From contig NZ_LRXL01000026.1 of the NCBI RefSeq assembly GCF_001637325.1, forward strand, positions 930,001-994,000: 64,000 bases of DNA, in the 5' to 3' direction. Both the position numbers and the translations under genes were made by a program. Positions within the stretch are counted from its first letter, which is position 1. The number at the start of each line of letters is the position of its first letter. This document shows positions 1 to 64,000 of this stretch, piece after piece. The notes beneath the pieces were generated by a model, which saw only the letters and a program-made list of their open reading frames with translations, was not told where the DNA came from and did no database searches. The stretch comes from Cochleicola gelatinilyticus. Its GTDB lineage: Bacteria > Bacteroidota > Bacteroidia > Flavobacteriales > Flavobacteriaceae.

Positions 1-537
1 AGAAGGATCCATCATATCAAATCCCTTTTCTGAAGCAAAAATTTCCGCTCCTTTTCCACTGAGCAGCACGTGTTCTGATTGTGTCATAACTGCTTCAGCC
101 AGATCGATAGGATTTTTAATTCTAGTTACTCCAGCAACAGCCCCTGCATTAAGGGTGGCACCATCCATAATAGAAGCATCGAGTTCGTTAGTTTCTTCGA
201 AAGTAAATACGGCTCCTTTGCCTGCATTAAATAACGGAGAATCTTCAAGTATGTTAATTGTTTTTGTAACAGCTTCCATTGCTGTTCCACCATTTTTAAG
301 GATCTCGTGCCCTATTGTTATTGCTTCTTTTAATTTGGTTTTGTAGGCTGTTTCTAAAGAGTCGCTTAAATTTTCTTTTAATATTGTTCCCGCGCCGCCA
401 TGAATTACTATTCCAAAAGTTTTGTTAGCTTCTATATTTTCGACAGTTTGTATAGGCTCTTTCTTTGTGGTCGAAGGATCATTTTTACATCCTACTAAAA
501 AAGAAATTATCATAAAAAGTGTTAAAGTTTTATACAT
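1..537 (-). CDS. Isoaspartyl peptidase / L-asparaginase, N-terminal part (cut by window edge)
   Basis: Ntn-hydrolase of the isoaspartyl peptidase/asparaginase (EC 3.4.19.5) family, which removes beta-aspartyl dipeptides and hydrolyses asparagine. The start at 537 gives a lipoprotein signal with Cys17 in an LVGC lipobox, so it is probably exported and anchored. The mature part begins with the family hallmark HGGAG (residues 46-50), followed by NAGKGAVFT and ELDASIMDG, then the AGAVAGV...NPI stretch and SEHVLLSGKGAE. All are typical of the alpha subunit. The reading frame runs off the left edge at residue 179, before the autoproteolytic Gly-Thr site, so the catalytic Thr cannot be checked. Family assignment is firm; the lipoprotein location is inferred from the lipobox. 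Confidence 0.9.
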   Translation of the reverse strand, partial: MYKTLTLFMIISFLVGCKNDPSTTKKEPIQTVENIEANKTFGIVIHGGAGTILKENLSDSLETAYKTKLKEAITIGHEILKNGGTAMEAVTKTINILEDSPLFNAGKGAVFTFEETNELDASIMDGATLNAGAVAGVTRIKNPIDLAEAVMTQSEHVLLSGKGAEIFASEKGFDMMDPS

Positions 538-676
538 AAACTATAATTTATATTGAAAGCGTAAGATACTTAAAAAGCCCCATAAATGCTATAGTTGACA
601 AGTAGAATTTGTAGGAATGAGAGCGAACTTTTTGTAGTACAAAATCGATTAAATGCAATATAACAACGTTTAAGTG

Positions 677-706
677 TTGTAAATTGTAAGAAAAGTTTTA
701 TATTTG
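677..706 (+). promoter_or_regulatory. Bacteroidota-type promoter of the CAP lipoprotein gene
   Basis: TTG at 677-679, a 19-base spacer and TATATTTG at 699-706 match the Bacteroidota sigma-A consensus (TTG, 17-19 bases, TAnnTTTG). It lies 38 bases before the ATG at 745. No second match is present in the 538-744 gap. Confidence 0.6.
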
Positions 707-744
707 TATCAACATCATGCCCCAAATTTGATGTCCCCCGAATT

Positions 745-1248
745 ATGAAACTACTTAGAACCAGCCTACTTGCTATAGTATTATTATGCTTTGCAACATC
801 TTGCCAAAAGGATGAAGATACTCTTCCAAATCCTGAAAATTATACAATCGACATTTCTTTAGCTGAACAAACTAATTGGGAGTTAGCTGCAGAAGTTTTA
901 GAGTTAGTAAATGAACATCGATCAACGATGGATTTGACACCAATTAAAAAAGATCAGCAATATGCTTCGGCTTATGCAGTTGAACACACATTATATATGA
1001 TCGATGTACACGGAATTAATCATGATAATTTTACCTACCGTTCGGCTGGACTTCAAAGCAGAGGGGCTACTCATGTTGGAGAAAATGTAGCGTATGGCTA
1101 TAATACAGCGGAGGATCTTGTGCATGCTTGGCTTAATAGTCCAAGTCACAAGAAAATTATTGAAGGAGACTTTAGTCATTCTGGGTTCGGAATTCTAAAA
1201 AATGATAGTGGTGCCTATTTCTTTACACAGCTTTTTTACAAAAAATAA
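745..1248 (+). CDS. CAP-domain (SCP/PR-1-like) lipoprotein
   Basis: 167 aa. The N-terminus is a lipoprotein signal with Cys20 in FATSC, followed by an Asp/Glu-rich tether. The rest is one CAP domain: a first helix with LVNEHR, a His in the AVEHTLYM region, then the signature HVGENVAYGY and AWLNSPSHKKII, ending in a GFGI and FFTQLF strand. The paired His and Glu residues of the CAP cavity (ENVAY Glu, SPSH His) are present. Bacterial CAP proteins of this size are secreted or anchored, and their biochemical role is mostly unknown. It has its own promoter and divergent or unrelated neighbours, so context does not help. Confidence 0.88.
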   Translation: MKLLRTSLLAIVLLCFATSCQKDEDTLPNPENYTIDISLAEQTNWELAAEVLELVNEHRSTMDLTPIKKDQQYASAYAVEHTLYMIDVHGINHDNFTYRSAGLQSRGATHVGENVAYGYNTAEDLVHAWLNSPSHKKIIEGDFSHSGFGILKNDSGAYFFTQLFYKK

Positions 1249-1317
1249 ATACCTATCTAACCTTTTTTTCTTTTAAACCAATTGCCGTATTTTTATGGAA
1301 ACATAAATTATACGGCA

Positions 1318-1854
1318 ATGGCTATTTTAAAACCTTTTAATCTTACAAAATGGGTAGCGGAGAACAGAGCATCCCTTAAACCCCCTGTAGGAAATAAGAA
1401 TCTTTATAAAGATGCAGATGATTATATAGTGATGGTTGTCGCTGGACCCAATGCCCGAAAAGATTATCATTATAATGAAACCGAAGAATTATTTTATCAA
1501 TTAGAAGGGAATATCGAGGTACATGTTCAAGATGAAGGTGTTAAAAGAACGATGAAACTTGGGCCAGGTGATATGTATCTGCATCCTGCGAAAGTGCCGC
1601 ACTCCCCAGTACGTATGGAAAACTCTATTGGTTTGGTCGTAGAGCGAAAAAGAAAAGATCTTGCTGGAAAAGATGGGTTGTTATGGTTTTGTGATAATTG
1701 CAATAATAAATTATATGAAGTGTATTTTCCATTAAACGATATCGAGAACGATTTTCTTAAACATTTTAAAGAGTTCTACGGAAGCAAAGAGCTTCGAACC
1801 TGTAACAATTGTGGTGAGGTCATGGAAGCCGATGAACGATTTACTACAGGATAG
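1318..1854 (+). CDS. 3-hydroxyanthranilate 3,4-dioxygenase
   Basis: 178 aa cytosolic cupin that opens the ring of 3-hydroxyanthranilate in the kynurenine route (EC 1.13.11.6). The cupin core is visible: DYHYNETEELFYQLEGN supplies His and Glu iron ligands and GDMYLHPAKVPHSPVR the remaining His. The C-terminus carries two CxxC pairs (CDNC and CNNC), the rubredoxin-like second iron site of bacterial enzymes. The open frame starts upstream at 1282, but homologues begin MAxLKPFNL, so the ATG at 1318 was chosen. An aldehyde dehydrogenase gene follows after 150 bases. No other kynurenine-pathway gene is in the window. Confidence 0.93.
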   Translation: MAILKPFNLTKWVAENRASLKPPVGNKNLYKDADDYIVMVVAGPNARKDYHYNETEELFYQLEGNIEVHVQDEGVKRTMKLGPGDMYLHPAKVPHSPVRMENSIGLVVERKRKDLAGKDGLLWFCDNCNNKLYEVYFPLNDIENDFLKHFKEFYGSKELRTCNNCGEVMEADERFTTG

Positions 1855-2004
1855 AGTTCTAAGTTAGTATCGAATTTTACAAACTAGTTACAATATTCAG
1901 GATCTTGCGATTATGAAGCAATCCTGTTCGCCTTCATTTTATATTCTTCTTCTATTTACGTACCTTCGCGTCTTATAATTCGCAATTAAAAATACATACA
2001 ATAT

Positions 2005-3558
2005 ATGTCTACAGTAGCAACGTCCTTCGGTATCGAAGAAGCTTTAAAACAACTTGGATTAGAAGCCGTTAATAAAGGAACCTCCACTGGATCTCAATGG
2101 TTTTCAGAGGGAGAAACAATCGCTTCTCATTCCCCAGTTGATGGAAAATTAATAGGAAAAGTTACCGTAACTTCTAAAGAAGATTACGAAAAAGTAATGA
2201 CTAAAGCGACAGAGGCTTTTAAAACTTGGCGCGTAAAACCAGCTCCACTTCGCGGTGAAGTTGTTCGTCAATTTGGTGATGAACTTCGTCGTTTAAAAGA
2301 ACCTCTAGGGAAATTAGTTTCTTACGAAATGGGAAAAAGTTACCAAGAAGGTTTAGGTGAAGTTCAAGAAATGATCGATATCTGTGATTTTGCCGTTGGA
2401 TTGTCGCGACAATTACACGGACTTACTATGCACAGTGAGCGCCCGGGTCACCGTATGTACGAGCAGTATCATCCTATGGGAGTTGTAGGAATTATTTCTG
2501 CTTTTAATTTTCCTGTTGCTGTTTGGGCTTGGAATACAGCGTTAGCTTGGATCTGTGGAGACGTTTGTGTTTGGAAACCTTCAGAAAAAACACCTTTATG
2601 TGGTGTTGCTTGTCAAAAAATTGCAGCACGGGTTTTTGCAGCAAACGACCTTCCAGAAGGAATTTCTTGTTTGGTAAATGGTGACTATAAAGTAGGAGAA
2701 TATCTTACAACCGATAAAAGAGTACCGCTTATCTCCGCGACAGGATCAACAAGAATGGGTAAGATTGTAGGTAGAACTGTAGGAGAGCGTTTAGGGAAAT
2801 CACTTCTTGAATTAGGTGGAAATAATGCTATTATCGTAACACCAGATGCCGATGTTAAAATGACAGTGATTGGTGCTGTATTTGGGGCAGTTGGAACTGC
2901 AGGACAACGTTGTACGTCCACACGCCGATTAATAATTCATGAAAGTATGTACGATACAGTTAAAAAAGCAGTCGTAGATGCTTATAAACAATTACGTATT
3001 GGTAATCCTTTAGATGAAAACAATCACGTCGGACCTCTAATCGATAAAGATGCTGTGAGTAATTATGAAAATGCGCTTACAAAAGTAGTTGAAGAAGGAG
3101 GAAATATAGTAGTTGAAGGTGGTGTTTTAAGTGGTGAAGGCTATGAGAGTGGTTGTTATGTAAAACCAGCAATAGCTGAAGCTGAAAATAGCTTTAAAAT
3201 TGTTCAACACGAAACGTTCGCCCCAGTATTATATCTTATTAAGTATAGTGGTGATGTTGAAAACGCATTAGACATTCAGAATGGTGTAGCACAAGGACTA
3301 TCTTCTGCAATTATGACTAATAACCTTCGGGAAGCAGAGCGTTTCTTATCGGTAGCAGGAAGTGATTGTGGAATCGCAAATGTAAATATAGGAACTAGCG
3401 GTGCCGAAATTGGAGGTGCTTTTGGGGGAGAAAAAGATACTGGAGGAGGCCGCGAAAGTGGTAGTGATGCCTGGAAAATCTATATGAGAAGACAAACAAA
3501 TACTATTAATTACACGACTGAGCTTCCGTTAGCACAAGGAATTAAATTTGATTTATAG
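2005..3558 (+). CDS. Aldehyde dehydrogenase, ALDH7/AmaB type (aminoadipate-semialdehyde dehydrogenase-like)
   Basis: 517 aa NAD(P)-dependent aldehyde dehydrogenase. Catalytic Cys303 sits in GQRCTS and the general base Glu269 in LELGGNN; the nucleotide-binding SATGSTRMG and the structural FNFPVAVWAWN are intact. The C-terminal NIGTSGAEIGGAFGG followed by KDTGGGRESGSDAWK is characteristic of the antiquitin (ALDH7A1) group, whose members oxidise alpha-aminoadipic semialdehyde/piperideine-6-carboxylate in lysine catabolism. The preceding dioxygenase gene makes a role with 2-aminomuconate semialdehyde conceivable, but the sequence signature favours the ALDH7 substrate. It ends at a strong terminator and is probably transcribed alone. 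Confidence 0.9.
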   Translation: MSTVATSFGIEEALKQLGLEAVNKGTSTGSQWFSEGETIASHSPVDGKLIGKVTVTSKEDYEKVMTKATEAFKTWRVKPAPLRGEVVRQFGDELRRLKEPLGKLVSYEMGKSYQEGLGEVQEMIDICDFAVGLSRQLHGLTMHSERPGHRMYEQYHPMGVVGIISAFNFPVAVWAWNTALAWICGDVCVWKPSEKTPLCGVACQKIAARVFAANDLPEGISCLVNGDYKVGEYLTTDKRVPLISATGSTRMGKIVGRTVGERLGKSLLELGGNNAIIVTPDADVKMTVIGAVFGAVGTAGQRCTSTRRLIIHESMYDTVKKAVVDAYKQLRIGNPLDENNHVGPLIDKDAVSNYENALTKVVEEGGNIVVEGGVLSGEGYESGCYVKPAIAEAENSFKIVQHETFAPVLYLIKYSGDVENALDIQNGVAQGLSSAIMTNNLREAERFLSVAGSDCGIANVNIGTSGAEIGGAFGGEKDTGGGRESGSDAWKIYMRRQTNTINYTTELPLAQGIKFDL

Positions 3559-3583
3559 ACCTATTTAATATAGTATATAATAT

Positions 3584-3618
3584 TAAACCCTCAACACTAC
3601 ATTTGTTGAGGGTTTTTT
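3584..3618 (+). terminator. Rho-independent terminator after the aldehyde dehydrogenase
   Basis: Perfect 11-bp stem AAACCCTCAAC (3585-3595) / GTTGAGGGTTT (3605-3615) with a 9-base loop and a run of T. It directly follows the stop at 3558. Confidence 0.85.
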
Positions 3619-3689
3619 CATTTTATAGAATGTGTTAAATTATGTGTAATGCAATGTGTTACAAATTAAATTTGCATTATATTAAATAT

Positions 3690-4520
3690 ATGATGAAAAA
3701 ATTATTTCTTACCGTAATTGCAGCAAGTATAACCTTGTCTTGCGCAGCACAAAAAAAACCAAAAATTAAAGGAGATCGCAATGTTACTGAAATTGAAAAA
3801 GTAATTGTGAATCCGTTTAATACTGTAGAAATAGACGATGGTCTTTCTGTAGAAATTAAACAAGATGCTACCCCGTCTTATAGACTAAAAGCTGACTTAA
3901 ACTTAACAGAAGTGATAGAATTTCGTGTTATAGATTCAGTATTAAAAATTTATACAAGTAACCGCATCACATCCAGTAAAAAACTTCAAATTGAATTAAA
4001 TGCACCAACAGTTCAATATTTAATTCTGAAAAATGATGCTTCGGCAAAAACAAAAGGTAAAATTGAAGGAGAACGATTTCAACTCACCGCCAACCAAAGC
4101 AGTAGTTTCGACCTAGATATTGAAGCCCCAGATGTTTCCGTTTTACTGAAACAGAATGCCGGAGGAAAAATGAACATCGACTCTAACAAAACCACTATCG
4201 AAATGTTAGACCGAACCGACCTTAAAGCATATATAGTCGCTCAAGACCTAACTTCTATTTTAAATCAAAGCGCTCAATTAACTGTTGCGGGAGATTCAAA
4301 AAATGCCAATTATGAATTAAAAGAAAAGTCGGAGCTGAAAGCTAAAGAAATGAAAGTGACATCAGCAAAACTGTATGCGACAAATAACGCGGATGTTTTT
4401 ATTCATGCAACAACCGATTTCGAAATTTATGCCGAAGGAAAAAGTGAAATTTACCTTTACGGAAATCCTGAGATTGTAATTAAGGGGCTTGCAGATGCTT
4501 CCAGAATTATAAAAAAATAG
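3690..4520 (+). CDS. GIN-domain (DUF2807) lipoprotein
   Basis: 276 aa from the ATG at 3690; the open frame reaches back to 3642, but only this start places the lipoprotein signal at the N-terminus (Cys18 in TLSC). The mature protein is a right-handed beta-helix-like DUF2807 'head GIN' domain: short alternating strands with NPFNTVEIDDGLSVEIKQ at the beginning, then repeated polar stacks such as KTKGKIEGERFQLTANQSS and a closing GKSEIYLYGNPEIVIKG. These domains are common Bacteroidota surface or periplasmic proteins without a known biochemical activity. It stands alone between two terminators. Confidence 0.82.
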   Translation: MMKKLFLTVIAASITLSCAAQKKPKIKGDRNVTEIEKVIVNPFNTVEIDDGLSVEIKQDATPSYRLKADLNLTEVIEFRVIDSVLKIYTSNRITSSKKLQIELNAPTVQYLILKNDASAKTKGKIEGERFQLTANQSSSFDLDIEAPDVSVLLKQNAGGKMNIDSNKTTIEMLDRTDLKAYIVAQDLTSILNQSAQLTVAGDSKNANYELKEKSELKAKEMKVTSAKLYATNNADVFIHATTDFEIYAEGKSEIYLYGNPEIVIKGLADASRIIKK

Positions 4521-4543
4521 TACCCCTACATACATTTACATAG

Positions 4544-4580
4544 TGAAAAAACCCATTAAATTTATTTTTGATGGGTTTTT
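4544..4580 (+). terminator. Terminator after the DUF2807 gene
   Basis: AAAAACCCAT (4546-4555) pairs with ATGGGTTTTT (4571-4580) around an AT-rich loop, and the T-run is part of the right arm. Confidence 0.75.
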
Positions 4581-4699
4581 GTGTATAAACGAATAAATTG
4601 TTCCAATAAACGAAAGTATTTGAATATCAGGCAATCATAATTATTCTATATAAGATAATTATGTATCTTAGAATGTACTAATCACTAACCAATCGCCTG

Positions 4700-5641
4700 A
4701 TGAGTAAAAGAACATTGTACTTAATAGGTATTTTAGTTACCATTCTAATTGGAACGTATTTTTTTTGGAAATTATGTTGTAGCTCTTGTTGCGATACAGT
4801 ACAATACAACGAAAATATTGTGCAACCCGCAAATACCAAGAAAGAGGTAGATATTAAAATTGCTACAGGAAATGAATTTGTAGTTTCCGATGCAGTTGGA
4901 GATTTTAACTATAGCAGTTCCAATAATTTTGATTTTAATAGTTCTGAAGCCACCTATTTAGAACCACTATCGGATGGTGTTCGCGTGGGGATAGATACGT
5001 TAAAAACATATTTTTCTGAAAACCCAAATAAATATTTAAATATTACAGGGTGGTATACTTCCGAAGAAGAAAATAAATCTGCATTCCCTAATCTTGGGAT
5101 CGCTAGGGCAAATTCGATTAAAAACTACCTTGTTTCTTCAGGGATTCCTTCAAACAAGATCAATACATTAGGAGCTTTACATGATGATATGGTGCTTGAT
5201 AAAACTACATATCGAGGACCAGTCTCGTTTGGCATAAAAACGGTAGATGAGACGCTTCAAGAAAAAGAAACAGAAGAAATGAATGCATTGCGAGATCGAA
5301 TTAGAAACAATCCCCTTGTATTACATTTTAATTCTGGGGCTACTTCTATTACACTTTCGGAAACACAGCGTAAAAAATTTGCAGATATTTCTACGTATCT
5401 CGATAAAGTAACAGGTGCAACGATTAAGATTACAGGACATACGGACAATACTGGCTCTGGAGAAACGAATTTTTTACTTGGAAAAAAACGCACCGAATTT
5501 GCTAAAGCCTATTTCACGAAAAATGGGATAGATGCAACTAAAATTAAAACGATTTCGAGGGGACCCGATGACCCAATCGCTTCGAATAAAACAGAAGCTG
5601 GACGTTCAAAAAACAGGCGTACGGTCATTACAATTAATTAA
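4700..5641 (+). CDS. Membrane-anchored protein with two OmpA-like domains
   Basis: 313 aa. A single N-terminal hydrophobic segment (about residues 6-24) is followed by a Cys cluster (Cys26, 27, 30, 31). A first, degenerate OmpA-like module spans roughly residues 65-175: EPLSDGVRVGIDTLKTYF, ITGWYTSEEEN and GIARANSIKNYLVSSGI. The canonical second module (about 200-313) has LHFNSGATSITL, ITGHTDNTGSGETN with the peptidoglycan-binding Asp, and GKKRTEFAKAYF...SKNRRTVI. It likely sits in the inner membrane with both domains facing peptidoglycan. The gene 30 bases downstream encodes a second membrane-anchored protein and is likely co-transcribed. Confidence 0.85.
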   Translation: MSKRTLYLIGILVTILIGTYFFWKLCCSSCCDTVQYNENIVQPANTKKEVDIKIATGNEFVVSDAVGDFNYSSSNNFDFNSSEATYLEPLSDGVRVGIDTLKTYFSENPNKYLNITGWYTSEEENKSAFPNLGIARANSIKNYLVSSGIPSNKINTLGALHDDMVLDKTTYRGPVSFGIKTVDETLQEKETEEMNALRDRIRNNPLVLHFNSGATSITLSETQRKKFADISTYLDKVTGATIKITGHTDNTGSGETNFLLGKKRTEFAKAYFTKNGIDATKIKTISRGPDDPIASNKTEAGRSKNRRTVITIN

Positions 5642-5671
5642 ACCAATCAATAATTTAAAAAAGAGAGCAAT

Positions 5672-6211
5672 ATGAATTTATGTATATTAATACCTTTACT
5701 CGTCGGGTTGCTTTGTGCGCTATTTGGATACCTTATTGGAAGATTGTTTTCCAAAAATGATGATAGAAAGTCTGAGGTAGAGTTATGGAAAAATAAAAAT
5801 GTACAGTTAGAAGCCGACCTTGCGGCATGTCGTTCTAAATTAAAATCTGAAACAACTTTAAAAGAAAGTCCTAAAAAAATAGTTCCTGAAGCATCGAATA
5901 CACCATTTGTTGAATTTAATGCTGTAGTTGCGAAGGAAATTTTAGGAAAGAAGATTAAACAAGACGACCTTACGGTGGTGGAAGGTATTGGCCCTAAAAT
6001 TCGTGATATTTTTCATAATCAGGGAATAACAACATGGAAAGACCTTGCTAATTCTTCTGTCGAACATTGTAAAGAAATTCTTCGAAAAGGAGGAGAGCGC
6101 TTTGTAGTACATAATCCGGGAACATGGCCACGACAGGCAAAAATGGCATACGAAGGAAAATGGAAAGAGTTAAAAGCTTGGCAGGATATTCTTGATAAAG
6201 GAAAAGAATAA
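5672..6211 (+). CDS. Membrane-anchored helix-hairpin-helix protein
   Basis: 179 aa. Residues 4-24 are a membrane segment with a GxxxG-like pattern, followed by a charged, probably coiled-coil stretch (about 30-65) and a linker. Around residues 100-140 lies a helix-hairpin-helix unit, LTVVEGIGPKIRDIF then GITTWKDLANSS, as found in COG3743-type proteins annotated as 'flap endonuclease-1-like 5' DNA nuclease'. No nuclease active-site residues are visible, so only a DNA- or protein-binding HhH is supported. The C-terminus (NPGTWPRQAKMAYEGKWKEL) is conserved in such proteins. It follows the OmpA gene by 30 bases. Confidence 0.75.
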   Translation: MNLCILIPLLVGLLCALFGYLIGRLFSKNDDRKSEVELWKNKNVQLEADLAACRSKLKSETTLKESPKKIVPEASNTPFVEFNAVVAKEILGKKIKQDDLTVVEGIGPKIRDIFHNQGITTWKDLANSSVEHCKEILRKGGERFVVHNPGTWPRQAKMAYEGKWKELKAWQDILDKGKE

Positions 6212-6225
6212 CAAAAATTGCTCAA

Positions 6226-6951
6226 TTAATTTCTTCCCTGTTCATTTGGATATAACTTCCACACAGGGTCACTCTGCCAAAATTCTTTTGTATTCACATC
6301 AATTACTGAAAGAGGTCCCTTGAAAGCTGCTCCTGTATCGGTATTCCATACATTTGCAAATTGAGTAGGCACTGCTTTGCCTATACGCGTTGTGGGAGTG
6401 TGCCCAATGTAGATTTCAGAAAAAAGCTTCAGTCGTTTCGGATATTTAGTGTCATTAGGAGTTAATTCAGGATCCATTCCGCAGACCATTTCCCACAAGG
6501 TTCTATCCCAATACATTGTGTTGGGGTAAAATTCATGCTCAGGACCCGATTGATCTGTAAACCCCGCGTGAAGGTAAAGTCGATTCTCTTCATCAACATA
6601 ATAATTGCGAAGTTGTTCTAAGAATTCTATGTGTTTGTTGAGGATTTCTTCGGAAAGATCTTCGTACCTTTTTTTGCTTGATTCCCCGCCATGTGCCAAC
6701 CACATCGCATTCGCATCTCCGTGTTTCAGAAACTTATATAATAATTCGTCATGATTTCCACGAATAAAAATACAGTGATGCTTTTCTGAAAGAGCAATAA
6801 GATACGAAATTACCTCAAGAGATTCGCTCCAACCATCGACGTAATCACCGACAAAAATAAGACGGTCCTCAATAGCAGGTTGTACCAATTTAATTGCTTG
6901 AAGTAACGCTTTGTATCCCCCGTGAATATCTCCAAAAACCAATGTTCTCAT
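6226..6951 (-). CDS. PPP-family metallophosphoesterase (Ser/Thr phosphatase-like)
   Basis: 241 aa cytosolic phosphoesterase with the complete PPP signature: GDIHG (residues 7-11), GDYVDG (35-40), RGNHDE (64-69) and a later HAGF plus GHTPT supplying the remaining metal-binding His. Bacterial relatives include PrpA-type protein phosphatases and symmetrical Ap4A hydrolases; the sequence alone does not separate them. Its start overlaps the stop of the upstream zinc-ribbon gene by 4 bases (ATGA), so the two are translationally coupled and probably functionally linked. Confidence 0.87.
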   Translation of the reverse strand: MRTLVFGDIHGGYKALLQAIKLVQPAIEDRLIFVGDYVDGWSESLEVISYLIALSEKHHCIFIRGNHDELLYKFLKHGDANAMWLAHGGESSKKRYEDLSEEILNKHIEFLEQLRNYYVDEENRLYLHAGFTDQSGPEHEFYPNTMYWDRTLWEMVCGMDPELTPNDTKYPKRLKLFSEIYIGHTPTTRIGKAVPTQFANVWNTDTGAAFKGPLSVIDVNTKEFWQSDPVWKLYPNEQGRN

Positions 6952-8057
6952 GATTGCGATAGTACTAAAATGATTCCAATTACAATAAATATAAATAGAA
7001 CTAAAAAGAAAATTTTCCAGAATGAATATGGTCGTTTTCCTGAAAGCGCTCCTGTTTGTCCGTTAATAAAAAAATTATACCGCTTTCCTTTGTATTTGTA
7101 AGCACTTATATAGACTGGAAGTAAAATATGCTTAAAGGTCTCTTCGGTTAGTTTCATATCGATGGTTGATATACTTTGGGTGTCTCCTCCAATATCTCGT
7201 CGTGCCCAAGAATCGGCAATATTCCTAGCCTCTTTATTCGATTCTAAATGCCCTTCTTTTAAAGGAATAGTATATTTTTTGGTAACAAATCCTGCCAGAA
7301 AACTACTATCGAAAGGTTGTAAGGCTTTAAGATCCCAACGCGCTATTTTTTCGGGAATAACTCCAGAGCGTTGTTTTGATGCTTTTATTAAAGTATCATC
7401 TACAAATCCACTAACATGACCACTTGCAGGGTACCAACGCGTACGTCGCTCTCGTACAGTGCGTCTATTTTTTCCACTCCCAACGGTTTTAGACACATAA
7501 TAATATTCACCTCGTTGGCCTGTATAATTGGCGTACAGTTGAGCATCAAAGGTCCAATACGGGGCGTATAATCCTTTAGTATACTGTGGATCAATGGCAG
7601 CTTTTTTTAAATTGTTTGGAGCAAACCATAATCCTTGAACCCATTTTTTAAAAAGTTGATGTGCTTTTTTTTGATCTATTTGAAAGGGTAATACCGCCCC
7701 AGGGAGAATCCAGTCTTCTTTGTGTGCATCTTCAATAATAAGTGGCATCGTACAATACACACAATGCAGGGATTTGTAATTCTCTTCAATATGTTGATTG
7801 GCACCACAATTTTTGCACTGTAGCATGGTGATCTCTTCACTATGCGACTGAGCCCCCATTTCATTTAAGTACGGTTTTAACTCTAATTCTTCAAAACCAG
7901 ATTCTAACGGTACTATTTCTTGCTTATATCCACAGTATTCGCAGGTTAGTTCTGTGGTTCCAGGAGCATATCGCAGACCAGCCCCACAGTTAATACAGGA
8001 TTTTTTTAATTCGGAAGATTGTACCAAAGTTTCTTGCATGGTGCTTTTTCTACCCAT
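6948..8057 (-). CDS. Double zinc-ribbon membrane protein (YdjG-like)
   Basis: 369 aa. Two zinc ribbons lie at the N-terminus: Cys21/24/39/42 and Cys81/84/99/102. A central domain contains PYWTFDAQLYANYTGQRG and the basic GSGKNRRTVRERR loop, and one transmembrane helix lies at the extreme C-terminus (about 346-366). This layout matches 'TFIIB-type zinc ribbon' proteins such as Bacillus YdjG, which act with an SPFH protein (YdjI) in an envelope-stress complex; here an SPFH gene is the next gene upstream on the same strand, 54 bases away. The function is inferred from that pairing. An internal ATG at 8039 is an alternative start. Confidence 0.72.
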   Translation of the reverse strand: MGRKSTMQETLVQSSELKKSCINCGAGLRYAPGTTELTCEYCGYKQEIVPLESGFEELELKPYLNEMGAQSHSEEITMLQCKNCGANQHIEENYKSLHCVYCTMPLIIEDAHKEDWILPGAVLPFQIDQKKAHQLFKKWVQGLWFAPNNLKKAAIDPQYTKGLYAPYWTFDAQLYANYTGQRGEYYYVSKTVGSGKNRRTVRERRTRWYPASGHVSGFVDDTLIKASKQRSGVIPEKIARWDLKALQPFDSSFLAGFVTKKYTIPLKEGHLESNKEARNIADSWARRDIGGDTQSISTIDMKLTEETFKHILLPVYISAYKYKGKRYNFFINGQTGALSGKRPYSFWKIFFLVLFIFIVIGIILVLSQS

Positions 8058-8111
8058 TCCTAAAAAGAAAAGTATGGATTACGGTTTATTCTAAAAATAT
8101 CGTGTTTGCCA

Positions 8112-9251
8112 TTAAACCTGTGGAAGTGGGGGTGGTGTATTACCGCCTAAAAAGCCCTTTAATTCTTCAACGTCGCTAATTGGAGTCCAGTTCGACATTC
8201 CTTGTTTCCATACCAGAGTGTCTTTATTTACCGTACGATTGGCAAATAAACCGCGTAATTGCTCAAACGAAACTGGGCCTGCTTGCTGTCCATTTGCAGC
8301 GTAAAAATACTGAATGGCTACCGGCATCGGTGGTGGCATAGCTCCGCCTGTTTGTTGTGACATAGGTTGTTGTTGCCCGCCCATATTTGGTTGCATCATT
8401 CCGCCCATTTGTTGCGCTAAGACAAATCCCATTCCCATTCCCATACCTGCTCCGGCAGTTCCTCCTTCGTTGTTTGCAGCAGCCTCGATAGCCTTAGCTG
8501 TTTTAAACTTGGTTAACTTATCTAAGTCCAGCTTGTCGATACGGCTGTATTCGAAAATCTCTTTTTTAAGATCTTCGGGCATAGAAACATTTTCTATGTA
8601 GAATTTTTCTAACGATATACCTACACTTTGAAATTCAGGCTGCATCACTTCTTTGCAGGTTTCTGAAAGCTCGGAAGTATTAGCAGCGTAAAGCTCTATG
8701 GGTAAATTTGCCTCTCCAACGGTATCGGTAAAGCGAGTGGCGATTAGACTTTTAAGGTGTTCGTTTATTTCGAAGTTAGTAAAATTGTTGTCTGTTCCTA
8801 CGATATCAATCACAAATTTACCAGCATCACCAATTCTAAAGGCATAAGTACCAAAAGCACGTATTTCTACTAAACCAAAACGCTCGTCGTTTAACGTGAT
8901 TGGATTTTTGGTGCCCCATTTCTCATCGGTAAATAAATGGGTGTTTACAAAATAGACCTCTGCTTTAAAAGGACTATCGAACCCATATTTCCAACCTTTA
9001 AGAGTGGTAAGGATAGGAAGGTTTTTTGTGTTTAAGGTGTATGTTCCGGGCGTGAAAACATCGGCGAGTTGTCCTTCATTTACAAATACAGCAGTTTGTC
9101 CTTCACGAACAATTAACTTAGCGTTGTTCTTAATTTCATTCTGATAGCGCTCAAAACGGTGTACGATGGTATCATCGGTATAATCGAGCCACTCAATAAT
9201 ATCAATAAATTCGTGACTTAATTTTTCTTTTATTTTATCGAAAATGCTCAT
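8112..9251 (-). CDS. SPFH-domain protein with C-terminal GYF_2 domain (YdjI-like)
   Basis: 379 aa, no transmembrane segment. The N-terminal two thirds (about 30-250) are an SPFH/Band-7 domain of the 'virion core protein-like' type: LIVREGQTAVFVNEG, then FTPGTYTL and IRAFGTYAFRIGD. A flexible Gly/Met/Gln-rich linker (about 262-312) leads to a GYF_2 domain (about 315-372) with YFYAANGQQAGPVSFEQL and LVWKQGMSNWTPIS. Bacillus YdjI carries a zinc ribbon at this end, so the C-terminal module has been exchanged. SPFH proteins form membrane-associated ring scaffolds. Likely partner: the adjacent zinc-ribbon membrane protein. Confidence 0.82.
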   Translation of the reverse strand: MSIFDKIKEKLSHEFIDIIEWLDYTDDTIVHRFERYQNEIKNNAKLIVREGQTAVFVNEGQLADVFTPGTYTLNTKNLPILTTLKGWKYGFDSPFKAEVYFVNTHLFTDEKWGTKNPITLNDERFGLVEIRAFGTYAFRIGDAGKFVIDIVGTDNNFTNFEINEHLKSLIATRFTDTVGEANLPIELYAANTSELSETCKEVMQPEFQSVGISLEKFYIENVSMPEDLKKEIFEYSRIDKLDLDKLTKFKTAKAIEAAANNEGGTAGAGMGMGMGFVLAQQMGGMMQPNMGGQQQPMSQQTGGAMPPPMPVAIQYFYAANGQQAGPVSFEQLRGLFANRTVNKDTLVWKQGMSNWTPISDVEELKGFLGGNTPPPLPQV

Positions 9252-9303
9252 GAGTTTTTAGGTTTATGAAGTTGAGGACTAAAGATACTAATTCTTAAGA
9301 ATT

Positions 9304-9336
9304 AAAAATGTCCGATACTCGTTTGAGTACCGGACA
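9304..9336 (-). terminator. Terminator of the collagen-like lipoprotein gene
   Basis: Stem TGTCCGATACTC (9309-9320) / GAGTACCGGACA (9325-9336) with one mismatch and a 4-base loop. On the minus strand it is followed by a T-run, and it lies 24 bases beyond the stop at 9360. Confidence 0.7.
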
Positions 9337-9359
9337 TAATTTAGATTTAACAAACGATC

Positions 9360-10025
9360 TTATAATTGGTAGTAAGCAAGAACTTCATTGTAGTTATTAA
9401 TGTTTACTCCTTTAGCAGCAAGGTCTGCAGTTAATATCTCTAAGTTAAAAGGTCTTCCGCCATTTGTAGAAGGAATAACAATGTATCGAAATTCTGCAAT
9501 TCCAGGACCACCAAAAGTTCCAGGGTCACCAGATCCACTTGCATTCCTCATTTTTAATACTAATTCGTTCACCTCAAACTGGTAAGAGATTGTTTGTCCA
9601 TTAGGATCATTACTTGTAATGTTTTCTGTAAACGGTAAGGTATAAACGTGAGTTCCAGTTATTACAAAACGATTGTATACCAAAACAACGCCATTGTCAA
9701 CAATGTCTTGTGTGATCTCAGCTTCTTCGATAGGGTAGTTGCGATAATCTATCCCAAATTCACCGGTAACTTCTGTCCACACGGCTTCGTCGTACTCAAC
9801 CCATCCACTGGAGAATACATTTGCATTCCCGTCTTCACCGTCTTGACCATCTTGTCCGTCAGCACCGTCTTGGCCGTCAGTACCATCTTGCCCATCCATT
9901 CCAGCAATTCCTTGTTCTCCCATAGCTCCGTCCATTCCATCTTCTCCATCTTCTGGGGAGCATGAGCCCATTGTTAAAGCGAAAGCCATTACTATTAGCG
10001 ATAAAAATTTTACTGTAGTTTTCAT
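9360..10025 (-). CDS. Collagen-like repeat lipoprotein
   Basis: 221 aa. The lipoprotein signal ends at Cys22 (TMGSC). Residues about 26-68 are an uninterrupted Gly-X-Y tract, mostly GQDG/ADG/EDG triplets, as in collagen-like surface stalks. After it comes a roughly 150-aa domain with VFSSGWVEYDEAVWTEV and PNGQTISYQFEV, ending in LEILTADLAAKGVNINNYNEVLAYYQL. This closing pattern is common in flavobacterial secreted proteins of unknown function. Bacteroidota lack prolyl hydroxylation in general, and the Asp-rich Y positions suggest charge-stabilised triple helices; that is inference. It probably sits on the outer membrane surface. Confidence 0.82.
   Translation of the reverse strand: MKTTVKFLSLIVMAFALTMGSCSPEDGEDGMDGAMGEQGIAGMDGQDGTDGQDGADGQDGQDGEDGNANVFSSGWVEYDEAVWTEVTGEFGIDYRNYPIEEAEITQDIVDNGVVLVYNRFVITGTHVYTLPFTENITSNDPNGQTISYQFEVNELVLKMRNASGSGDPGTFGGPGIAEFRYIVIPSTNGGRPFNLEILTADLAAKGVNINNYNEVLAYYQL
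9832..9960. repeat. Short tandem repeat encoding the Gly-X-Y tract
   Basis: A 9-base periodic tract, on the plus strand reading variations of CCGTCTTGA/CCATCTTGT, encodes the collagen-like GxDGxD triplets. Imperfect copies give it potential for length change by slippage. It lies wholly inside the lipoprotein gene. Confidence 0.7.
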
Positions 10026-10223
10026 AATGTAAGTTTTAAATTGTTTTTAGATTTTGATATCACAAAGATGCAGCAAGAAGGTAGGTTATTAAGTAGTTTA
10101 AGAACTGTAATTGAGTTGGTTAAATAGCTTAAAATAAAGAAGGGGTTCTACAGAATTAAGCAGGGAAAATCCTATTTGAAGAAAAGGAGTGTTTCTAAAT
10201 TGCTTCAGAACGTGGCGAAAAGA

Positions 10224-11357
10224 TTAGTTGTATTTAACTTTTCGAAGAATACGAACCGACTCCTTATAAGAACGGTATACTTCGGGAAAAGGTTTCAGAA
10301 GTGACTTTGAAGCTTCAAGTTTTGATCGTGCTTCAGAAAAATCATTCAGAAAACAAATGAGATATGTAGCTGGCAGATGTTTTAAATCTTTTTCTTCGGA
10401 AGGAGTTAAAGGGATTGCCTTCCGAAGTTTATCAACCAAAGCATTGTTAGCATTATAAATGTGATGCAGCGTTTTTTTATTAAAACGAGGTGGGTTAAAT
10501 ATTAATTTTGACTCTAAGTGATACGATCCGCTATCACGGAAGGTAATGGTGACAATTTCTAAAGGGTAATACCGATATTGATTGTTTAAGCCAAGATGGA
10601 CATACTCGGTGATTTTAAATTCATTTTCAGAATAAACGATCGAGACCTCATCTAGAGCAGAGTAGAACAAACGCACTTGTTCGTTAATTAATTCAATATC
10701 CACCCGGGAGTAGTACGTTTCATTTTTTACAGTATTGGTAATTCCTGCCCAACAAACCACAAACAACTCTTTAAATACTTTATAATGTGATTCTAGATTT
10801 TTGTGGCGTGTATTCATAAAATCCATCACGCCATCTAAAGTAAGTTCGATGTTGTTTTTGGCCATGTTCTCGATCCCCTTAACGATCTCTGAATTCACAT
10901 CTTTAATTTCGATATCGAAATCTTTTGGCATCGAAATGCTTCCGTCGCGAAGAAAAATAGAACCTCCCCAATACTTCCAAATGTTTTTGCGAAGGGAGGT
11001 AATTTTTCCATTAGGTCGAATCGTTACTAATCCCACCACTTTATCTGGGGGCAAATGGGGAAAAGCTACGTTTTCGTAAATAATGAGCGGTGCGTTGGTG
11101 AGGTAGGCATTTACTAAATTTTGAATTTTACTATCGTCGAAAAAATCAACTCCACGTATTTCATTGGTTTCGTCTTCAGCACCGATCACAATAAATGAGT
11201 TATTATTTGGGTTGCTGTTGCTAAGAGCACAAATGTGTTTTAAAAATTTTGCTTTGCCCTCTTTACTGCCCAAATCGATTTTTCGTTTTTTATCATAGAA
11301 GCTGCTCTCATCATTGTGAGCTAACAAGTTTTTAATAAGCAACCTTTTATTAATCAT
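10224..11357 (-). CDS. AlbA_2 / Schlafen-type domain protein
   Basis: 377 aa. The N-terminal half (about 10-140) is an AlbA_2 (Schlafen AAA_4-like) domain: LAHNDESSFYDKKRKIDLGS, KAKFLKHICALSNS, the strand-turn SFIVIGAEDE and a later GLVTIRPNGK. The C-terminal half lacks recognisable motifs (EEKDLKHLPATYLICFLNDF is helical). Such proteins bind nucleic acid and are often called ATP-binding or transcriptional regulators without proof. Its start overlaps the stop of the upstream SDR gene by 4 bases, so both are on one transcript. Confidence 0.75.
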   Translation of the reverse strand: MINKRLLIKNLLAHNDESSFYDKKRKIDLGSKEGKAKFLKHICALSNSNPNNNSFIVIGAEDETNEIRGVDFFDDSKIQNLVNAYLTNAPLIIYENVAFPHLPPDKVVGLVTIRPNGKITSLRKNIWKYWGGSIFLRDGSISMPKDFDIEIKDVNSEIVKGIENMAKNNIELTLDGVMDFMNTRHKNLESHYKVFKELFVVCWAGITNTVKNETYYSRVDIELINEQVRLFYSALDEVSIVYSENEFKITEYVHLGLNNQYRYYPLEIVTITFRDSGSYHLESKLIFNPPRFNKKTLHHIYNANNALVDKLRKAIPLTPSEEKDLKHLPATYLICFLNDFSEARSKLEASKSLLKPFPEVYRSYKESVRILRKVKYN

Positions 11358-12112
11358 TCTATTTTGTTCACGATCGTGCTACTCGCTTGGTCCAGACACA
11401 TAACAGTAAGATCCGCAATATTTACATGCGGAGGTCGTGTTACAGCAAAACAAATAATTTCTGCAATATCGATTGCTTGTAAAGGAGTGAAATTTTTATA
11501 AACTGTTTTAGCACGATCTGTATCACCTTTAAAGCGAACGTTACTAAATTCTGTTTCTACCAACCCTGGGTTAACGGCTCCAACTTTAATGCCTTTTCCG
11601 TTTAGGTCGATTCGCATTCCTTGATTTAGGGCATCTACGGCATGCTTACTGGCGCAGTACACATTTCCATTTGGATATACTTCTTTTCCTGCAGTCGAAC
11701 CAATATTAATAATGTGTCCCGATTGTTTTTTTATAAACGTTGGAAGAACTGCTTTAGTTACATACAACAGGCCTTTTACGTTGATATCTATCATGGCATC
11801 CCAATCTTCAATACTTCCACTTTGAATGGGGTCTAAACCATGGGCGTTTCCTGCATTATTAATTAAAATATCGATATCGGAAAAAGCTTCAGGTAGGGTA
11901 TTTAGTGCTTCAAATACGTTGTCTTTATTTCGAATGTCGAAATTAAGGGTGTGTACCTTTGTGGTTTCAGAAAGCTCTTTCGCTAGGGCATCGAGCCGTT
12001 CTTGTCGTCTTCCGCAGAGAATAACCCGTACTCCTTGCGCAGCAAATATTTTGGCGGTAGCCATTCCGATCCCGCTTGTGGCTCCTGTAATTAGGGCAGT
12101 TTTTTGTGTCAT
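11354..12112 (-). CDS. Short-chain dehydrogenase/reductase (YdfG-like)
   Basis: 252 aa classical SDR. It shows the NADP-binding TGATSGIG (residues 9-16) with CGRR after the second strand (NADP preference), NNAG, and the catalytic Ser-Tyr-Lys in NIGSTAG and YCASKHA. The length and the VNPGLVETEFS segment fit the YdfG group, which oxidises 3-hydroxy acids and L-allo-threonine/serine; the exact substrate is unproven. It is the first gene of a two-gene unit with the overlapping AlbA_2 gene. Confidence 0.88.
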   Translation of the reverse strand: MTQKTALITGATSGIGMATAKIFAAQGVRVILCGRRQERLDALAKELSETTKVHTLNFDIRNKDNVFEALNTLPEAFSDIDILINNAGNAHGLDPIQSGSIEDWDAMIDINVKGLLYVTKAVLPTFIKKQSGHIINIGSTAGKEVYPNGNVYCASKHAVDALNQGMRIDLNGKGIKVGAVNPGLVETEFSNVRFKGDTDRAKTVYKNFTPLQAIDIAEIICFAVTRPPHVNIADLTVMCLDQASSTIVNKIE

Positions 12113-12253
12113 TTATAAATCTTTTGCTTAAAAATATAACTTCTCGATTAGTTCTTATCGTTAAGGTGCGGTTAAATCTTATGTTAATCGTTGTTAACCA
12201 ATGAACGTAAATTTAGAATACACATTACTTTTATAGTAAATCTTGAAATTATT

Positions 12254-12640
12254 ATGTGGAAAATTACGTTATACCTTTTATTTGTTGCTCTTCCAATGTG
12301 GGGAATTACTTCTTTTTTTGATGAAAATCCAACAACTTCTGAAAATATAAAAACAGAATCTGTTTTAACTTCTTCTGAAAAAACCCCAACTGATGGCGCA
12401 ATTTTAGGTAGCATTATTACCAATAAATCTAATATTGCACTTAGCATATATAATGAAAAGTCTCAAATTAGTAAACCTATTGAAGCTTCGGGAGACTACT
12501 TTCTTAAAGGCTTCGAAGATGGAATTTACACCATGGAAATCGTTTCGCAAGACACCCCCAATATTCAATTTGAAAAATTTGAAGAGGTAATTATTCGCAC
12601 AGGAGAAGTCACGGCTTTAGGTACTGTTACGATCGATTAA
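12254..12640 (+). CDS. Small secreted protein of unknown function
   Basis: 128 aa from the ATG at 12254; the open frame reaches to 12191, but this start gives a clean signal peptide (MWKITLYLLFVALPMWG). The mature part has a Ser/Thr/Glu linker and then a small beta domain with GSIITNKSNIALSIYNE, YFLKGFEDGIYTMEIV and VIIRTGEV. That pattern resembles carboxypeptidase-regulatory-like/transthyretin folds (a 'yF.f.gl..G.Y.l.i' core). It has its own terminator downstream and is not part of the moxR operon. Confidence 0.6.
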   Translation: MWKITLYLLFVALPMWGITSFFDENPTTSENIKTESVLTSSEKTPTDGAILGSIITNKSNIALSIYNEKSQISKPIEASGDYFLKGFEDGIYTMEIVSQDTPNIQFEKFEEVIIRTGEVTALGTVTID

Positions 12641-12675
12641 GGGCAATGTATATAATAAGCGTACAAGTACATATT

Positions 12676-12715
12676 TTAAACGGATGTTATTATTAATAAC
12701 TTCCGTTTTATTTTT
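12676..12715 (+). terminator. Terminator between the small secreted protein gene and moxR
   Basis: AAACGGATGTTAT (12678-12690) / ATAACTTCCGTTT (12696-12708) with one mismatch, a 5-base loop and then TTATTTTT. Confidence 0.8.
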
Positions 12716-12812
12716 AACCAATCATTAACAGGATTTTAAGCAATATTTCTACAATTTGCGTGGTTGTAGACAAAATCATTGAATTTGTAGCTTTTTACTG
12801 AAAATAAATACC

Positions 12813-13817
12813 ATGGAACAAACAAATACTGCCTTAGATATTGGGGCTTTAAATGAAAGAATTGAAAAGGAAAGTGCTTTTGTTGACATCCTGTCGCTTG
12901 AAATGAATAAAGTAATCGTCGGTCAAAAACACATGGTCGAACGATTAATGATTGGATTGCTAGCACAAGGGCATATATTACTAGAAGGGGTTCCCGGATT
13001 AGCAAAAACGCTCGCTATTAATACACTTTCAAAAGCAGTACACGGAACTTTTAGCAGAATACAGTTTACACCCGATTTGCTTCCTGCCGATGTGGTAGGA
13101 ACGATGATCTATAATATGAAGGTGAACGATTTTAGCATTAAAAAAGGGCCTGTTTTTGCAAACTTTGTGCTTGCAGATGAGATAAATAGAGCGCCGGCTA
13201 AGGTTCAATCTGCTTTGTTGGAAGCGATGCAGGAAAAGCAAGTGACCATCGGTGAAGAAACGTTTATCTTAGATCGTCCATTTTTGGTAATGGCAACACA
13301 AAACCCAATTGAGCAGGAAGGGACGTATCCGTTACCAGAAGCCCAAGTGGATCGTTTTATGCTAAAAACGGTTATCGAATATCCAAAATTGGCAGAAGAA
13401 CAACTCATTGTTCGTCAAAATTTAAAAGGTGCATACGAACAGGTAAACCCTGTGGTAACGCTGGATCAGATTAAAAGGGCACAACAAGCCGCTCGTGATG
13501 TATATATGGACGAAAAGATCGAAAAATATATCCTTGATATTATTTTCGCAACACGTTCTCCAGAAAATTACAGATTAGCAGATTTAAAACCTCTTATTAA
13601 TTTTGGTGCTTCTCCAAGGGGGAGTATTAATCTTGCGATGGCGGCAAAATGTTATGCATTCATCAAGCGTCGCGGATATGTAATTCCAGAAGATGTTCGC
13701 GCCGTTGTACACGATGTATTACGTCACCGTGTTGGAATTACATACGAAGCTGAAGCCGAAAATATTACTTCTGTAGACATTATCAATAAGATTGTAAACG
13801 AGATCGAAGTACCTTAG
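12813..13817 (+). CDS. MoxR-family AAA ATPase of the Bat operon
   Basis: 334 aa AAA+ ATPase. Walker A is GVPGLAKT, Walker B LADEINRAPAK, sensor 1 ATQNPIEQEGTYPLPEAQ, followed by the arginine-finger DRFMLK and the C-terminal lid with GASPRGSINLAMAAK. MoxR ATPases act as chaperone-like remodellers of von Willebrand factor A (VWA) proteins, and the next genes encode exactly such proteins. It is the first gene of an operon of eight genes (12813-22011), the Bacteroides aerotolerance (bat) layout. Confidence 0.93.
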   Translation: MEQTNTALDIGALNERIEKESAFVDILSLEMNKVIVGQKHMVERLMIGLLAQGHILLEGVPGLAKTLAINTLSKAVHGTFSRIQFTPDLLPADVVGTMIYNMKVNDFSIKKGPVFANFVLADEINRAPAKVQSALLEAMQEKQVTIGEETFILDRPFLVMATQNPIEQEGTYPLPEAQVDRFMLKTVIEYPKLAEEQLIVRQNLKGAYEQVNPVVTLDQIKRAQQAARDVYMDEKIEKYILDIIFATRSPENYRLADLKPLINFGASPRGSINLAMAAKCYAFIKRRGYVIPEDVRAVVHDVLRHRVGITYEAEAENITSVDIINKIVNEIEVP

Positions 13818-13918
13818 TCGTTAATGTTCAGTTTTTAACAAGCCGAAACAGATTGTTTTTGCTTTGTATTTATCGAGCGATAACCTAACTGTTACTGCAA
13901 ACTGTTTACTTAAAGGAA

Positions 13919-14782
13919 ATGGATACCAAAGAACTTCTTAAGAAAGTACGAAAAATCGAAATCAAAACACGTCGGTTAAGCGACCACGTTTTTGGTGGCG
14001 AATATCACAGTACGTTTAAAGGTCGTGGAATGACTTTTAGTGAAGTGCGTCAATACCAATTTGGAGACGACGTTCGTAACATCGACTGGAATGTTACCGC
14101 CCGATATAACGAACCCTTTATAAAAGTTTTTGAAGAAGAACGAGAACTTACCTTGCTTTTAATGGCAGACATTAGTGGCTCTGAATTTTTTGGGACAGAC
14201 GCTCAGTTCAAAAATGAAATTATTACTGAAATAGCAGCAACCCTTGCCTTTTCAGCCATGCAGAATAACGATAAAATTGGTCTCATTCTTTTTTCAGATG
14301 AGATCGAATTATTCATTCCACCAAAAAAAGGAAAGTCGCACGTACTTCGTATAATTCGTGAATTGCTTGAGTTTAAGCCTGAAAGTAAACGCACCGATAT
14401 TGGTCATGCGTTAAAATACATGGCGAATGTTATGAAGAAGAAAGCCATCGTTTTTGTGCTTTCCGATTTTATAACAGACAATTATAAAGACACATTGCGC
14501 ATTGTTTCGGGAAAACACGATGTAACCGGAATTCGAGTATACGATCGTAGGGAAGAAGAAATTCCAAACCTCGGTATGGTCGAAATGCAGGATCAAGAAA
14601 CAGGAGAATTACTATTGGTAAATACGGCTTCAAAAGGAGTGCGTCGTGAATACGAAACCTACTATCGGGACCGTGTGGACTATTTTAAAGAGTCATTTCA
14701 AAAAAGTGGTGCAGGAGCATTAAGTTGTCGTGTAGATGAAAGTTACGTAAAGAAATTATTAGGTTATTTTAAAAGACGATAA
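13919..14782 (+). CDS. DUF58 (VWA-like) protein of the Bat operon
   Basis: 287 aa. The DUF58 signature GRGMTFSEVRQYQFGDDVRNID is followed by WNVTARYNEPFIKVFEEER, then a VWA-like fold with a MIDAS-type DISGS and TDIGHALKYM. There is no membrane segment, so it is the likely cytosolic partner of MoxR. It stands 101 bases after moxR and 21 bases before the next gene. Function is inferred from the conserved operon. Confidence 0.9.
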   Translation: MDTKELLKKVRKIEIKTRRLSDHVFGGEYHSTFKGRGMTFSEVRQYQFGDDVRNIDWNVTARYNEPFIKVFEEERELTLLLMADISGSEFFGTDAQFKNEIITEIAATLAFSAMQNNDKIGLILFSDEIELFIPPKKGKSHVLRIIRELLEFKPESKRTDIGHALKYMANVMKKKAIVFVLSDFITDNYKDTLRIVSGKHDVTGIRVYDRREEEIPNLGMVEMQDQETGELLLVNTASKGVRREYETYYRDRVDYFKESFQKSGAGALSCRVDESYVKKLLGYFKRR

Positions 14783-14803
14783 CTTTTTAGAACAAAGAAT
14801 AAG

Positions 14804-16489
14804 ATGTTAGATAAAAGATTTTTAAAATTGAATCGCATTCAAACCAAATTTCTGAAAACAACTACAAACAGTCCAAAACACATTTTTGTGTCTTTGTGTC
14901 TTATCCTTTTCTCTTTTCTATCGAATGCACAAGTAACCTCTTCCATCGATTCTACATCAATTAAGATTGGTGAAGAACTAAAATATACCATCGAGGTCGT
15001 TGCCGATACCACAGCATTGGTTGGATTTTCTGAAGGGCAGCCTTTTCTTCCCCTAGAGATTATAGAATCGTATAAAGTAGATACTACTTATGAAAATGCA
15101 AAGTACCGACTCATTAAAAAATACGGACTAACTCAATTCGATTCTGGCACCTATACCATTCCGCCGCAACGTGTTTTTATAGGTGAGAAAATCTATACGA
15201 CCGATTCGGTTTCAGTCGAAGTTCGTGATGTCGTCGTAGACACAACTACACAAAAAATGTACGACATTAAACCTGCAATGGAAGTAAAAAGCCCTCCTTT
15301 TAGCTGGGATTGGTTGTATTTTATACTTCCAGCTTTACTAGTATTAGGGTTGTTAGGGTATTATCTCTTCCGAAGAAAAAAGAAAAAAGATGCCGAAGAA
15401 AAGCAACTACCACCATATGAAGAAGCAATTACGGCATTACATGTATTAGATAGTTCATCTCTACTGAAAGAACGCAAGTCTAAAGAATATTACTCCCAGC
15501 TTACAGAAATCGTTAAACGCTACCTCGATCGTGAAGTAGACGAGACAGCTTTAGAAAGTACAACCGATGAGTTGATCCAACGTCTCAACATGCATAAGCA
15601 GGCAGGACACTTTGAGTTCGATACAGAAACCATTCGTCATCTCGACCAAATTTTAAAACGTGCCGACCTTGTAAAGTTTGCTAAAATGGAACAGGCTGAA
15701 GGACAAGCTCAAGCTGACCGCGCAACGGTAGAATCTATTATAAATGAAACGCACGAAGTAATTCCCGAACCTACCGAAGAAGAATTACAGGCGAATGAAG
15801 AATATCGTGAAATGCTTCGGAAGAAACACAAACGCAAACAATGGGCGCTTGCAATCGGAGGAGTGATCGTAGCACTATTGTTAGGAATGATTGTCTACGG
15901 AAGCGTCACAGGATTCGATAATCTGAAAGATAAAATTGTTGGAAACGAACTCCGCGATCTTTCTGAAGGTCGATGGGTGCGTAGTGAATACGGTTATCCG
16001 GCAGTAATTCTTGAAACTCCAGAAGTATTAGTAAGAACAGGGAAACCAGCGTCAGACTCCTTGCAGCAATTTACACCAGGTAAAAGCACTTTTACATATG
16101 GAGACACCTCAGACCCATTATTTATTTCGGTTTCCACTCTCTTGGTTCCACCTGCTCAGCAACAACAAGAGCAAGACCTCGAAAAAGGGTTGGATTCTTC
16201 GTTGGAGTTTCTTGAAAAACAAGGGGCTAAAAATATGCTCGTGAAAAGGGATGACTTCGAAACTAATAAAGGAATTAAAGGAGTTCGTGCCTACGGAACA
16301 TTTAATGCCGAAGTAGCTCCAAATAGAATACAGGAAGAGAAAAGTACTTACGAGTTATTTTATTTTGCACAACAAGGTGGCGTGCAACAGGTATTAATCG
16401 TTTATAAAGAGGACGGTCGATTTGCTGAAGATATTAAAGAACGTATTGTAAGGTCTATAGAGCTTGAAATATCAGAAACTAAAAAATAA
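14804..16489 (+). CDS. BatD-like multi-domain membrane protein of the Bat operon
   Basis: 561 aa. An N-terminal hydrophobic segment (about 27-43, signal peptide ending near SNAQ) leads to a periplasmic beta domain of about 120 aa with EELKYTIEVVADTTALVGF, typical of BatD-type or DUF4381-like proteins. Transmembrane helices lie near residues 168-188 and 347-366, the first followed by a basic RRKKKK stop. Between them is a helical cytosolic domain (LTEIVKRYLDREVDETALESTTDEL) shared with BatD tails, and the C-terminus is a second soluble domain with ELFYFAQQGGVQQVLIVYKED. It overlaps the next gene by one base. Exact function unknown. Confidence 0.75.
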   Translation: MLDKRFLKLNRIQTKFLKTTTNSPKHIFVSLCLILFSFLSNAQVTSSIDSTSIKIGEELKYTIEVVADTTALVGFSEGQPFLPLEIIESYKVDTTYENAKYRLIKKYGLTQFDSGTYTIPPQRVFIGEKIYTTDSVSVEVRDVVVDTTTQKMYDIKPAMEVKSPPFSWDWLYFILPALLVLGLLGYYLFRRKKKKDAEEKQLPPYEEAITALHVLDSSSLLKERKSKEYYSQLTEIVKRYLDREVDETALESTTDELIQRLNMHKQAGHFEFDTETIRHLDQILKRADLVKFAKMEQAEGQAQADRATVESIINETHEVIPEPTEEELQANEEYREMLRKKHKRKQWALAIGGVIVALLLGMIVYGSVTGFDNLKDKIVGNELRDLSEGRWVRSEYGYPAVILETPEVLVRTGKPASDSLQQFTPGKSTFTYGDTSDPLFISVSTLLVPPAQQQQEQDLEKGLDSSLEFLEKQGAKNMLVKRDDFETNKGIKGVRAYGTFNAEVAPNRIQEEKSTYELFYFAQQGGVQQVLIVYKEDGRFAEDIKERIVRSIELEISETKK

Positions 16490-17474
16490 TGTTGAACAAT
16501 TTTGAATTTGTTAATCCACAGTTTTTCTGGTTGTTTTTATTACTTCCAGTGCTTATCCTATGGTATTTCTGGAAAAGGAAACAACAAACTGCTGCATTAA
16601 AAATCTCAAGCATTAAAGGATTTAAAACCAAGAAAAATTGGTTGGCACGATTGCGTCCACTGCTTTTCGTGTTGCGACTGCTTGTGCTCTCTGCATTGAT
16701 TGTAGCGATGGCACGTCCTCGAACAGTAGATGAAACTACAAAAACGGTAAACAACCAAGGAATCGATATTGTGATGGCGATCGATGTTTCGGCAAGTATG
16801 CTAGCACGTGACCTTAAACCAAACCGGTTGCAGCTCGATTTATTAACGAAAGACCTACCGACCGTATCGGACTCGTTGAATACGCAGGAGAAAGTTATAC
16901 AAAAACACCATTAACGAGTGACAAAAGCATTGTGCTGTCGTCTTTAAAAGGAATTAAATACAATACGATTATTGAAGGAGGTACCGCAATCGGTTCTGGA
17001 TTGGCGACCGCAGTAAACCGTTTAAAAGAAAGCACAGCGAAGAGTAAAGTAATTATCTTATTAACCGATGGAGTTAATAATACCGGATTTATAGATCCAA
17101 AAATTGCAAGTGAGCTGGCTGTGGAATTTGGAATAAAGGTATACACCATTGGACTGGGAACTAACGGAATGGCATTGTCTCCCATAGGCATTCGTCCCGA
17201 CGGCGGATTTCAATACGGACAACAGAAAGTGGAAATCGATGAGGCCTTGCTAAAAGCGATTGCAGAAACTACTAGCGGAAGGTATTTTCGTGCAACAAGT
17301 ACTACTAAACTGGTAGAGATTTATGACGAGATCAACAAACTGGAAAAAACAGATATTGAAGAATTTCGATATAAAAGTTACAACGAAATGTTTCGTCCTT
17401 GGGTACTATTAGCATTAGGATTGCTAGGATTAGAGCTGCTTTTGCGCTATACCCTATTTCGAAGTTTTGTGTAA
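16489..17474 (+). pseudogene. batA: batA (VWA membrane protein), interrupted by a frameshift
   Basis: Two pieces of one gene. The 5' piece (16489-16914) has a membrane helix, a second hydrophobic stretch before ARPRTVDE, and the VWA MIDAS AIDVSASM, then leaves frame after PNRL. The 3' piece is in the +1 frame: frame reading FINERPTDRIGL continues EYAGESYTKTPLT and runs through TDGVNNTG to the terminal helix at 17474. Comparison with the paralogue batB, where 9 residues separate PNRL from IINSLGGDRVGV, shows only 8 bases here where 27 are expected: 19 bases are missing at about 16826-16831. Restored, the protein is 334 aa, the normal BatA length. The 3' piece has only a GTG start without a leader. 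Confidence 0.85.
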
Positions 17475-17553
17475 AAGATTATAAATAAAAAGATCACTGT
17501 TTTAAGAGCAGTAAAAAAAATAATTTAAAAGTACCCGCCTAAGCGGACATACT

Positions 17554-18594
17554 ATGTATCAATTTGAACAACCCGTTTTCTTTTATGTATTAGTCGCCAT
17601 TCCAGTGGTAATACTGCTATTTTTTGTGGTACAGATATGGAAACGACGCACGCAAAAAAAATTCGCTGATACAGATTTACTAAAAAAATTAAGTCCGAAC
17701 AGCTCTGTGTTCAAACCTGTTTTAAAAGTACTGGTGTTGAGCCTTGCTATTGCTTGTTTTAGTTTTGGATTGGTAAATCCTAAAGTGGGAACCAAACTTG
17801 AAACAGTTACCAGAGAAGGTGTCGATGTGGTCTTTGCGCTCGATGTTTCTAAAAGTATGCTGGCAGAAGATATTGCTCCTAATAGGCTAGAAAAGTCGAA
17901 GCAACTTATTTCGCAGATCATTAATAGTCTAGGAGGCGATCGAGTGGGTGTAATTGGATATGCGGGGAGTGCATTTCCACAGGTACCAATTACTACCGAT
18001 TTTGCTGCAACGCGCTTATTTTTAAGTAATATGAATACCGACATGGTTTCCTCGCAAGGAACTGCTATAAATGAAGCAATTCGAATGGCGAAAACCTATT
18101 ACGATGATGAAAATCAAACCAATAGGGTGCTTTTTATCGTTTCAGATGGAGAAGATCACGAAGGAGATGCAGCCGATATTGCTTCGGAAGTTTCAGACAG
18201 TGGCATAAAAATTTATACCATTGGAGTAGGAACCTTACAAGGAGGGCCAATTCCTATTAAACGAAATGGAATCCTTCAGTTTTATAAAAGAGACCAGAAC
18301 AACGAACAGGTAATTACGAAGCTTGGAGAAGAAAAGTTAAAAGAAATTGCTTCGGAAGCAGGAGGAGAATATATTAATGGAAGCAACACCAAAGAAGTGG
18401 TTGACACAGTGACAGCTATTTTAAACGGAATGGATAAAAAAGAGTTTGAAGCAAAGCAATTCACAGATTTTAAAGATCAATTTCAATGGTTTATCGGTGG
18501 GGCATTATTTTTGTTGTTATTCGATGTGTTACTCCTTGAACGTAAGACAGCTTGGGTTAAAAAGTTGAACTTGTTTAATGAAAAAGCAGCTTGA
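17554..18594 (+). CDS. batB: BatB, VWA-domain membrane protein
   Basis: 346 aa. Two N-terminal hydrophobic segments (about 8-27 and 56-75) flank a basic loop. The VWA domain has the MIDAS ALDVSKSM, the conserved AEDIAPNRLEKSKQ, then GDRVGVIGYAG and SDGEDHEGD, and one C-terminal transmembrane helix ends it (about 310-330). In the Bacteroides aerotolerance operon, BatB pairs with BatA and is remodelled by MoxR. Because batA is broken here, batB is the only intact VWA membrane protein of the operon. It follows batA after 79 bases, with batC starting 1 base beyond its stop. Confidence 0.92.
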   Translation: MYQFEQPVFFYVLVAIPVVILLFFVVQIWKRRTQKKFADTDLLKKLSPNSSVFKPVLKVLVLSLAIACFSFGLVNPKVGTKLETVTREGVDVVFALDVSKSMLAEDIAPNRLEKSKQLISQIINSLGGDRVGVIGYAGSAFPQVPITTDFAATRLFLSNMNTDMVSSQGTAINEAIRMAKTYYDDENQTNRVLFIVSDGEDHEGDAADIASEVSDSGIKIYTIGVGTLQGGPIPIKRNGILQFYKRDQNNEQVITKLGEEKLKEIASEAGGEYINGSNTKEVVDTVTAILNGMDKKEFEAKQFTDFKDQFQWFIGGALFLLLFDVLLLERKTAWVKKLNLFNEKAA

Positions 18595-18595
18595 T

Positions 18596-19465
18596 ATGAA
18601 CTTGAAAATAAACAAAATAGCGAATTACCTTCCGAAGAAAAAAAACCTTCTTCTATCCTGTTTATTGTGTTTTTCGGTAGTGTTATTTGGACAAGAAACC
18701 GAAGAAGAACTTAAAATTGAAAAAGAATCCGACACCTATCTTAGCGAAGCGAGTGTTGCGATGCAAAATAAAAAATTTACGCAAGCAGAAGCAGATTACA
18801 GGAAAGCGATTTCTTTACAGGGTGCCAATGAAACTGGAAAGTATAATCTGGGAAATGCGTATTATGAAAAGCAATTTACAGAGGAAGCTATTCAGCGATA
18901 CAAACAAGCGGCACAGGTAGCGGAAGGTAAACCAGCAAAGCATAAAGCATTTCATAATTTAGGTAATGCCTTTATGAAAAAGAAACAATACGAAGGTGCT
19001 GTAGAGTCATACAAAAATGCACTTCGCAATAATCCAACCGATGACGAAACTCGTTATAATCTTGCACTAGCAAAAGAGATGCTTGAAAAAAATCCGCCGC
19101 AAAATGATGAAGGTGGAGATGACAATGAAGATAAAGAGAATAAAGACGATCAAGAGAATAAGGATAAAAAAGACGAAGGCGACAATAAAGAGGGAGATCA
19201 AGGTGACGAAAAGGATGAAAAAGATAAAGGAGAAGAAGAGAAAGACAAACAGGAAGGAGATAATGAAAAAGATAAAGGAAAGCCTGAAGATAAAGAAGGA
19301 GAGCAGGAGCAGCCAAAACAACAACAACCTGTACCGGGACAATTATCTCCACAGCAGGTAAAGAATTTGTTGGATGCCATGAATAATGAAGAACAAAAGG
19401 TTCAAGAAAAAATTAACGCACAAAAACAAAAAGGTGCAAAAGTAAAATCGAATAAAGATTGGTAA
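18596..19465 (+). CDS. batC: BatC, TPR protein with acidic/lysine-rich tail
   Basis: 289 aa from the ATG at 18596, just after the batB stop; an in-frame ATG at 18578 inside batB is an alternative. A signal peptide or anchor (about 16-35) is followed by two to three TPR units: KFTQAEADYRKAISLQGAN, ETGKYNLGNAYYEKQF and KAFHNLGNAFMKKKQYEGAV. After NPTDDETRYNLALAKEML comes a low-complexity Glu/Asp/Lys tract of roughly 75 residues, then a PGQLSPQQVKNLLDAMNNEE helix that closes BatC proteins. It presumably scaffolds the periplasmic side of the complex. Confidence 0.9.
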   Translation: MNLKINKIANYLPKKKNLLLSCLLCFSVVLFGQETEEELKIEKESDTYLSEASVAMQNKKFTQAEADYRKAISLQGANETGKYNLGNAYYEKQFTEEAIQRYKQAAQVAEGKPAKHKAFHNLGNAFMKKKQYEGAVESYKNALRNNPTDDETRYNLALAKEMLEKNPPQNDEGGDDNEDKENKDDQENKDKKDEGDNKEGDQGDEKDEKDKGEEEKDKQEGDNEKDKGKPEDKEGEQEQPKQQQPVPGQLSPQQVKNLLDAMNNEEQKVQEKINAQKQKGAKVKSNKDW

Positions 19466-19469
19466 GACA

Positions 19470-21251
19470 ATGAAATGTAAACACTTCATATACATATTGC
19501 TCTTTATTTTCGGCACTGGAATGATGCAGGCTCAAGTAAAATTTGACGCCAAAGTGAGCAAAAAGAAAATCGGGATCAACGAACGACTTCGCATTGATTT
19601 TGAAATGAATAAAGATGGAGATAATTTCAATCCCCCTGCATTCGAAGGTTTCGATGTAGTAGGAGGCCCTAATCAGGCGATTAGTAATTCGTACATTAAT
19701 GGAAAACGATCGTACTCTAAAACATATTCGTATTTTCTTTCTCCGCAATCCCAAGGTAATTTCACTATTGCTCAGGCAACCATCGAGATCGATGGAGAAA
19801 CCTACAAAACATTACCAGTCTCTGTAATTGTGACATCTGCAGTTGAGGTTCCGAAAAATGGGAACGACGCAACTTATGTCGCTAGTGAAAATGTACATCT
19901 TGTAGCAGAAATTTCTAATTCTAGCCCTTATTTAAATGAAGCCATTACGGTAGTTTACAAAATGTATGTGTCTCACGATGTAAGTATTACGAGCACATGG
20001 CGAGAAGTTGATACCCCTAAGTATGCCGACTTTTGGAGTCAGAATATTAACAACCAAGGTAATTTTAAAATTTACGAAGGGAAATATCAAGGAGAGGATT
20101 ACCGCTATGTAATTTTGCGAACCACTGTATTATATCCACAAAAAACGGGCAAGCTTGAAATAGAGCCCTTGACCCTGGATGTTCCTATCGATGTGCCAGG
20201 AAATCGTCGAGATATCTTCGGAAGAAGGATGACAACACGAGTTAATAAAAAGATTTCGGCGGGTAAAAGAAGTATTTCTGTAAAACCACTTCCCGCAGAT
20301 GGAAGACCAGACAATTTTAATGGTGCGGTGGGAGATTTTGACTTTAATGTAACCGCTAATAAAACAACCCTCGATGCAAACGAATCGCTCGAATTGAATG
20401 TTAAAATCTCTGGAAAAGGAAATCTAAAGCTTTTTGAACTACCCACTCCAAAGTTGCCTAGTTCCTTAGAGGTTTACGATCCTGAGCGTAAAGAAAATGT
20501 TCGAACCGACCGCAGTGGAATGAATGGAAACATTAATGAAACCTTTACCGTGGTACCTCAGAACCAAGGGATTTATCCAATTCGGCCTATTACATTCTCT
20601 TATTTTAATCCTAAGACCGAAAAGTATGTGACTATCGCCTCTAAAGAAATAGTTATCGATGTGGAAAATGGTCCTATAGCTACAGTTCCGGCTGTTTCGA
20701 ATAATGGAGATGGCAATCAGAAAGCGGTGGTGGCAGCGAAAAGTCAATTTGAGTACATTAAACTCAACACCAATTTAAAGCCTATTAACCAAGATCCATT
20801 CTTTAAATCGACTTTGTTTTGGTCGTTGCTTGGTGGACCGTTGTTATTAATTCCGTTGTTTATACTTGTAGGAAACAAACGTCGGGAACGTAGGAGCGAT
20901 GTGCAAGGAAATAAACTTCGGAAAGCAAATCGTTTGGCGAAAAAGTATCTATCTGAAGCTAAAAAGAATGTTGGAGACAAAGTTGTTTTTTACGAAGCTT
21001 TAGAGCGTGCTTTACACAATTATTTAAAAGCCAAACTAAGCATAGAAACTTCAGAATTTGATAAGGAATACATCGCTCGCTTGCTAGAAGAAAGAAATGT
21101 AGAAGTGGCTACCATAAGCCAGTTCACAGGACTATTACAAAGTTGTGAGTATGCTCGTTATAGTCCAGCCTCGAACGTTACGATTCAGCAAGATTATAAC
21201 AAAGCGGTCGAAACAATTTCAGCTATCGACAAACAAATTCAGTATCGTTAA
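19470..21251 (+). CDS. batD: BatD, large periplasmic-domain membrane protein
   Basis: 593 aa. The signal peptide ends near MMQAQ, followed by several immunoglobulin-like beta modules typical of BatD ('oxygen tolerance'): KKKIGINERLRIDFEMN, GGPNQAISNSYINGKRSYSK with YFLSPQSQGNFTI, and a central VVYKMYVSHDVSIT. A transmembrane helix near 447-467 (FWSLLGGPLLLIPLFIL) precedes a basic, helical cytosolic tail of about 120 residues (ALERALHNYLKAKLSIETSEF) that resembles the helical part of the 14804-16489 protein. It starts 4 bases after batC and ends 1 base before batE. Confidence 0.92.
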   Translation: MKCKHFIYILLFIFGTGMMQAQVKFDAKVSKKKIGINERLRIDFEMNKDGDNFNPPAFEGFDVVGGPNQAISNSYINGKRSYSKTYSYFLSPQSQGNFTIAQATIEIDGETYKTLPVSVIVTSAVEVPKNGNDATYVASENVHLVAEISNSSPYLNEAITVVYKMYVSHDVSITSTWREVDTPKYADFWSQNINNQGNFKIYEGKYQGEDYRYVILRTTVLYPQKTGKLEIEPLTLDVPIDVPGNRRDIFGRRMTTRVNKKISAGKRSISVKPLPADGRPDNFNGAVGDFDFNVTANKTTLDANESLELNVKISGKGNLKLFELPTPKLPSSLEVYDPERKENVRTDRSGMNGNINETFTVVPQNQGIYPIRPITFSYFNPKTEKYVTIASKEIVIDVENGPIATVPAVSNNGDGNQKAVVAAKSQFEYIKLNTNLKPINQDPFFKSTLFWSLLGGPLLLIPLFILVGNKRRERRSDVQGNKLRKANRLAKKYLSEAKKNVGDKVVFYEALERALHNYLKAKLSIETSEFDKEYIARLLEERNVEVATISQFTGLLQSCEYARYSPASNVTIQQDYNKAVETISAIDKQIQYR

Positions 21252-21252
21252 T

Positions 21253-22011
21253 ATGAGAACAAAGGAACTTTTAGTATCGGGTTTTATGCTGTTTTTTTCG
21301 GCAATTACTTTTGCGCAGAGTACATCTTTATTTGAAAAAGGAAACGAACTATACAAGGCAGAAGAGTACCACGAAGCAGTTACCACGTGGACAAAAATAT
21401 TAGAAGATGGTGAACATTCTGCCGCCTTATATTTTAATCTGGGGAATGCACACTACAAGTTAAACGATATTGCACCCAGCATATATTATTACGAAAAGGC
21501 GTTGCAGTTAGCACCAAATGATGAGGATATAAAAAACAATTTACAATTTGCCCAAAATGCCCGTATCGATGTAATCGAACCCCTACCAAAGAGTGTATTT
21601 GCTAAATGGAACGCTTCTGTTGAAGGATTGTTTACATACGATCAATGGGCTTTAACCGCAGTAAGCGCTTTAGCCCTATTTGTGTTGCTATTTTTAGTGT
21701 ATTATTTTTCTTATTCTGAAAAACGAAAAAGACTTTTTTTTGTGGGTTCCATGGGAGCTGTTTTAATAGCTGTTATTGCTGTTGTAATGGCGTACAATAC
21801 ATTTGGGGCGATAGAAAAAGATATGCCAGCAATCGTTTTTTCTGAAAGTGCTGAAGTAAAAAGTGAGCCTAACTTGAGAAGTGATGCTGCTTTTACTTTG
21901 CATGAAGGAACTAAAGTTCAGATCTTAGATACAGATTCAGATTGGGTGAAAATTGAGTTGGCAGATGGAAAAGATGGATGGATTCCTGCAACCGATTTAA
22001 AAGTACTCTAG
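21253..22011 (+). CDS. batE: BatE, TPR and SH3-like membrane protein
   Basis: 252 aa from the ATG at 21253, next to the batD stop; the longer open frame from 21145 lies within batD. A signal peptide ends at TFAQ. Two TPR units follow (FEKGNELYKAEEYHEAV; AALYFNLGNAHYKLNDIAPSIYYYEKAL). Two transmembrane helices (about 132-152 and 164-182) lead to a C-terminal SH3_3 domain (about 195-252) with SEPNLRSDAAFTLHEGTKVQIL and WVKIELADGKDGWIP. This order is that of BatE and marks the operon end. Confidence 0.92.
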   Translation: MRTKELLVSGFMLFFSAITFAQSTSLFEKGNELYKAEEYHEAVTTWTKILEDGEHSAALYFNLGNAHYKLNDIAPSIYYYEKALQLAPNDEDIKNNLQFAQNARIDVIEPLPKSVFAKWNASVEGLFTYDQWALTAVSALALFVLLFLVYYFSYSEKRKRLFFVGSMGAVLIAVIAVVMAYNTFGAIEKDMPAIVFSESAEVKSEPNLRSDAAFTLHEGTKVQILDTDSDWVKIELADGKDGWIPATDLKVL

Positions 22012-22079
22012 ATTTAATATTTTCTTAACAAGAAATCGTAAGAAGACCGTTATTTTTGCCAACCAATTAAAACAGACTT

Positions 22080-22373
22080 GTGCAACTAAAGAGCATTTTC
22101 TTATTATTAGTATTTTCGTGGTGTATTCTTACCCCTACGATTGTTACGCTTTGTAATATAGATGTTGATCTTGCGACCTTATTTTCAATGAATGAGGAAG
22201 AAAACTCTGAAACCTTCAAATTAAGTGCAAAGGAGTACAATACACCCAATTCTGTAATTCCAAAAATTTTGTTGTTCGATTTCTTAGAGAACAAATCTAA
22301 TTTTGCCAACCATGATCAGTTTTGGGAAACGTTGGCTCTAGAAACCATTTCTCCTCCCCCAGAATACCTATAG
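22080..22373 (+). CDS. Small secreted protein upstream of the SulP unit
   Basis: 97 aa, with a GTG start at 22080 (an ATG is absent before residue 36). Residues 1-25 form a signal peptide or membrane anchor (FLLLVFSWCILTPTIVTL), followed by a single Cys and a charged, proline-ending tail (SPPPEYL). I recognise no family. A TATTTTTG box at 22051-22058 lies 21 bases before the start. It precedes the SulP transporter gene by 77 bases on the same strand and could be co-transcribed. Coding status is likely but not certain. Confidence 0.5.
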   Translation: MQLKSIFLLLVFSWCILTPTIVTLCNIDVDLATLFSMNEEENSETFKLSAKEYNTPNSVIPKILLFDFLENKSNFANHDQFWETLALETISPPPEYL

Positions 22374-22418
22374 ATTTTTTTAGTTTTTATTAGAGCTTTT
22401 TTGGCTCATTTTATTCAT

Positions 22419-22436
22419 GACCGATTGTATTCGGTC
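22419..22436 (+). promoter_or_regulatory. Inverted repeat just before the first SulP gene
   Basis: GACCGA (22419-22424), six bases, TCGGTC (22431-22436): a perfect 6-bp inverted repeat 14 bases before the ATG at 22451. It could be an operator or a hairpin in the leader; no regulator gene is adjacent. Confidence 0.35.
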
Positions 22437-22450
22437 CAAAAATCTATTTT

Positions 22451-24031
22451 ATGTTTTCAAGAATTAAAAATGATCTCCCAGCGAGTATCGTAGTATTTTT
22501 TGTCGCGCTACCTTTATGTTTAGGTATTGCTCTTGCAAGTGGCGCACCTCTTTTTTCAGGTTTAATTGCAGGAATTATAGGAGGAATAATCGTAGGGGCT
22601 CTTAGTGGGTCTTCTATTGGAGTAAGTGGCCCCGCTGCAGGTCTTGCAGCTATTGTCTTAACAGCTATTGGAACCCTTGGGGGGTACGAAAACTTTCTTG
22701 TTGCTGTTGTAATTGGAGGGTGTATTCAATTGCTTTTTGGTTTTTTAAAGGCAGGAATTATTGGATATTATTTTCCTTCTTCAGTAATTAAAGGAATGTT
22801 AACCGGAATTGGAATCATCATTATTTTAAAACAAATTCCACACTTTTTTGGTTATGATGCGAATCCAGAAGGCGATTTTGCATTTTTTCAAGTAGATGGA
22901 GAAAACACTTTCTCTGAAATTTTTGTCGCCCTCAACTCTATTAGTATTGGCGCTACAATTATTGCTATTATTAGTTTAACAATTTTGTTATTATGGAGTC
23001 AGGTATTATCTAAAAAGGGTAAATTTTTTCAAATCGTTCAAGGCCCTTTAGTAGCTGTAACAGCTGGAATTATTTTCTATATAGTCACGAAGGGTAATGA
23101 AACACTTTCTATAGCCGCGGATCATTTAGTAAAGGTACCGGTTCCAGACGATTTTAACTCTTTTATCGGTCAGTTTAGCTTTCCTAATTTTGCAATTATT
23201 GGAAATCCTGAGGTCTGGGTTGTTGGTTTTACAATTGCCTTGGTAGCAAGTCTAGAGACCTTATTGTGTGTAGAAGCAACCGATAAATTGGATCCTGAAA
23301 AACGCGTGACACCAACAAATCGTGAGCTTTTAGCTCAAGGTACAGGAAATATTGTATCTGGATTAATTGGAGGGTTACCTATAACACAAGTAATTGTACG
23401 AAGTTCTGCGAACATTCAGTCTGGAGGTAAATCGAAATTATCGGCTATTATTCATGGATTCCTTTTACTTATATCTGTAATTATTATTCCAACCATACTT
23501 AATATGATACCGCTTTCGGTATTGGCTGCAGTACTTTTAATCGTAGGTTATAAGTTAGCTAAACCATCTACGTTTAAAGCCATGTATAAAGCAGGATGGA
23601 AACAGTTTGTACCCTTTATTGTAACCATTGTAGGAATCGTGTTTACAGACCTATTAATTGGTATAGGATTAGGATTGGCAGTTGGAATTGTAATCGTTTT
23701 ACTTAAAAGCTACCAGAACTCTCATTTTCTTCATATTGAAGATAAAAGTAACGGAAAACACAGGATCAAGATGGCATTAGCAGAGGAGGTTACATTTTTT
23801 AATAAAGGTGCGATCTTAAAAGAGCTTGATCGTTTGCCAAGAGACACTTATTTAGAATTGGATGTAAAAAAGACTAGGTATCTAGACGCAGATATTGTTG
23901 AAATACTAGAAGACTTTGCTTTTAAGGCCAAGGAAAGAAACATAGATATCAAGATTATTTCGGAACGAGGTGTGGTAGATAATCCATCAAGTTTTATCGA
24001 GTTTTTCCAACTTAGACCTAAATCTGCATAA
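22451..24031 (+). CDS. SulP-family anion (probably bicarbonate) transporter with STAS domain
   Basis: 526 aa. SulP transporters are 14-segment anion carriers. The N-terminus DLPASIVVFFVALPLCLGIALASGAP and the motif SGPAAGLAAIV in helix 3 are standard, as is the central LETLLCVEATDKLDP region and TQVIVRSSANIQSGG. A STAS domain closes the protein (about 420-526, DVKKTRYLDADIVEILEDF). SulP members can carry sulfate, bicarbonate or other anions. Bicarbonate is inferred from the beta-carbonic anhydrase gene two positions downstream. The universal stress protein gene follows after 9 bases. Confidence 0.88.
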   Translation: MFSRIKNDLPASIVVFFVALPLCLGIALASGAPLFSGLIAGIIGGIIVGALSGSSIGVSGPAAGLAAIVLTAIGTLGGYENFLVAVVIGGCIQLLFGFLKAGIIGYYFPSSVIKGMLTGIGIIIILKQIPHFFGYDANPEGDFAFFQVDGENTFSEIFVALNSISIGATIIAIISLTILLLWSQVLSKKGKFFQIVQGPLVAVTAGIIFYIVTKGNETLSIAADHLVKVPVPDDFNSFIGQFSFPNFAIIGNPEVWVVGFTIALVASLETLLCVEATDKLDPEKRVTPTNRELLAQGTGNIVSGLIGGLPITQVIVRSSANIQSGGKSKLSAIIHGFLLLISVIIIPTILNMIPLSVLAAVLLIVGYKLAKPSTFKAMYKAGWKQFVPFIVTIVGIVFTDLLIGIGLGLAVGIVIVLLKSYQNSHFLHIEDKSNGKHRIKMALAEEVTFFNKGAILKELDRLPRDTYLELDVKKTRYLDADIVEILEDFAFKAKERNIDIKIISERGVVDNPSSFIEFFQLRPKSA

Positions 24032-24040
24032 TCTATACCT

Positions 24041-24847
24041 ATGAAACATATTAAAAAATGTAAAGTATTAGTTCTTTTAGATTTAAATGATCGAAGTCTA
24101 AACGTACTTAAAAGCGCAAATAGAATAGCGGAAATTGTAGACGCTGAAATTGAAATGTTTCACGTTCGTAAACCCACTCAAATTGTAAAGATGGATAGCA
24201 ACCTCTCTGCGGTTAAAGACATCAAAGATCATTTTGTAACTATTGAAAATGAGCTTAAAAAAATGGGAGTCGAAGTCTTTGGAAATTCGAATATAAGCGG
24301 AAATCATTTTCATACTTTTGGGAATATAAAAAATGAAATTGAGAAACATATTCGTAAAACAAATCCAGACATTGTAGTTGTTGGAAAAAAAGCTTCAAAA
24401 AGCCCTGGGTTCATAGGAGATAAAATTCTTCCATTTCTTCTGAAAAAATTTCAGGGAACGGTAATGGTGACAGATCATGATGTCGTATTAAATGGAATGT
24501 CTAAATTAAAGATTGGAGTGTTAGATAATACTCCACTTGAGTCTAAATCCCCTTACATTAAAACCTTGCTTGAAAATTCTGAAGCTCCGATACACTCTTA
24601 TGAAATTTCAAGCGGCTTTAAAGAAGATGAGGATAGGACCGCACAAAAGAAGCAGGAAATTGTTTCTTATGTTTTTGAAAAAAGCGATCAATCATTACAG
24701 ACCATTTCTAGCTATATGAATAGGAGTAAAATAAACTTATTGCTAGTTAATCGTAATTCGAAAATTGGTAGTAATAATCGGGATTTTTCAATTTCAAAAT
24801 TGAATGATTTAGTACAAACTATGAAAGTTCCCGTTTTGCTCTCTTAA
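24041..24847 (+). CDS. Universal stress protein-like protein
   Basis: 268 aa, two UspA-like halves. The first (about 5-145) has KVLVLLDLNDRSLNVLKSANRIAE, the UspA first strand and helix, and ends with DIVVVGKKASKSPGFIGDKIL...GTVMVTD, close to the nucleotide-binding GxxGxx region. The second half, starting near KLKIGVLDNTPLESK, is divergent and ends KVPVLLS. Such tandem proteins are often placed beside transporters and may couple transport to energy state; that is inferred. It is tightly linked to the SulP gene (9 bases) and 52 bases before the carbonic anhydrase. Confidence 0.75.
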   Translation: MKHIKKCKVLVLLDLNDRSLNVLKSANRIAEIVDAEIEMFHVRKPTQIVKMDSNLSAVKDIKDHFVTIENELKKMGVEVFGNSNISGNHFHTFGNIKNEIEKHIRKTNPDIVVVGKKASKSPGFIGDKILPFLLKKFQGTVMVTDHDVVLNGMSKLKIGVLDNTPLESKSPYIKTLLENSEAPIHSYEISSGFKEDEDRTAQKKQEIVSYVFEKSDQSLQTISSYMNRSKINLLLVNRNSKIGSNNRDFSISKLNDLVQTMKVPVLLS

Positions 24848-24899
24848 GTAAGCGTAAGAAGCAATTTTTTTTGTATATTAATTAAAAGAAAAAAATAAA

Positions 24900-25532
24900 A
24901 TGAAAGCACAAACGAAAGAAACACAAAATCAATATACCCCTCAATCTGCTGTAGAAGCATTGAAAGAAGGAAATAAAAGATTTCTAAATAGTACTCAAGT
25001 AAACCGTGATTTGCTTAACCAAGTAAAAGATACCTCGGGAGGTCAATGGCCTTTTGCAGTAGTGCTTAGTTGTATTGATTCTAGAGTCCCAGTAGAACTG
25101 GTATTTGATCAAGGAATTGGAGATATTTTTAGCGCACGAGTGGCGGGTAACATTGTGAATGAAGACCTATTAGGAAGTATAGAGTATGGTTGTAAAGTTG
25201 CAGGAAGTAAGGCAGTTGTTGTCTTGGGGCATACTGGTTGTGGTGCTGTGAAAGGAGCCTGTGATGATGTCCAGTTAGGAAATATTACACCATTATTATC
25301 TAAAATAAAACCTGCTGTAAACGCAGTTACTTCACCATCTAACTCGGAGGAGCGGACAAGTGCCAACACAACATTTGTTAATGATGTGGTGTATAAAAAT
25401 GTACGTATGACTATGGATGAAATGAAAAAGCAAAGTTCCGTTTTAAAAGAGATGCAAGAGGAGGGGACAATTACAATTGTTGGTGCCGTATACGATGTAG
25501 GTTCTGGCGCGGTAGAATTTATCGACGCATAA
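24900..25532 (+). CDS. Beta-class carbonic anhydrase
   Basis: 210 aa. The zinc ligands Cys58, His111 and Cys114 are in LSCIDSR and GHTGCGAV, and the Asp60-Arg62 dyad is present, giving a complete beta-carbonic anhydrase site (CO2/bicarbonate interconversion, EC 4.2.1.1). No signal peptide is visible, so it is cytosolic. It lies between two SulP transporter genes, which suggests it converts imported bicarbonate into CO2 for carboxylases, or the reverse. A hairpin with a T-run after its stop probably ends the SulP-USP-CA transcript. Confidence 0.92.
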   Translation: MKAQTKETQNQYTPQSAVEALKEGNKRFLNSTQVNRDLLNQVKDTSGGQWPFAVVLSCIDSRVPVELVFDQGIGDIFSARVAGNIVNEDLLGSIEYGCKVAGSKAVVVLGHTGCGAVKGACDDVQLGNITPLLSKIKPAVNAVTSPSNSEERTSANTTFVNDVVYKNVRMTMDEMKKQSSVLKEMQEEGTITIVGAVYDVGSGAVEFIDA

Positions 25533-25559
25533 ATATTGCAACATTAAAATTAGCTCTAA

Positions 25560-25592
25560 AGGAAGGTCGGTCCGTAAGGTCTGACCTTTTTA
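25560..25592 (+). terminator. Terminator after the carbonic anhydrase gene
   Basis: AAGGTC (25563-25568) and GACCTT (25583-25588), with GG/CT continuing inside, then a T-run. A modest stem, but well placed 30 bases after the stop. Confidence 0.6.
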
Positions 25593-25631
25593 AATTATTG
25601 ACTATTTATTGCTATACACATAAAGTTTTGG

Positions 25632-25661
25632 TTGATAAAAACTACTTTTATCGTACATTTA
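25632..25661 (+). promoter_or_regulatory. Near-consensus promoter before the second SulP gene
   Basis: TTG (25632-25634), 19 bases, TACATTTA (25654-25661), one mismatch from TAnnTTTG, 20 bases upstream of the ATG at 25681. Confidence 0.4.
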
Positions 25662-25680
25662 AGAATATTTTGAAAAGTCT

Positions 25681-27528
25681 ATGAAGAATTTATTTACAAA
25701 TTTAAGAGGAAATTTATTTGGTGGTATTACAGCAGGAATTGTAGCGCTTCCTCTCGCACTTGCATTTGGGGTGCAATCTGGTTTAGGTCCAGATGCTGGA
25801 TTATATGGAGCTATATTTATTGGTTTTTTTGCTTCTCTTTTTGGAGGAACTAACACTCAGATATCAGGACCAACGGCTCCGATGACAGCCGTTTCTATGG
25901 TTGTAATTGCAGGAATCATAGCTGCTAATAATGGAGATGTAGCTACTGCTTTACCCTACATTTTATTAGTTTTTTTATTAGCTGGTCTGTTCCAAATTGT
26001 ATTGGGATTAATAGGTTTAGGAAAATATATTAAGTACATACCCTACCCTGTAGTTTCAGGTTTTATGACCGCAATTGGTGTGATCATTTTGATTACTCAA
26101 ATACTTCCAGCATTAGGATATTATGCAAATGAAGATGACGAGTACGTGGAAACATTTAAACCGCAGGCGGAAGAAGTTTTGTTAGACAAAATTTTAAAAG
26201 ATGAAGCTGGGGAAGGAATTTTAGTTTTAGAAGACTTTAAGGAAACGGTAAGTAGAGCTGAAAAAATCACTAACGACGAAATTTATAAAGAAGCACGTAC
26301 ACTTGCTAAGTCTAATAGTAGTGGAGTTTTAGGGTCAATAAAAGTATTACCTAAAGCAATACAGAATATTAATTGGCTAGAATTTATTTTAGCATTCGCT
26401 ACCATCTTCATCATATTTGGATTTAAAAAGATTACAACAAAAGTGCCTAGCACCTTAGTCGCTTTGGTAGTTGTTTCGTGCGTAGCGATCTTTTTTAATT
26501 TAGATTACCGCCCAATCGAACAGATACCAGGAGGACTTCCCTTACCGAACTTAGACATTTTTGCTAATTTTAGTTTCGGACAAATATCTCCCTATATTTT
26601 TACTGCATTGACCCTTTCGTTTTTAGGAGCAATCGATTCATTGCTTACCTCGGTAGTGGCAGATAATATGACAAAAACAAAACACAAGCCAAATCAAGAA
26701 TTAATTGGTCAAGGTATTGGAAATAGTGTTGCAGCGATTTTTGGAGGAATTCCAGGAGCTGGAGCAACCATTCGAACGGTGGTGAATATTAACTCTGGGG
26801 GAACTACGAAACTTTCGGGAATGATTGCTGCAATTTTATTGTTAATAATTCTACTAGCACTTGGCCCTGTAGCATCGCAAATTCCAGCAGCAGTTTTAGC
26901 AGGAATACTTGTAACTGTGGGAATAGGTGTAATGGATTACCGAGGTCTTAAGGCAATTCCAAAAATGCAGAAAGGGGAAATTGCCGTTTTGTTAGTGGTT
27001 CTTATACTTTCGGTATTTTGGAATTTGGTGTATGCGGTAGGTATTGGATTAGTATTAGCATCCCTAATATTTATGAAGAAAATAGGTGATGTAAGTGCTA
27101 CACGATCCAAAATGGTGCCTCTTGGGAATGCAGATGAATTAGGTTTGCCTTGGAACGATGAAGATAATTTTCCAACCCAATTAAAGGAAGAAGTCTTTAT
27201 TAAACGATTAGACGGACCTCTATTTTTTGGAAACACAAACGATTTTCAAGAATTGGCAGGTGGACTCCCAGTTACTGCAACCCACGTAATTATTCGAATG
27301 GGAAAAGTGCCTTACATGGATCAATCTGGATTGTTTGCAATGGAGGAAATTTTATTGCAATACAGTCAAAGAAATATTAAAACAATATTGGTTAATGTTC
27401 AAGCACAACCTAACGCAATGATGAGAGGTATCGATATTATACCAGATCTAGTTCCAGAAAAGCGAATTTTTAATTCGTTTAAAGAAGCGATGAGTTATAT
27501 TCGTGAAAATGTAAACGATATCGTTTAA
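25681..27528 (+). CDS. Second SulP-family (probably bicarbonate) transporter with STAS domain
   Basis: 615 aa, longer than the first SulP by about 90 residues because of an insert near residues 150-235. That insert is rich in acidic residues (YYANEDDEYVETFKPQAEE) and sits between two membrane helices. Conserved parts include GITAGIVALPLALAFGVQSG, SGPTAPMTAVSMVV, LGAIDSLLTSVVAD and GGIPGAGATIRTVVNINSGG. A C-terminal STAS domain has PYMDQSGLFAMEEILLQYS with the regulatory Asp-Gln-Ser. Placement after the carbonic anhydrase suggests a bicarbonate carrier (BicA-like by family). It is probably transcribed from its own promoter. Confidence 0.88.
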   Translation: MKNLFTNLRGNLFGGITAGIVALPLALAFGVQSGLGPDAGLYGAIFIGFFASLFGGTNTQISGPTAPMTAVSMVVIAGIIAANNGDVATALPYILLVFLLAGLFQIVLGLIGLGKYIKYIPYPVVSGFMTAIGVIILITQILPALGYYANEDDEYVETFKPQAEEVLLDKILKDEAGEGILVLEDFKETVSRAEKITNDEIYKEARTLAKSNSSGVLGSIKVLPKAIQNINWLEFILAFATIFIIFGFKKITTKVPSTLVALVVVSCVAIFFNLDYRPIEQIPGGLPLPNLDIFANFSFGQISPYIFTALTLSFLGAIDSLLTSVVADNMTKTKHKPNQELIGQGIGNSVAAIFGGIPGAGATIRTVVNINSGGTTKLSGMIAAILLLIILLALGPVASQIPAAVLAGILVTVGIGVMDYRGLKAIPKMQKGEIAVLLVVLILSVFWNLVYAVGIGLVLASLIFMKKIGDVSATRSKMVPLGNADELGLPWNDEDNFPTQLKEEVFIKRLDGPLFFGNTNDFQELAGGLPVTATHVIIRMGKVPYMDQSGLFAMEEILLQYSQRNIKTILVNVQAQPNAMMRGIDIIPDLVPEKRIFNSFKEAMSYIRENVNDIV

Positions 27529-27548
27529 TAGAGTAACTATAATTTTTG

Positions 27549-27586
27549 AAAAATCCGTATTGTTTCCAAAACAGTACGGATTTTTT
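27549..27586. terminator. Bidirectional terminator between SulP and cvpA
   Basis: A long hairpin: AAAAATCCGTA-TGTTT (27549-27565) against AAACA-TACGGATTTTTT (27569-27586) with one G-U pair and a tiny loop. T-runs on both strands fit the convergent genes on either side. Confidence 0.85.
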
Positions 27587-27590
27587 AATT

Positions 27591-28136
27591 TTATATTGTT
27601 TCTGAAGGCGTTTCAGTTTCTGGGTTCGTTTCTTCTTCAGGATCATTTAGATCTTCCACTTCTTTAAGAATATGTGGAATAAGAATAGGTGCTACTGAAG
27701 CTACTGGATAGTACAAAACAGAATTGTCGCGTTGTTCTTGAGGAACGATCGAATAATTTTCAGATGCATTTACAAACATAAAAATTACACTTACAATAAA
27801 AACATACTTTATTGCATTAAATACTCCTCCTAATAACTTATTTATAATTCCCAATGCTGCGAAATCAGCAAGCTTAGTGAGGAATTTTCCAGCTAAAGAA
27901 ATCACAAAAACTATCACAACAAAAGTAACGGCAAAGGCAGCAAGCTGGGTAGTTTGCTCACTCCAGTCAAAACGATCTGAGAGAAACTCAGCTGCATATC
28001 CAGAAAAATAAATGGCGCCATAAACCCCTGAGATTAACGCAATTAAAGAAGCTAGCGTAACAAATAACCCCTTTTTAAAGCCAAGGTAAAAAGCAATTAA
28101 AATAATCACGCCTAAAATAATATCTACTGTCTCCAT
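27591..28136 (-). CDS. CvpA-family membrane protein
   Basis: 181 aa from the ATG at 28136, where the family start METVDIILGVIILIAF lies; the open frame extends upstream to 28196 without a membrane-protein start. Four membrane segments are apparent (about 3-20, 27-45, 62-85 and 105-125), with the CvpA hallmark YLGFKKGLF between the first two and ALGIINKLLGGVFNA before the last. The C-terminal tail is acidic and proline/threonine-rich. CvpA proteins are linked to colicin V export and envelope homeostasis; the role here is unknown. Confidence 0.85.
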   Translation of the reverse strand: METVDIILGVIILIAFYLGFKKGLFVTLASLIALISGVYGAIYFSGYAAEFLSDRFDWSEQTTQLAAFAVTFVVIVFVISLAGKFLTKLADFAALGIINKLLGGVFNAIKYVFIVSVIFMFVNASENYSIVPQEQRDNSVLYYPVASVAPILIPHILKEVEDLNDPEEETNPETETPSETI

Positions 28137-28228
28137 AAATGTTAGTTTAGCGTAAAGATAGTATTTCTCATAAAATGAATGTTTAGCAGCTTTCAAGGTA
28201 GAAGTATCTCTTCAGAATTTTTAAAATG

Positions 28229-28236
28229 TATCTTTG
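28229..28236 (+). promoter_or_regulatory. TATCTTTG promoter box before the 118-aa gene
   Basis: An exact TAnnTTTG element (28229-28236) 15 bases before the ATG at 28252; no TTG at the expected distance. Confidence 0.35.
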
Positions 28237-28251
28237 CGTTTTATTTAGAAA

Positions 28252-28608
28252 ATGGCTAGAGACGAAGTATTAAAAAAACAATGGGAAGAGGTAGTATTGT
28301 TGCTTAGCAACCGCTTTGCAGATGGAGACAGACTAGATTTAGATGCAATTATCTATCTTATAGGAGTACAGGAATTAGGGCAACTACACCGAAAATTTAA
28401 AAAAGACGAGAAAATTAATCTAATGCATATTGCTATTTGTAGATTGTTAGAACCGTTTGGATATTACGAATTTGAATATTTCGACGATGCCGGTTGGCCT
28501 CATTATAAAATTCTGGAACAATTACCACCTTTAAAAGCAGGTGAGCAAAGTGTTCTTATGAAAGAAGCAATCGTGCAGTACTTTTTAGAGAATGAAGTAA
28601 TTGGATAA
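28252..28608 (+). CDS. Conserved hypothetical protein next to pheS
   Basis: 118 aa, soluble, no signal. It has KKQWEEVVLLLSNRFADG, LDAIIYLIGVQELG and EPFGYYEFEYFDDAGWPHY. I recognise no domain; the regular composition and codon use are those of a real gene. It precedes pheS by 97 bases but pheS has its own promoter, so co-function with phenylalanyl-tRNA synthetase is not implied. Confidence 0.75.
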   Translation: MARDEVLKKQWEEVVLLLSNRFADGDRLDLDAIIYLIGVQELGQLHRKFKKDEKINLMHIAICRLLEPFGYYEFEYFDDAGWPHYKILEQLPPLKAGEQSVLMKEAIVQYFLENEVIG

Positions 28609-28648
28609 AGGCCAAAAAAATAATTAAAAATTCCAAAATTTAGAAAGA

Positions 28649-28677
28649 TTGTCTTTATCTGAGTTTGCGTAATTTTG
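28649..28677 (+). promoter_or_regulatory. Promoter of pheS
   Basis: TTG (28649-28651), 18 bases, TAATTTTG (28670-28677): full Bacteroidota consensus, 28 bases before the ATG at 28706. No T-box or attenuator-like structure is visible in the leader. Confidence 0.65.
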
Positions 28678-28705
28678 CCATTGAAACTATAAGTACGATA
28701 GTATT

Positions 28706-29725
28706 ATGATCGATACGATTAAAAAACATATTGACGAGGTTGAAAAATTTTCAGCCACTACAAAAGAAGATATTGAGAACTTCCGGATTAAATATTTGGG
28801 CTCAAAAGGACTGCTGAAAGAATTCTTTTCTGAATTTAAAAATGTCCCTAACGACCAGAAAAAAGAATTCGGTCAGACCATCAACGCTCTTAAAACCGCA
28901 GCTGAAGAAAAAGTAGCTGCATTAAAAGAAGGCGTTGAAAGCAAGGAAGAATCTAAAGGCGTTTATGGAGATCTTTCCCGTCCAGGAGAACCGCTTGAAC
29001 TAGGATCAAGACACCCCATTTCTATAGTTAAGAATCGCATTATCGAGATTTTTTCACGCATTGGCTTTAATGTTTCTGAAGGACCAGAGATCGAAGATGA
29101 CTGGCATAACTTCACAGCATTAAACCTACCTGAATACCATCCCGCAAGAGACATGCAGGATACCTTCTTTGTAGAAAAAGACCCCGATGTATTGCTCCGT
29201 ACTCATACATCTTCTGTGCAGGTGCGTTATATGGAAAACAATAAACCTCCTATTAGAACTATTTCTCCTGGACGTGTCTATCGAAATGAAGCAATTTCGG
29301 CGCGATCGCATTGCTTTTTCCACCAGGTAGAAGGGCTGTATGTGGATAAAGGAGTGAGCTTTGCCGACCTTAAACAAACATTACAATATTTTACTACCGA
29401 AATGTTCGGAAAATCTGAGATTCGCTTGCGACCTTCTTATTTTCCTTTTACAGAGCCAAGTGCCGAGGTTGATGTGTATTGGGGCTTAGAGACAGAAACC
29501 GATTATAAAATGACCAAGGGAACTGGTTGGCTAGAGATTATGGGATGCGGAATGGTAGATCCAAATGTGTTAGAAAATTGTGGAATCGATGCTACCGAAT
29601 ATTCAGGTTTTGCTTTCGGAATGGGAATCGATCGTATTGCACTACTCTTGCACCAAATCCCCGATATTCGCATGTTCAGTGAAAATGATATTCGTTTTTT
29701 AGAACAATTTAAAAGCGCTTACTAA
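28706..29725 (+). CDS. pheS: Phenylalanyl-tRNA synthetase alpha subunit
   Basis: 339 aa. The N-terminal coiled-coil arm (about 1-90) is followed by the class II catalytic core: HPISIVKNRIIEIFSRIGF, motif 2 with RTHTSSVQVRYM and GRVYRNEAISARSH, FHQVEGLYVD, and motif 3 GFAFGMGIDRIALLL. The length is normal for PheS (tRNA-Phe charging, EC 6.1.1.20; forms an alpha2beta2 enzyme with PheT). pheT is not adjacent: the following genes are small and unrelated. Confidence 0.96.
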   Translation: MIDTIKKHIDEVEKFSATTKEDIENFRIKYLGSKGLLKEFFSEFKNVPNDQKKEFGQTINALKTAAEEKVAALKEGVESKEESKGVYGDLSRPGEPLELGSRHPISIVKNRIIEIFSRIGFNVSEGPEIEDDWHNFTALNLPEYHPARDMQDTFFVEKDPDVLLRTHTSSVQVRYMENNKPPIRTISPGRVYRNEAISARSHCFFHQVEGLYVDKGVSFADLKQTLQYFTTEMFGKSEIRLRPSYFPFTEPSAEVDVYWGLETETDYKMTKGTGWLEIMGCGMVDPNVLENCGIDATEYSGFAFGMGIDRIALLLHQIPDIRMFSENDIRFLEQFKSAY

Positions 29726-29735
29726 ATTTACTATT

Positions 29736-29906
29736 ATGAAAAAATACCTCATCATTGCCCTATTGGTTATTGCGCTACTTATTGTAGGGTATCTTACCTT
29801 TGTAATGGCTGTTATAGAGATTGCAATAGGAAGTATTTTCTTAGTCATTTTTGTGATCGCTCTACTAGGTCTTTGGATCACTTGGAAGAACAGAAAAGAC
29901 GACTAA
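29736..29906 (+). CDS. Small two-helix membrane protein
   Basis: 56 aa, starting 10 bases after the pheS stop. It is almost entirely hydrophobic: one helix at about 4-27 and one at about 28-50, with a positively charged N-terminus (MKKY) and a KNRKDD tail. The next gene starts 3 bases after its stop, which supports translation as part of a pheS-linked transcript. No family recognised. Confidence 0.6.
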   Translation: MKKYLIIALLVIALLIVGYLTFVMAVIEIAIGSIFLVIFVIALLGLWITWKNRKDD

Positions 29907-29909
29907 GTC

Positions 29910-30305
29910 ATGCGGAAAGACATTAAAATACCAGAAGTAAAAGATGTGTATGTTGCTGCCGTATTAGATTTTAATGAAGATTTCAATACACACGACTGGA
30001 ATGTCTACCTTATTAATGACGGTTCTGAAGCTATTGAAACCGTGCTTATTGTGTCACAAGGATACGACGATAAAGACATGACAGCTCCCATGCGACATAC
30101 CATTAAAGTTGTGCCAGCCAAAGGATATGCGAAAATTGAATTTTTAGATGAAAGTGTTTTTCGCCTAGATAATTTTTTTACCATTACCTATTTTATAGGA
30201 AACACTATGTTCGACAAACGATTTGAGCTTCCCGCAAACTCAATCATGAAAGAGAACACAGTATCGCTTCCTGTGATGAACAAAGATGGGGTGCTGGCGC
30301 GTTAA
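29910..30305 (+). CDS. Conserved hypothetical protein (beta-rich)
   Basis: 131 aa without a signal peptide: DIKIPEVKDVYVAAVLDFNED, NVYLINDGSEAIETVLIVSQGY and DESVFRLDNFFTITYFIGN. The alternating strand pattern suggests a small beta sandwich. It lies 3 bases after the 56-aa membrane protein and probably belongs to the same transcript as pheS. Function unknown. Confidence 0.72.
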   Translation: MRKDIKIPEVKDVYVAAVLDFNEDFNTHDWNVYLINDGSEAIETVLIVSQGYDDKDMTAPMRHTIKVVPAKGYAKIEFLDESVFRLDNFFTITYFIGNTMFDKRFELPANSIMKENTVSLPVMNKDGVLAR

Positions 30306-30410
30306 TTAAGTGTTTTATATTGGGTTTAGTATTTTATATAGAAAACCTTATGATACTCTTTAGACCCTTAGTGTTACTATTCCTGTAGTTTTACGGAATA
30401 CACTTCAAAC

Positions 30411-30836
30411 ATGAAACTTACTTTATCTATTCTTTTTTTTATAACCGCTATTTCCTTCGGAAGTTGTCAAAATTCAGAAAGTACACCTGAAGCAGTTAAA
30501 CAAACTTTTCAGGAAAAATATCCTGGCGAAAACGATCCCGACTGGCATACAGATGCCCACGGAAACTGGGAGGCAAATTTTAAGAAAAAAGGCGAAAAAT
30601 ACAGGGCTGACTTTAAACCGAATGGGGATTGGATTGAAACCGAAAACAGCATTAAAGATTCAGAGCTTCCTCAAGCTATTAAAGATAAAATAAAGGAATT
30701 GTATCCCGATCGTGAGATCACCGAAGTAGAACGTGTTGAAAGTGCTTCAAAAGGAGTTTTTTACGATGTTGAGTTTAAACAAAAAGGGAAAAACATGGAT
30801 GTTGAGTTCGATTCCGAAGGGAACATACTCCACTAA
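30411..30836 (+). CDS. PepSY-like (DUF2874-type) lipoprotein
   Basis: 141 aa. The signal peptide has Cys20 in FGSC. The mature protein holds two PepSY-like repeats: AVKQTFQEKYPGENDPDWHTDAHGNWEANF and the later AIKDKIKELYPDREITEVERVES, each helix-strand-strand with a conserved 'yp.. ....W....g.y.a.f' pattern. In Bacteroidota such proteins are secreted and of unknown role, sometimes called beta-lactamase-inhibitor-like. It is separated from its neighbours and faces the gpsA gene convergently. Confidence 0.8.
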   Translation: MKLTLSILFFITAISFGSCQNSESTPEAVKQTFQEKYPGENDPDWHTDAHGNWEANFKKKGEKYRADFKPNGDWIETENSIKDSELPQAIKDKIKELYPDREITEVERVESASKGVFYDVEFKQKGKNMDVEFDSEGNILH

Positions 30837-30845
30837 AACTTAGTT

Positions 30846-31850
30846 CTAATCCAGTTTTTCAGATAATTTCTTAAAGATTTTTTTAGGATCTTTGTTTTCG
30901 TATAAAATGTCATACACCGCTGTAATAATCGGTGTTTTTGCTTTTTTCTTTCCTTTAGCTTGATTTAAATTATAGGCACTTTTTGTAGCGTAATATCCTT
31001 CTGCGATCATACTCATTTCAAGCTGTGCACTTTTTACAGTATAGCCTTTACCAATCATGTTTCCGAACATCCTGTTGCGGCTAAACACTGAATATCCTGT
31101 AACGAGCAAATCCCCTAAATATGCAGAATCGTTAATATCTCGTTTCATTTTATGTACTTTCTTTACATATTTTTTCATTTCGCGAATCGCATTACTCATC
31201 AACACGCTTTGAAAATTGTCACCATACCCTAATCCATGTGCAATTCCAGCAGCTACGGCATAAATATTTTTTAGCATGGCTGCATACTCTGTTCCTATAA
31301 CATCATCGCTTGTGGTGCAGTTTATATAATCACTACTCAACACTTTTGCGACTAGCTTTGCTTTTGCATCATCGGCCGATGCAATCGTTAAATAGGAAAG
31401 ACGCTCTAAAGCAACTTCTTCGGCATGACAGGGGCCTGAGATTACTCCAATATTATTAAAAGGAACATTAAGATGTGTATTAAAATGATCGCCTACTATA
31501 AGGCTCGTTTCTGGAACAATTCCTTTAATTGCAGAAAAAATAACTTTATCGTCTAAAGATGCTGTAAGTTTTTCCAATTCTGAATGTAAAAAGGCAGAAG
31601 GAATCACAAAAACAAGGTAATCAGCATACTCGACCATTTCGTTAATGTCGTTGCTAAGCTTAAGTTGTTCCAGATTAAATTCTACAGAACTAAGGTAGTT
31701 CGGATTGTGTTGCTGTTTTTTAAGATGTTCAAGTGCATAGACACTTCTCATATACCAACCCACTTCGTCTAAATTTTCACAGAGCATTTTTACAATGGCA
31801 GTCGCCCAACTTCCTCCTCCGAAAACAGCAAATTTTGGATTGTTCGTCAT
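30846..31850 (-). CDS. gpsA: NAD(P)H-dependent glycerol-3-phosphate dehydrogenase
   Basis: 334 aa. The Rossmann dinucleotide motif is FGGGSWATAI (the usual GSWGT has Ala in place of Gly), followed by VFVIPSAFLHSEL, ISGPCHAEEVA and the active-site Lys in AAMLKNIYAVAAGIAHGLGYGDN. It makes glycerol-3-phosphate for phospholipid synthesis from dihydroxyacetone phosphate. The C-terminal domain with GDLLVTGYSVFSRNRMFG is complete. It stands alone between two plus-strand genes. Confidence 0.94.
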   Translation of the reverse strand: MTNNPKFAVFGGGSWATAIVKMLCENLDEVGWYMRSVYALEHLKKQQHNPNYLSSVEFNLEQLKLSNDINEMVEYADYLVFVIPSAFLHSELEKLTASLDDKVIFSAIKGIVPETSLIVGDHFNTHLNVPFNNIGVISGPCHAEEVALERLSYLTIASADDAKAKLVAKVLSSDYINCTTSDDVIGTEYAAMLKNIYAVAAGIAHGLGYGDNFQSVLMSNAIREMKKYVKKVHKMKRDINDSAYLGDLLVTGYSVFSRNRMFGNMIGKGYTVKSAQLEMSMIAEGYYATKSAYNLNQAKGKKKAKTPIITAVYDILYENKDPKKIFKKLSEKLD

Positions 31851-31871
31851 AAAATCTATTTAGTGTATTTT

Positions 31872-31879
31872 CAAAAATA
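31872..31879 (-). promoter_or_regulatory. Possible promoter box of gpsA
   Basis: On the minus strand TATTTTTG, a TAnnTTTG element, lies 21 bases before the gpsA start; the TTG element is missing. Otherwise the gap 31851-32106 holds nothing beyond the box for the next gene. Confidence 0.3.
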
Positions 31880-32050
31880 AGCAAATAAAATGAGGAATAT
31901 TTAAAATTGAGATAGTCAAAATTCAAGTGTTTACAGTCCTTTCTCAATGTTTAGAATTATAAAAACGCAATTAAATTTATTTTTTTAAAAGAATTGAAGG
32001 TTTTCCACAATTGAAAAATACGCTCTAAAACACTAAAAAACAATGATTTA

Positions 32051-32058
32051 TATTTTTG
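32051..32058 (+). promoter_or_regulatory. Possible promoter box of the 304-aa lipoprotein gene
   Basis: TATTTTTG (TAnnTTTG) 48 bases before the ATG at 32107, without TTG at 17-19 bases. Confidence 0.3.
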
Positions 32059-32106
32059 GCATGGCTTTTGAAATTTCAGATATAGAAATCCTAAAAATTT
32101 TGGCTT

Positions 32107-33021
32107 ATGAAAACTCTAAAAAAAATATCGCTACTTGCACTAAGTATTGTGTTATTTAGTTCGTGTTATTCGGAAGCAGTTGTGGAAGAAACTTATGTAG
32201 ATCCAGAGCCAACTATTACATTAGGAGAATTAATGTCTAACTACGAACTTTGGTACGTTGATATAGAGCGTACACGAGGTAATGGATATATCCCTTTCCT
32301 ACAAACAGCATTTACGGTGTCTTTCCGCAACGGTAATCTATTCGCAAATAATAATTTGGTGGGAATAGGAGATGCAGGAAATGGCTTTGGAAGCACTATC
32401 GGTTATTACGATACTTTTAACTATGAATTAGAAATTTCGCACGATGTAAATGGATATTATAGGTTTGAAGTTGATCAACTTTCATCTAATGAAATACGAT
32501 TGTACGATACAAGTTCCAATCTTTCATATGTACTGGTAGGATATCAGCGTAATTCGTTCGATTATGACCTCGTTTTTTATGATAACATACATTATTTCTT
32601 ACAAGAGTATATTACATGGGAAAAAATTTATACCAGTGAATATGGTGCAATAAACGAATTTGACAATGAAAATTTTGTACAATTTCTGCCAGGCGGTGGG
32701 GACGGAAATTTTCAAAGCTCGCAGGATCCTAAGGGAACTCATATAGAAAATATTTATTGGGATTATACAGGAATTTATAATATAGACAATGTACCTGGAA
32801 CGAATTATAGAAAATATTTAACGTTAGATTATGACTATCTAGGCAATGAATATTTTGAATTAGACGTTCTCGATGATAGAACGATAGAATTATATCACAA
32901 TGCTTCAGGAACGGTATATCGCTTTAGAGGTAAAGGATTTATTCAATATAAAGGAACTAATAAATTGCGTGAGTCTAAAGCCACGATTGAAAAACAAATG
33001 GTGAAGATCAGCAACTTTTAA
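32107..33021 (+). CDS. Lipoprotein of unknown function
   Basis: 304 aa. The signal has Cys20 in FSSC. The mature protein has two similar beta-rich halves, each with an aromatic 'W...d' opening and a core such as TFNYELEISHDVNGYYRFEV and, later, YRKYLTLDYDYLGNEYFELDVL followed by DRTIELYHNASGTVYRFRG. The paired 'eL.vl.l.. n.i.L.....' strands resemble lipocalin-like or similar small barrels, but I cannot name the family. It is transcribed alone and followed by a hairpin. Confidence 0.7.
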   Translation: MKTLKKISLLALSIVLFSSCYSEAVVEETYVDPEPTITLGELMSNYELWYVDIERTRGNGYIPFLQTAFTVSFRNGNLFANNNLVGIGDAGNGFGSTIGYYDTFNYELEISHDVNGYYRFEVDQLSSNEIRLYDTSSNLSYVLVGYQRNSFDYDLVFYDNIHYFLQEYITWEKIYTSEYGAINEFDNENFVQFLPGGGDGNFQSSQDPKGTHIENIYWDYTGIYNIDNVPGTNYRKYLTLDYDYLGNEYFELDVLDDRTIELYHNASGTVYRFRGKGFIQYKGTNKLRESKATIEKQMVKISNF

Positions 33022-33051
33022 AATACAACGATTTTTTTTGGTTGGTTAGTT

Positions 33052-33089
33052 GAAACCGCTCCACAGCTTTATGTTGTCGGGGCGGTTTC
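33052..33089. terminator. Terminator between the lipoprotein gene and nadD
   Basis: GAAACCGC (33052-33059) / GCGGTTTC (33082-33089), extended inward by CC/GG, with a 16-base loop. The T-runs are weak, but the position between convergent genes fits. Confidence 0.55.
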
Positions 33090-33098
33090 TAATTAACA

Positions 33099-33701
33099 CT
33101 ATTTGTAAAAATTCATTTCATCCAAATACTTCCAAACTTCGAACGGAAGCATAGGGCGAATGTTTTTACCTTCAGAAATTGCTTTCCGAATAAAGGTAGA
33201 AGAAAGTTCCATGATTGGTGCATCTACTTTCGTAATGGAAGGATGAAGTTTTCCTTCAGAATAGAACTGATGGTCTACAACACCTTCAGAAATTCTTGGA
33301 TATACGTATATAGGATAACGTTTTAAAATCACCTCGTAATTTTTCCATTTGTGAAATCCTTTTAAATTATCTTCTCCCATAATTAAACAAAATTGCTTAT
33401 TGGGAAATTTTTCTTCTAAATGCGCCAGCGTATTCACAGTGTAATTAGGTTGTGGGAGCCCAAATTCGATATTACTTGCCTTTAATTTTGGGTATTCTTC
33501 TAAGGCAATTCGAACCATTGATAAACGGTGATTATCATCGAGCAAGGTCTTTTTTTTCTTATGTGGATTATGAGGCGTAACAACCATCCACACTTCATCC
33601 AGGTCACTATATTCTACCATATAGTTGGCAATGGTGAGATGTCCAGAATGAATGGGATTAAAAGTTCCGAAGTAGAGTCCTATTTTTTTTTCCGAAGCCA
33701 T
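33099..33701 (-). CDS. nadD: Nicotinate-nucleotide adenylyltransferase
   Basis: 200 aa nucleotidyltransferase of NAD synthesis (nicotinate mononucleotide to deamido-NAD). GTFNPIHSGHL carries the HxGH motif, then VVTPHNPHKKKK, LIMGEDNLKGFHKWK and the C-terminal LSSTFIRKAI (the ISSTxIR motif). It is the last gene of the overlapping unit yicC - gmk - nadD: its start overlaps the gmk stop by one base, so translation is coupled. Confidence 0.95.
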   Translation of the reverse strand: MASEKKIGLYFGTFNPIHSGHLTIANYMVEYSDLDEVWMVVTPHNPHKKKKTLLDDNHRLSMVRIALEEYPKLKASNIEFGLPQPNYTVNTLAHLEEKFPNKQFCLIMGEDNLKGFHKWKNYEVILKRYPIYVYPRISEGVVDHQFYSEGKLHPSITKVDAPIMELSSTFIRKAISEGKNIRPMLPFEVWKYLDEMNFYK

Positions 33702-34294
33702 TATTCTTTTTTGCTTTCGTGACCGTTTGCGATAAAATTTGAAACCAATTCGTCCGCTTCTGCTAATGCTGTTGAAAGGTCATTGTTTTCGATAATAAAA
33801 TCGAACTGTGGTGCTGTTGCAAGTTCTACAGATGCTTTTGCAATACGCATGTTGATACGTTCTTCGCTCTCGGTTTTACGTTTTTTGAGTCTTCGTTTTA
33901 ATTCATCTACACTGGGAGGTTTAACAAAAACAGCCAAGGTACGATCTGGATATTTTTTTTTAATACGCAGTCCACCAACAACATCGATATCGAAGATTAC
34001 ATTTTTTCCTTTTGCCCATATACGTTCTACTTCGGTTTTAAGAGTTCCGTAGAAATTATCCCGATATACTTCTTCCCACTCTAAAAATTCGTCGTTTTTA
34101 ATATGTTGTTTAAAATCTTTGAGTGTGATAAAATAGTAATCTTTACCATGTGCTTCGTCACCACGTGGGTCTCTGGATGTCGCAGAGATAGAGAAGTCTA
34201 GATTTAACGCTTCCCGTGCTAGTAAATATTGAACAATGGTTGTTTTACCACTTCCGGAAGGTGCCGAAAAAACGATTAATTTTCCTCCTTTCAT
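33701..34294 (-). CDS. gmk: Guanylate kinase
   Basis: 197 aa. The P-loop is SAPSGSGKTT, with ISATSRDPRGDEAHGKDYYF (GMP-binding) and IFDIDVVGGLRIKKKYP thereafter. It phosphorylates GMP to GDP (EC 2.7.4.8). It overlaps yicC and nadD by one base each. The size is standard. Confidence 0.96.
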   Translation of the reverse strand: MKGGKLIVFSAPSGSGKTTIVQYLLAREALNLDFSISATSRDPRGDEAHGKDYYFITLKDFKQHIKNDEFLEWEEVYRDNFYGTLKTEVERIWAKGKNVIFDIDVVGGLRIKKKYPDRTLAVFVKPPSVDELKRRLKKRKTESEERINMRIAKASVELATAPQFDFIIENNDLSTALAEADELVSNFIANGHESKKE

Positions 34295-35151
34295 TACAAT
34301 ACATTTAACGCTTGTTCTTTAATTTTTTCTAACTCATCCTTCATTTGAACGACCAATTGTTGCATTTCTGCAAAGTTCGATTTGCTTCCAATGGTGTTGA
34401 TCTCTCTTCCTATTTCTTGTGTAATAAAGCCTAGTTTCTTACCGTTGCTATCTTTAGAAGAAAGCGATTCTAAAAAGTATTCTAAGTGATTTTGAAGCCG
34501 AACTTTTTCTTCTGTAATATCATATTTTTCAAGATAGTAGATTAATTCTTGCTCGAAACGATTCTCATCTACTTTCTCTTTTAGGTCGCTTAAAGCTTTA
34601 TTAAGTCGCTCTTTCACATTGGCGATTCGTTGAGGGTCTACTTCGATAACCGCTTCAAGTAGTGCGGCAATTTTATGAATGCGTTTTTCAAAATCAGCTT
34701 TTAAAACTGCACCTTCATCAGATCGGTACTTGTTAATGGCTTCTAACGCCTCGTCTATTCCTTCTAGGATCGCTTTAAATTCTGTTTCGTCTATTTCTTC
34801 ACGTTCAGTTTTTAATGCGTCTGGCATGCGAATGGCCATTTTTAAAAGATCGACAGGATCTCCATCGGCTACATTTCCTAATTGCTTCATATACGCAGCA
34901 ACCACCTCTTCATTTACTTGGGTGCTAATCGCATCCCCATTTGTTTCAATGTACAAGCTAAAATCTATTTTTCCGCGCATTAAAGACTTTGCCAATTTAT
35001 TACGCATCTGCAGCTCTTTTTCACGATATGTAGAGGGAACCCTTGCGTTAAGGTCAAGGCTTTTACTGTTTAACGACTTAATTTCTATAGATATTTTTTT
35101 TGAAGGCAATTGAATTACAGCCTTCCCATAACCGGTCATTGATTGAATCAT
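34294..35151 (-). CDS. YicC/YloC-family endoribonuclease
   Basis: 285 aa. It starts MIQSMTGYGKA, the YicC_N signature, contains SLNSKSLDLNARVPS, and ends with the DUF1732 region NHLEYFLESLSSKDSNGKKLGFITQEIGREINTIGSKS. YicC proteins are RNA-cutting enzymes involved in small-RNA turnover. Conserved neighbours (gmk downstream) are typical for the family. On the minus strand TACCTTTG lies 19 bases before the start. Confidence 0.92.
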   Translation of the reverse strand: MIQSMTGYGKAVIQLPSKKISIEIKSLNSKSLDLNARVPSTYREKELQMRNKLAKSLMRGKIDFSLYIETNGDAISTQVNEEVVAAYMKQLGNVADGDPVDLLKMAIRMPDALKTEREEIDETEFKAILEGIDEALEAINKYRSDEGAVLKADFEKRIHKIAALLEAVIEVDPQRIANVKERLNKALSDLKEKVDENRFEQELIYYLEKYDITEEKVRLQNHLEYFLESLSSKDSNGKKLGFITQEIGREINTIGSKSNFAEMQQLVVQMKDELEKIKEQALNVL

Positions 35152-35169
35152 AGTACTATTTTAGAAGTG

Positions 35170-35199
35170 CAAAGGTACACAATTCAGTTTCAGAATGAA
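35170..35199 (-). promoter_or_regulatory. Promoter of the yicC-gmk-nadD unit
   Basis: On the minus strand TTC (35197-35199), 19 bases, TACCTTTG (35170-35177): exact -7 element and near-consensus upstream triplet, giving a leader of about 13 bases. Confidence 0.45.
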
Positions 35200-35255
35200 G
35201 AATCGAACCGCGTTCGTGCCTAAGAAATTAAGATCTTTTCTATGTTACAATTTAT

Positions 35256-36218
35256 TTAGTGGGACGTATTTAAAAACGTCACGGTTCTTTTTTCAGAATA
35301 ATACAAAGAATTAGAAACATGAAAAGCTACGTGACCACCATATTTAGGAGTTTCTAAATAAACGAATTTGGAGTTTTTCGCCAAGTCGTAGGGATAACAT
35401 TCTGGTGACAAAAAAGTATCATTTAATGCGTTTAAAATTAGGACTGGTGTTGTAATCGAATTTAGATACTGGAGACTGCTACTTTTTTCGTAATAATCGT
35501 ATGCGTCTTTAAATCCGTGTGCCGGTGCAGTATATAGGGTGTCGAACTGTAATAACGAATTAATTTGTTTTAATTCTGAAGCCGTCATCTTATCGGGGTG
35601 ATGTTCCATTTTACGTTTGTATTTGGCCCGAAGATTTAGAAGAAATGAATTTCGGTAAACCCAGTTTTTTCGCTTTTCTAAAGATTGCAGAGAACCTTTT
35701 AAGCTTAGCGGTGCTGAAATTGCAATTCCTTTATAGATTTCCTTCGGAAGCGTTTGCCGTTCGCCCAGATATTTAAGCACTAGATTTCCCCCTAAACTGA
35801 AACCAATAAGTGCAATTTTAGTATAAACATTCTTTTTTAAAACCTGTGTAATTAAAAAATGCAAGTCATCGGTTCTCCCACTATTATACGATAAAAACAA
35901 TCGGTTCTCCTCGCCACTACACCCTCTGTGATTCATAGCGGCTACATCCCAACCATCGTCTAAAAGTGCCTTAGCCTGCCCTTTAATATACGCGCGACTT
36001 GCACTTCCTTCTAAACCATGAAGCAATATTGCTAATTTGTTACTCTTGGTTTTAGAAAAAGACCAATCGATATCTAAAAAATCGGTATCGGGTAACTCTA
36101 ACCGTTCCCTTTTTTGCACAATGGGAGGAGTAGGTCGCAATTTAGCCGAATAGATTGTACTGAAATGCGGATTTTTAAACAATCCTTTAGCCCGGTAAGG
36201 GGAAGTTATTAAAGGCAT
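35256..36218 (-). CDS. Alpha/beta hydrolase, YheT type
   Basis: 320 aa. The order of motifs fits the YheT/ABHD1-3 group: a PPIVQKRERLELPDTDFLDIDW opening, LLHGLEGSASRAYIKG (oxyanion loop), MNHRGCSGEENR and the nucleophile elbow IGFSLGGN with Ser. NALNDTFLSPECYP carries the acidic residue and YGGHVAF the catalytic His. No signal peptide. Substrate unknown; esterase or lipase activity is probable. It is divergent from the tetR gene. Confidence 0.87.
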   Translation of the reverse strand: MPLITSPYRAKGLFKNPHFSTIYSAKLRPTPPIVQKRERLELPDTDFLDIDWSFSKTKSNKLAILLHGLEGSASRAYIKGQAKALLDDGWDVAAMNHRGCSGEENRLFLSYNSGRTDDLHFLITQVLKKNVYTKIALIGFSLGGNLVLKYLGERQTLPKEIYKGIAISAPLSLKGSLQSLEKRKNWVYRNSFLLNLRAKYKRKMEHHPDKMTASELKQINSLLQFDTLYTAPAHGFKDAYDYYEKSSSLQYLNSITTPVLILNALNDTFLSPECYPYDLAKNSKFVYLETPKYGGHVAFHVSNSLYYSEKRTVTFLNTSH

Positions 36219-36323
36219 ATTTATAAGATCAAAATACCTTAACGATAAGGGTTTTTATGAAGACGCAAAAGTACTTTTTTTTGAAACACCAGACACATCT
36301 TACAGAGATCTTCTTGGGATGTT

Positions 36324-36353
36324 TTGCAGTTAAGATACCGATTGGTATCTTTG
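36324..36353 (+). promoter_or_regulatory. tetR operon promoter
   Basis: TTG (36324-36326), 19 bases, TATCTTTG (36346-36353) matches the Bacteroidota promoter consensus. Only three bases separate the box from the ATG at 36357, so the transcript would be leaderless or nearly so. Confidence 0.6.
36332..36351 (+). promoter_or_regulatory. Perfect palindrome, probable TetR operator
   Basis: AAGATACC (36332-36339), GATT, GGTATCTT (36344-36351): 8-bp perfect arms. It occupies the promoter spacer and overlaps the -7 box, the classic position for an autorepressor site of the TetR regulator encoded right behind it. Confidence 0.65.
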
Positions 36354-36356
36354 TAT

Positions 36357-36947
36357 ATGCGAAATTCCGAGATCACAAGAAATAACATCATATTAGAAAG
36401 TGCCAATCTTTTTAATACACAAGGGTACAAGGCAACTTCTATTAGTGATATTACTAAAGCTACTGGTCTTACAAAAGGAGCAATCTATCGTCATTTTGTG
36501 AATAAAGATGATTTAGAAAAACATGCATTGCAGCGACTAGGCAGTTTAATGTTCGACGAAATAGGAGCCCAAATACGAGCAGCAAAAACTTTTAAAACAA
36601 AATTTGAAGCTATTTTCTCCTTTTTTGAAAATTATATGGATAGTCCTTTATACGAAGGAGGTTGTCCACTCATGAATGCCGCAGTAGAAACAGACGATAC
36701 CAATCCGCAATTGAGATTACAAGTAGAACAAATGTTGGGACAGTTAAAAGATTCGGTTTCGAAAATTATAGAAAACGGAATTAAGAATGGCCAGGTAGAA
36801 AACGGAATAAATATTCGACATTATAGTACGGTGATCGTTGCTGTATTAGAAGGTGGGGTCATGATGAGTCGTTTAGAACGGGATAAAAAATCGATTCATT
36901 ATACCATAGATCACCTTCGAAATGTGATAGAAATGATAGCTATTTAA
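36357..36947 (+). CDS. TetR/AcrR-family regulator
   Basis: 196 aa from the ATG at 36357; a non-ATG frame extends 33 bases further upstream, but through the promoter. The N-terminal HTH has ITRNNIILESANLFNTQGYKATSISDI, then TKATGLTKGAIYRHFVNKDDLEKHAL, the standard TetR recognition helix (KGAIYRHF). The ligand domain contains MDSPLYEGGCPLMNAAVETDD, a Cys-containing pattern seen in the YsiA/FadR-like or AcuR-like groups. It lies before a hydrolase (11 bases) and a thioesterase, and probably represses all three genes. Confidence 0.88.
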   Translation: MRNSEITRNNIILESANLFNTQGYKATSISDITKATGLTKGAIYRHFVNKDDLEKHALQRLGSLMFDEIGAQIRAAKTFKTKFEAIFSFFENYMDSPLYEGGCPLMNAAVETDDTNPQLRLQVEQMLGQLKDSVSKIIENGIKNGQVENGINIRHYSTVIVAVLEGGVMMSRLERDKKSIHYTIDHLRNVIEMIAI

Positions 36948-36958
36948 TTAAAGAAGTT

Positions 36959-37813
36959 ATGAAGAAGATGATACCAAGACTAGCAGGAGCTTATTTTACA
37001 ACAACGGCTTATTTATTTCCAAGAATAAATCAAGAACAAATGTTTCGTCAATTGTGTAAAGTTAAACCCATGGCTATTTCGAGCGAAGGAAATAAATTTC
37101 TAGACACAGCCAAGACAAAATTTATTGCTGTTGAAGAAAATAAAGTAGCCGTTCATACTTGGGGTAACGGACCTAAAAAAATAGTTTTTCTTCATGGATG
37201 GATGAGCTATTCGTATCGATGGAAAATTTATATAGACTCTCTAGATCTTACACAATTTACGGTGTACTCGGTCGATGCTCCTGCTCACGGACGGTCAGAA
37301 GGAAAATTTTTAAACATAGAAAAATACCGTCAAGCTGCTGCTGCTGTAATTTCTGAGATTGGTCCAGTAGAAACTCTTGTTTGTCATTCGTTAGGAAGTT
37401 TGGTTGGTGCATATATGTATTTAAACGACCCTAAAATTCCAATACAAAATTATGTTATTATGGGAGCACCTTCGGGGATGGATGCGATTTTTGTTTATTT
37501 TAAAGAAGCACTCCCACTCGGAAAAAGGGCTTTTGCCAATCTACTTCATAAAGTAAATACTGTTTTAAAAATTCCTTCAAGTGAATTAACCATGCAATCT
37601 TTTTTCGAAAAAATAGAAAAACCGGTACTCGTAGTTCATGACAGGCAGGATGGCATAACCAAATTTGAACCAATAGAACGTTTAATTCCGAAGAAAAAAA
37701 ATATAAAAACTTTCTTTACCGATGGCCAAGGGCATAACCTTATCGGAAAAGACACGATCGAAACAATCACAGACTTTATAAAACAACCAAATACCGAACT
37801 TGTATGTATGTAA
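36959..37813 (+). CDS. Alpha/beta hydrolase of the tetR operon
   Basis: 284 aa. The oxyanion loop is FLHGWMSYSYRW, the nucleophile elbow VCHSLGSLVGA (Ser in CHSLG, with Cys where Gly is usual), the acid in VVHDRQDGITKFEP and the catalytic His in GQGHNLIG. The first 25 residues are mildly hydrophobic but not a clear signal. Substrate unknown; the thioesterase next door suggests an acyl or ester substrate. It overlaps the thioesterase gene by 10 bases. Confidence 0.85.
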   Translation: MKKMIPRLAGAYFTTTAYLFPRINQEQMFRQLCKVKPMAISSEGNKFLDTAKTKFIAVEENKVAVHTWGNGPKKIVFLHGWMSYSYRWKIYIDSLDLTQFTVYSVDAPAHGRSEGKFLNIEKYRQAAAAVISEIGPVETLVCHSLGSLVGAYMYLNDPKIPIQNYVIMGAPSGMDAIFVYFKEALPLGKRAFANLLHKVNTVLKIPSSELTMQSFFEKIEKPVLVVHDRQDGITKFEPIERLIPKKKNIKTFFTDGQGHNLIGKDTIETITDFIKQPNTELVCM

Positions 37814-38277
37814 AAGAATTTGATATCCGTTGGAGCGATATCGACGCAAACCGACACTTAGCAAATAGCGCCTATATTAATTTTATGAGTCATACTCGTA
37901 TGGCATATCTATCTGAAAAAGGTTTTGGACACCAAACTATGGCAAAATATACGATTGGTCCCGTCGTATTTTATGAACATATGTATTATTTCAAAGAGGT
38001 GTTTCCTGGCAAACCCGTAGAAGTGTCCTTAGAAGTTAAAGGGCTTAGTGAGGATGGAATGTATTTCGAATTTGTGCATAATTTCTACGATGCCAACGGC
38101 AAGAATTTTGGCCGTTGCGAAATGATGGGTGCATGGATCGACCTAAAAACCAGAAAACTTACAGGACTTCCAGAAGAGTTGCTTCAAAACATGGCGAATG
38201 TTCCTAAAACAAGTGATTTTAGAACACTTACAAAAGAAGACACCCGCCGTTTCGGTCAAGTGCCTGCGGATAAATAG
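37804..38277 (+). CDS. 4HBT-family acyl-CoA thioesterase
   Basis: 157 aa hot-dog fold. It has the YbgC/4HBT motif IRWSDIDANRHLANSAYINFM with the catalytic Asp, then FYEHMYYFKEVFPGKPVEVSLEV and NFGRCEMMGAWID. It hydrolyses acyl-CoA esters; substrate not predictable. It is the last gene of the tetR operon, followed by a hairpin. Confidence 0.9.
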   Translation: MYVKEFDIRWSDIDANRHLANSAYINFMSHTRMAYLSEKGFGHQTMAKYTIGPVVFYEHMYYFKEVFPGKPVEVSLEVKGLSEDGMYFEFVHNFYDANGKNFGRCEMMGAWIDLKTRKLTGLPEELLQNMANVPKTSDFRTLTKEDTRRFGQVPADK

Positions 38278-38292
38278 TGTTTTTAAAATAAG

Positions 38293-38336
38293 GCCAACGA
38301 ATTTTTACACAATTGTTTAATTAATTCGTTGGCTTT
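38293..38336. terminator. Terminator between the thioesterase and SnoaL-like genes
   Basis: GCCAACGAATT (38293-38303) and AATTCGTTGGC (38323-38333), perfect, with a 19-base AT-rich loop. It serves convergent genes. Confidence 0.7.
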
Positions 38337-38351
38337 AAAAAGTAATTCGCT

Positions 38352-38711
38352 CTATTCAGCGTCGTAAAAAAACTGCTCTTTAACTATTTTTCCATCTGCT
38401 ACTTGATATACTCCAAGCTCAGACATTTGAGAGCGTTGTCCGCTGGGTTTATGTGTTACATCCATATTATGACGTACGCTAAACCAATTTTCGGCAACCA
38501 CTGGGGCGCTAGTCTCCGTACTGTGAACTTCAAAATTTTCACGCCACCATTCACCTTTTTTTTCAACAGCTTTCATGCCTTCGGCTACTTGGTTGTCTCC
38601 ATGAGGTTCTATACTTACGATATTCGGACTATATAATTCTTGGTAGCAACGAGCTTCTTGGCCGCTATTGCACCATGCTACAAGGTTGTTTGCGATTTCT
38701 TGAGTATTCAT
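38352..38711 (-). CDS. SnoaL-like (NTF2-fold) protein
   Basis: 119 aa from the ATG at 38711 (MNTQEIANNLVAWCNSG); the open frame extends upstream to 38774 without sense. It shows the NTF2/SnoaL pattern: a helix, YQELYSPNIVSIEP, the strand EGMKAVEKKGEWW and a C-terminal QMSELGVYQVADGKIVKEQFFYD sheet. These small proteins may be isomerases or binding proteins; function unknown. Confidence 0.75.
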   Translation of the reverse strand: MNTQEIANNLVAWCNSGQEARCYQELYSPNIVSIEPHGDNQVAEGMKAVEKKGEWWRENFEVHSTETSAPVVAENWFSVRHNMDVTHKPSGQRSQMSELGVYQVADGKIVKEQFFYDAE

Positions 38712-38811
38712 TTTTAGAGAGGTTAAAAGTTTTACATTGTTTAGATCATGCCTTAGAAAAAAAGACTTGTTCAAGGTACAAAACTTTAAGTAATAAAATG
38801 TAAAGATTAGA

Positions 38812-39381
38812 TTATGAGCGTGTTAATTGTTGAATGCATAATTCCCTAATAGCCCATAACTCTTTAAATGAATAAGGATGTGTAGCTTCGGAAGCAAGCC
38901 ATGTATGAAGGTACGATTGGTGATAGTCTATTTTAAATGCTGAAACCTGATATGGCGCAATTAGTAGTTCTGAAATAAGGTCCTTCTGAAGCTTTTTAAA
39001 ATTTGTTTCTTCTGAAGTAATATCTACCACAACTCCTCCAATTTTTAAATAACAATGGGCTTCTGGAAGGTGCGAAAGCGCATGTTGGCTTAAAATGGGG
39101 GCGATGCCAGGGGTATTTGCTTCAGTCATGCGATATAACGCTAGCACAAGTTGAACATTAGGAATGTTATTTTCGTCTGCAAGTTGTTTTAAAAGTGCGT
39201 GTTTCGAACTGCAGGTTCCTTGTTGTTCTGTAAGTACTAACGATATGTTTTCCCGATTAGAATTTCTTCCGTAGGGTAATTTTTGAACATGAGAAATTGC
39301 TGCTTTCCAGTGTCTAATTTTAAGGGAGTGAAACAGCTGTGTTAGAGGTTTTTCCGAAGTAAGTTTCCCATCACTCGTCAT
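38812..39381 (-). CDS. Transglutaminase-like cysteine-protein domain protein
   Basis: 189 aa. Three positions reproduce a transglutaminase/arylamine-transferase triad: Cys57 in EQQGTCSSKHALL, His109 in EAHCYLKIGG and Asp120 in VVVDITS. No membrane segment or signal is present. The rest is helical. It overlaps the end of the upstream EamA transporter gene by 11 bases. Catalytic function is an inference from the triad; substrate unknown. Confidence 0.6.
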   Translation of the reverse strand: MTSDGKLTSEKPLTQLFHSLKIRHWKAAISHVQKLPYGRNSNRENISLVLTEQQGTCSSKHALLKQLADENNIPNVQLVLALYRMTEANTPGIAPILSQHALSHLPEAHCYLKIGGVVVDITSEETNFKKLQKDLISELLIAPYQVSAFKIDYHQSYLHTWLASEATHPYSFKELWAIRELCIQQLTRS

Positions 39382-40285
39382 AAGAAACAGGAGTTAATTT
39401 TCGTTTTGGTTTCCTTGAAGAAAGATACACTCCAAAGAAAATTAGTGCTGCGGCACCCATTCGTAATGGGGTAAGTTGATCGGCACCAATAAAAATTGCA
39501 AACAGAGCAGCGATTAATGGCTGGAGGTAAATGAAGGCTCCAATGGTCGACGGACTTAATTGTTTTAAGGCATAAATATTAAAAAGGTACGTAAGCACGG
39601 TGGTTCCCACGACGACAAACGCGAGTTGCCAAACCGATTCGAAGGAAAGTGCTCCCCAATTTACTGCGCTAAATTCTGCCCAGCCCACTGGGAGGTTCAT
39701 TACGATAGCAAATAGAAAAAAGAATTTCATTAAGGTAATCGATGAATATTTTGCAACCAACGGTTTTACCATGATGAGGTATACCGAGTAGGAGGCAGCA
39801 TTAACGATAAACAACATGTTTCCTAACGGTATGTTGGGAGCGTTGGGCTGTGTTTTAGCTCCAAAAAGAATTAAAGCCAAGGCGCCCAGCAATCCCAATC
39901 CGATGCCTACCGATTTTAACCAAGTAATTTTTTCTTTTAGAAATACGGCAGATAGAATTAATAATAATACTGGAGATAATGTGATCACTACCGAGCTGTT
40001 TATTGGGGTAGATAGGCTTAGTCCTTTAAAGAACATAAGCATATTAAGTACCATTCCGAAAAAGGCACAACCAATAATTCGCAACCAATCCTTTCGTTCA
40101 ATTTTTTCTGAAGGCAGAAAGAAACTCAGGATCCAGAAAATAATTCCAGCACCTACAACACGCAATAAAATAAATCCGTATGGACCAATTACATCTGGCA
40201 TTAAGCCTTTAGCGATGGTGTGATTTATACCATATATAGTACTTGCTGCCGTTGCGGCGAGGAGGGCAATAACTCGAGGATTCAT
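39371..40285 (-). CDS. EamA/DMT-family transporter
   Basis: 304 aa with ten predicted membrane helices in two EamA repeats. Examples are GINHTIAKGLMPDVIGPYGFILLRV near the start, VFLKEKITWLKSVGIGLGLLGALAL at the end of repeat one, and LSPSTIGAFIYLQPLIAALFAIF with LIFFGVYLSS at the end of repeat two. These drug/metabolite transporters export small molecules; the substrate is not predictable. It overlaps the ArsC-like gene by one base and the transglutaminase-like gene by 11 bases, so all three are co-expressed. Confidence 0.88.
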   Translation of the reverse strand: MNPRVIALLAATAASTIYGINHTIAKGLMPDVIGPYGFILLRVVGAGIIFWILSFFLPSEKIERKDWLRIIGCAFFGMVLNMLMFFKGLSLSTPINSSVVITLSPVLLLILSAVFLKEKITWLKSVGIGLGLLGALALILFGAKTQPNAPNIPLGNMLFIVNAASYSVYLIMVKPLVAKYSSITLMKFFFLFAIVMNLPVGWAEFSAVNWGALSFESVWQLAFVVVGTTVLTYLFNIYALKQLSPSTIGAFIYLQPLIAALFAIFIGADQLTPLRMGAAALIFFGVYLSSRKPKRKLTPVSYDE

Positions 40286-40641
40286 TAGTTATTATGGATT
40301 GAAGCTTTAGCAGCTTCAACCGTTTTTTTACTATTTCCTATAAAGATCTCATCATTATTTACAATTACTGGGCGCTTTAAAAAAGTATAATGTTCTAGAA
40401 TAAGGTTTCTGTAATCCTCCTCTAATAATTCTTTATCTTTTAAATTCCGTTCTTTATACAGTTTAGCACGTTTGCTAAAGAGCGCTTCATAGCTTTCAGA
40501 AAGATTAAAAAGTTCTTCTAATTCTTCTTCAGTAATACCTTGCGTTTTAATATCCTGTTTAATAAAAGATTGTGGAATTTCAATTTCATCCATAATGCGT
40601 TTACAGGTATCGCAGGTGGAGAGGTAATAAATTTTTTGCAT
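40285..40641 (-). CDS. ArsC/Spx-family thioredoxin-fold protein
   Basis: 118 aa. CDTCK near the start places Cys10 and Cys13 in the Spx-type CxxC active site; the later KRPVIVNNDEIFIG carries the cis-proline RP, the general ArsC-family signature. Members are either glutaredoxin-linked arsenate reductases or redox regulators; the CxxC pattern favours the Spx/MgsR type. No ars genes are nearby. It is the first gene of the EamA unit. Confidence 0.82.
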   Translation of the reverse strand: MQKIYYLSTCDTCKRIMDEIEIPQSFIKQDIKTQGITEEELEELFNLSESYEALFSKRAKLYKERNLKDKELLEEDYRNLILEHYTFLKRPVIVNNDEIFIGNSKKTVEAAKASIHNN

Positions 40642-40725
40642 GATTTCAGAATTTCTGGTTCATTTCTATACAAAAATACCTTCTTTACTTCTGAAAATAG
40701 CTACTTTTAGTTGAAAATAGCTGCT

Positions 40726-41181
40726 ATGGATTTTACTTTAGATACCACTTTAAAAACTCGTATTATATTCAAAAATTTTCTGAAAGAACTCTCTTTAGAA
40801 CAACTTAATACCATTCCTGAAGGATTTAAAAACAATATTTTCTGGAATATTAAACATGTGGTTGTAACTCAGCAACTACTTGTTTACGGACTATCAAATT
40901 TGCCCATGCAAGTATCGGACGTTGAGATTACAAAATACCGCAAAGGAACAGAGCCATTGGGAGATATTTCGATAGAAGATGTACGTATTTTAGAAACTCA
41001 ATTATTTGAAACGTTAGAGCAAACCGTTACAGATTATAAAGCAGGATTATTTAAAACTTATAAAGAATATACAGTCACAACAAAATCTACACTTACTAAT
41101 GTGGAGGAAGCTTCGCAATTTAATAATTTTCACGAAGGAATCCATTTAGGATATGTATTAGCACTTCGTAAGCTCGTTTAA
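40726..41181 (+). CDS. DinB-family protein
   Basis: 151 aa from the ATG at 40726; the frame begins 15 bases earlier with a TTG only. The four-helix DinB fold is visible with metal-site histidines in NIFWNIKHVVVTQQLLVYG and FHEGIHLGYVLALRKLV. DinB-like proteins bind a metal and act in thiol-linked or stress reactions; here unknown. Its end overlaps the convergent DUF3298 gene by 4 bases. Confidence 0.84.
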   Translation: MDFTLDTTLKTRIIFKNFLKELSLEQLNTIPEGFKNNIFWNIKHVVVTQQLLVYGLSNLPMQVSDVEITKYRKGTEPLGDISIEDVRILETQLFETLEQTVTDYKAGLFKTYKEYTVTTKSTLTNVEEASQFNNFHEGIHLGYVLALRKLV

Positions 41182-41939
41182 TATACTAAAAAAGCTTCGG
41201 CTTCTTTTCTTGGGATTTCTAACTCGATGGGACCATCGGCGTAACTAGCAATGTCATATTGGTTGTAATAAAGAATAAGGTTATCTTCTGTGAATCCTAT
41301 TGTGTCGGGTAAGAAAAATGTGTCGTCTTCGAACCAAAAACCTGTTGAATTGATGTTTTCATTGACAGCAATATTATTCGCTTCCTTAAACTTGGTTTCG
41401 GCAAAGGTTTTAAATTCTTTTTCATTTTTAAATAATTCGCTGCGAGATAAGAGGGTTCCTGTTTCTGTGTTGAAGTTTAGAAACGTGGTGGCTTGATATC
41501 CGTGGGCTCCCCCAGCGAACTGATACGATTGTAACTCAAAACTCACAAGCTTTTCTAATTGAGCGAGTTTTGAGAGATCCACTTTAGCTTCATATTCGAA
41601 AGTAGTATCGGGAAATTTTTCTTTGTCTTTTCTATATCGGCTTACAAAATATTCCATAGCAGCCGGAATCGTCTTTGCGGTAATAACATCATCGCCTAAT
41701 TGCAATGATGCGATAATATGTTTTTCTAATGTTTTATTTATCGCTTCAGACGTGCTAGAATCTCCTGCTGCTAATTCGTAATTCAACGTTATTTTAGGGC
41801 AGTCTTCATTCTTACAAGATGGGAGGTCGCTTTCGGTAACACTTTCCGAAGAAAATGTGAGCGGCTCTGTTGCAGTGTTGTTTTTACAGGCAGTAAGAAT
41901 AAGGCCTGAAAATAAGAGGATAAGGATTCTGTTATGCAT
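41178..41939 (-). CDS. DUF3298/DUF4163 (RsiV-like) lipoprotein
   Basis: 253 aa. The lipoprotein signal ends with Cys18 in LTAC. The PdaC/RsiV-like region has LNYELAAGDSSTSEAINKTLE, and the DUF3298 domain is marked by FAGGAHGYQATTFLNFNTETGTLLSRSELF, with a C-terminal EIPRKEAEAF. Bacteroidota members are periplasmic or outer-membrane lipoproteins without known function. Confidence 0.85.
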   Translation of the reverse strand: MHNRILILLFSGLILTACKNNTATEPLTFSSESVTESDLPSCKNEDCPKITLNYELAAGDSSTSEAINKTLEKHIIASLQLGDDVITAKTIPAAMEYFVSRYRKDKEKFPDTTFEYEAKVDLSKLAQLEKLVSFELQSYQFAGGAHGYQATTFLNFNTETGTLLSRSELFKNEKEFKTFAETKFKEANNIAVNENINSTGFWFEDDTFFLPDTIGFTEDNLILYYNQYDIASYADGPIELEIPRKEAEAFLVY

Positions 41940-42074
41940 TCGTTAAAAGTGCTAGAGATTCATGAATTAAAAGGTAAGCGGTTACCTTTGTTCTTTCAAA
42001 AGTAAGCACTTAAAAACCGCTTCCTCTAAAAATTTTATTAAAAATTGAAGCGATACTATAAATAACTAGGGACT

Positions 42075-43217
42075 ATGAAATTTAATACCAAAGCAATTCA
42101 TGGAGGGCAAAAAAATGTAGATCCAGCATATGGATCTGTTATGCCTCCTATTTATCAAACAAGTACATTTTCACAAACAACTCCCGGTGGTCATAAAGGC
42201 TTTGAATATTCTCGCAGTGGAAACCCAACCCGAGCAGCGCTTGAAAGAGCTTTTGCTAGTCTCGAAAATGGAAATCATGGTTTGGCATTTGGTAGTGGAT
42301 TAGCTGCGATCGATGCCATTCTTAAATTACTTAAATCTGGAGATGAGGTAATATCTACGAGCGACCTTTACGGAGGAACCTATCGTTTATTCACCTCTAT
42401 TTATGAAGATTTTGGAATTAAGTTTCATTTTGTTGGGATGGAAAATGCAGCGAACATAGAACATTATATAAGCGACAAAACAAAACTTATTTGGGTAGAA
42501 ACGCCAACTAACCCAATGATGAATCTTATCGATATTAAAGCGACGGCTGCCATTGCCAAAAAACATGATATATTGCTTGCAGTAGATAATACATTCGCAA
42601 CCCCATATTTACAACAACCTTTAGAACTGGGGGCTGATATTGTGATGCACAGTGCCACCAAATACCTTGGCGGACATAGTGATGTAGTAATGGGGGCTTT
42701 AGTTGTTAATGAAAACGTTTTGGCAGACCGATTGTATTTTATTCAAAAAGCAAGTGGTGCGATTTGTGGTCCACAAGATTGTTTTCTGGTGTTGCGAGGA
42801 TTAAAAACCCTTCATCTTCGTATGCAACGCCATTGTGAAAATGGAAAAGTAGTAGCAGAATTCTTAGCGAATCACCCTAAGATCGAAAAAGTGTATTGGC
42901 CAGGTTTTAAAACCCATCCAAATCATCGTATAGCAAAATCACAAATGAAAGATTATGGAGGAATGATTTCTTTTGTCACTAAAGGGAATAATTATAATGA
43001 AGCAATTCAGATTGTAGAAAACTTGAAAGTGTTTACGTTAGCTGAAAGTTTAGGCGGTGTAGAGAGTTTAGCAGGACACCCTGCGAGTATGACCCATGCG
43101 AGTATTCCTAAAGAGGAGCGAGAAAAAATTGGAGTGGTAGACTCGTTGATTCGTCTTAGTGTTGGTGTAGAAGATGCCGAAGACCTTATTGAAGATCTGA
43201 AACAAGCAATAGGATAG
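42075..43217 (+). CDS. Cystathionine gamma-synthase/lyase-type PLP enzyme
   Basis: 380 aa fold-type I PLP enzyme of the Cys/Met metabolism family. PLP Lys196 is in MHSATKYLGGHSD; EYSRSGNPTRAALE, FGSGLAAIDAI and DLYGGTYRLF are the usual PLP-phosphate and substrate motifs, and SLGGVESLAGHPASMTHAS closes the active site. It makes or cleaves cystathionine (transsulfuration). Synthase and lyase cannot be separated by eye. No neighbouring gene of methionine synthesis is present. Confidence 0.9.
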   Translation: MKFNTKAIHGGQKNVDPAYGSVMPPIYQTSTFSQTTPGGHKGFEYSRSGNPTRAALERAFASLENGNHGLAFGSGLAAIDAILKLLKSGDEVISTSDLYGGTYRLFTSIYEDFGIKFHFVGMENAANIEHYISDKTKLIWVETPTNPMMNLIDIKATAAIAKKHDILLAVDNTFATPYLQQPLELGADIVMHSATKYLGGHSDVVMGALVVNENVLADRLYFIQKASGAICGPQDCFLVLRGLKTLHLRMQRHCENGKVVAEFLANHPKIEKVYWPGFKTHPNHRIAKSQMKDYGGMISFVTKGNNYNEAIQIVENLKVFTLAESLGGVESLAGHPASMTHASIPKEEREKIGVVDSLIRLSVGVEDAEDLIEDLKQAIG

Positions 43218-43242
43218 GATAGCTAGCATTAAAAGAACATTA

Positions 43243-43280
43243 AAAAAACCGTTCACAACTCATATTATGAACGGTTTTCT
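43243..43280. terminator. Bidirectional terminator after the PLP-enzyme gene
   Basis: AAAACCGTTCA (43245-43255) / TGAACGGTTTT (43268-43278), perfect 11-bp stem with A/T-runs on both sides, between convergent genes. Confidence 0.85.
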
Positions 43281-43303
43281 GATGTTTAAAGGTATTGTTG
43301 AGT

Positions 43304-44104
43304 TTAATCTAGATAGTAGATATATCCTATATTTAACCAGTACGTCCAATCATTCGATTTATTTTCAGGAACAGGTCTAGTTCCATTGTTTTCTAATGTT
43401 GGGTTTAAGCCATCAACGTAATCTGAAAAATAATAGGTCCATCGACTATCCAATAACAAATCACTTAATTGCGTTAATTTGTATCTTATTCCAATACTAC
43501 CTACCGCAGCCCATGTAGTTCCCGGTTCTTGTTGAAAAGAGCCAATATATTTTTCTGGTGTAGTAAAACTAGTGTCGATATCTCCAAGAGTTGATGTAAC
43601 TTCTGGATCGAAACTTACAAAATGCACTCCAAGACTTCCGTAGGGTGCTACTTTAAATGCTCCTGCGGCAAAATCTCGGATACTTAATGGAAAAAATTCT
43701 AATTGAGAGCCTACTTCTATAACTGTTGAACTTCCCGTCATAGCACGAAGCTGCTCAGAAAATAACGATTCTTCGTCTGGGGCAACAAATTCTCCAAAGT
43801 GCTCGAGTCTTGTTTTGTGAAAATCGATTTCAGTTCGAATTTTAAAGTGATCGTTAAAGTATTTATCGCGCGTGTAGCAATTACAATCAGCTCTGTAAGC
43901 GAAATTAATATAATGAACAAGCCCGACACCAATACCCACGTTACCGGAGTTGGTTTCAAAATCGTTACGAACCCCGAAATCTGAGTAAAATGCGACAGGA
44001 CCAGTTATAATTCCCACTTCATGAGAAAAGCCCAGTTGGCTATAAACTTCTTGTTTCGAGATAGCAAGAAGTAAAAATACCAATAGCAAAATTCTGGTAT
44101 TCAT
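43304..44104 (-). CDS. Outer-membrane beta-barrel protein
   Basis: 266 aa with a signal peptide (cleavage near VYSQ). Alternating strands and aromatic C-terminus (WLNIGYIYYLD) suggest an 8- to 10-strand barrel: HEVGIITGPVAFYSDFG, GVGLVHYINFAYR, VIEVGSQLEFFPLS, APYGSLGVHFVSF and DSRWTYYFSDYVDGL. A small Cys-containing segment (DCNCYT) is unusual in an outer-membrane protein. It is divergent from gdhA; role unknown. Confidence 0.72.
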   Translation of the reverse strand: MNTRILLLVFLLLAISKQEVYSQLGFSHEVGIITGPVAFYSDFGVRNDFETNSGNVGIGVGLVHYINFAYRADCNCYTRDKYFNDHFKIRTEIDFHKTRLEHFGEFVAPDEESLFSEQLRAMTGSSTVIEVGSQLEFFPLSIRDFAAGAFKVAPYGSLGVHFVSFDPEVTSTLGDIDTSFTTPEKYIGSFQQEPGTTWAAVGSIGIRYKLTQLSDLLLDSRWTYYFSDYVDGLNPTLENNGTRPVPENKSNDWTYWLNIGYIYYLD

Positions 44105-44132
44105 TGTAGATTAGGTTTAAATTGAGACGGAA

Positions 44133-44140
44133 CAAATATA
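44133..44140 (-). promoter_or_regulatory. Possible promoter box of the beta-barrel gene
   Basis: On the minus strand TATATTTG (plus strand CAAATATA) lies 28 bases before the start at 44104; no TTG at the proper distance. Confidence 0.3.
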
Positions 44141-44223
44141 TAAAATCTTGGCAAACAGGGAAATTTAATGAAACTATTTCATGTTTTTACATAAAATTAG
44201 TATTCCGATTTTGCGTAATAAGG

Positions 44224-44231
44224 TATATTTG
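44224..44231 (+). promoter_or_regulatory. Possible promoter box of gdhA
   Basis: TATATTTG (TAnnTTTG) 114 bases before the ATG at 44346; the TTG triplet found nearby is too close (10 bases). Confidence 0.3.
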
Positions 44232-44345
44232 CACTCAAATAACGAAATCGATTTCGATATCGTATAATAGCTTAAAATAAATCGTGAAGTCGTTTTTGAA
44301 CTTTTAACCTTCAGAAGCAATTTTAAAATCATAATATTTTTAAAA

Positions 44346-45689
44346 ATGAAACAAAGCATTAAAGATTTCATTGCAGGAGTAGAAAAAATGAATCCCAATG
44401 AGCCTGAATTTCTTCAAGCCGTTACAGAGGTAGCTGAAACTGTAATTCCATTTATTGAGAAGAATGAAAAATACCAAGGGAAAAAATTATTAGAGCGAAT
44501 GGTGGAGCCGGAACGTACTATTATGTTTCGTGTGCCATGGACCGACGACAATAACGAGATTCATGTAAACCGTGGATACCGTGTAGAGTTTAATTCTGCT
44601 ATTGGCCCGTACAAAGGGGGACTTCGTTTTCACCCAAGTGTGAATCTTAGTATCTTAAAATTCTTAGGATTCGAACAAACCTTTAAAAACAGTCTTACAA
44701 CACTACCTATGGGTGGTGGTAAAGGTGGAAGTGATTTCAATCCAAAGGGTAAAAGTGATCATGAAGTGATGCGTTTTTGCCAGAGTTTCATGAACGAATT
44801 ATCGAGACATATTGGTCCTAATACCGATGTTCCTGCTGGAGATATTGGTGTTGGAGGTCGTGAGATTGGTTTTATGTTCGGACAATACAAGAAATTGCAA
44901 AATGAATTTACAGGAGTGTTTACTGGAAAAGGTCGATCTTTTGGAGGTTCATTAATTCGCCCAGAAGCAACGGGTTACGGAAATGTTTATTTCGCCAAAA
45001 ACATGCTAGAAACACAAGGCGAGACTTTTAAAGGAAAAACAGTAGTGATCTCAGGTTCTGGAAATGTAGCACAATATGCTGCTCAAAAAGCAATGGAATT
45101 TGGAGGAAAAGTTGTCACCTTTTCTGACTCGTCAGGATTTATTTACGATAGTGAAGGAATAAATGAAGAGAAGCTCGCATTTGTTATGGAGCTGAAAAAT
45201 GAAAAAAGAGGACGTATTAAAGAATATGTCGATAAATATCCAAACGCTAAATATACCGAAGGAGATCGTCCATGGAGCGTAAAATGTGATATTGCACTTC
45301 CTTGTGCTACTCAAAACGAATTAGATGAGTCTGAAGCAAAAACGCTTGTTAAGAATGGATGTATTTGTGTGAGTGAAGGAGCTAATATGCCTAGCACACC
45401 CGATGCAATTACCGTTTTTCAAAAAGCAAAAATCTTATTTGCACCAGGAAAAGCTTCAAATGCAGGTGGGGTAGCTACTTCAGGGTTAGAAATGTCTCAG
45501 AACTCATTGCGATTAAGCTGGACTTCTAAAGAGGTAGACGAAAAATTACATGCTATTATGAATGACATTCATGCAGCATGTGTAGAATATGGTAAAGACG
45601 GTGATGGTCATGTAGACTATGTTAAAGGCGCAAACGTTGCTGGATTCGTAAAAGTTGCCGATGCAATGCTCGCACAAGGAGTAGTTTAA
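44346..45689 (+). CDS. gdhA: Glutamate dehydrogenase (hexameric, probably NADP-specific)
   Basis: 447 aa. It is the length of hexameric GdhA. Catalytic and glutamate-binding motifs are PYKGGLRFHPSVN, LPMGGGKGGSDFNPKGKS (active Lys) and VPAGDIGVGGREIG; the Rossmann motif is VVISGSGNVAQYAAQ with FSDSSG, which fits NADP preference. ALPCATQNELDE and APGKASNAGGVATSGLEMSQN are typical of the C-terminal part. It assimilates ammonium into glutamate. Confidence 0.94.
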   Translation: MKQSIKDFIAGVEKMNPNEPEFLQAVTEVAETVIPFIEKNEKYQGKKLLERMVEPERTIMFRVPWTDDNNEIHVNRGYRVEFNSAIGPYKGGLRFHPSVNLSILKFLGFEQTFKNSLTTLPMGGGKGGSDFNPKGKSDHEVMRFCQSFMNELSRHIGPNTDVPAGDIGVGGREIGFMFGQYKKLQNEFTGVFTGKGRSFGGSLIRPEATGYGNVYFAKNMLETQGETFKGKTVVISGSGNVAQYAAQKAMEFGGKVVTFSDSSGFIYDSEGINEEKLAFVMELKNEKRGRIKEYVDKYPNAKYTEGDRPWSVKCDIALPCATQNELDESEAKTLVKNGCICVSEGANMPSTPDAITVFQKAKILFAPGKASNAGGVATSGLEMSQNSLRLSWTSKEVDEKLHAIMNDIHAACVEYGKDGDGHVDYVKGANVAGFVKVADAMLAQGVV

Positions 45690-45737
45690 TTAATTTTGTT
45701 TTCAAAAACAGAATTAAAATAAATATAATTAAGATCA

Positions 45738-45772
45738 CAAGGTTGCCTGTTTCTCAATGGGCAACCTTTTTT
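45738..45772 (+). terminator. Terminator of gdhA
   Basis: AAGGTTGCC (45739-45747) / GGCAACCTT (45760-45768), perfect 9-bp stem, 12-base loop and T-run. Confidence 0.85.
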
Positions 45773-45831
45773 GAATTTTAAACGGCAATATTTACCTGTA
45801 AAATGTGTTATGTTTCAGTAAAGAATTAACT

Positions 45832-48147
45832 ATGTATAGAAACTTTTTGGTCTTCTTACTTATAGCGTGTATTTCTTCCACAGTAAATGCTCAAAATTTC
45901 GAAGATACTTGGTCTGGCTATTTTTCGTATGGATCTATACGAGCGATTTCTCAAGGGAATGATAAAGTGTATGCTGCTTCAGAAAATGCTGTTTTTTCGT
46001 ACGATCTTTCAACGCTTCAGTTTGAAACTATATCAACTATTAACGGGCTTTCAGGAGATACAATTTCGAGCCTTTATTATAGTGAGGAATTTGGAGTGCT
46101 GGTAATAGGTTATGAAAATGGATTAATTGAAATTGTAACCGATAGTGATGAAGAAATCCTTTCCGTAGTAGATATTTTAGAAAAACCAACCATACCTCCC
46201 AACGAAAAAAGAATTAATCACTTTAATGAATACGAAGGTATTTTATATATAGCTGCCGATTTCGGAATTTCGGAATTTAACCTAGCTTCATTAGAATTTG
46301 GAGATAGTTTTATAATTGGAGACTTTGGTACAAACATTCCTATTTTACAAACTACTGTGCAACCTCCCTATATTTATGCAGCATCTTCCACAGGAGGTCT
46401 TCGCAGGGCTAGTATTGATAATCCAAACTTAATCGATTACGAACAATGGACAACCATTGCTCTTGGAAACTATAGTGGAGTTCAACCGCTTCAAAACGAG
46501 GTGTATGCGGTAAATGCTGGGAGCAGTTCGGTGGTGCGTATAGGTGTCGAAGTTGTTCCTACTATCACAACAGTACAAACTTTTGGAAATGCGGAAATTC
46601 TTAGCTTTACCGAGAAAAATGATGTGCTGGTTTTAAGTACGTTAGCTGCAATACGAGCTTATGGTCCAGGCTTTGCTATTCAAGGTATAGTAAATAATAC
46701 TTCTTCAGAATTTTCATTTACTATACAAACAGGATATGCATTTAATGACACTTTTTATATTGGTACTTTCGACTTGGGAATGTTAGCAATCCCTTTTAGC
46801 AATGAAAATTCGGTTCAGATATTACCAGACGGACCCCTTAGAAACGATTCGTATAGTATCGATGCATCTCCAGGCCAAGTTTGGGTAAGTTATGGAGAGC
46901 CTTCGGTTTCGTATAACCCTTTTCCTCTTACTCGTCGAGGTATTAGTAATCTTAAGGAAAATATTTGGACCAATTATACCTATGATGACTTAGTAGAGAA
47001 AATAGGAGGTTTTTCAGCAACCGATCTTGTAGAAGTAAATCTTAACCCAGAGAATCCAGAAGAGGTTTTTATAAGTTCACTTGAAAATGGAATTATAAAG
47101 ATTTCAAGTCCTGATGATTTTTTTATTTATAATGAAAGCACCAGTACAATAGAAGGAAATGGTCAAGGGGGAGGAATGCGAATCTACGGAAGCGATTTCG
47201 ATAGTCAAGGAAATCTTTGGTTTGTACAATCTGCAAAAGAAGAGGGGATTTTGCGACTCTCAGCCGGAGGACAACTTCAAAAGTTTGATATTACTCCACT
47301 TATTTCCGAGCCGACCAGTGAAAACCCATTAACCGAAATGGCTATAAGTCGAGAAGGGTATGTTTTCTTCGGTGGATATGCCGATGGTTTAATGGCGTTC
47401 AACCCTAATAATACTAGTTATAACTCTATCGGAAAAGACCTAGGAAATGGAAATCTCCCCAACAATACTGTACGTTGTTTGGCTTTCGATAATAATAACC
47501 GTCTTTGGATTGGTACTCCTAGAGGGTTGCGAGTTCTCTTTAATGTAGGTGGTTTTTTCGAAGAAGATGCCGATACCGACACACAACCCATCATAATTTT
47601 AGAAGACGGAGTGCCGCAAGAGTTGCTTTTTCAGCAATTTATTTCAGACATTGAAGTCGATGGATCTAATAATAAATGGATTGGAACTTCTACTTCAGGG
47701 GTGTTTTATCTGTCTCCTAATGGGCAAGAAACACTACTTCGGTTTACAAAGGCAAACTCTCCTCTCCCTTCAAATAATATTCAAGACATTTCAATCGATT
47801 CCTTTACTGGGGTTGTGTATTTCGCCACCGACAAAGGATTAGTTGCATATAATGGTAGCGCAACAGCTCCACGAGAAAACCTCGAAGAAGTGTTTGCATT
47901 TCCCAATCCAGTACGTCCGGGTTTCACAGGGAATGTCACCATCGATGGATTAACCGCTAATGCCAATGTAAAGATTACAGATATCGAAGGAAATCTTGTA
48001 TTCGAAACAACCAGCGAGGGCGGTAGCGTATTATGGGATACCACGGCCTTCGGAAGATATAAAGTGCGATCTGGCGTGTATCTCGTTATTATCACAGGAG
48101 AAGAAGCGCTAGAAACAGCAGTTTCAAAAATAATGGTAATTCGGTAA
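45832..48147 (+). CDS. porZ: PorZ-like T9SS beta-propeller protein
   Basis: 771 aa from the ATG at 45832, where MYRNFLVFLLIACISSTVNAQ gives a signal peptide; the frame itself opens 27 bases earlier. The body is a repeated two-component-regulator-type propeller: NFEDTWSGYFSYGSIRAI and KVYAASENAVFSYDL at the start, INGLSGDTISSLYY, later NNRLWIGTPRGLRVL and NNKWIGTSTSGVFYL. The C-terminus is a T9SS-type beta domain with FPNPVRPGFTGNVTI and GVYLVIITGEE. This matches PorZ, the surface protein delivering anionic LPS to the type IX sortase. The recO gene overlaps its stop by one base. Confidence 0.85.
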   Translation: MYRNFLVFLLIACISSTVNAQNFEDTWSGYFSYGSIRAISQGNDKVYAASENAVFSYDLSTLQFETISTINGLSGDTISSLYYSEEFGVLVIGYENGLIEIVTDSDEEILSVVDILEKPTIPPNEKRINHFNEYEGILYIAADFGISEFNLASLEFGDSFIIGDFGTNIPILQTTVQPPYIYAASSTGGLRRASIDNPNLIDYEQWTTIALGNYSGVQPLQNEVYAVNAGSSSVVRIGVEVVPTITTVQTFGNAEILSFTEKNDVLVLSTLAAIRAYGPGFAIQGIVNNTSSEFSFTIQTGYAFNDTFYIGTFDLGMLAIPFSNENSVQILPDGPLRNDSYSIDASPGQVWVSYGEPSVSYNPFPLTRRGISNLKENIWTNYTYDDLVEKIGGFSATDLVEVNLNPENPEEVFISSLENGIIKISSPDDFFIYNESTSTIEGNGQGGGMRIYGSDFDSQGNLWFVQSAKEEGILRLSAGGQLQKFDITPLISEPTSENPLTEMAISREGYVFFGGYADGLMAFNPNNTSYNSIGKDLGNGNLPNNTVRCLAFDNNNRLWIGTPRGLRVLFNVGGFFEEDADTDTQPIIILEDGVPQELLFQQFISDIEVDGSNNKWIGTSTSGVFYLSPNGQETLLRFTKANSPLPSNNIQDISIDSFTGVVYFATDKGLVAYNGSATAPRENLEEVFAFPNPVRPGFTGNVTIDGLTANANVKITDIEGNLVFETTSEGGSVLWDTTAFGRYKVRSGVYLVIITGEEALETAVSKIMVIR

Positions 48148-48866
48148 TGATTGTTACTACCAATGCAATTGTATTGTCTTCGTTAAAATATGCAGAAGCA
48201 GACCTAATTGTTACGTGTTATACTGAAGCAGCCGGTGTTAAAACCTATTTACTGCGCCGCATTTTAAAATCGAGAAAAGGAAAATTAAAAACGTCTTATT
48301 TTCAACCTCTTACTCAGTTGGAGATGGTAGCATACCATAAAAACAAAGGAACTTTAGAAAGTATTCGGGAAGCAAAAATTCTGCATCCTTATGAAACGTT
48401 GCACACCGAGGTAGTAAAATCTTCATTAGTAATGTTCTTAGCAGAAATGCTAAAAAACTGTATTCAAGAAGAAGAATCGAACCCCGATTTATTTAACTTT
48501 CTATCTGCTGCTTTCGATTATTTAGATACTCACGACGCAATTGGAAATTTTCATATTCTTTTTCTTCTGAAGCTATCTGCCTATCTTGGATTTTACCCCG
48601 ATGCATCAGATATTGAAGCTCCATATTTTAATATCGCAGCAGGTTTTTTTCAATCTGAAAGTACCGATATTTATTCGGAAGAAGGTGTTACGATTGAGGC
48701 ATTTAAGCAGTTTTTCGGTGTAAATTTTGATGCAATCAGTGAAATAAAACTAACTAAAAAAGAACGATCAGACGTACTAAATTTGTTGTTGGCGTATTAT
48801 CAATTACATTTGCAGGGGTATAAAAAACCAAAGTCTCTTTTAGTGCTTAACCAACTATTTCACTAA
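48147..48866 (+). CDS. recO: DNA repair protein RecO
   Basis: 239 aa. The N-terminal OB fold has TTNAIVLSSLKYAEADLIVTCYTEAAGV followed by LLRRILKSRKGKLKTSYFQPLTQLEMV, the RecO signature; the helical C-terminus has FHILFLLKLSAYLGFYPD. It loads RecA with RecR. The usual zinc-finger Cys residues are not visible, as in other Bacteroidota. The start overlaps the porZ stop by one base. Confidence 0.92.
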   Translation: MIVTTNAIVLSSLKYAEADLIVTCYTEAAGVKTYLLRRILKSRKGKLKTSYFQPLTQLEMVAYHKNKGTLESIREAKILHPYETLHTEVVKSSLVMFLAEMLKNCIQEEESNPDLFNFLSAAFDYLDTHDAIGNFHILFLLKLSAYLGFYPDASDIEAPYFNIAAGFFQSESTDIYSEEGVTIEAFKQFFGVNFDAISEIKLTKKERSDVLNLLLAYYQLHLQGYKKPKSLLVLNQLFH

Positions 48867-48869
48867 CCA

Positions 48870-51278
48870 ATGCGCATACCATTTTTACTAAGTCTTTTTA
48901 TGTTTTTCAATGGTGCTTTAAATGCTCAAACCATTCAAGTACTAGAGGAAAATTCATCACTACCTATTTCTGGAGTTGCAATTTATAATAATGACAAATC
49001 GAAAAGCGCAATTACAGATTTCGATGGATTTGTTTCTCTATCTAAATTTTTAGATGATGAAGTGCTTACTTTCCAACATATTTCACATATAACGGTGTCT
49101 ATCGTTAAAAATGAACTTATAAATAATACTGTTGTAAATCTAAAAACCGATTCTAGTACTTTAGATGAAGTAGTTGTTTCCGCTTCAAAATTCGGACAAA
49201 AAAGGCGTGATATTCCTCAGCAAATACTAAGTTTAAGTAGTGAAGACATACTTTTTAGTAATCCACAAACGGCTGCCGATTTGTTAGAGTCGAGCGGTCA
49301 AGTATATGTTCAGAAAAGTCAGTTAGGAGGTGGAAGTCCGTTAATACGAGGTTTCTCTACCAACCGATTGTTAATTACGGTAGATGGAGTTCGGTTCAAC
49401 ACTGCTATTTTTAGAGCTGGGAATGTTCAAAATGTTATTTCAATAGATCCTTTTGCGGTAGAAAAAACCGAAGTAATTCTCGGACCAGGATCTGTAGTTT
49501 ATGGGAGTGATGCTATTGGAGGAGTAATGAATTTTTATACCAAAAAACCAAAGTTTTCTTTTGAAGAAGGAATATCACTTTCTGGCAACACTACAGGACG
49601 ATATGCCACTGCTAACAATGAAAAAACAGGACATATAGATCTAAATATAGGTACAAAAGAGTGGGCGTTTTTAAGCAGTGTGACCTATAGCAATTTTGGT
49701 GATTTACGAATGGGAAATCATGGACCAGACGATTACCTAAGAACCGAATATGTTGAAACGGTAAATGGTGTTGATACTGTGATTCCTAATGAAGACCCAT
49801 TAGTGCAAAATCCGACAGGATATGACCAAATAAATGCAATGCAGAAAATAAGGTTTATGCCCTCTAAACAATGGGACTTTAATGTTGGGTTGTTTTATAC
49901 CACTACCAGCGATTATCCTAGATACGATCGCCTTATCCGAAAAAGGAATGGAAGTTTAAGAGCTGCAGAATGGTATTATGGTCCACAAGAATGGTTATCA
50001 GGAAACCTTCAGATTACTTCGAAACCCGAATCTGTTACACTCTACGACCAAAGTATCTTTACAATTTCATACCAAAGATCTAAAGAAAGTCGGAACGATC
50101 GTGATTTTGGAGCAGCCACCTTATTTGAAACCGACGAAAAAGTGAATGCATATACTGCTGCATTAGATTTTGAAAAAAAGTTAGGCTCAAAGAATATTTT
50201 ATTTTATGGTGCAGAGTATGTATTCAATAAAGTGAATTCAGAAGGAAAACAAACCGATATAACCAATGGTATTTCTCAAGTAGATACACCTCGATATCCT
50301 GACGGGGCCACGTGGCAATCTATAGCCGCTTACAGTAGCATACAATTAAAATTAATAGAAGAACTTTCGTTTCAAGGAGGTCTGCGTTTTAATCAGATTA
50401 AATTAGATGCAACATTCGATCCAGCCGTATACGAATTTCCTTTTTCTGAAGCGAACACCTCCACAAGCGCTATTACTGGGAGTGCAGGTATTGCATGGAA
50501 CCCGAATAAAACCATTGGATGGCGTGTGAACTTCGGAACCGCATTTCGAGCTCCCAATATCGATGATGTCGGAAAGATATTCGATAGTGAACCTGGAAGT
50601 GTTGTGGTGCCTAACCCAGACCTAAAAGCAGAATATGCCTATAATGGTGAAGTAGGAGTTGCCTTAAATTTCGATAATGTAGTAAAGTTAGATGTAGCTG
50701 CATATATGACCGAATTAAAAGATGCCTTAGTACGTCGTGATTTCAGCATCGAAGGTCAAACGGAGATCAATTATCAAGGAGAGCCAAGCAATGTACAAGC
50801 GATTCAAAATGCCGCTAAAGCAGAAGTCTACGGATTTGAAGCAGGGATCGAAGTTAATTTTTCTGAAGCTTTACAACTTACAGGGCAATATAGTATTACC
50901 GATGGTTATGAAGAAGATGATAACGGTGACCAAAACCCCATTCGCCATGCTGCACCCCAGTTTGGAAACGGACACCTTATTTTTAAAACTAATAAATGGA
51001 AATTTGACGCTTTTGTAGAGTACAACGGTCAATTCGATTTTGAAGACCTTGCACCAAGTCAGGCAAGTAATGACTTCTTATTTGCTAAAGATTTCAATGG
51101 CAATCCCTATGCTCCAAAGTGGTATACGCTAAATTTGGGTACTCAATACAGTATTACTAAAGAATTGCAACTTAATGCTAATTTAGAAAATATAACAGAT
51201 CAACGCTACCGTCCCTACTCTTCAGGAATTGCTGCTGCAGGAAGAAATCTAATATTAGCAGCTACTTACTCGTTTTAA
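48870..51278 (+). CDS. TonB-dependent outer-membrane receptor
   Basis: 802 aa. The signal peptide ends ALNAQ; a carboxypeptidase-D-like (CarboxypepD_reg) domain follows (about 20-100; LPISGVAIYNNDKSKSAITDFDGF), then the plug with DEVVVSASKFGQKRRDIP as the TonB box region, LGGGSPLIRGFSTNRLLITVDGVRFN and GPGSVVYGSDAIGGVMNFYTKK. The barrel closes with NLENITDQRYRPYSSGIAAAGRNLILAATYSF. The plug resembles heme/transferrin-type receptors, but no heme ligands were verified. It begins 3 bases after recO, so porZ-recO-receptor form one transcript. Confidence 0.9.
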   Translation: MRIPFLLSLFMFFNGALNAQTIQVLEENSSLPISGVAIYNNDKSKSAITDFDGFVSLSKFLDDEVLTFQHISHITVSIVKNELINNTVVNLKTDSSTLDEVVVSASKFGQKRRDIPQQILSLSSEDILFSNPQTAADLLESSGQVYVQKSQLGGGSPLIRGFSTNRLLITVDGVRFNTAIFRAGNVQNVISIDPFAVEKTEVILGPGSVVYGSDAIGGVMNFYTKKPKFSFEEGISLSGNTTGRYATANNEKTGHIDLNIGTKEWAFLSSVTYSNFGDLRMGNHGPDDYLRTEYVETVNGVDTVIPNEDPLVQNPTGYDQINAMQKIRFMPSKQWDFNVGLFYTTTSDYPRYDRLIRKRNGSLRAAEWYYGPQEWLSGNLQITSKPESVTLYDQSIFTISYQRSKESRNDRDFGAATLFETDEKVNAYTAALDFEKKLGSKNILFYGAEYVFNKVNSEGKQTDITNGISQVDTPRYPDGATWQSIAAYSSIQLKLIEELSFQGGLRFNQIKLDATFDPAVYEFPFSEANTSTSAITGSAGIAWNPNKTIGWRVNFGTAFRAPNIDDVGKIFDSEPGSVVVPNPDLKAEYAYNGEVGVALNFDNVVKLDVAAYMTELKDALVRRDFSIEGQTEINYQGEPSNVQAIQNAAKAEVYGFEAGIEVNFSEALQLTGQYSITDGYEEDDNGDQNPIRHAAPQFGNGHLIFKTNKWKFDAFVEYNGQFDFEDLAPSQASNDFLFAKDFNGNPYAPKWYTLNLGTQYSITKELQLNANLENITDQRYRPYSSGIAAAGRNLILAATYSF

Positions 51279-51282
51279 TAAA

Positions 51283-51336
51283 AAAACCATTTCAAAAGAG
51301 ACACTTAATAATTATGTCGCTATTGAAACGGTTTCT
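51283..51336. terminator. Terminator between the TonB receptor and SYLF genes
   Basis: AAACCATTTCAA (51284-51295) / TTGAAACGGTTT (51323-51334) with one mismatch and a near-paired inner stem; the genes are convergent. Confidence 0.55.
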
Positions 51337-51358
51337 TAAAAAAATTTAAATTATTTTT

Positions 51359-51922
51359 CTATTGTTCGGCAGGAGTAAACGAAATTCGCTGTCCACCTAC
51401 GGCAGCTTCCGCCATTAGGCCAGCTTTTGGCAATACAACAACAGCAACTCCATCGGTGTATTCAGCCTTAACACCTTTTCCCGATTTTAAGACAACGGCA
51501 GACGCTCCTGCAGCAAATTTGTAGTCATTCTCTTTAAAATCTGTAAAAGAACTTTCGTTTTCAAAAAAGATAACCTCGCGATAAGCTTGACCCCCTGCTT
51601 GAAGACCAATATCTAATTGTTTAAGATTTGCAGTTCCAATAACATCACCGTTTTCATAAACAATTCCATTTCCAGACGCTGCTCCAACTACAAGTGCCCC
51701 TTTTCCAACGTTTGGAAAAACCACATATCCATAAGCATTGTCAAAATGAGTTTCGATTTTAGCATCTACTTTGATCATAGCTTCTTTAGCTTCCGTAGCA
51801 TCGGTAAGTAGTTGTTCATTAATCATCATATCCGCATCGGTATCCATTAATTCATCATCTTGGGCAAAAAGCGATGCGCTTATGCCAAGAAATAATAGCA
51901 TTATAAATTTTGTCTTTTTCAT
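51359..51922 (-). CDS. SYLF/YSC84-domain secreted protein
   Basis: 187 aa from the ATG at 51922 (MKKTKFIMLLFLGISASLFAQ signal peptide); upstream extension to 51952 has no signal. The mature part carries the SYLF lipid-binding core: NAYGYVVFPNVGKGALVVGAASG, GDVIGTANLKQLDIGLQAGGQAYREVIFFENE, KFAAGASAVVLKSG and DGVAVVVLPKAGLMAEAAVGGQRISF. SYLF domains bind phospholipids. The role in a periplasmic protein is unknown. Confidence 0.88.
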   Translation of the reverse strand: MKKTKFIMLLFLGISASLFAQDDELMDTDADMMINEQLLTDATEAKEAMIKVDAKIETHFDNAYGYVVFPNVGKGALVVGAASGNGIVYENGDVIGTANLKQLDIGLQAGGQAYREVIFFENESSFTDFKENDYKFAAGASAVVLKSGKGVKAEYTDGVAVVVLPKAGLMAEAAVGGQRISFTPAEQ

Positions 51923-52050
51923 AGCAATTAGTTTTTTTTGTTTTTGTAACATAAAGGTAAATGAGTAACTCGAGATGGCTAGTTAATAGTGTGTTACAAA
52001 TTGTGAAAAGACTGCTAAATTTTTATCGAAATTAATTAGTAAACTAGGTG

Positions 52051-52626
52051 CTAGGATTCTATTATAACGCCATATTTAGTAAGTAATCCTTCAATCGATG
52101 CTAAAGAAAATTTGGCTCCTTTAAGTTGATTGCTTTCTGGATCGATGGTAAAATTATGTGAAGTTCTAAAATCTGCTGTGCGTAAATTCGTCTGGTCGAA
52201 AACCGCATGCAATAAATCACAATCATTAAAAAGCGCAGCATTGAGATCACATTGTGAAAAATCAACCTCTTGAATTTTAGAAGCAGTAAACGTTGTATTG
52301 GAGAGATTTTTCTGATAAAAGGAAGCATGGTTTAGTTGACAGTTATCGAAGGTTAAAGCGAATCCAAAATCACTGCATTTTGAAAACTGAAGCCCTAAAA
52401 GTTTACAGTCTTTAAAGAGCACATTTTGAAATCCAGTTTGATGAATATTTGCCGTACTTAAATTGCAATCGTAAAATTCACATTCTATAAATTGAATTTT
52501 AGAAAGGTCGGAATTGGAAAAATTACAATTCGTAAACATACATGCTTCGTAATCTCCTCTTTGTAATTTTTTTAATGAATAATCTTCTTTATCAAAATTT
52601 TTTTCCGCTATAAAGGGATAATCCAT
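52051..52626 (-). CDS. Pentapeptide-repeat protein, Qnr/McbG-like
   Basis: 191 aa. A(N/D)LxX-type pentapeptide units fill residues about 25-160, such as CMFTNCNFSNSDLSKIQFIEC, CNLSTANIHQTGFQNVLFKDC and CDLNAALFNDCDLLHAVFDQTNL, with a loop break near HNFTIDPESNQLKGAKFSL and a C-terminal SIEGLLTKYGVIIES dimerisation helix. This architecture, including IDPE.N.LKGA.FSL, is that of Qnr/McbG proteins that mimic DNA on gyrase. No toxin or immunity neighbours are present; gyrase protection is inferred from family only. Confidence 0.83.
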   Translation of the reverse strand: MDYPFIAEKNFDKEDYSLKKLQRGDYEACMFTNCNFSNSDLSKIQFIECEFYDCNLSTANIHQTGFQNVLFKDCKLLGLQFSKCSDFGFALTFDNCQLNHASFYQKNLSNTTFTASKIQEVDFSQCDLNAALFNDCDLLHAVFDQTNLRTADFRTSHNFTIDPESNQLKGAKFSLASIEGLLTKYGVIIES

Positions 52627-52716
52627 AGTCTATATTTTTGTAGTAGAAATTATCGGTTATTCGCCTACAAGGTAAGAAAGATGAAGGGAAGGTTTAAAAA
52701 TTAAATCTATTTTCAA

Positions 52717-52760
52717 ACACTTACAATCATTTGTAAACGACTATAAACGAAAGTAAGTGT
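52717..52760. promoter_or_regulatory. Inverted repeat upstream of ssb
   Basis: ACACTTAC (52717-52724) and GTAAGTGT (52753-52760), perfect 8-bp arms 28 bases apart, enclosing two copies of TAAACGA. It is 100 bases before ssb. Function unknown; the only structured part of the 52627-52859 gap. Confidence 0.35.
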
Positions 52761-52859
52761 GTAATACCCGACTTCTGCTATGTTGCTATCCCATCTTTGT
52801 ACCATCGAATCATCGAGGTTCGAATTATCTTAACTGTTTATCACATAAAAATTAAAATC

Positions 52860-53195
52860 ATGAGCACACTTAGAAACAAAGTACAGTTGATTGGAAACTT
52901 AGGAAATGACCCTGAAATTATCACGCTAGATAGCGGAAGAAAATTAGCAAAATTTAATGTCGCCACGAACGAAACGTATAAAAATCAGAAGGGAGAACGA
53001 GTAACAGATACGCAATGGCACAATGTAGTGGCCTGGGGAAAAACGGCAGAAATTGTAGAAACGTATGTTACAAAAGGAAAAGAAGTGGCAGTAGAAGGAA
53101 AGCTTACCACTCGTTCTTGGGAAGATAAAGAAGGAACTAAAAGATATACCACCGAAATTGTTTGTGACGAACTTTTAATGTTAGGAGGAAAATAG
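52860..53195 (+). CDS. ssb: Single-stranded DNA-binding protein (short form)
   Basis: 111 aa from the ATG at 52860 (MSTLRNKVQLIGNLGNDPEI); the open frame extends to 52797 but no SSB begins there. The OB fold is complete: GRKLAKFNVATNETYKNQKG, TQWHNVVAWGKTAEIVETYVTKGKEVAVEGKLTTRSWEDKEG and YTTEIVCDELLMLGG. It lacks the acidic C-terminal tip and disordered tail used to recruit repair proteins, so it could be a secondary SSB. recQ follows on the same strand. Confidence 0.92.
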   Translation: MSTLRNKVQLIGNLGNDPEIITLDSGRKLAKFNVATNETYKNQKGERVTDTQWHNVVAWGKTAEIVETYVTKGKEVAVEGKLTTRSWEDKEGTKRYTTEIVCDELLMLGGK

Positions 53196-53210
53196 GAGTT
53201 ATTCGATTCT

Positions 53211-53241
53211 GCCCGGGATGCTTAATTAGGCATATTCGGGC
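53211..53241 (+). other. GC-rich hairpin between ssb and recQ
   Basis: GCCCG and ATGC (53211-53220) pair with GCAT and CGGGC (53230-53241) around a small internal loop, within an AT-rich genome. No T-run follows, so it is not an ordinary terminator. Confidence 0.4.
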
Positions 53242-53264
53242 GGAGTCTCACCTCCAATTTTATG

Positions 53265-53272
53265 TAACTTTG
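53265..53272 (+). promoter_or_regulatory. Promoter box of recQ
   Basis: TAACTTTG (TAnnTTTG) ends six bases before the ATG at 53279. No TTG at 17-19 bases. A start point here would leave almost no leader. Confidence 0.4.
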
Positions 53273-53278
53273 CCATCC

Positions 53279-55420
53279 ATGACGAACGCTACAGACTTAC
53301 AAACTAATTCCAGAATTCACGAACTACTAAAGAAACATTTTGGGTACGACGAATTTCGTCCAAACCAAAAAGAGATCATTCAAAATGTTTTGCAAGGCAA
53401 AGATGCTTTAGCAATTATGCCTACTGGAGGTGGAAAATCGTTGTGTTTTCAGTTACCCGCATTAGCGCTAAACGGAACTGCAATTGTAATTTCTCCACTT
53501 ATTGCACTTATGAAAGATCAAGTGGATGCGTTGCAAGCCAATGGAATATCGGCGGCATTTTACAATAGTTCTCAAGCTTCAGAAGAACAACAAAAAATTT
53601 GGGATGAATTACAAAATGGGGCTTTAAAATTACTCTATGTGGCTCCCGAAAGTTTATCATTATTACAACCATTACTTAATACAATTGCAATAAGCTTATT
53701 TGCAATCGATGAGGCGCATTGTATTTCATCTTGGGGGCACGATTTTCGTCCAGCTTACACGCGGCTAGGACATTTAAAACAGCAATTTCCAAAGATACCC
53801 CTAATTGCACTTACAGCCACAGCCGATAAAGCGACTCAGGCAGATATCATGCAGCAACTGCGTATTCCGAAGGCTAAAAAATTTATTACTTCGTTCGATA
53901 GGCCCAATTTGTATTTAGATGTTCGTCCAGGGCAGAATCGGTTAAAGCAAATTAGTTCTTTCTTAAAAAATTTTAGAAACGAAAGTGGTATTGTGTACTG
54001 TTTAAGTAGGAAAAGTACCGAAACTATTGCTGCTAAATTAAATAATTCAGGGTATCATGCACAGGCGTATCACGCCGGACTATCTTCGGAAGAACGCAAC
54101 CGCATTCAAGATGACTTTGTAAACGATCGTATCCCAATTATCGTTGCAACCATCGCTTTCGGAATGGGAATCGATAAGAGTAATGTTCGTTGGGTAATTC
54201 ACTACAACATGCCTAAGAATATTGAAGGGTATTATCAGGAAATTGGTCGTAGCGGAAGGGATGGCCTCGATGCACATGCGTTATTGTTTTACAGTTTTGC
54301 TGATGTTATTCAGTTGCGTAAATTCATGCAGGGAACACCAACCGAAGCCTATCAACTAGCAAAATTGGAACGCATGCAACAATTTGCAGAAGCATTAAGT
54401 TGTCGGCGTAAAGCCTTGCTTAATTACTTTGGAGAACATTTATTTGAAGACTGCGGAAATTGTGACATATGTACGGCCCCTCCAGAGTATTTTGATGGTA
54501 CTTTATTGGCCCAAAAAGTATGTTCTGCTATCTACAGGTTAAAAGGCACAGAGCCACTCGGAATGGTCTTAGATGTACTTCGTGGTGCTAAAAATGCAGC
54601 GGTGTACGACAAAGGATATCAGCACATTAAAACTTATGGTGCTGCAAAAGAGGTATCTTGGCGTGACTTACAACAATATATTATCCAGATGTTGAATCAG
54701 GGCATTCTTGAAATTCGATTTCATGAGAAAGGACGTTTGCTATTAACCCCTCTAGCAGAGAAAATTCTGTTTGAAAATAAAAAAGTTCAGCTTGCACATA
54801 TTTTAGAAGCCGACGAAAAGAAAAAGGCTGTAGCAGAAATTAATAAACCTGCAGCAACAAGCCTTTTTGAAAAATTAAAAGTATTGCGCGCAGTTTTAGC
54901 GAAAGATATGGGCGTACCTGCATACGTTGTGTTTAGCGATGCCAGCTTAAAGGATATGGAGCAAAAAATGCCAACTTCGGAAGAAGAGTTTGCTACTATA
55001 TTGGGTGTAGGACAAGCAAAACTTGAAAAGTATGCCGAACCCTTTCTGAAGGTTATATCTGTACATCAAGGATCGAACGTAAAACCGACTTCAAAAAAGA
55101 AACGAAAAAAAACTAAAAAAGGCGATACGCATAATGAAACACTTAAATTGTACGAGGAAGGTTTGTCAATTTCAGAAATGGCAGAAGCTCGCAATTTAAA
55201 AGAAACGACCATTATTAGTCATTTATCCTATTTGTTTCAGTCGGTCGATTCTGTAGATTTAAATCGATTTATTACTTCAGAAGAAAAAGCAGCCATTCAA
55301 AAAGCGAAGGAAACTTTAACCGATTCCGAAGGGCTAAAACCATATTTTGAATATTTTGAGCAAAAAATGCCATATTGGAAGCTTAAATTTGGTTTAGCAC
55401 TGCTTGATTCTGAAAGCTAA
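53279..55420 (+). CDS. recQ: ATP-dependent DNA helicase RecQ
   Basis: 713 aa from the ATG at 53279. Superfamily 2 motifs: PTGGGKSLCFQLPA (Walker A), DEAHCISSWGHDFRPAY (DEAH), LTATADKATQADI, AYHAGLSSEERN and EIGRSGRDG. The RQC zinc site has CRRKALLNYFGEHLFEDCGNCDIC, and an HRDC domain (about 545-605) plus a C-terminal HTH_40-type region (KLYEEGLSISEMAEARNLKETTII) follow. It unwinds DNA 3' to 5' in recombination and repair. The extra C-terminal helix-turn-helix is the usual form in Bacteroidota. Confidence 0.95.
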   Translation: MTNATDLQTNSRIHELLKKHFGYDEFRPNQKEIIQNVLQGKDALAIMPTGGGKSLCFQLPALALNGTAIVISPLIALMKDQVDALQANGISAAFYNSSQASEEQQKIWDELQNGALKLLYVAPESLSLLQPLLNTIAISLFAIDEAHCISSWGHDFRPAYTRLGHLKQQFPKIPLIALTATADKATQADIMQQLRIPKAKKFITSFDRPNLYLDVRPGQNRLKQISSFLKNFRNESGIVYCLSRKSTETIAAKLNNSGYHAQAYHAGLSSEERNRIQDDFVNDRIPIIVATIAFGMGIDKSNVRWVIHYNMPKNIEGYYQEIGRSGRDGLDAHALLFYSFADVIQLRKFMQGTPTEAYQLAKLERMQQFAEALSCRRKALLNYFGEHLFEDCGNCDICTAPPEYFDGTLLAQKVCSAIYRLKGTEPLGMVLDVLRGAKNAAVYDKGYQHIKTYGAAKEVSWRDLQQYIIQMLNQGILEIRFHEKGRLLLTPLAEKILFENKKVQLAHILEADEKKKAVAEINKPAATSLFEKLKVLRAVLAKDMGVPAYVVFSDASLKDMEQKMPTSEEEFATILGVGQAKLEKYAEPFLKVISVHQGSNVKPTSKKKRKKTKKGDTHNETLKLYEEGLSISEMAEARNLKETTIISHLSYLFQSVDSVDLNRFITSEEKAAIQKAKETLTDSEGLKPYFEYFEQKMPYWKLKFGLALLDSES

Positions 55421-55482
55421 AAAACTTCAAAGGCACATAAATATATTAATACCTTTGAAGCTTATCATTGAAAAAACATAAT

Positions 55483-56031
55483 TTATACAATAGCTGCCTC
55501 TAAGGACTGTACTTCTGGAAAATCAACAGGAACCTGAGTCGTATTATGTAAGTAATTTGAGATTGTTTTTTCTCCAACCAAAGAAATAGTGTCGATTAAA
55601 TTTCCTTCTGTATATCCTGCTTCAAAGAATTTTTCTAAAACATCTGGGTTTGTTTTTCCTCTATTCTCTGTAATATTTTTTGCTAATGCCGCGAGTGCAT
55701 TAAACTTAGAATCGAAAGAGGCAATTCCTCGTCTTAACTCTAAAATTTGGTCATCGTTAAAACCATTCATTTTTGCAATGGCCGTATGTGCAGAGAGACA
55801 GTAGGTACATTTGTTTACTTCGCTAACGGCAAGATTTACAACTTCTTTTTCTTTTGTAGATAACGAAGTTTTTGCGTTTGCAAAGTTAAGATAGTTTTCT
55901 AACGCAGTCTCACTATGTGCATAGGTAGCGTAAAGATTAGGAACAAATCCAACCTTTGATTTTAACGTGTCGAAAATAGCTTGATTTGTTTCATGTACTT
56001 GGTTTCTCGTTGGAACTTGTATTGTTTTCAT
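55483..56031 (-). CDS. Carboxymuconolactone decarboxylase/AhpD-like protein
   Basis: 182 aa. CTYCLSAHTAIAKMNG carries the CxxC-x3-H AhpD-like peroxidase motif. VNLAVSEVNKCTYC and GYTEGNLIDTISLVGEKTISNYLHN are typical of CMD-type proteins, which reduce peroxides. No signal peptide. A small 50-aa frame lies directly upstream on the same strand (34 bases). Confidence 0.88.
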   Translation of the reverse strand: MKTIQVPTRNQVHETNQAIFDTLKSKVGFVPNLYATYAHSETALENYLNFANAKTSLSTKEKEVVNLAVSEVNKCTYCLSAHTAIAKMNGFNDDQILELRRGIASFDSKFNALAALAKNITENRGKTNPDVLEKFFEAGYTEGNLIDTISLVGEKTISNYLHNTTQVPVDFPEVQSLEAAIV

Positions 56032-56064
56032 AATTGTACTTTTAAATTTATAATAAATATTTTT

Positions 56065-56217
56065 TTACTGAATAAAAGGTCGTTCTGCATCACAGTAATA
56101 GTCATGTATATGCTGGTGCTCACAATGAGACACTGCATTTAACTGTCGTACTATTTTGCTTTTTCCTTGACGGAAGATTTTTATTAAATTAAAAACGGAG
56201 GTATGTGAATATCTCAT
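56065..56217 (-). CDS. Candidate tiny Cys/His-rich protein upstream of the AhpD-like gene
   Basis: 50 aa: a basic N-terminus (LIKIFRQGKSKIVRQLN), then a cluster SHCEHQHIHDYYC with two Cys and four His within thirteen residues, then DAERPFIQ. The stop is 33 bases before the start of the AhpD-like gene on the same strand. The residue pattern would suit metal binding. A chance frame cannot be excluded; the compact, clustered composition and position argue for a gene. Confidence 0.4.
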   Translation of the reverse strand: MRYSHTSVFNLIKIFRQGKSKIVRQLNAVSHCEHQHIHDYYCDAERPFIQ

Positions 56218-56304
56218 TTTGAAATTGTTTTAAATGGATCCTGTTTCAGTCGATCTGAAACTTTGATAATTTGAGGTGCGGCTATCTATATTGCCAATGA
56301 ATAA

Positions 56305-56775
56305 TTATATGCTGTAGAATTCGGGAAATGAATGAAATTTACCGTGAGTTGTATGCTCCTGAGCAACTTCAAAAAGTTGTAATAATGAAGCATCGTTTTC
56401 TAAATAGCCTTCAATCTTTGGAAGACGTTTTTTTAGAAAATTTGTAAATTCTAAGGCGTTTTCGCTTCGGTTTGCTGCTTTCCGAATTAATTTTAAGTAC
56501 TCGGCCTTTTCTATGGTAAAGAATGCGTCATCTGAAAAGAACACTAGAATACTTTGGTTTAAATCAGCTTTTTTAATTTCATTTCGAAATTTAAAAGTTT
56601 CTATTTTAATTAATTTACGATGTAACGTTGTAAAAGAATTTGTGCTCACCTGTTGATCTTTTGCCATAGTAATATAAATAGGAGCTAATTGCTCTTTATA
56701 ATCTTGGGCAGTTAGATTAACTGACGGTATTAATAGAATGATTATTAATGCGAGTGTTTTTTGTAGTGTATTCAT
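56305..56775 (-). CDS. Secreted protein of unknown function
   Basis: 156 aa. A signal peptide (NTLQKTLALIIILLIPSVNLTAQ) precedes a helical mature part with YKEQLAPIYITMAKDQQVST, AEYLKLIRKAANRSENALEFTNFLKKRLPK and the C-terminus TTHGKFHSFPEFYSI. No family recognised. It is flanked by the tiny candidate and an AraC regulator on the same strand. Confidence 0.65.
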   Translation of the reverse strand: MNTLQKTLALIIILLIPSVNLTAQDYKEQLAPIYITMAKDQQVSTNSFTTLHRKLIKIETFKFRNEIKKADLNQSILVFFSDDAFFTIEKAEYLKLIRKAANRSENALEFTNFLKKRLPKIEGYLENDASLLQLFEVAQEHTTHGKFHSFPEFYSI

Positions 56776-56902
56776 ATCGTTATTTTTTTACTGAAACTTT
56801 ATGCTCAGTGTAATACTTTATTGTACACTACAAAGATGCGAAGTGAACACCCTTTAAAAAATGGATAGAATTCCCAGTGTCATGTCAATTATTCCCGATT
56901 TT

Positions 56903-57754
56903 CTATAAATGGAGATTTTGAGTGGTTCGGGATCCGTTTTTAAATAGCGTAGGGGACATTCCAGTCTGCTTTTTAAAAAGTCGACTTAAATGGGAAGCAT
57001 CATCAAAACCTATGTCGTAGGCGATTTCTTTTGTAGTTTTACTTGTATAGGTAAGCTGACGTTTTGCTTCTAGAATAATGCGGTCGTGGATTATCTGTAA
57101 CGGACTTTTATTTAATTTGGAGAAGGTGTTCGATAAGGTTTTAGGAGATTTAAATAATTTTTTAGCATAGAAAGCAACAGAATGTTCTTTTTTAAAATGT
57201 TCTTCTACTAGTACATTGTAGTGACGAACCATGTCTTGCTTGGTGTTAGTAGTTGCTACACTCGAAGTTTTCGTTTTTAGTAAACGTGTAGTTTTAATAA
57301 TAAATCGCGCAAGTAAGATTCGAAGCATTTCTGCCTGTATCGCATCGTTATTTTCAAACTCTTCTAAAAAAACTCTATGTATTAACGTATAACTGTCCAG
57401 TTGTTTTTCATCTAAGGTTAGCAGGGGTATATGCTGATTTCCGAAGAAAAGTAAACCAGCACAGCCAACTTCGTTATCATGGTGCTTAATGCAATAAAAT
57501 TCGCGGTTAAATTGATAGACCAATAGGTCATCACCTTCTTGAAATTGCAAATATTGCAGAGGTGTAAGGGCTATAATGCTTTGTCTGGGAAGTGTTACAG
57601 GTACGTGATCTACAATGAGCTGCGCTGGCGTTGTAGTAGTTCTTATAAAGATAAAGAAGCCACTTTGTTTTACTTCTTTAAAAGTGTCAAGCAATGTCTC
57701 ATTACCAATTTGAAGCAAAGCGCCTGTTGCGAATTCTGTGAATTTCTTTGTCAT
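56903..57754 (-). CDS. AraC-family transcriptional regulator
   Basis: 283 aa. The N-terminal part (about 1-150) is a cupin-like sensing domain (GFFIFIRTTTTPAQLIVDHVPVTLPRQS). The C-terminal pair of HTH helices is FKKEHSVAFYAKKLFKSPKTLSNTFSKLNKSPLQIIHDRIILEAKRQL then TTKEIAYDIGFDDASHLSRLFKKQTGMSPTLFK. It probably controls the genes next to it (56305 and the AhpD-like gene), but no site is identified. Confidence 0.87.
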   Translation of the reverse strand: MTKKFTEFATGALLQIGNETLLDTFKEVKQSGFFIFIRTTTTPAQLIVDHVPVTLPRQSIIALTPLQYLQFQEGDDLLVYQFNREFYCIKHHDNEVGCAGLLFFGNQHIPLLTLDEKQLDSYTLIHRVFLEEFENNDAIQAEMLRILLARFIIKTTRLLKTKTSSVATTNTKQDMVRHYNVLVEEHFKKEHSVAFYAKKLFKSPKTLSNTFSKLNKSPLQIIHDRIILEAKRQLTYTSKTTKEIAYDIGFDDASHLSRLFKKQTGMSPTLFKNGSRTTQNLHL

Positions 57755-57851
57755 ATCGAATATGTCGATTTTTCCTTTTTAAAATTACATTATTTTTATT
57801 TTAGGTTAAAAAAAATTGATATTTAAAAAGGATTCTTTTTCAGAAAATAAA

Positions 57852-57882
57852 AAAGGTCACTCAACTAGATTGAGTGACCTTT
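57852..57882 (-). terminator. Terminator of the CUB/T9SS protein gene
   Basis: AAAGGTCACTCAA (57852-57864) / TTGAGTGACCTTT (57870-57882): perfect 13-bp stem, 5-base loop, followed on the minus strand by a T-run. It lies 21 bases past the stop at 57904. Confidence 0.9.
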
Positions 57883-57903
57883 CGTAATTAAAAATTATAA
57901 TTA

Positions 57904-60096
57904 CTACATTTTAATAACCTTTTTTACAACGACTGTATCGTCATAAGTGGATCTAATAAAATATGTTCCATTTGATAAAGTAGTTAGATCGATCTCAAAA
58001 TTGCTTGTATTTGGAGTACTTTCTAATACTTTATTCCCTAATATAGAATATACAGCAACTTGCTCTATATTCACTGGAGACTTAAAGGTAATCTTGCCAG
58101 TAGTTGGGTTTGGAAAAAGCACAAATTCGCTCTCTAATATATCTTCAACTCCAAGTAACGTAGTTGTAAATTCAGCAAAGGCAAAGTCAGAAAAGATTTC
58201 ATTTTCGATACTACAAATGCTAACTAAATAAACATCATACGCTGTGTCGGCTTCTAAATCTGTTACACTAGCTGTGGTTTCAGAAATAAATCCGGTATTA
58301 AAAATAGGATCATCTACGGTAGGGTCGTCACCATCATTAAAAATTCCTAAAATATATCCGTCTGCCGCTTCAGCAACAGCGTCCCAAGAAAAATCGGCAC
58401 CCATTTCTGTCACATTCGATACTGTGAAATTTTCTGGTGTTGGGCACGATGGAGGAGCACATGTAATATCTGCATCCCATCCCGGGTTAGGAACGATGTT
58501 AGAGGATACAAAATGGAATATTAATTCTCCATCTGGGGCAATCGATGTATAAGAGATAGGGGTACCTCCTGCTGGAATTTCTGGAACCACTTGTTCAACA
58601 CCATCTCCAATATCTACCATTAGAAAATCAAAATCAGAATTATTCACAAAAACAAAAGTTGCCGTTACCAAATCTCCTTCGTTATCTGGAGTAATGGTAA
58701 TTGTATAGTCTTCATTATTTTGAAAATCTCCATCGGGTCCTCCAGTGTCATAAAATTTCTCTCCACAAACTGGTGCTACTGGTGGTGTGAAAAAGGTAAC
58801 CTTTACCATTGCAGAAGGACCGTCTGTATCACAGTCTGCTGCGATATAGGCATCGTAGGTCGTAGCGGGTGCTAAACCGTCTGCAGTACCAGAAAAAGTT
58901 CCTGCGGCGATTAGTTGCGTCGATACAGGTGTTGCTGTAGTAGGATCTTCATCCTCTAAGAAAACAGATAGCACATAACCATTTGTAGCATTAGGCACTT
59001 CGTCCCAAGAGAAGGTAGCGGTATTTGCAGTTGTTTCGTCTAACATAAAATTATCCGGAGCATCGCAGGTTGGTGGTGGACCACACGTAATATCTGCATC
59101 CCAACCTGGGTTTGGATTTACTCCAGAAGAAGTAAAATGGAAAATCAAAGATCCGTCTGTAGCTATAGATGTGTAAACAACAGGGTCTTCTCCTTCGGGT
59201 ACTTCGGGTACCACTTGCTCCACTCCATCTCCAACATCCACGGTTAAAACATCGAACGTCGTATTCTCAACAAATAGAAATGTTGCTGTTACTAGGTCTC
59301 CGTCATTCTCGGGTAAAATCGTAATGGTGTAATCTTCATTATTTTGAAATTCGCCATCAGGACCTCCTGTATCATAAAACTTACCGCCGCAAACTGGAGG
59401 AGGGAAAGCCGTATTAAAAGTAATACACGATATGTTGGAAGTTTCACTGGCATCGCATAATGAGGCAATACAAGCAGTGTAAGTAGTTCCCCCTAAAAGA
59501 CCCGTAGCTGTAGCAGTTGTTGTTCCTGAAGCTAGGTCTTCGGTATAAATTGGTGGCGATGTTGTTGGATCGTCATTTTCATTATAAATCGAAAGTGTAT
59601 ATCCGTTGGTAGCATTTGCTTCTTCGTTCCATGTGAAAGTGGCTGTCGTTTCAGTGTTCTCAGTTAATAATAAACCAGTTGGAGGAACACAAGGAGGATT
59701 TGGTGAACAAATAATATCCGCATCCCAACCTGATCGTGTAGCCGAAATATCAGAAATAAATGTTACAAATAAATTACCTCCAGCAACTGTAGAAGTGTAT
59801 GTTCCCGGACTCTGAGCTCCAGAGGAAGGAGTTAGTTCGGGAGCACTCGCGTCATCTCCATCGTAAATTCTTAAAAAATCAAATCCGTTCTCAACCACGA
59901 GTGTAAGAAAATTAATGGTTACAAAATTGGCGGGATCATCAGCTTCAATTAGAACAGAATAGTCTTCATTGTTAGAATATTCCCCATCAGGACCTCCAGT
60001 ATCGTAAAATTTACCTCCACATTCTGGAGCAGTTTGTCCGAACATTGAAAAGCCCATCAACAAAAAGAGGGCGTTCCATAGCATAATTTTTTTCAT
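57904..60096 (-). CDS. Three-repeat CUB/FN3 protein with T9SS C-terminal sorting domain
   Basis: 730 aa, signal peptide ending near MFGQ. Three CUB-like modules start with CGGKFYDTGGPDG (about residues 26, 235 and 443), each with a first Cys, NNEDY, a WDADI and second Cys. Each is followed by a fibronectin type III domain (AxFxWD, YTLSIY, SGTxTATxTGL). A final T9SS type A domain (about 655-730) has FPNPTTGKITFKS, VAVYSILGNKV and GTYFIRSTYDDTVVVKKVIKM. It is secreted by the type IX system and probably displayed on the surface, perhaps for adhesion; that part is inference. Confidence 0.88.
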   Translation of the reverse strand: MKKIMLWNALFLLMGFSMFGQTAPECGGKFYDTGGPDGEYSNNEDYSVLIEADDPANFVTINFLTLVVENGFDFLRIYDGDDASAPELTPSSGAQSPGTYTSTVAGGNLFVTFISDISATRSGWDADIICSPNPPCVPPTGLLLTENTETTATFTWNEEANATNGYTLSIYNENDDPTTSPPIYTEDLASGTTTATATGLLGGTTYTACIASLCDASETSNISCITFNTAFPPPVCGGKFYDTGGPDGEFQNNEDYTITILPENDGDLVTATFLFVENTTFDVLTVDVGDGVEQVVPEVPEGEDPVVYTSIATDGSLIFHFTSSGVNPNPGWDADITCGPPPTCDAPDNFMLDETTANTATFSWDEVPNATNGYVLSVFLEDEDPTTATPVSTQLIAAGTFSGTADGLAPATTYDAYIAADCDTDGPSAMVKVTFFTPPVAPVCGEKFYDTGGPDGDFQNNEDYTITITPDNEGDLVTATFVFVNNSDFDFLMVDIGDGVEQVVPEIPAGGTPISYTSIAPDGELIFHFVSSNIVPNPGWDADITCAPPSCPTPENFTVSNVTEMGADFSWDAVAEAADGYILGIFNDGDDPTVDDPIFNTGFISETTASVTDLEADTAYDVYLVSICSIENEIFSDFAFAEFTTTLLGVEDILESEFVLFPNPTTGKITFKSPVNIEQVAVYSILGNKVLESTPNTSNFEIDLTTLSNGTYFIRSTYDDTVVVKKVIKM
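58126..60030. repeat. Three tandem CUB-FN3 units of about 625-630 bases
   Basis: The anchor sequences at 59999-60021, 59369-59392 and 58745-58768 are 630 and 624 bases apart. The second and third units are more alike (FQNNEDYTITI in both) than either to the first, pointing to a recent duplication of one unit. Confidence 0.75.
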
Positions 60097-60233
60097 AGCT
60101 TATATTTATAAATTAGTGCTTAAATATAGAAATTCACTAACACCTAGATAGGATGATTTTAGACATTAACATAATAAGCGCCTAAAAATTGTGGATCTAC
60201 TAATCTCGGTTATAAGATATAATTACATAGAAT

Positions 60234-60407
60234 TTATTCTTCGATTAGCAACCCAAGTTTTTTAAATCTCTGTTCTTTAGATTTTTGGGGCATATCGAAA
60301 CACGGACATCTTTTGCAGCGTTTGTGTTCTCCTTTTTTAAGGTACTTTTCACAACATTTATTTTTGAGTCCTTTTTTTTCTTTTTTGTCCTTGTTCTTCA
60401 TGCCCAT
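60234..60407 (-). CDS. Tiny Lys/Cys-rich protein coupled to the HDAC-like gene
   Basis: 57 aa, starting with ATG at 60407 in a TAATG overlap with the stop of the HDAC-like gene (the second ATG at 60401 is possible). The sequence is very basic at the start, then CCEKY, HKRCKRCPC and a CFDMP end: five cysteines plus one histidine in about 22 residues, as in a zinc knuckle or a compact metal-binding fold. No family is recognised, though the pattern looks conserved. Coupled translation argues for a real gene. Confidence 0.7.
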   Translation of the reverse strand: MGMKNKDKKEKKGLKNKCCEKYLKKGEHKRCKRCPCFDMPQKSKEQRFKKLGLLIEE

Positions 60408-61309
60408 TAAAAATAAATTTCCTGTGCCATTCGATAGGTGTTTGCATGGGCTTCTAGAATGGTCTTTATATCTGGAGAGTAGCCACCGCCCATACTTACT
60501 TGAACTGGAATTCCAGCTTCTTTACAGGTAGTAAGTACAAAACGATCGCGTTCTGTACAGCCCTCGATAGAGCAAGTAAGCCTGCCTAATTTATCGGTTT
60601 CCAAAATGTCCACTCCGCTGAGGTAGAAGATAAAGTCGGGATTTTGTTGCTCAATTAATCGGGGCAATGTTTTTTTTAATTCGGAAAGAAATACGTCATC
60701 GCCCGTGCCGTCTGGCACTGCAATATCAAGATTACTCTTTTCTTTTCTGAAAGGATAATTTCCCGCTCCGTGCATGGAGAAGGTAAAAACTGAAGGATCC
60801 TTCTCAAAGATCACCGCTGTCCCATTTCCTTGGTGTACATCCAGATCTACGAAGAGTATTTTTTTTACTTTTCCCAATTTCTGAAGCTGTCTTGCTGCGA
60901 TTGCTTGATCGTGAAATAAACAAAATGCCTCACCATGATCCGGATAGGCATGATGGGTACCACCTGCAATATTCATGGCAATTCCATTATCAATGGCGTA
61001 TGAACATCCTTCAATAGTACCTTGCGTAATGATATGCTCACGCTCTACGAGTTTAGCACTTAGTGGAAATCCTAATTTACGAACTTCACTTTTAGATAGG
61101 GTTAAGTTCTGTAATGCTGAAATGTAGCTTTCTGAATGAACAGCCAGTAACGATTCTCTTGAAGGCATTCCTGGTTCAAAAAAGTTAGCTTCCGTACAGG
61201 TGCCTTCGTGTAATAATTGCCGATGTAAAAGCTCATATTTCGACATGGGAAACCGATGCCCCAAAGGCAATTGGTGGGTAAAAATGGGGTGGTAAGCTAT
61301 TTTAAGCAC
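60407..61309 (-). CDS. Histone deacetylase-family (acetoin utilisation type) protein
   Basis: 300 aa. Arginase/deacetylase fold with AGGTHHAYPDHGEAFCLFHDQAIA (paired catalytic His), the metal motif LFVDLDVHQGNGTAVIF (Asp, His), FTFSMHGAGNYPFRK and the later SGVDILETDKLGRLTCS. Bacterial members deacetylate proteins, polyamines or acetoin-related substrates; the substrate here is open. It begins 2 bases before the stop of the upstream gene and ends in the tiny Cys-rich gene, so all three are co-translated. Confidence 0.88.
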   Translation of the reverse strand: MLKIAYHPIFTHQLPLGHRFPMSKYELLHRQLLHEGTCTEANFFEPGMPSRESLLAVHSESYISALQNLTLSKSEVRKLGFPLSAKLVEREHIITQGTIEGCSYAIDNGIAMNIAGGTHHAYPDHGEAFCLFHDQAIAARQLQKLGKVKKILFVDLDVHQGNGTAVIFEKDPSVFTFSMHGAGNYPFRKEKSNLDIAVPDGTGDDVFLSELKKTLPRLIEQQNPDFIFYLSGVDILETDKLGRLTCSIEGCTERDRFVLTTCKEAGIPVQVSMGGGYSPDIKTILEAHANTYRMAQEIYF

Positions 61310-61311
61310 GT

Positions 61312-62778
61312 CTACTTAGGAAATTCAATGAGTTCATATTTGTCTTCCTGCCAGTAGTAAGTACCGTAAATATAGGAATCCTTATAAGGGAAAATAGTTT
61401 CAGCTTTTTTAGGCATATGGCTTTCCTTTACATATAATTGGATCTTATCAAAAACATTGGTTTCAATCGATCCCGGAACATGAGCAAAAGAAGTATCGAA
61501 CAAACTCTCTATTCGGGTAGATTTTGTAGTTGTATAGCTATTATAAGCAAAGTAGGTTGGATTAAAACTAACCGCAGCAGCACCGATAGTTGCACCTGCC
61601 AATCCGCCCATTCCTCCCATCATCATGGGAGCAGTATTATTATGTTGTACAATACCGCCTATAGTAATGTGATAGATGTCGTTCTCTACCTCTCGTACTG
61701 CTAGACCGATCTTCTGAGTTGAAATCTTTCTCAAGAATTTAGAGGTTTTTTCTAAATTTCTAAGCTTTGGTCCAAACCCGCTTCCTTCTTGGATAATTGG
61801 AGTGTTTTTAAATGAAATTGTATCTTCTTTTGTAACCATTAGCCTTTTAACAACTTCTTTAGTCTCAACTTTTTTTGTGGTAACAATCATGGCATCGTTC
61901 GAACCTGTAATCTGAAAAAGCAAATCATTAAAAAGAAATGAATTCGATTTCGGTGAGTTTGTAGAAAAATTCGCAGGAAGTTGTGGTGTTAAAAATATAT
62001 TAGTTGAGGCATCCATATTTTTAAAATCTACCGAAATTATATACGTTTCAGTTGGACTGGCATCTAAGGTTAAAATGAAACCGTTTTCGTTCTCAAAAAT
62101 TTTATTGGTTTCACTAGCAGTTTCGATGGTAGTGGGTGTTTCATAACTAATATTAACAGCCGAGAGAAATGAAGAAAATCCAGCAGGGCTCGACATCGCG
62201 TCGTATAAGTTACTCGGATTTCCATATTTATCTTTAAAAATAGTTGCAGATAGGTCAATTATATGCGGAGTATATGTCCCATCGATTGCAAATTCATATA
62301 ATTTTAAAAGTGATCCTTTTTTAGATACAGTAATAACATACGATCTGTCGGGTGCATTTATCACTTGAAGAAAACGCTCTTTTTTAAGTTTTAGATCGAG
62401 TTCCACCTCTTTACTTGTGTTCTTATCAAAATCGTACAATACATACCCGAACTTCTTTTCATTTCGATCTTTCAGAAATAATATTATTTTTTTTCCTTCA
62501 ATAATCTTTCCAATAATTTCGTCGTATTTATTAGGAAGTCCATCGGAAGCATATGCCCCTATTCGCTCTTTATTTTTGTTATATAAATATCCATTTAAAG
62601 TCTTATTGTCATCTATAAAAAGTGCAAAATCACCATTGTTTTTGTTCGCAACAGTAAATACTTCCTTAACTATCCTAGATCCTTTTTTTAAATCGTTCGG
62701 CACGGTTAAAAATTTGTTTTGCGCAATGTTAATAAAGGGTTGTGCAAAGCAAATTAAGAGAACAAAGAAGGGCTTCAT
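61312..62778 (-). CDS. Secreted protein of unknown function
   Basis: 488 aa with a signal peptide (KPFFVLLICFAQPFINIAQ). The body consists of repeated beta strands suggestive of a propeller-like fold: KNNGDFALFIDDNKTLNGYLYN, KKIILFLKDRNEKKFGYVLYD and RSYVITVSKKGSLLKLYEF. A Gly/Met/Ala-rich loop near residue 390 (APMMMGGMGGLAGATIG) may be a membrane contact. No known family. It lies 17 bases after metG and 2 bases before the HDAC-like gene. Confidence 0.65.
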   Translation of the reverse strand: MKPFFVLLICFAQPFINIAQNKFLTVPNDLKKGSRIVKEVFTVANKNNGDFALFIDDNKTLNGYLYNKNKERIGAYASDGLPNKYDEIIGKIIEGKKIILFLKDRNEKKFGYVLYDFDKNTSKEVELDLKLKKERFLQVINAPDRSYVITVSKKGSLLKLYEFAIDGTYTPHIIDLSATIFKDKYGNPSNLYDAMSSPAGFSSFLSAVNISYETPTTIETASETNKIFENENGFILTLDASPTETYIISVDFKNMDASTNIFLTPQLPANFSTNSPKSNSFLFNDLLFQITGSNDAMIVTTKKVETKEVVKRLMVTKEDTISFKNTPIIQEGSGFGPKLRNLEKTSKFLRKISTQKIGLAVREVENDIYHITIGGIVQHNNTAPMMMGGMGGLAGATIGAAAVSFNPTYFAYNSYTTTKSTRIESLFDTSFAHVPGSIETNVFDKIQLYVKESHMPKKAETIFPYKDSYIYGTYYWQEDKYELIEFPK

Positions 62779-62795
62779 TTAGAGTTTTTTAAAAA

Positions 62796-64000
62796 TTAAT
62801 TAATCGTGGCGCCATTTGTTACCCCATCGGTATCCGGGTTTACAAATACCAATTTCCCGTCAGGAGCTTCCGTCATTAAGATCATGCCTTCGCTTTCTAC
62901 ACCTCGCAAGGCTCGTGGTGCAAGATTCACTAATACTGTTACTTGTTTACCAATAATTTCTTCCGCAGTAAAACTTTCTGCAATTCCTGAAACAATGGTG
63001 CGAACGTCAATACCAGTATCTACTTTCAGCACTAATAATTTCTTCGCTTTTGGCATTTTTTCTGCTTCAATAATGGTACCTACTCGCATGTCGAGTTTGG
63101 TAAAATCATCGAATTGAATGGTGTCTTTTTGTGGTTCTGCCTTTTTATTTGCCATGGCATTATCCTGTTTGCTCTGTTCCAATTTGTCCAATTGTTTCTG
63201 AATTTGTTCGTCTTCTATTTTACTAAAAAGCAGCTCTCCTTTTGCAATGGTATGTCCCGAAGCAAGCAGTTCTTTTTTAGTTGAAACATCGTTCCATTCT
63301 AAAGACCCTTTGGTAATCTGAAGTGCTTTCTTTAATTTTTCCGAAGTGAACGGAAGAAAGGGTTCACTTAATACTGCCAATGCAGAAGCAATTTGTAATG
63401 CGACATACATCACTGTTTTAGTGCGCGCTTCGTCTGTTTTAATGGTTTTCCAAGGCTCTTCATCGGCCAAGTATTTATTTCCTAAGCGGGCTACATTCAT
63501 TAATTCTGCCTGTGCTTCACGGAATCTATAGCGTTCGATCGAACTTGAGATCACGGCAGGATAGGCTTGTAATTCGTTTAAGGTTTGGGTGTCAATTTCA
63601 GAAAACTCTGAAGCTTCCGGCACCACACCATCGTAATATTTATGTGTAAGCACAACCACACGATTGATAAAGTTTCCGAAGATTGCTACCAGCTCATTAT
63701 TGTTTCGTGCCTGAAAATCTGCCCACGTAAAATCGTTGTCTTTTGTTTCGGGGGCATTGGCTGTTAACGCATAACGCAACACATCCTGCTGATTTGGAAA
63801 GTCATCTAGATATTCATGCAACCACACCGCCCAATTCTTACTAGTGGATATTTTGTTGCCTTCTAGGTTTAAAAATTCGTTTGCAGGAACATTGTTTGGG
63901 AGGATGTAACTTCCATCTGCTTTCAACATACTCGGAAAGATGATACAATGAAATACAATGTTATCTTTTCCAATAAAATGAAGTAGTTTGGTGTCTTCAT
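62796..64000 (-). CDS. metG: Methionyl-tRNA synthetase, C-terminal part (cut by window edge)
   Basis: The last 400 residues are present; the reading frame runs off the right edge. The class I signature loop is [20 protein letters not shown] (KISTS is the usual Bacteroidota form of KMSKS), then the anticodon-binding helices ([24 protein letters not shown]). A C-terminal EMAP/Trbp111 tRNA-binding domain (about the last 105 residues) has [33 protein letters not shown] and [20 protein letters not shown]. It charges tRNA-Met (EC 6.1.1.10). Confidence 0.95.

Follow-up and report, generated by a model that had tools for sequence, protein, structure and literature searches.

A 19-nucleotide gap splits batA in an otherwise intact MoxR-Bat operon of Cochleicola gelatinilyticus

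The window, that is, the whole 64,000-nucleotide stretch of Cochleicola gelatinilyticus DNA analysed here, carries between 12.8 and 22.0 kb an operon with the gene order moxR, DUF58, BatD-like, batA, batB, batC, batD and batE, in which batA occupies the position between moxR/DUF58 and batB that it has in the MoxR-Bat operon. The features of the locus are as follows:

12813 to 13817, forward strand: moxR-type AAA+ ATPase gene, intact (PF07726, E = 6.9e-65)
13919 to 14782, forward strand: DUF58 protein gene, intact (PF01882, E = 3.5e-84)
14804 to 16489, forward strand: DUF4381/BatD-like protein gene, open frame of 561 aa (two weak Pfam matches, both under the curated cut-offs)
16489 to 16914, forward strand: 5′ piece of batA, 141 aa, ATG start at 16489 (PF07584 BatA, E = 1.7e-17)
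16825 to 16838, forward strand: putative deletion junction, where each of 107 relatives has 19 nt more, with GTTG at 16827-16830 fitting both frames
16827 to 17474, forward strand, -1 frame: 3′ piece of batA, rest of the VWA domain and C-terminal end (PF00092, E = 1.8e-18)
17554 to 18594, forward strand: batB, intact VWA paralogue (PF00092, E = 1.3e-19)
18578 to 19465, forward strand: batC, TPR protein gene, intact (list of open reading frames and Pfam)
19470 to 21251, forward strand: batD, intact (PF13584, E = 6.8e-42)
21253 to 22011, forward strand: batE, TPR and SH3 protein gene (list of open reading frames and Pfam; start by inspection)

In this operon batA is split, and the whole protein is no longer encoded. 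The 5′ piece comprises 114 native residues (16489-16830; last native codon TTG at 16828-16830) followed by 27 out-of-frame residues up to a stop at 16912-16914. It carries the BatA N-terminal domain, which scored 64 bits (cut-off 25.9), and, as read directly from the translation, the D-x-S-x-S stretch (IDVSAS) that is part of the VWA metal site. The 3′ piece opens with V-A-A-R-F-I-N-E at 16827 and runs without internal stop to the TAA at 17472-17474; the VWA match, which begins at profile position 35 of PF00092, sits in this -1 frame and not in the frame of PF07584. Both frames are open across 16827-16914. The first listed start within the 3′ piece is a GTG at 16932, from which a product of 180 aa lacking the D-x-S-x-S motif would result. 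In VWA domains, metal is bound by motifs such as D-x-S-x-S and the GGTAIG and LTDG stretches. Direct reading placed the first of these in the 5′ piece and the other two in the 3′ piece, and since the motifs are divided in this way, neither piece can build the metal site.

The size of the gap was determined by comparison with orthologues. For this we assembled 109 batA loci, consisting of 29 loci from a first genome set (the best 30 less that of the Cochleicola genome itself) and 80 named loci (the best 80 of 435), which after removal of two duplicates left 107 distinct frames. Results showed that the spacing between the P-x-R-L and [FI][IV] motifs is exactly nine residues (27 nt) in 107 out of 107 frames, at a site where the window holds 8 nt, so that 19 nt are missing. 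A reading made from the sequence alone had already concluded that batA (16489-17474) is frame-broken by a 19-bp loss, taking as its measure the paralogue batB, and had called for a comparison with the batA of the closest relative. Direct reading of batB indeed gave nine residues between PNRL and IINSLGGDRVG, and the orthologues, every one of which has nine residues and a continuous frame across the site, place the 19-nt difference in batA itself.

Close named batA loci include those of Ulvibacter antarcticus, Aequorivita, Altibacter and Patiriisocius. The batA genes of U. antarcticus and Aequorivita species, which belong to MoxR-Bat operons of Flavobacteriaceae, share domains and neighbours with the batA of the window, and identity to such genes reaches 88% over the C-terminal piece; they differ in being continuous, with nine residues at the site where the window's gene is 19 nt short. 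A continuous batA is the rule in this family. When 59 relatives were searched, no match was found in two of them (G051 and G059), and all 57 matching genomes contained continuous frames of 324-354 aa. At the level of the family, batA was matched at E <= 1e-45 in 198 of 199 genomes, that of Cochleicola included. Among the 150 matches listed of these 198, frames of 330-391 aa were present in 148, and the gene was short only in the Cochleicola genome and in one other (G199); of the 48 further matching genomes, nine are listed as continuous in the search of 59 relatives. The Cochleicola genome is the only one of its genus in the collection searched. The short gene of G199 (L115, G199:C1:2391300-2394200, in a genome of 4 contigs) has frameshifts at two other positions. 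We first took it for a second natural loss, but its breaks at two other places look more like sequencing error.

The other genes of the operon are intact, in agreement with the sequence-only reading: moxR, DUF58, BatD-like and batB to batE are all open frames with Pfam matches, those of the BatD-like protein lying under the cut-offs. For every intact gene of the operon except batE, 72-79 of 80 relative loci aligned over more than 80% of the protein encoded in the window. The open frame listed for batE starts at a GTG at 21145, and by inspection the ATG at 21253, giving 252 aa, is the likelier start. Stops inside the aligned stretch were seen in seven relative matches (one of BatD-like, three of batC and three of batD; loci L064, L084, L089, L092, L093, L097 and L109) and in none of batA; the seven may reflect ends of alignments, errors or real breaks. 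The genome was also searched for an intact second copy of batA, and none was found, the sole further match to the C-terminal query being batB. The genome has a third BatA N-terminal domain at G000:C44:245704-245931 (L112), away from the bat operon and in a frame of 665 aa; this protein did not match the C-terminal query.

We then asked how old the break might be by scoring near-invariant positions, defined as those at least 95% conserved among the relative loci. None of the 113 such positions in the C-terminal part of BatA (79 relative loci) and none of the 32 in the N-terminal part (80 loci) were changed in the window, with a median of 0 for the other loci in both cases. Among the neighbouring genes, moxR and DUF58 each deviate at one conserved position (of 225 and 167, respectively; median of the others 1 in both), batB at two of 137 (median 1) and batD at four of 157 (median 1.5). 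Thus, batA shows no relaxation of conservation. Because no conserved position has changed on either side, the lesion must be recent; the pattern fits a very recent mutation, perhaps present in this strain only, or an error in the data. As 98 of the 1899 possible single changes in the C-terminal piece create a stop, we roughly estimate a 95% chance of one after about 58 random substitutions (0.09 per site). An old pseudogene was rejected on account of the unchanged conserved positions and the lack of any stop in the C-terminal piece. The sequence-only reading had left the choice between a dispensable gene, a recent loss and an assembly error. The last two are still live; the first, understood as long-term dispensability, finds no support in a gene that shows no decay.

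We favour a real and recent deletion of 19 nt in batA, to which we assign a probability of about 0.7. Its length and place follow directly from the comparison with the orthologues, whereas its presence in the DNA of the cell is our inference. The main rival is an assembly or sequencing error, according to which batA is intact in the cell and the 19 nt are missing from the data alone; we regard this explanation as a serious minority view. Two pieces otherwise unchanged at their conserved positions are exactly what one would expect from an error, the gene is continuous in all the matching relatives, and the two frameshifts in the batA of G199 offer an example of what looks like sequencing error in the same gene. 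Several features of the site and of the genome argue the other way. A loss of 19 nt is untypical of indel errors and is not of the homopolymer type, and a repeat of 4-6 bases is far too short to cause a collapse in assembly. With its position at 946.8 kb, the lesion is deep inside a contig of 1.24 Mb, and the genome (3.39 Mb, 53 contigs) is 99.98% complete with 0.06% contamination. Moreover, no other split gene was seen when the Pfam tables, which covered 60 of the 67 open reading frames of the window, were inspected and neighbouring pairs compared (among the 50 proteins in one part of that scan, five had no Pfam match). Generally poor sequence quality in the window was therefore discarded as an explanation, no further broken gene having been recognised among the 60 frames scanned.

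The remaining explanations would have the two pieces make a functional product, and both appear highly improbable. In the first, a -1 ribosomal frameshift would join the frames to yield a BatA about six residues short. The two frames do overlap openly over 16827-16914 and each piece is conserved on its native side, but the zero frame of the first open reading frame (16489-16914) contains no X_XXY_YYZ heptamer, for which reason canonical -1 frameshifting was rejected, and the sole run of five equal bases from the junction to the stop is AAAAA at 16901, close to the stop. In addition, the product would still be short in a stretch whose length is constant in 107 of 107 orthologues, and the orthologues examined have continuous frames. 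The sequence-only reading had named relatives with the same frame and a recoding signal as one finding that would overturn it; what we found instead was continuous genes in the relatives and a first frame devoid of the heptamer. The second of these explanations, a stable split gene whose pieces function jointly after separate translation, with reinitiation at GTG 16932, is the least probable of all: that start codon is indeed present 17 nt past the stop, in an open C-terminal frame, but the second piece would begin within the VWA domain, with the conserved residues of 16827-16931 lost as well, and the first piece would end in 27 out-of-frame residues.

If the deletion is real, the bases at its junction suggest how it could have arisen. 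The GGTTG at 16826-16830 is located where the sequence-only reading had placed it, and its last four bases, GTTG at 16827-16830, are compatible with both sides: in the left frame they form the end of the R codon and the L codon, and in the right frame the V codon and the first base of the A codon. That reading had proposed a microhomology deletion at GGTTG in which the lost sequence ended in Glu-Val-Ala. A junction at a short repeat is plausible, as GTTG fits both frames, but the lost copy is itself a deduction and the proposed glutamate is not the commoner residue, since Thr precedes Val-Ala in 28 of the 107 relatives and Glu in 18. Thr-Val-Ala is thus at least as likely as Glu-Val-Ala for the lost sequence, and GGTTG may fall one base short of the original repeat. 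A right-hand GGTTG occurs in three of the 107 relatives (L013, L032 and L052), and in none is it common to both sides; the longest run shared at the site is four bases, in four of 107, and in 69 of 107 it is a single base. Of the 107 relatives, 26 use GTT for the Val; if the lost Val codon was a different one, the two sides could have overlapped by just one base. Runs of at least four shared bases at a spacing of 19 nt cover 1.3% of the breakpoints in the 107 intact batA genes, and because they are so scarce, a breakpoint placed at random would not be expected to show one. Given a real deletion, we consider microhomology or slippage, with a repeat copy presumed lost, its likely cause.

According to this mechanism, the 19 nt just past the D-x-S-x-S stretch of the VWA domain would have been removed by replication slippage, or by another microhomology-mediated event, between two repeat copies of 4-6 bases. 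The resulting frameshift would lead to the stop ending at 16914, 84 nt beyond the last native codon, so that a complete VWA metal site could not be formed in one protein, while the rest of the operon would remain coding; expression of batB may be lowered by polarity. The loss would perhaps be limited to this strain or date from its time in culture. Frameshift pseudogenes created by deletion between short direct repeats are a known class. The batA of the window resembles them in its frameshifting loss and in junction bases that fit both sides, and differs in that it is known only in the deleted form, with the second copy gone.

The Bat proteins owe their name to a transposon mutant of Bacteroides fragilis whose aerotolerance was reduced; in 2012 their function was described as unresolved (PMC3557215). 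A ΔbatA mutant of Riemerella anatipestifer is viable with weaker resistance to oxidative stress (PMC11834572), and Leptospira biflexa deleted for all its bat genes shows no phenotype (PMC3557215). These bacteria are likewise viable without BatA or any Bat protein, with the difference that their mutations were engineered, whereas the loss in the window is natural or an artefact (PMC11834572; PMC3557215). In Brachyspira, batB to batE lie together and batA at a distinct place, and the excerpted text describes no broken batA (PMC3532143). An 18-bp repeat deletion is reported in a gene called batB, for which the authors predict no direct relation to phage resistance (PMC8521149). Since the published bat mutants are viable, a viable cell without BatA would come as no surprise. 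Among the open-licence papers listed, no natural loss of batA in Flavobacteriaceae was found. Members of COG 1721 are, we assume, DUF58 proteins, which makes the name BatA doubtful for a gene that bears this label. Such a gene, called BatA and labelled COG 1721, is the site of a transposon insertion in a biofilm-deficient mutant (PMC3387259).

The weight of the finding depends on which explanation holds. A real deletion would be a natural loss of a gene that is nearly universal in the family (198 of 199 genomes, this one included) and would make the need for BatA testable within an otherwise intact operon. That it is both real and fixed in the species, yielding a flavobacterium that runs the MoxR-Bat operon with BatB but without BatA, seems to us unlikely; such a species would constitute a natural test of whether BatA and BatB are needed as a pair. 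If the gap is an error, the annotation of the genome needs correcting. If real, the break looks like an ordinary one, and in neither case does the general picture change.

Two further loci in the window were recorded. Downstream of the operon, at 22451-27528, two transporters of the SulP (sulfate permease) family stand on either side of a protein with a Usp domain and a carbonic anhydrase (Pro_CA), an arrangement that looks like a bicarbonate-uptake cluster. Upstream, the protein encoded at 10224-11357 carries a Schlafen AlbA_2 domain and, after it, DUF5929.
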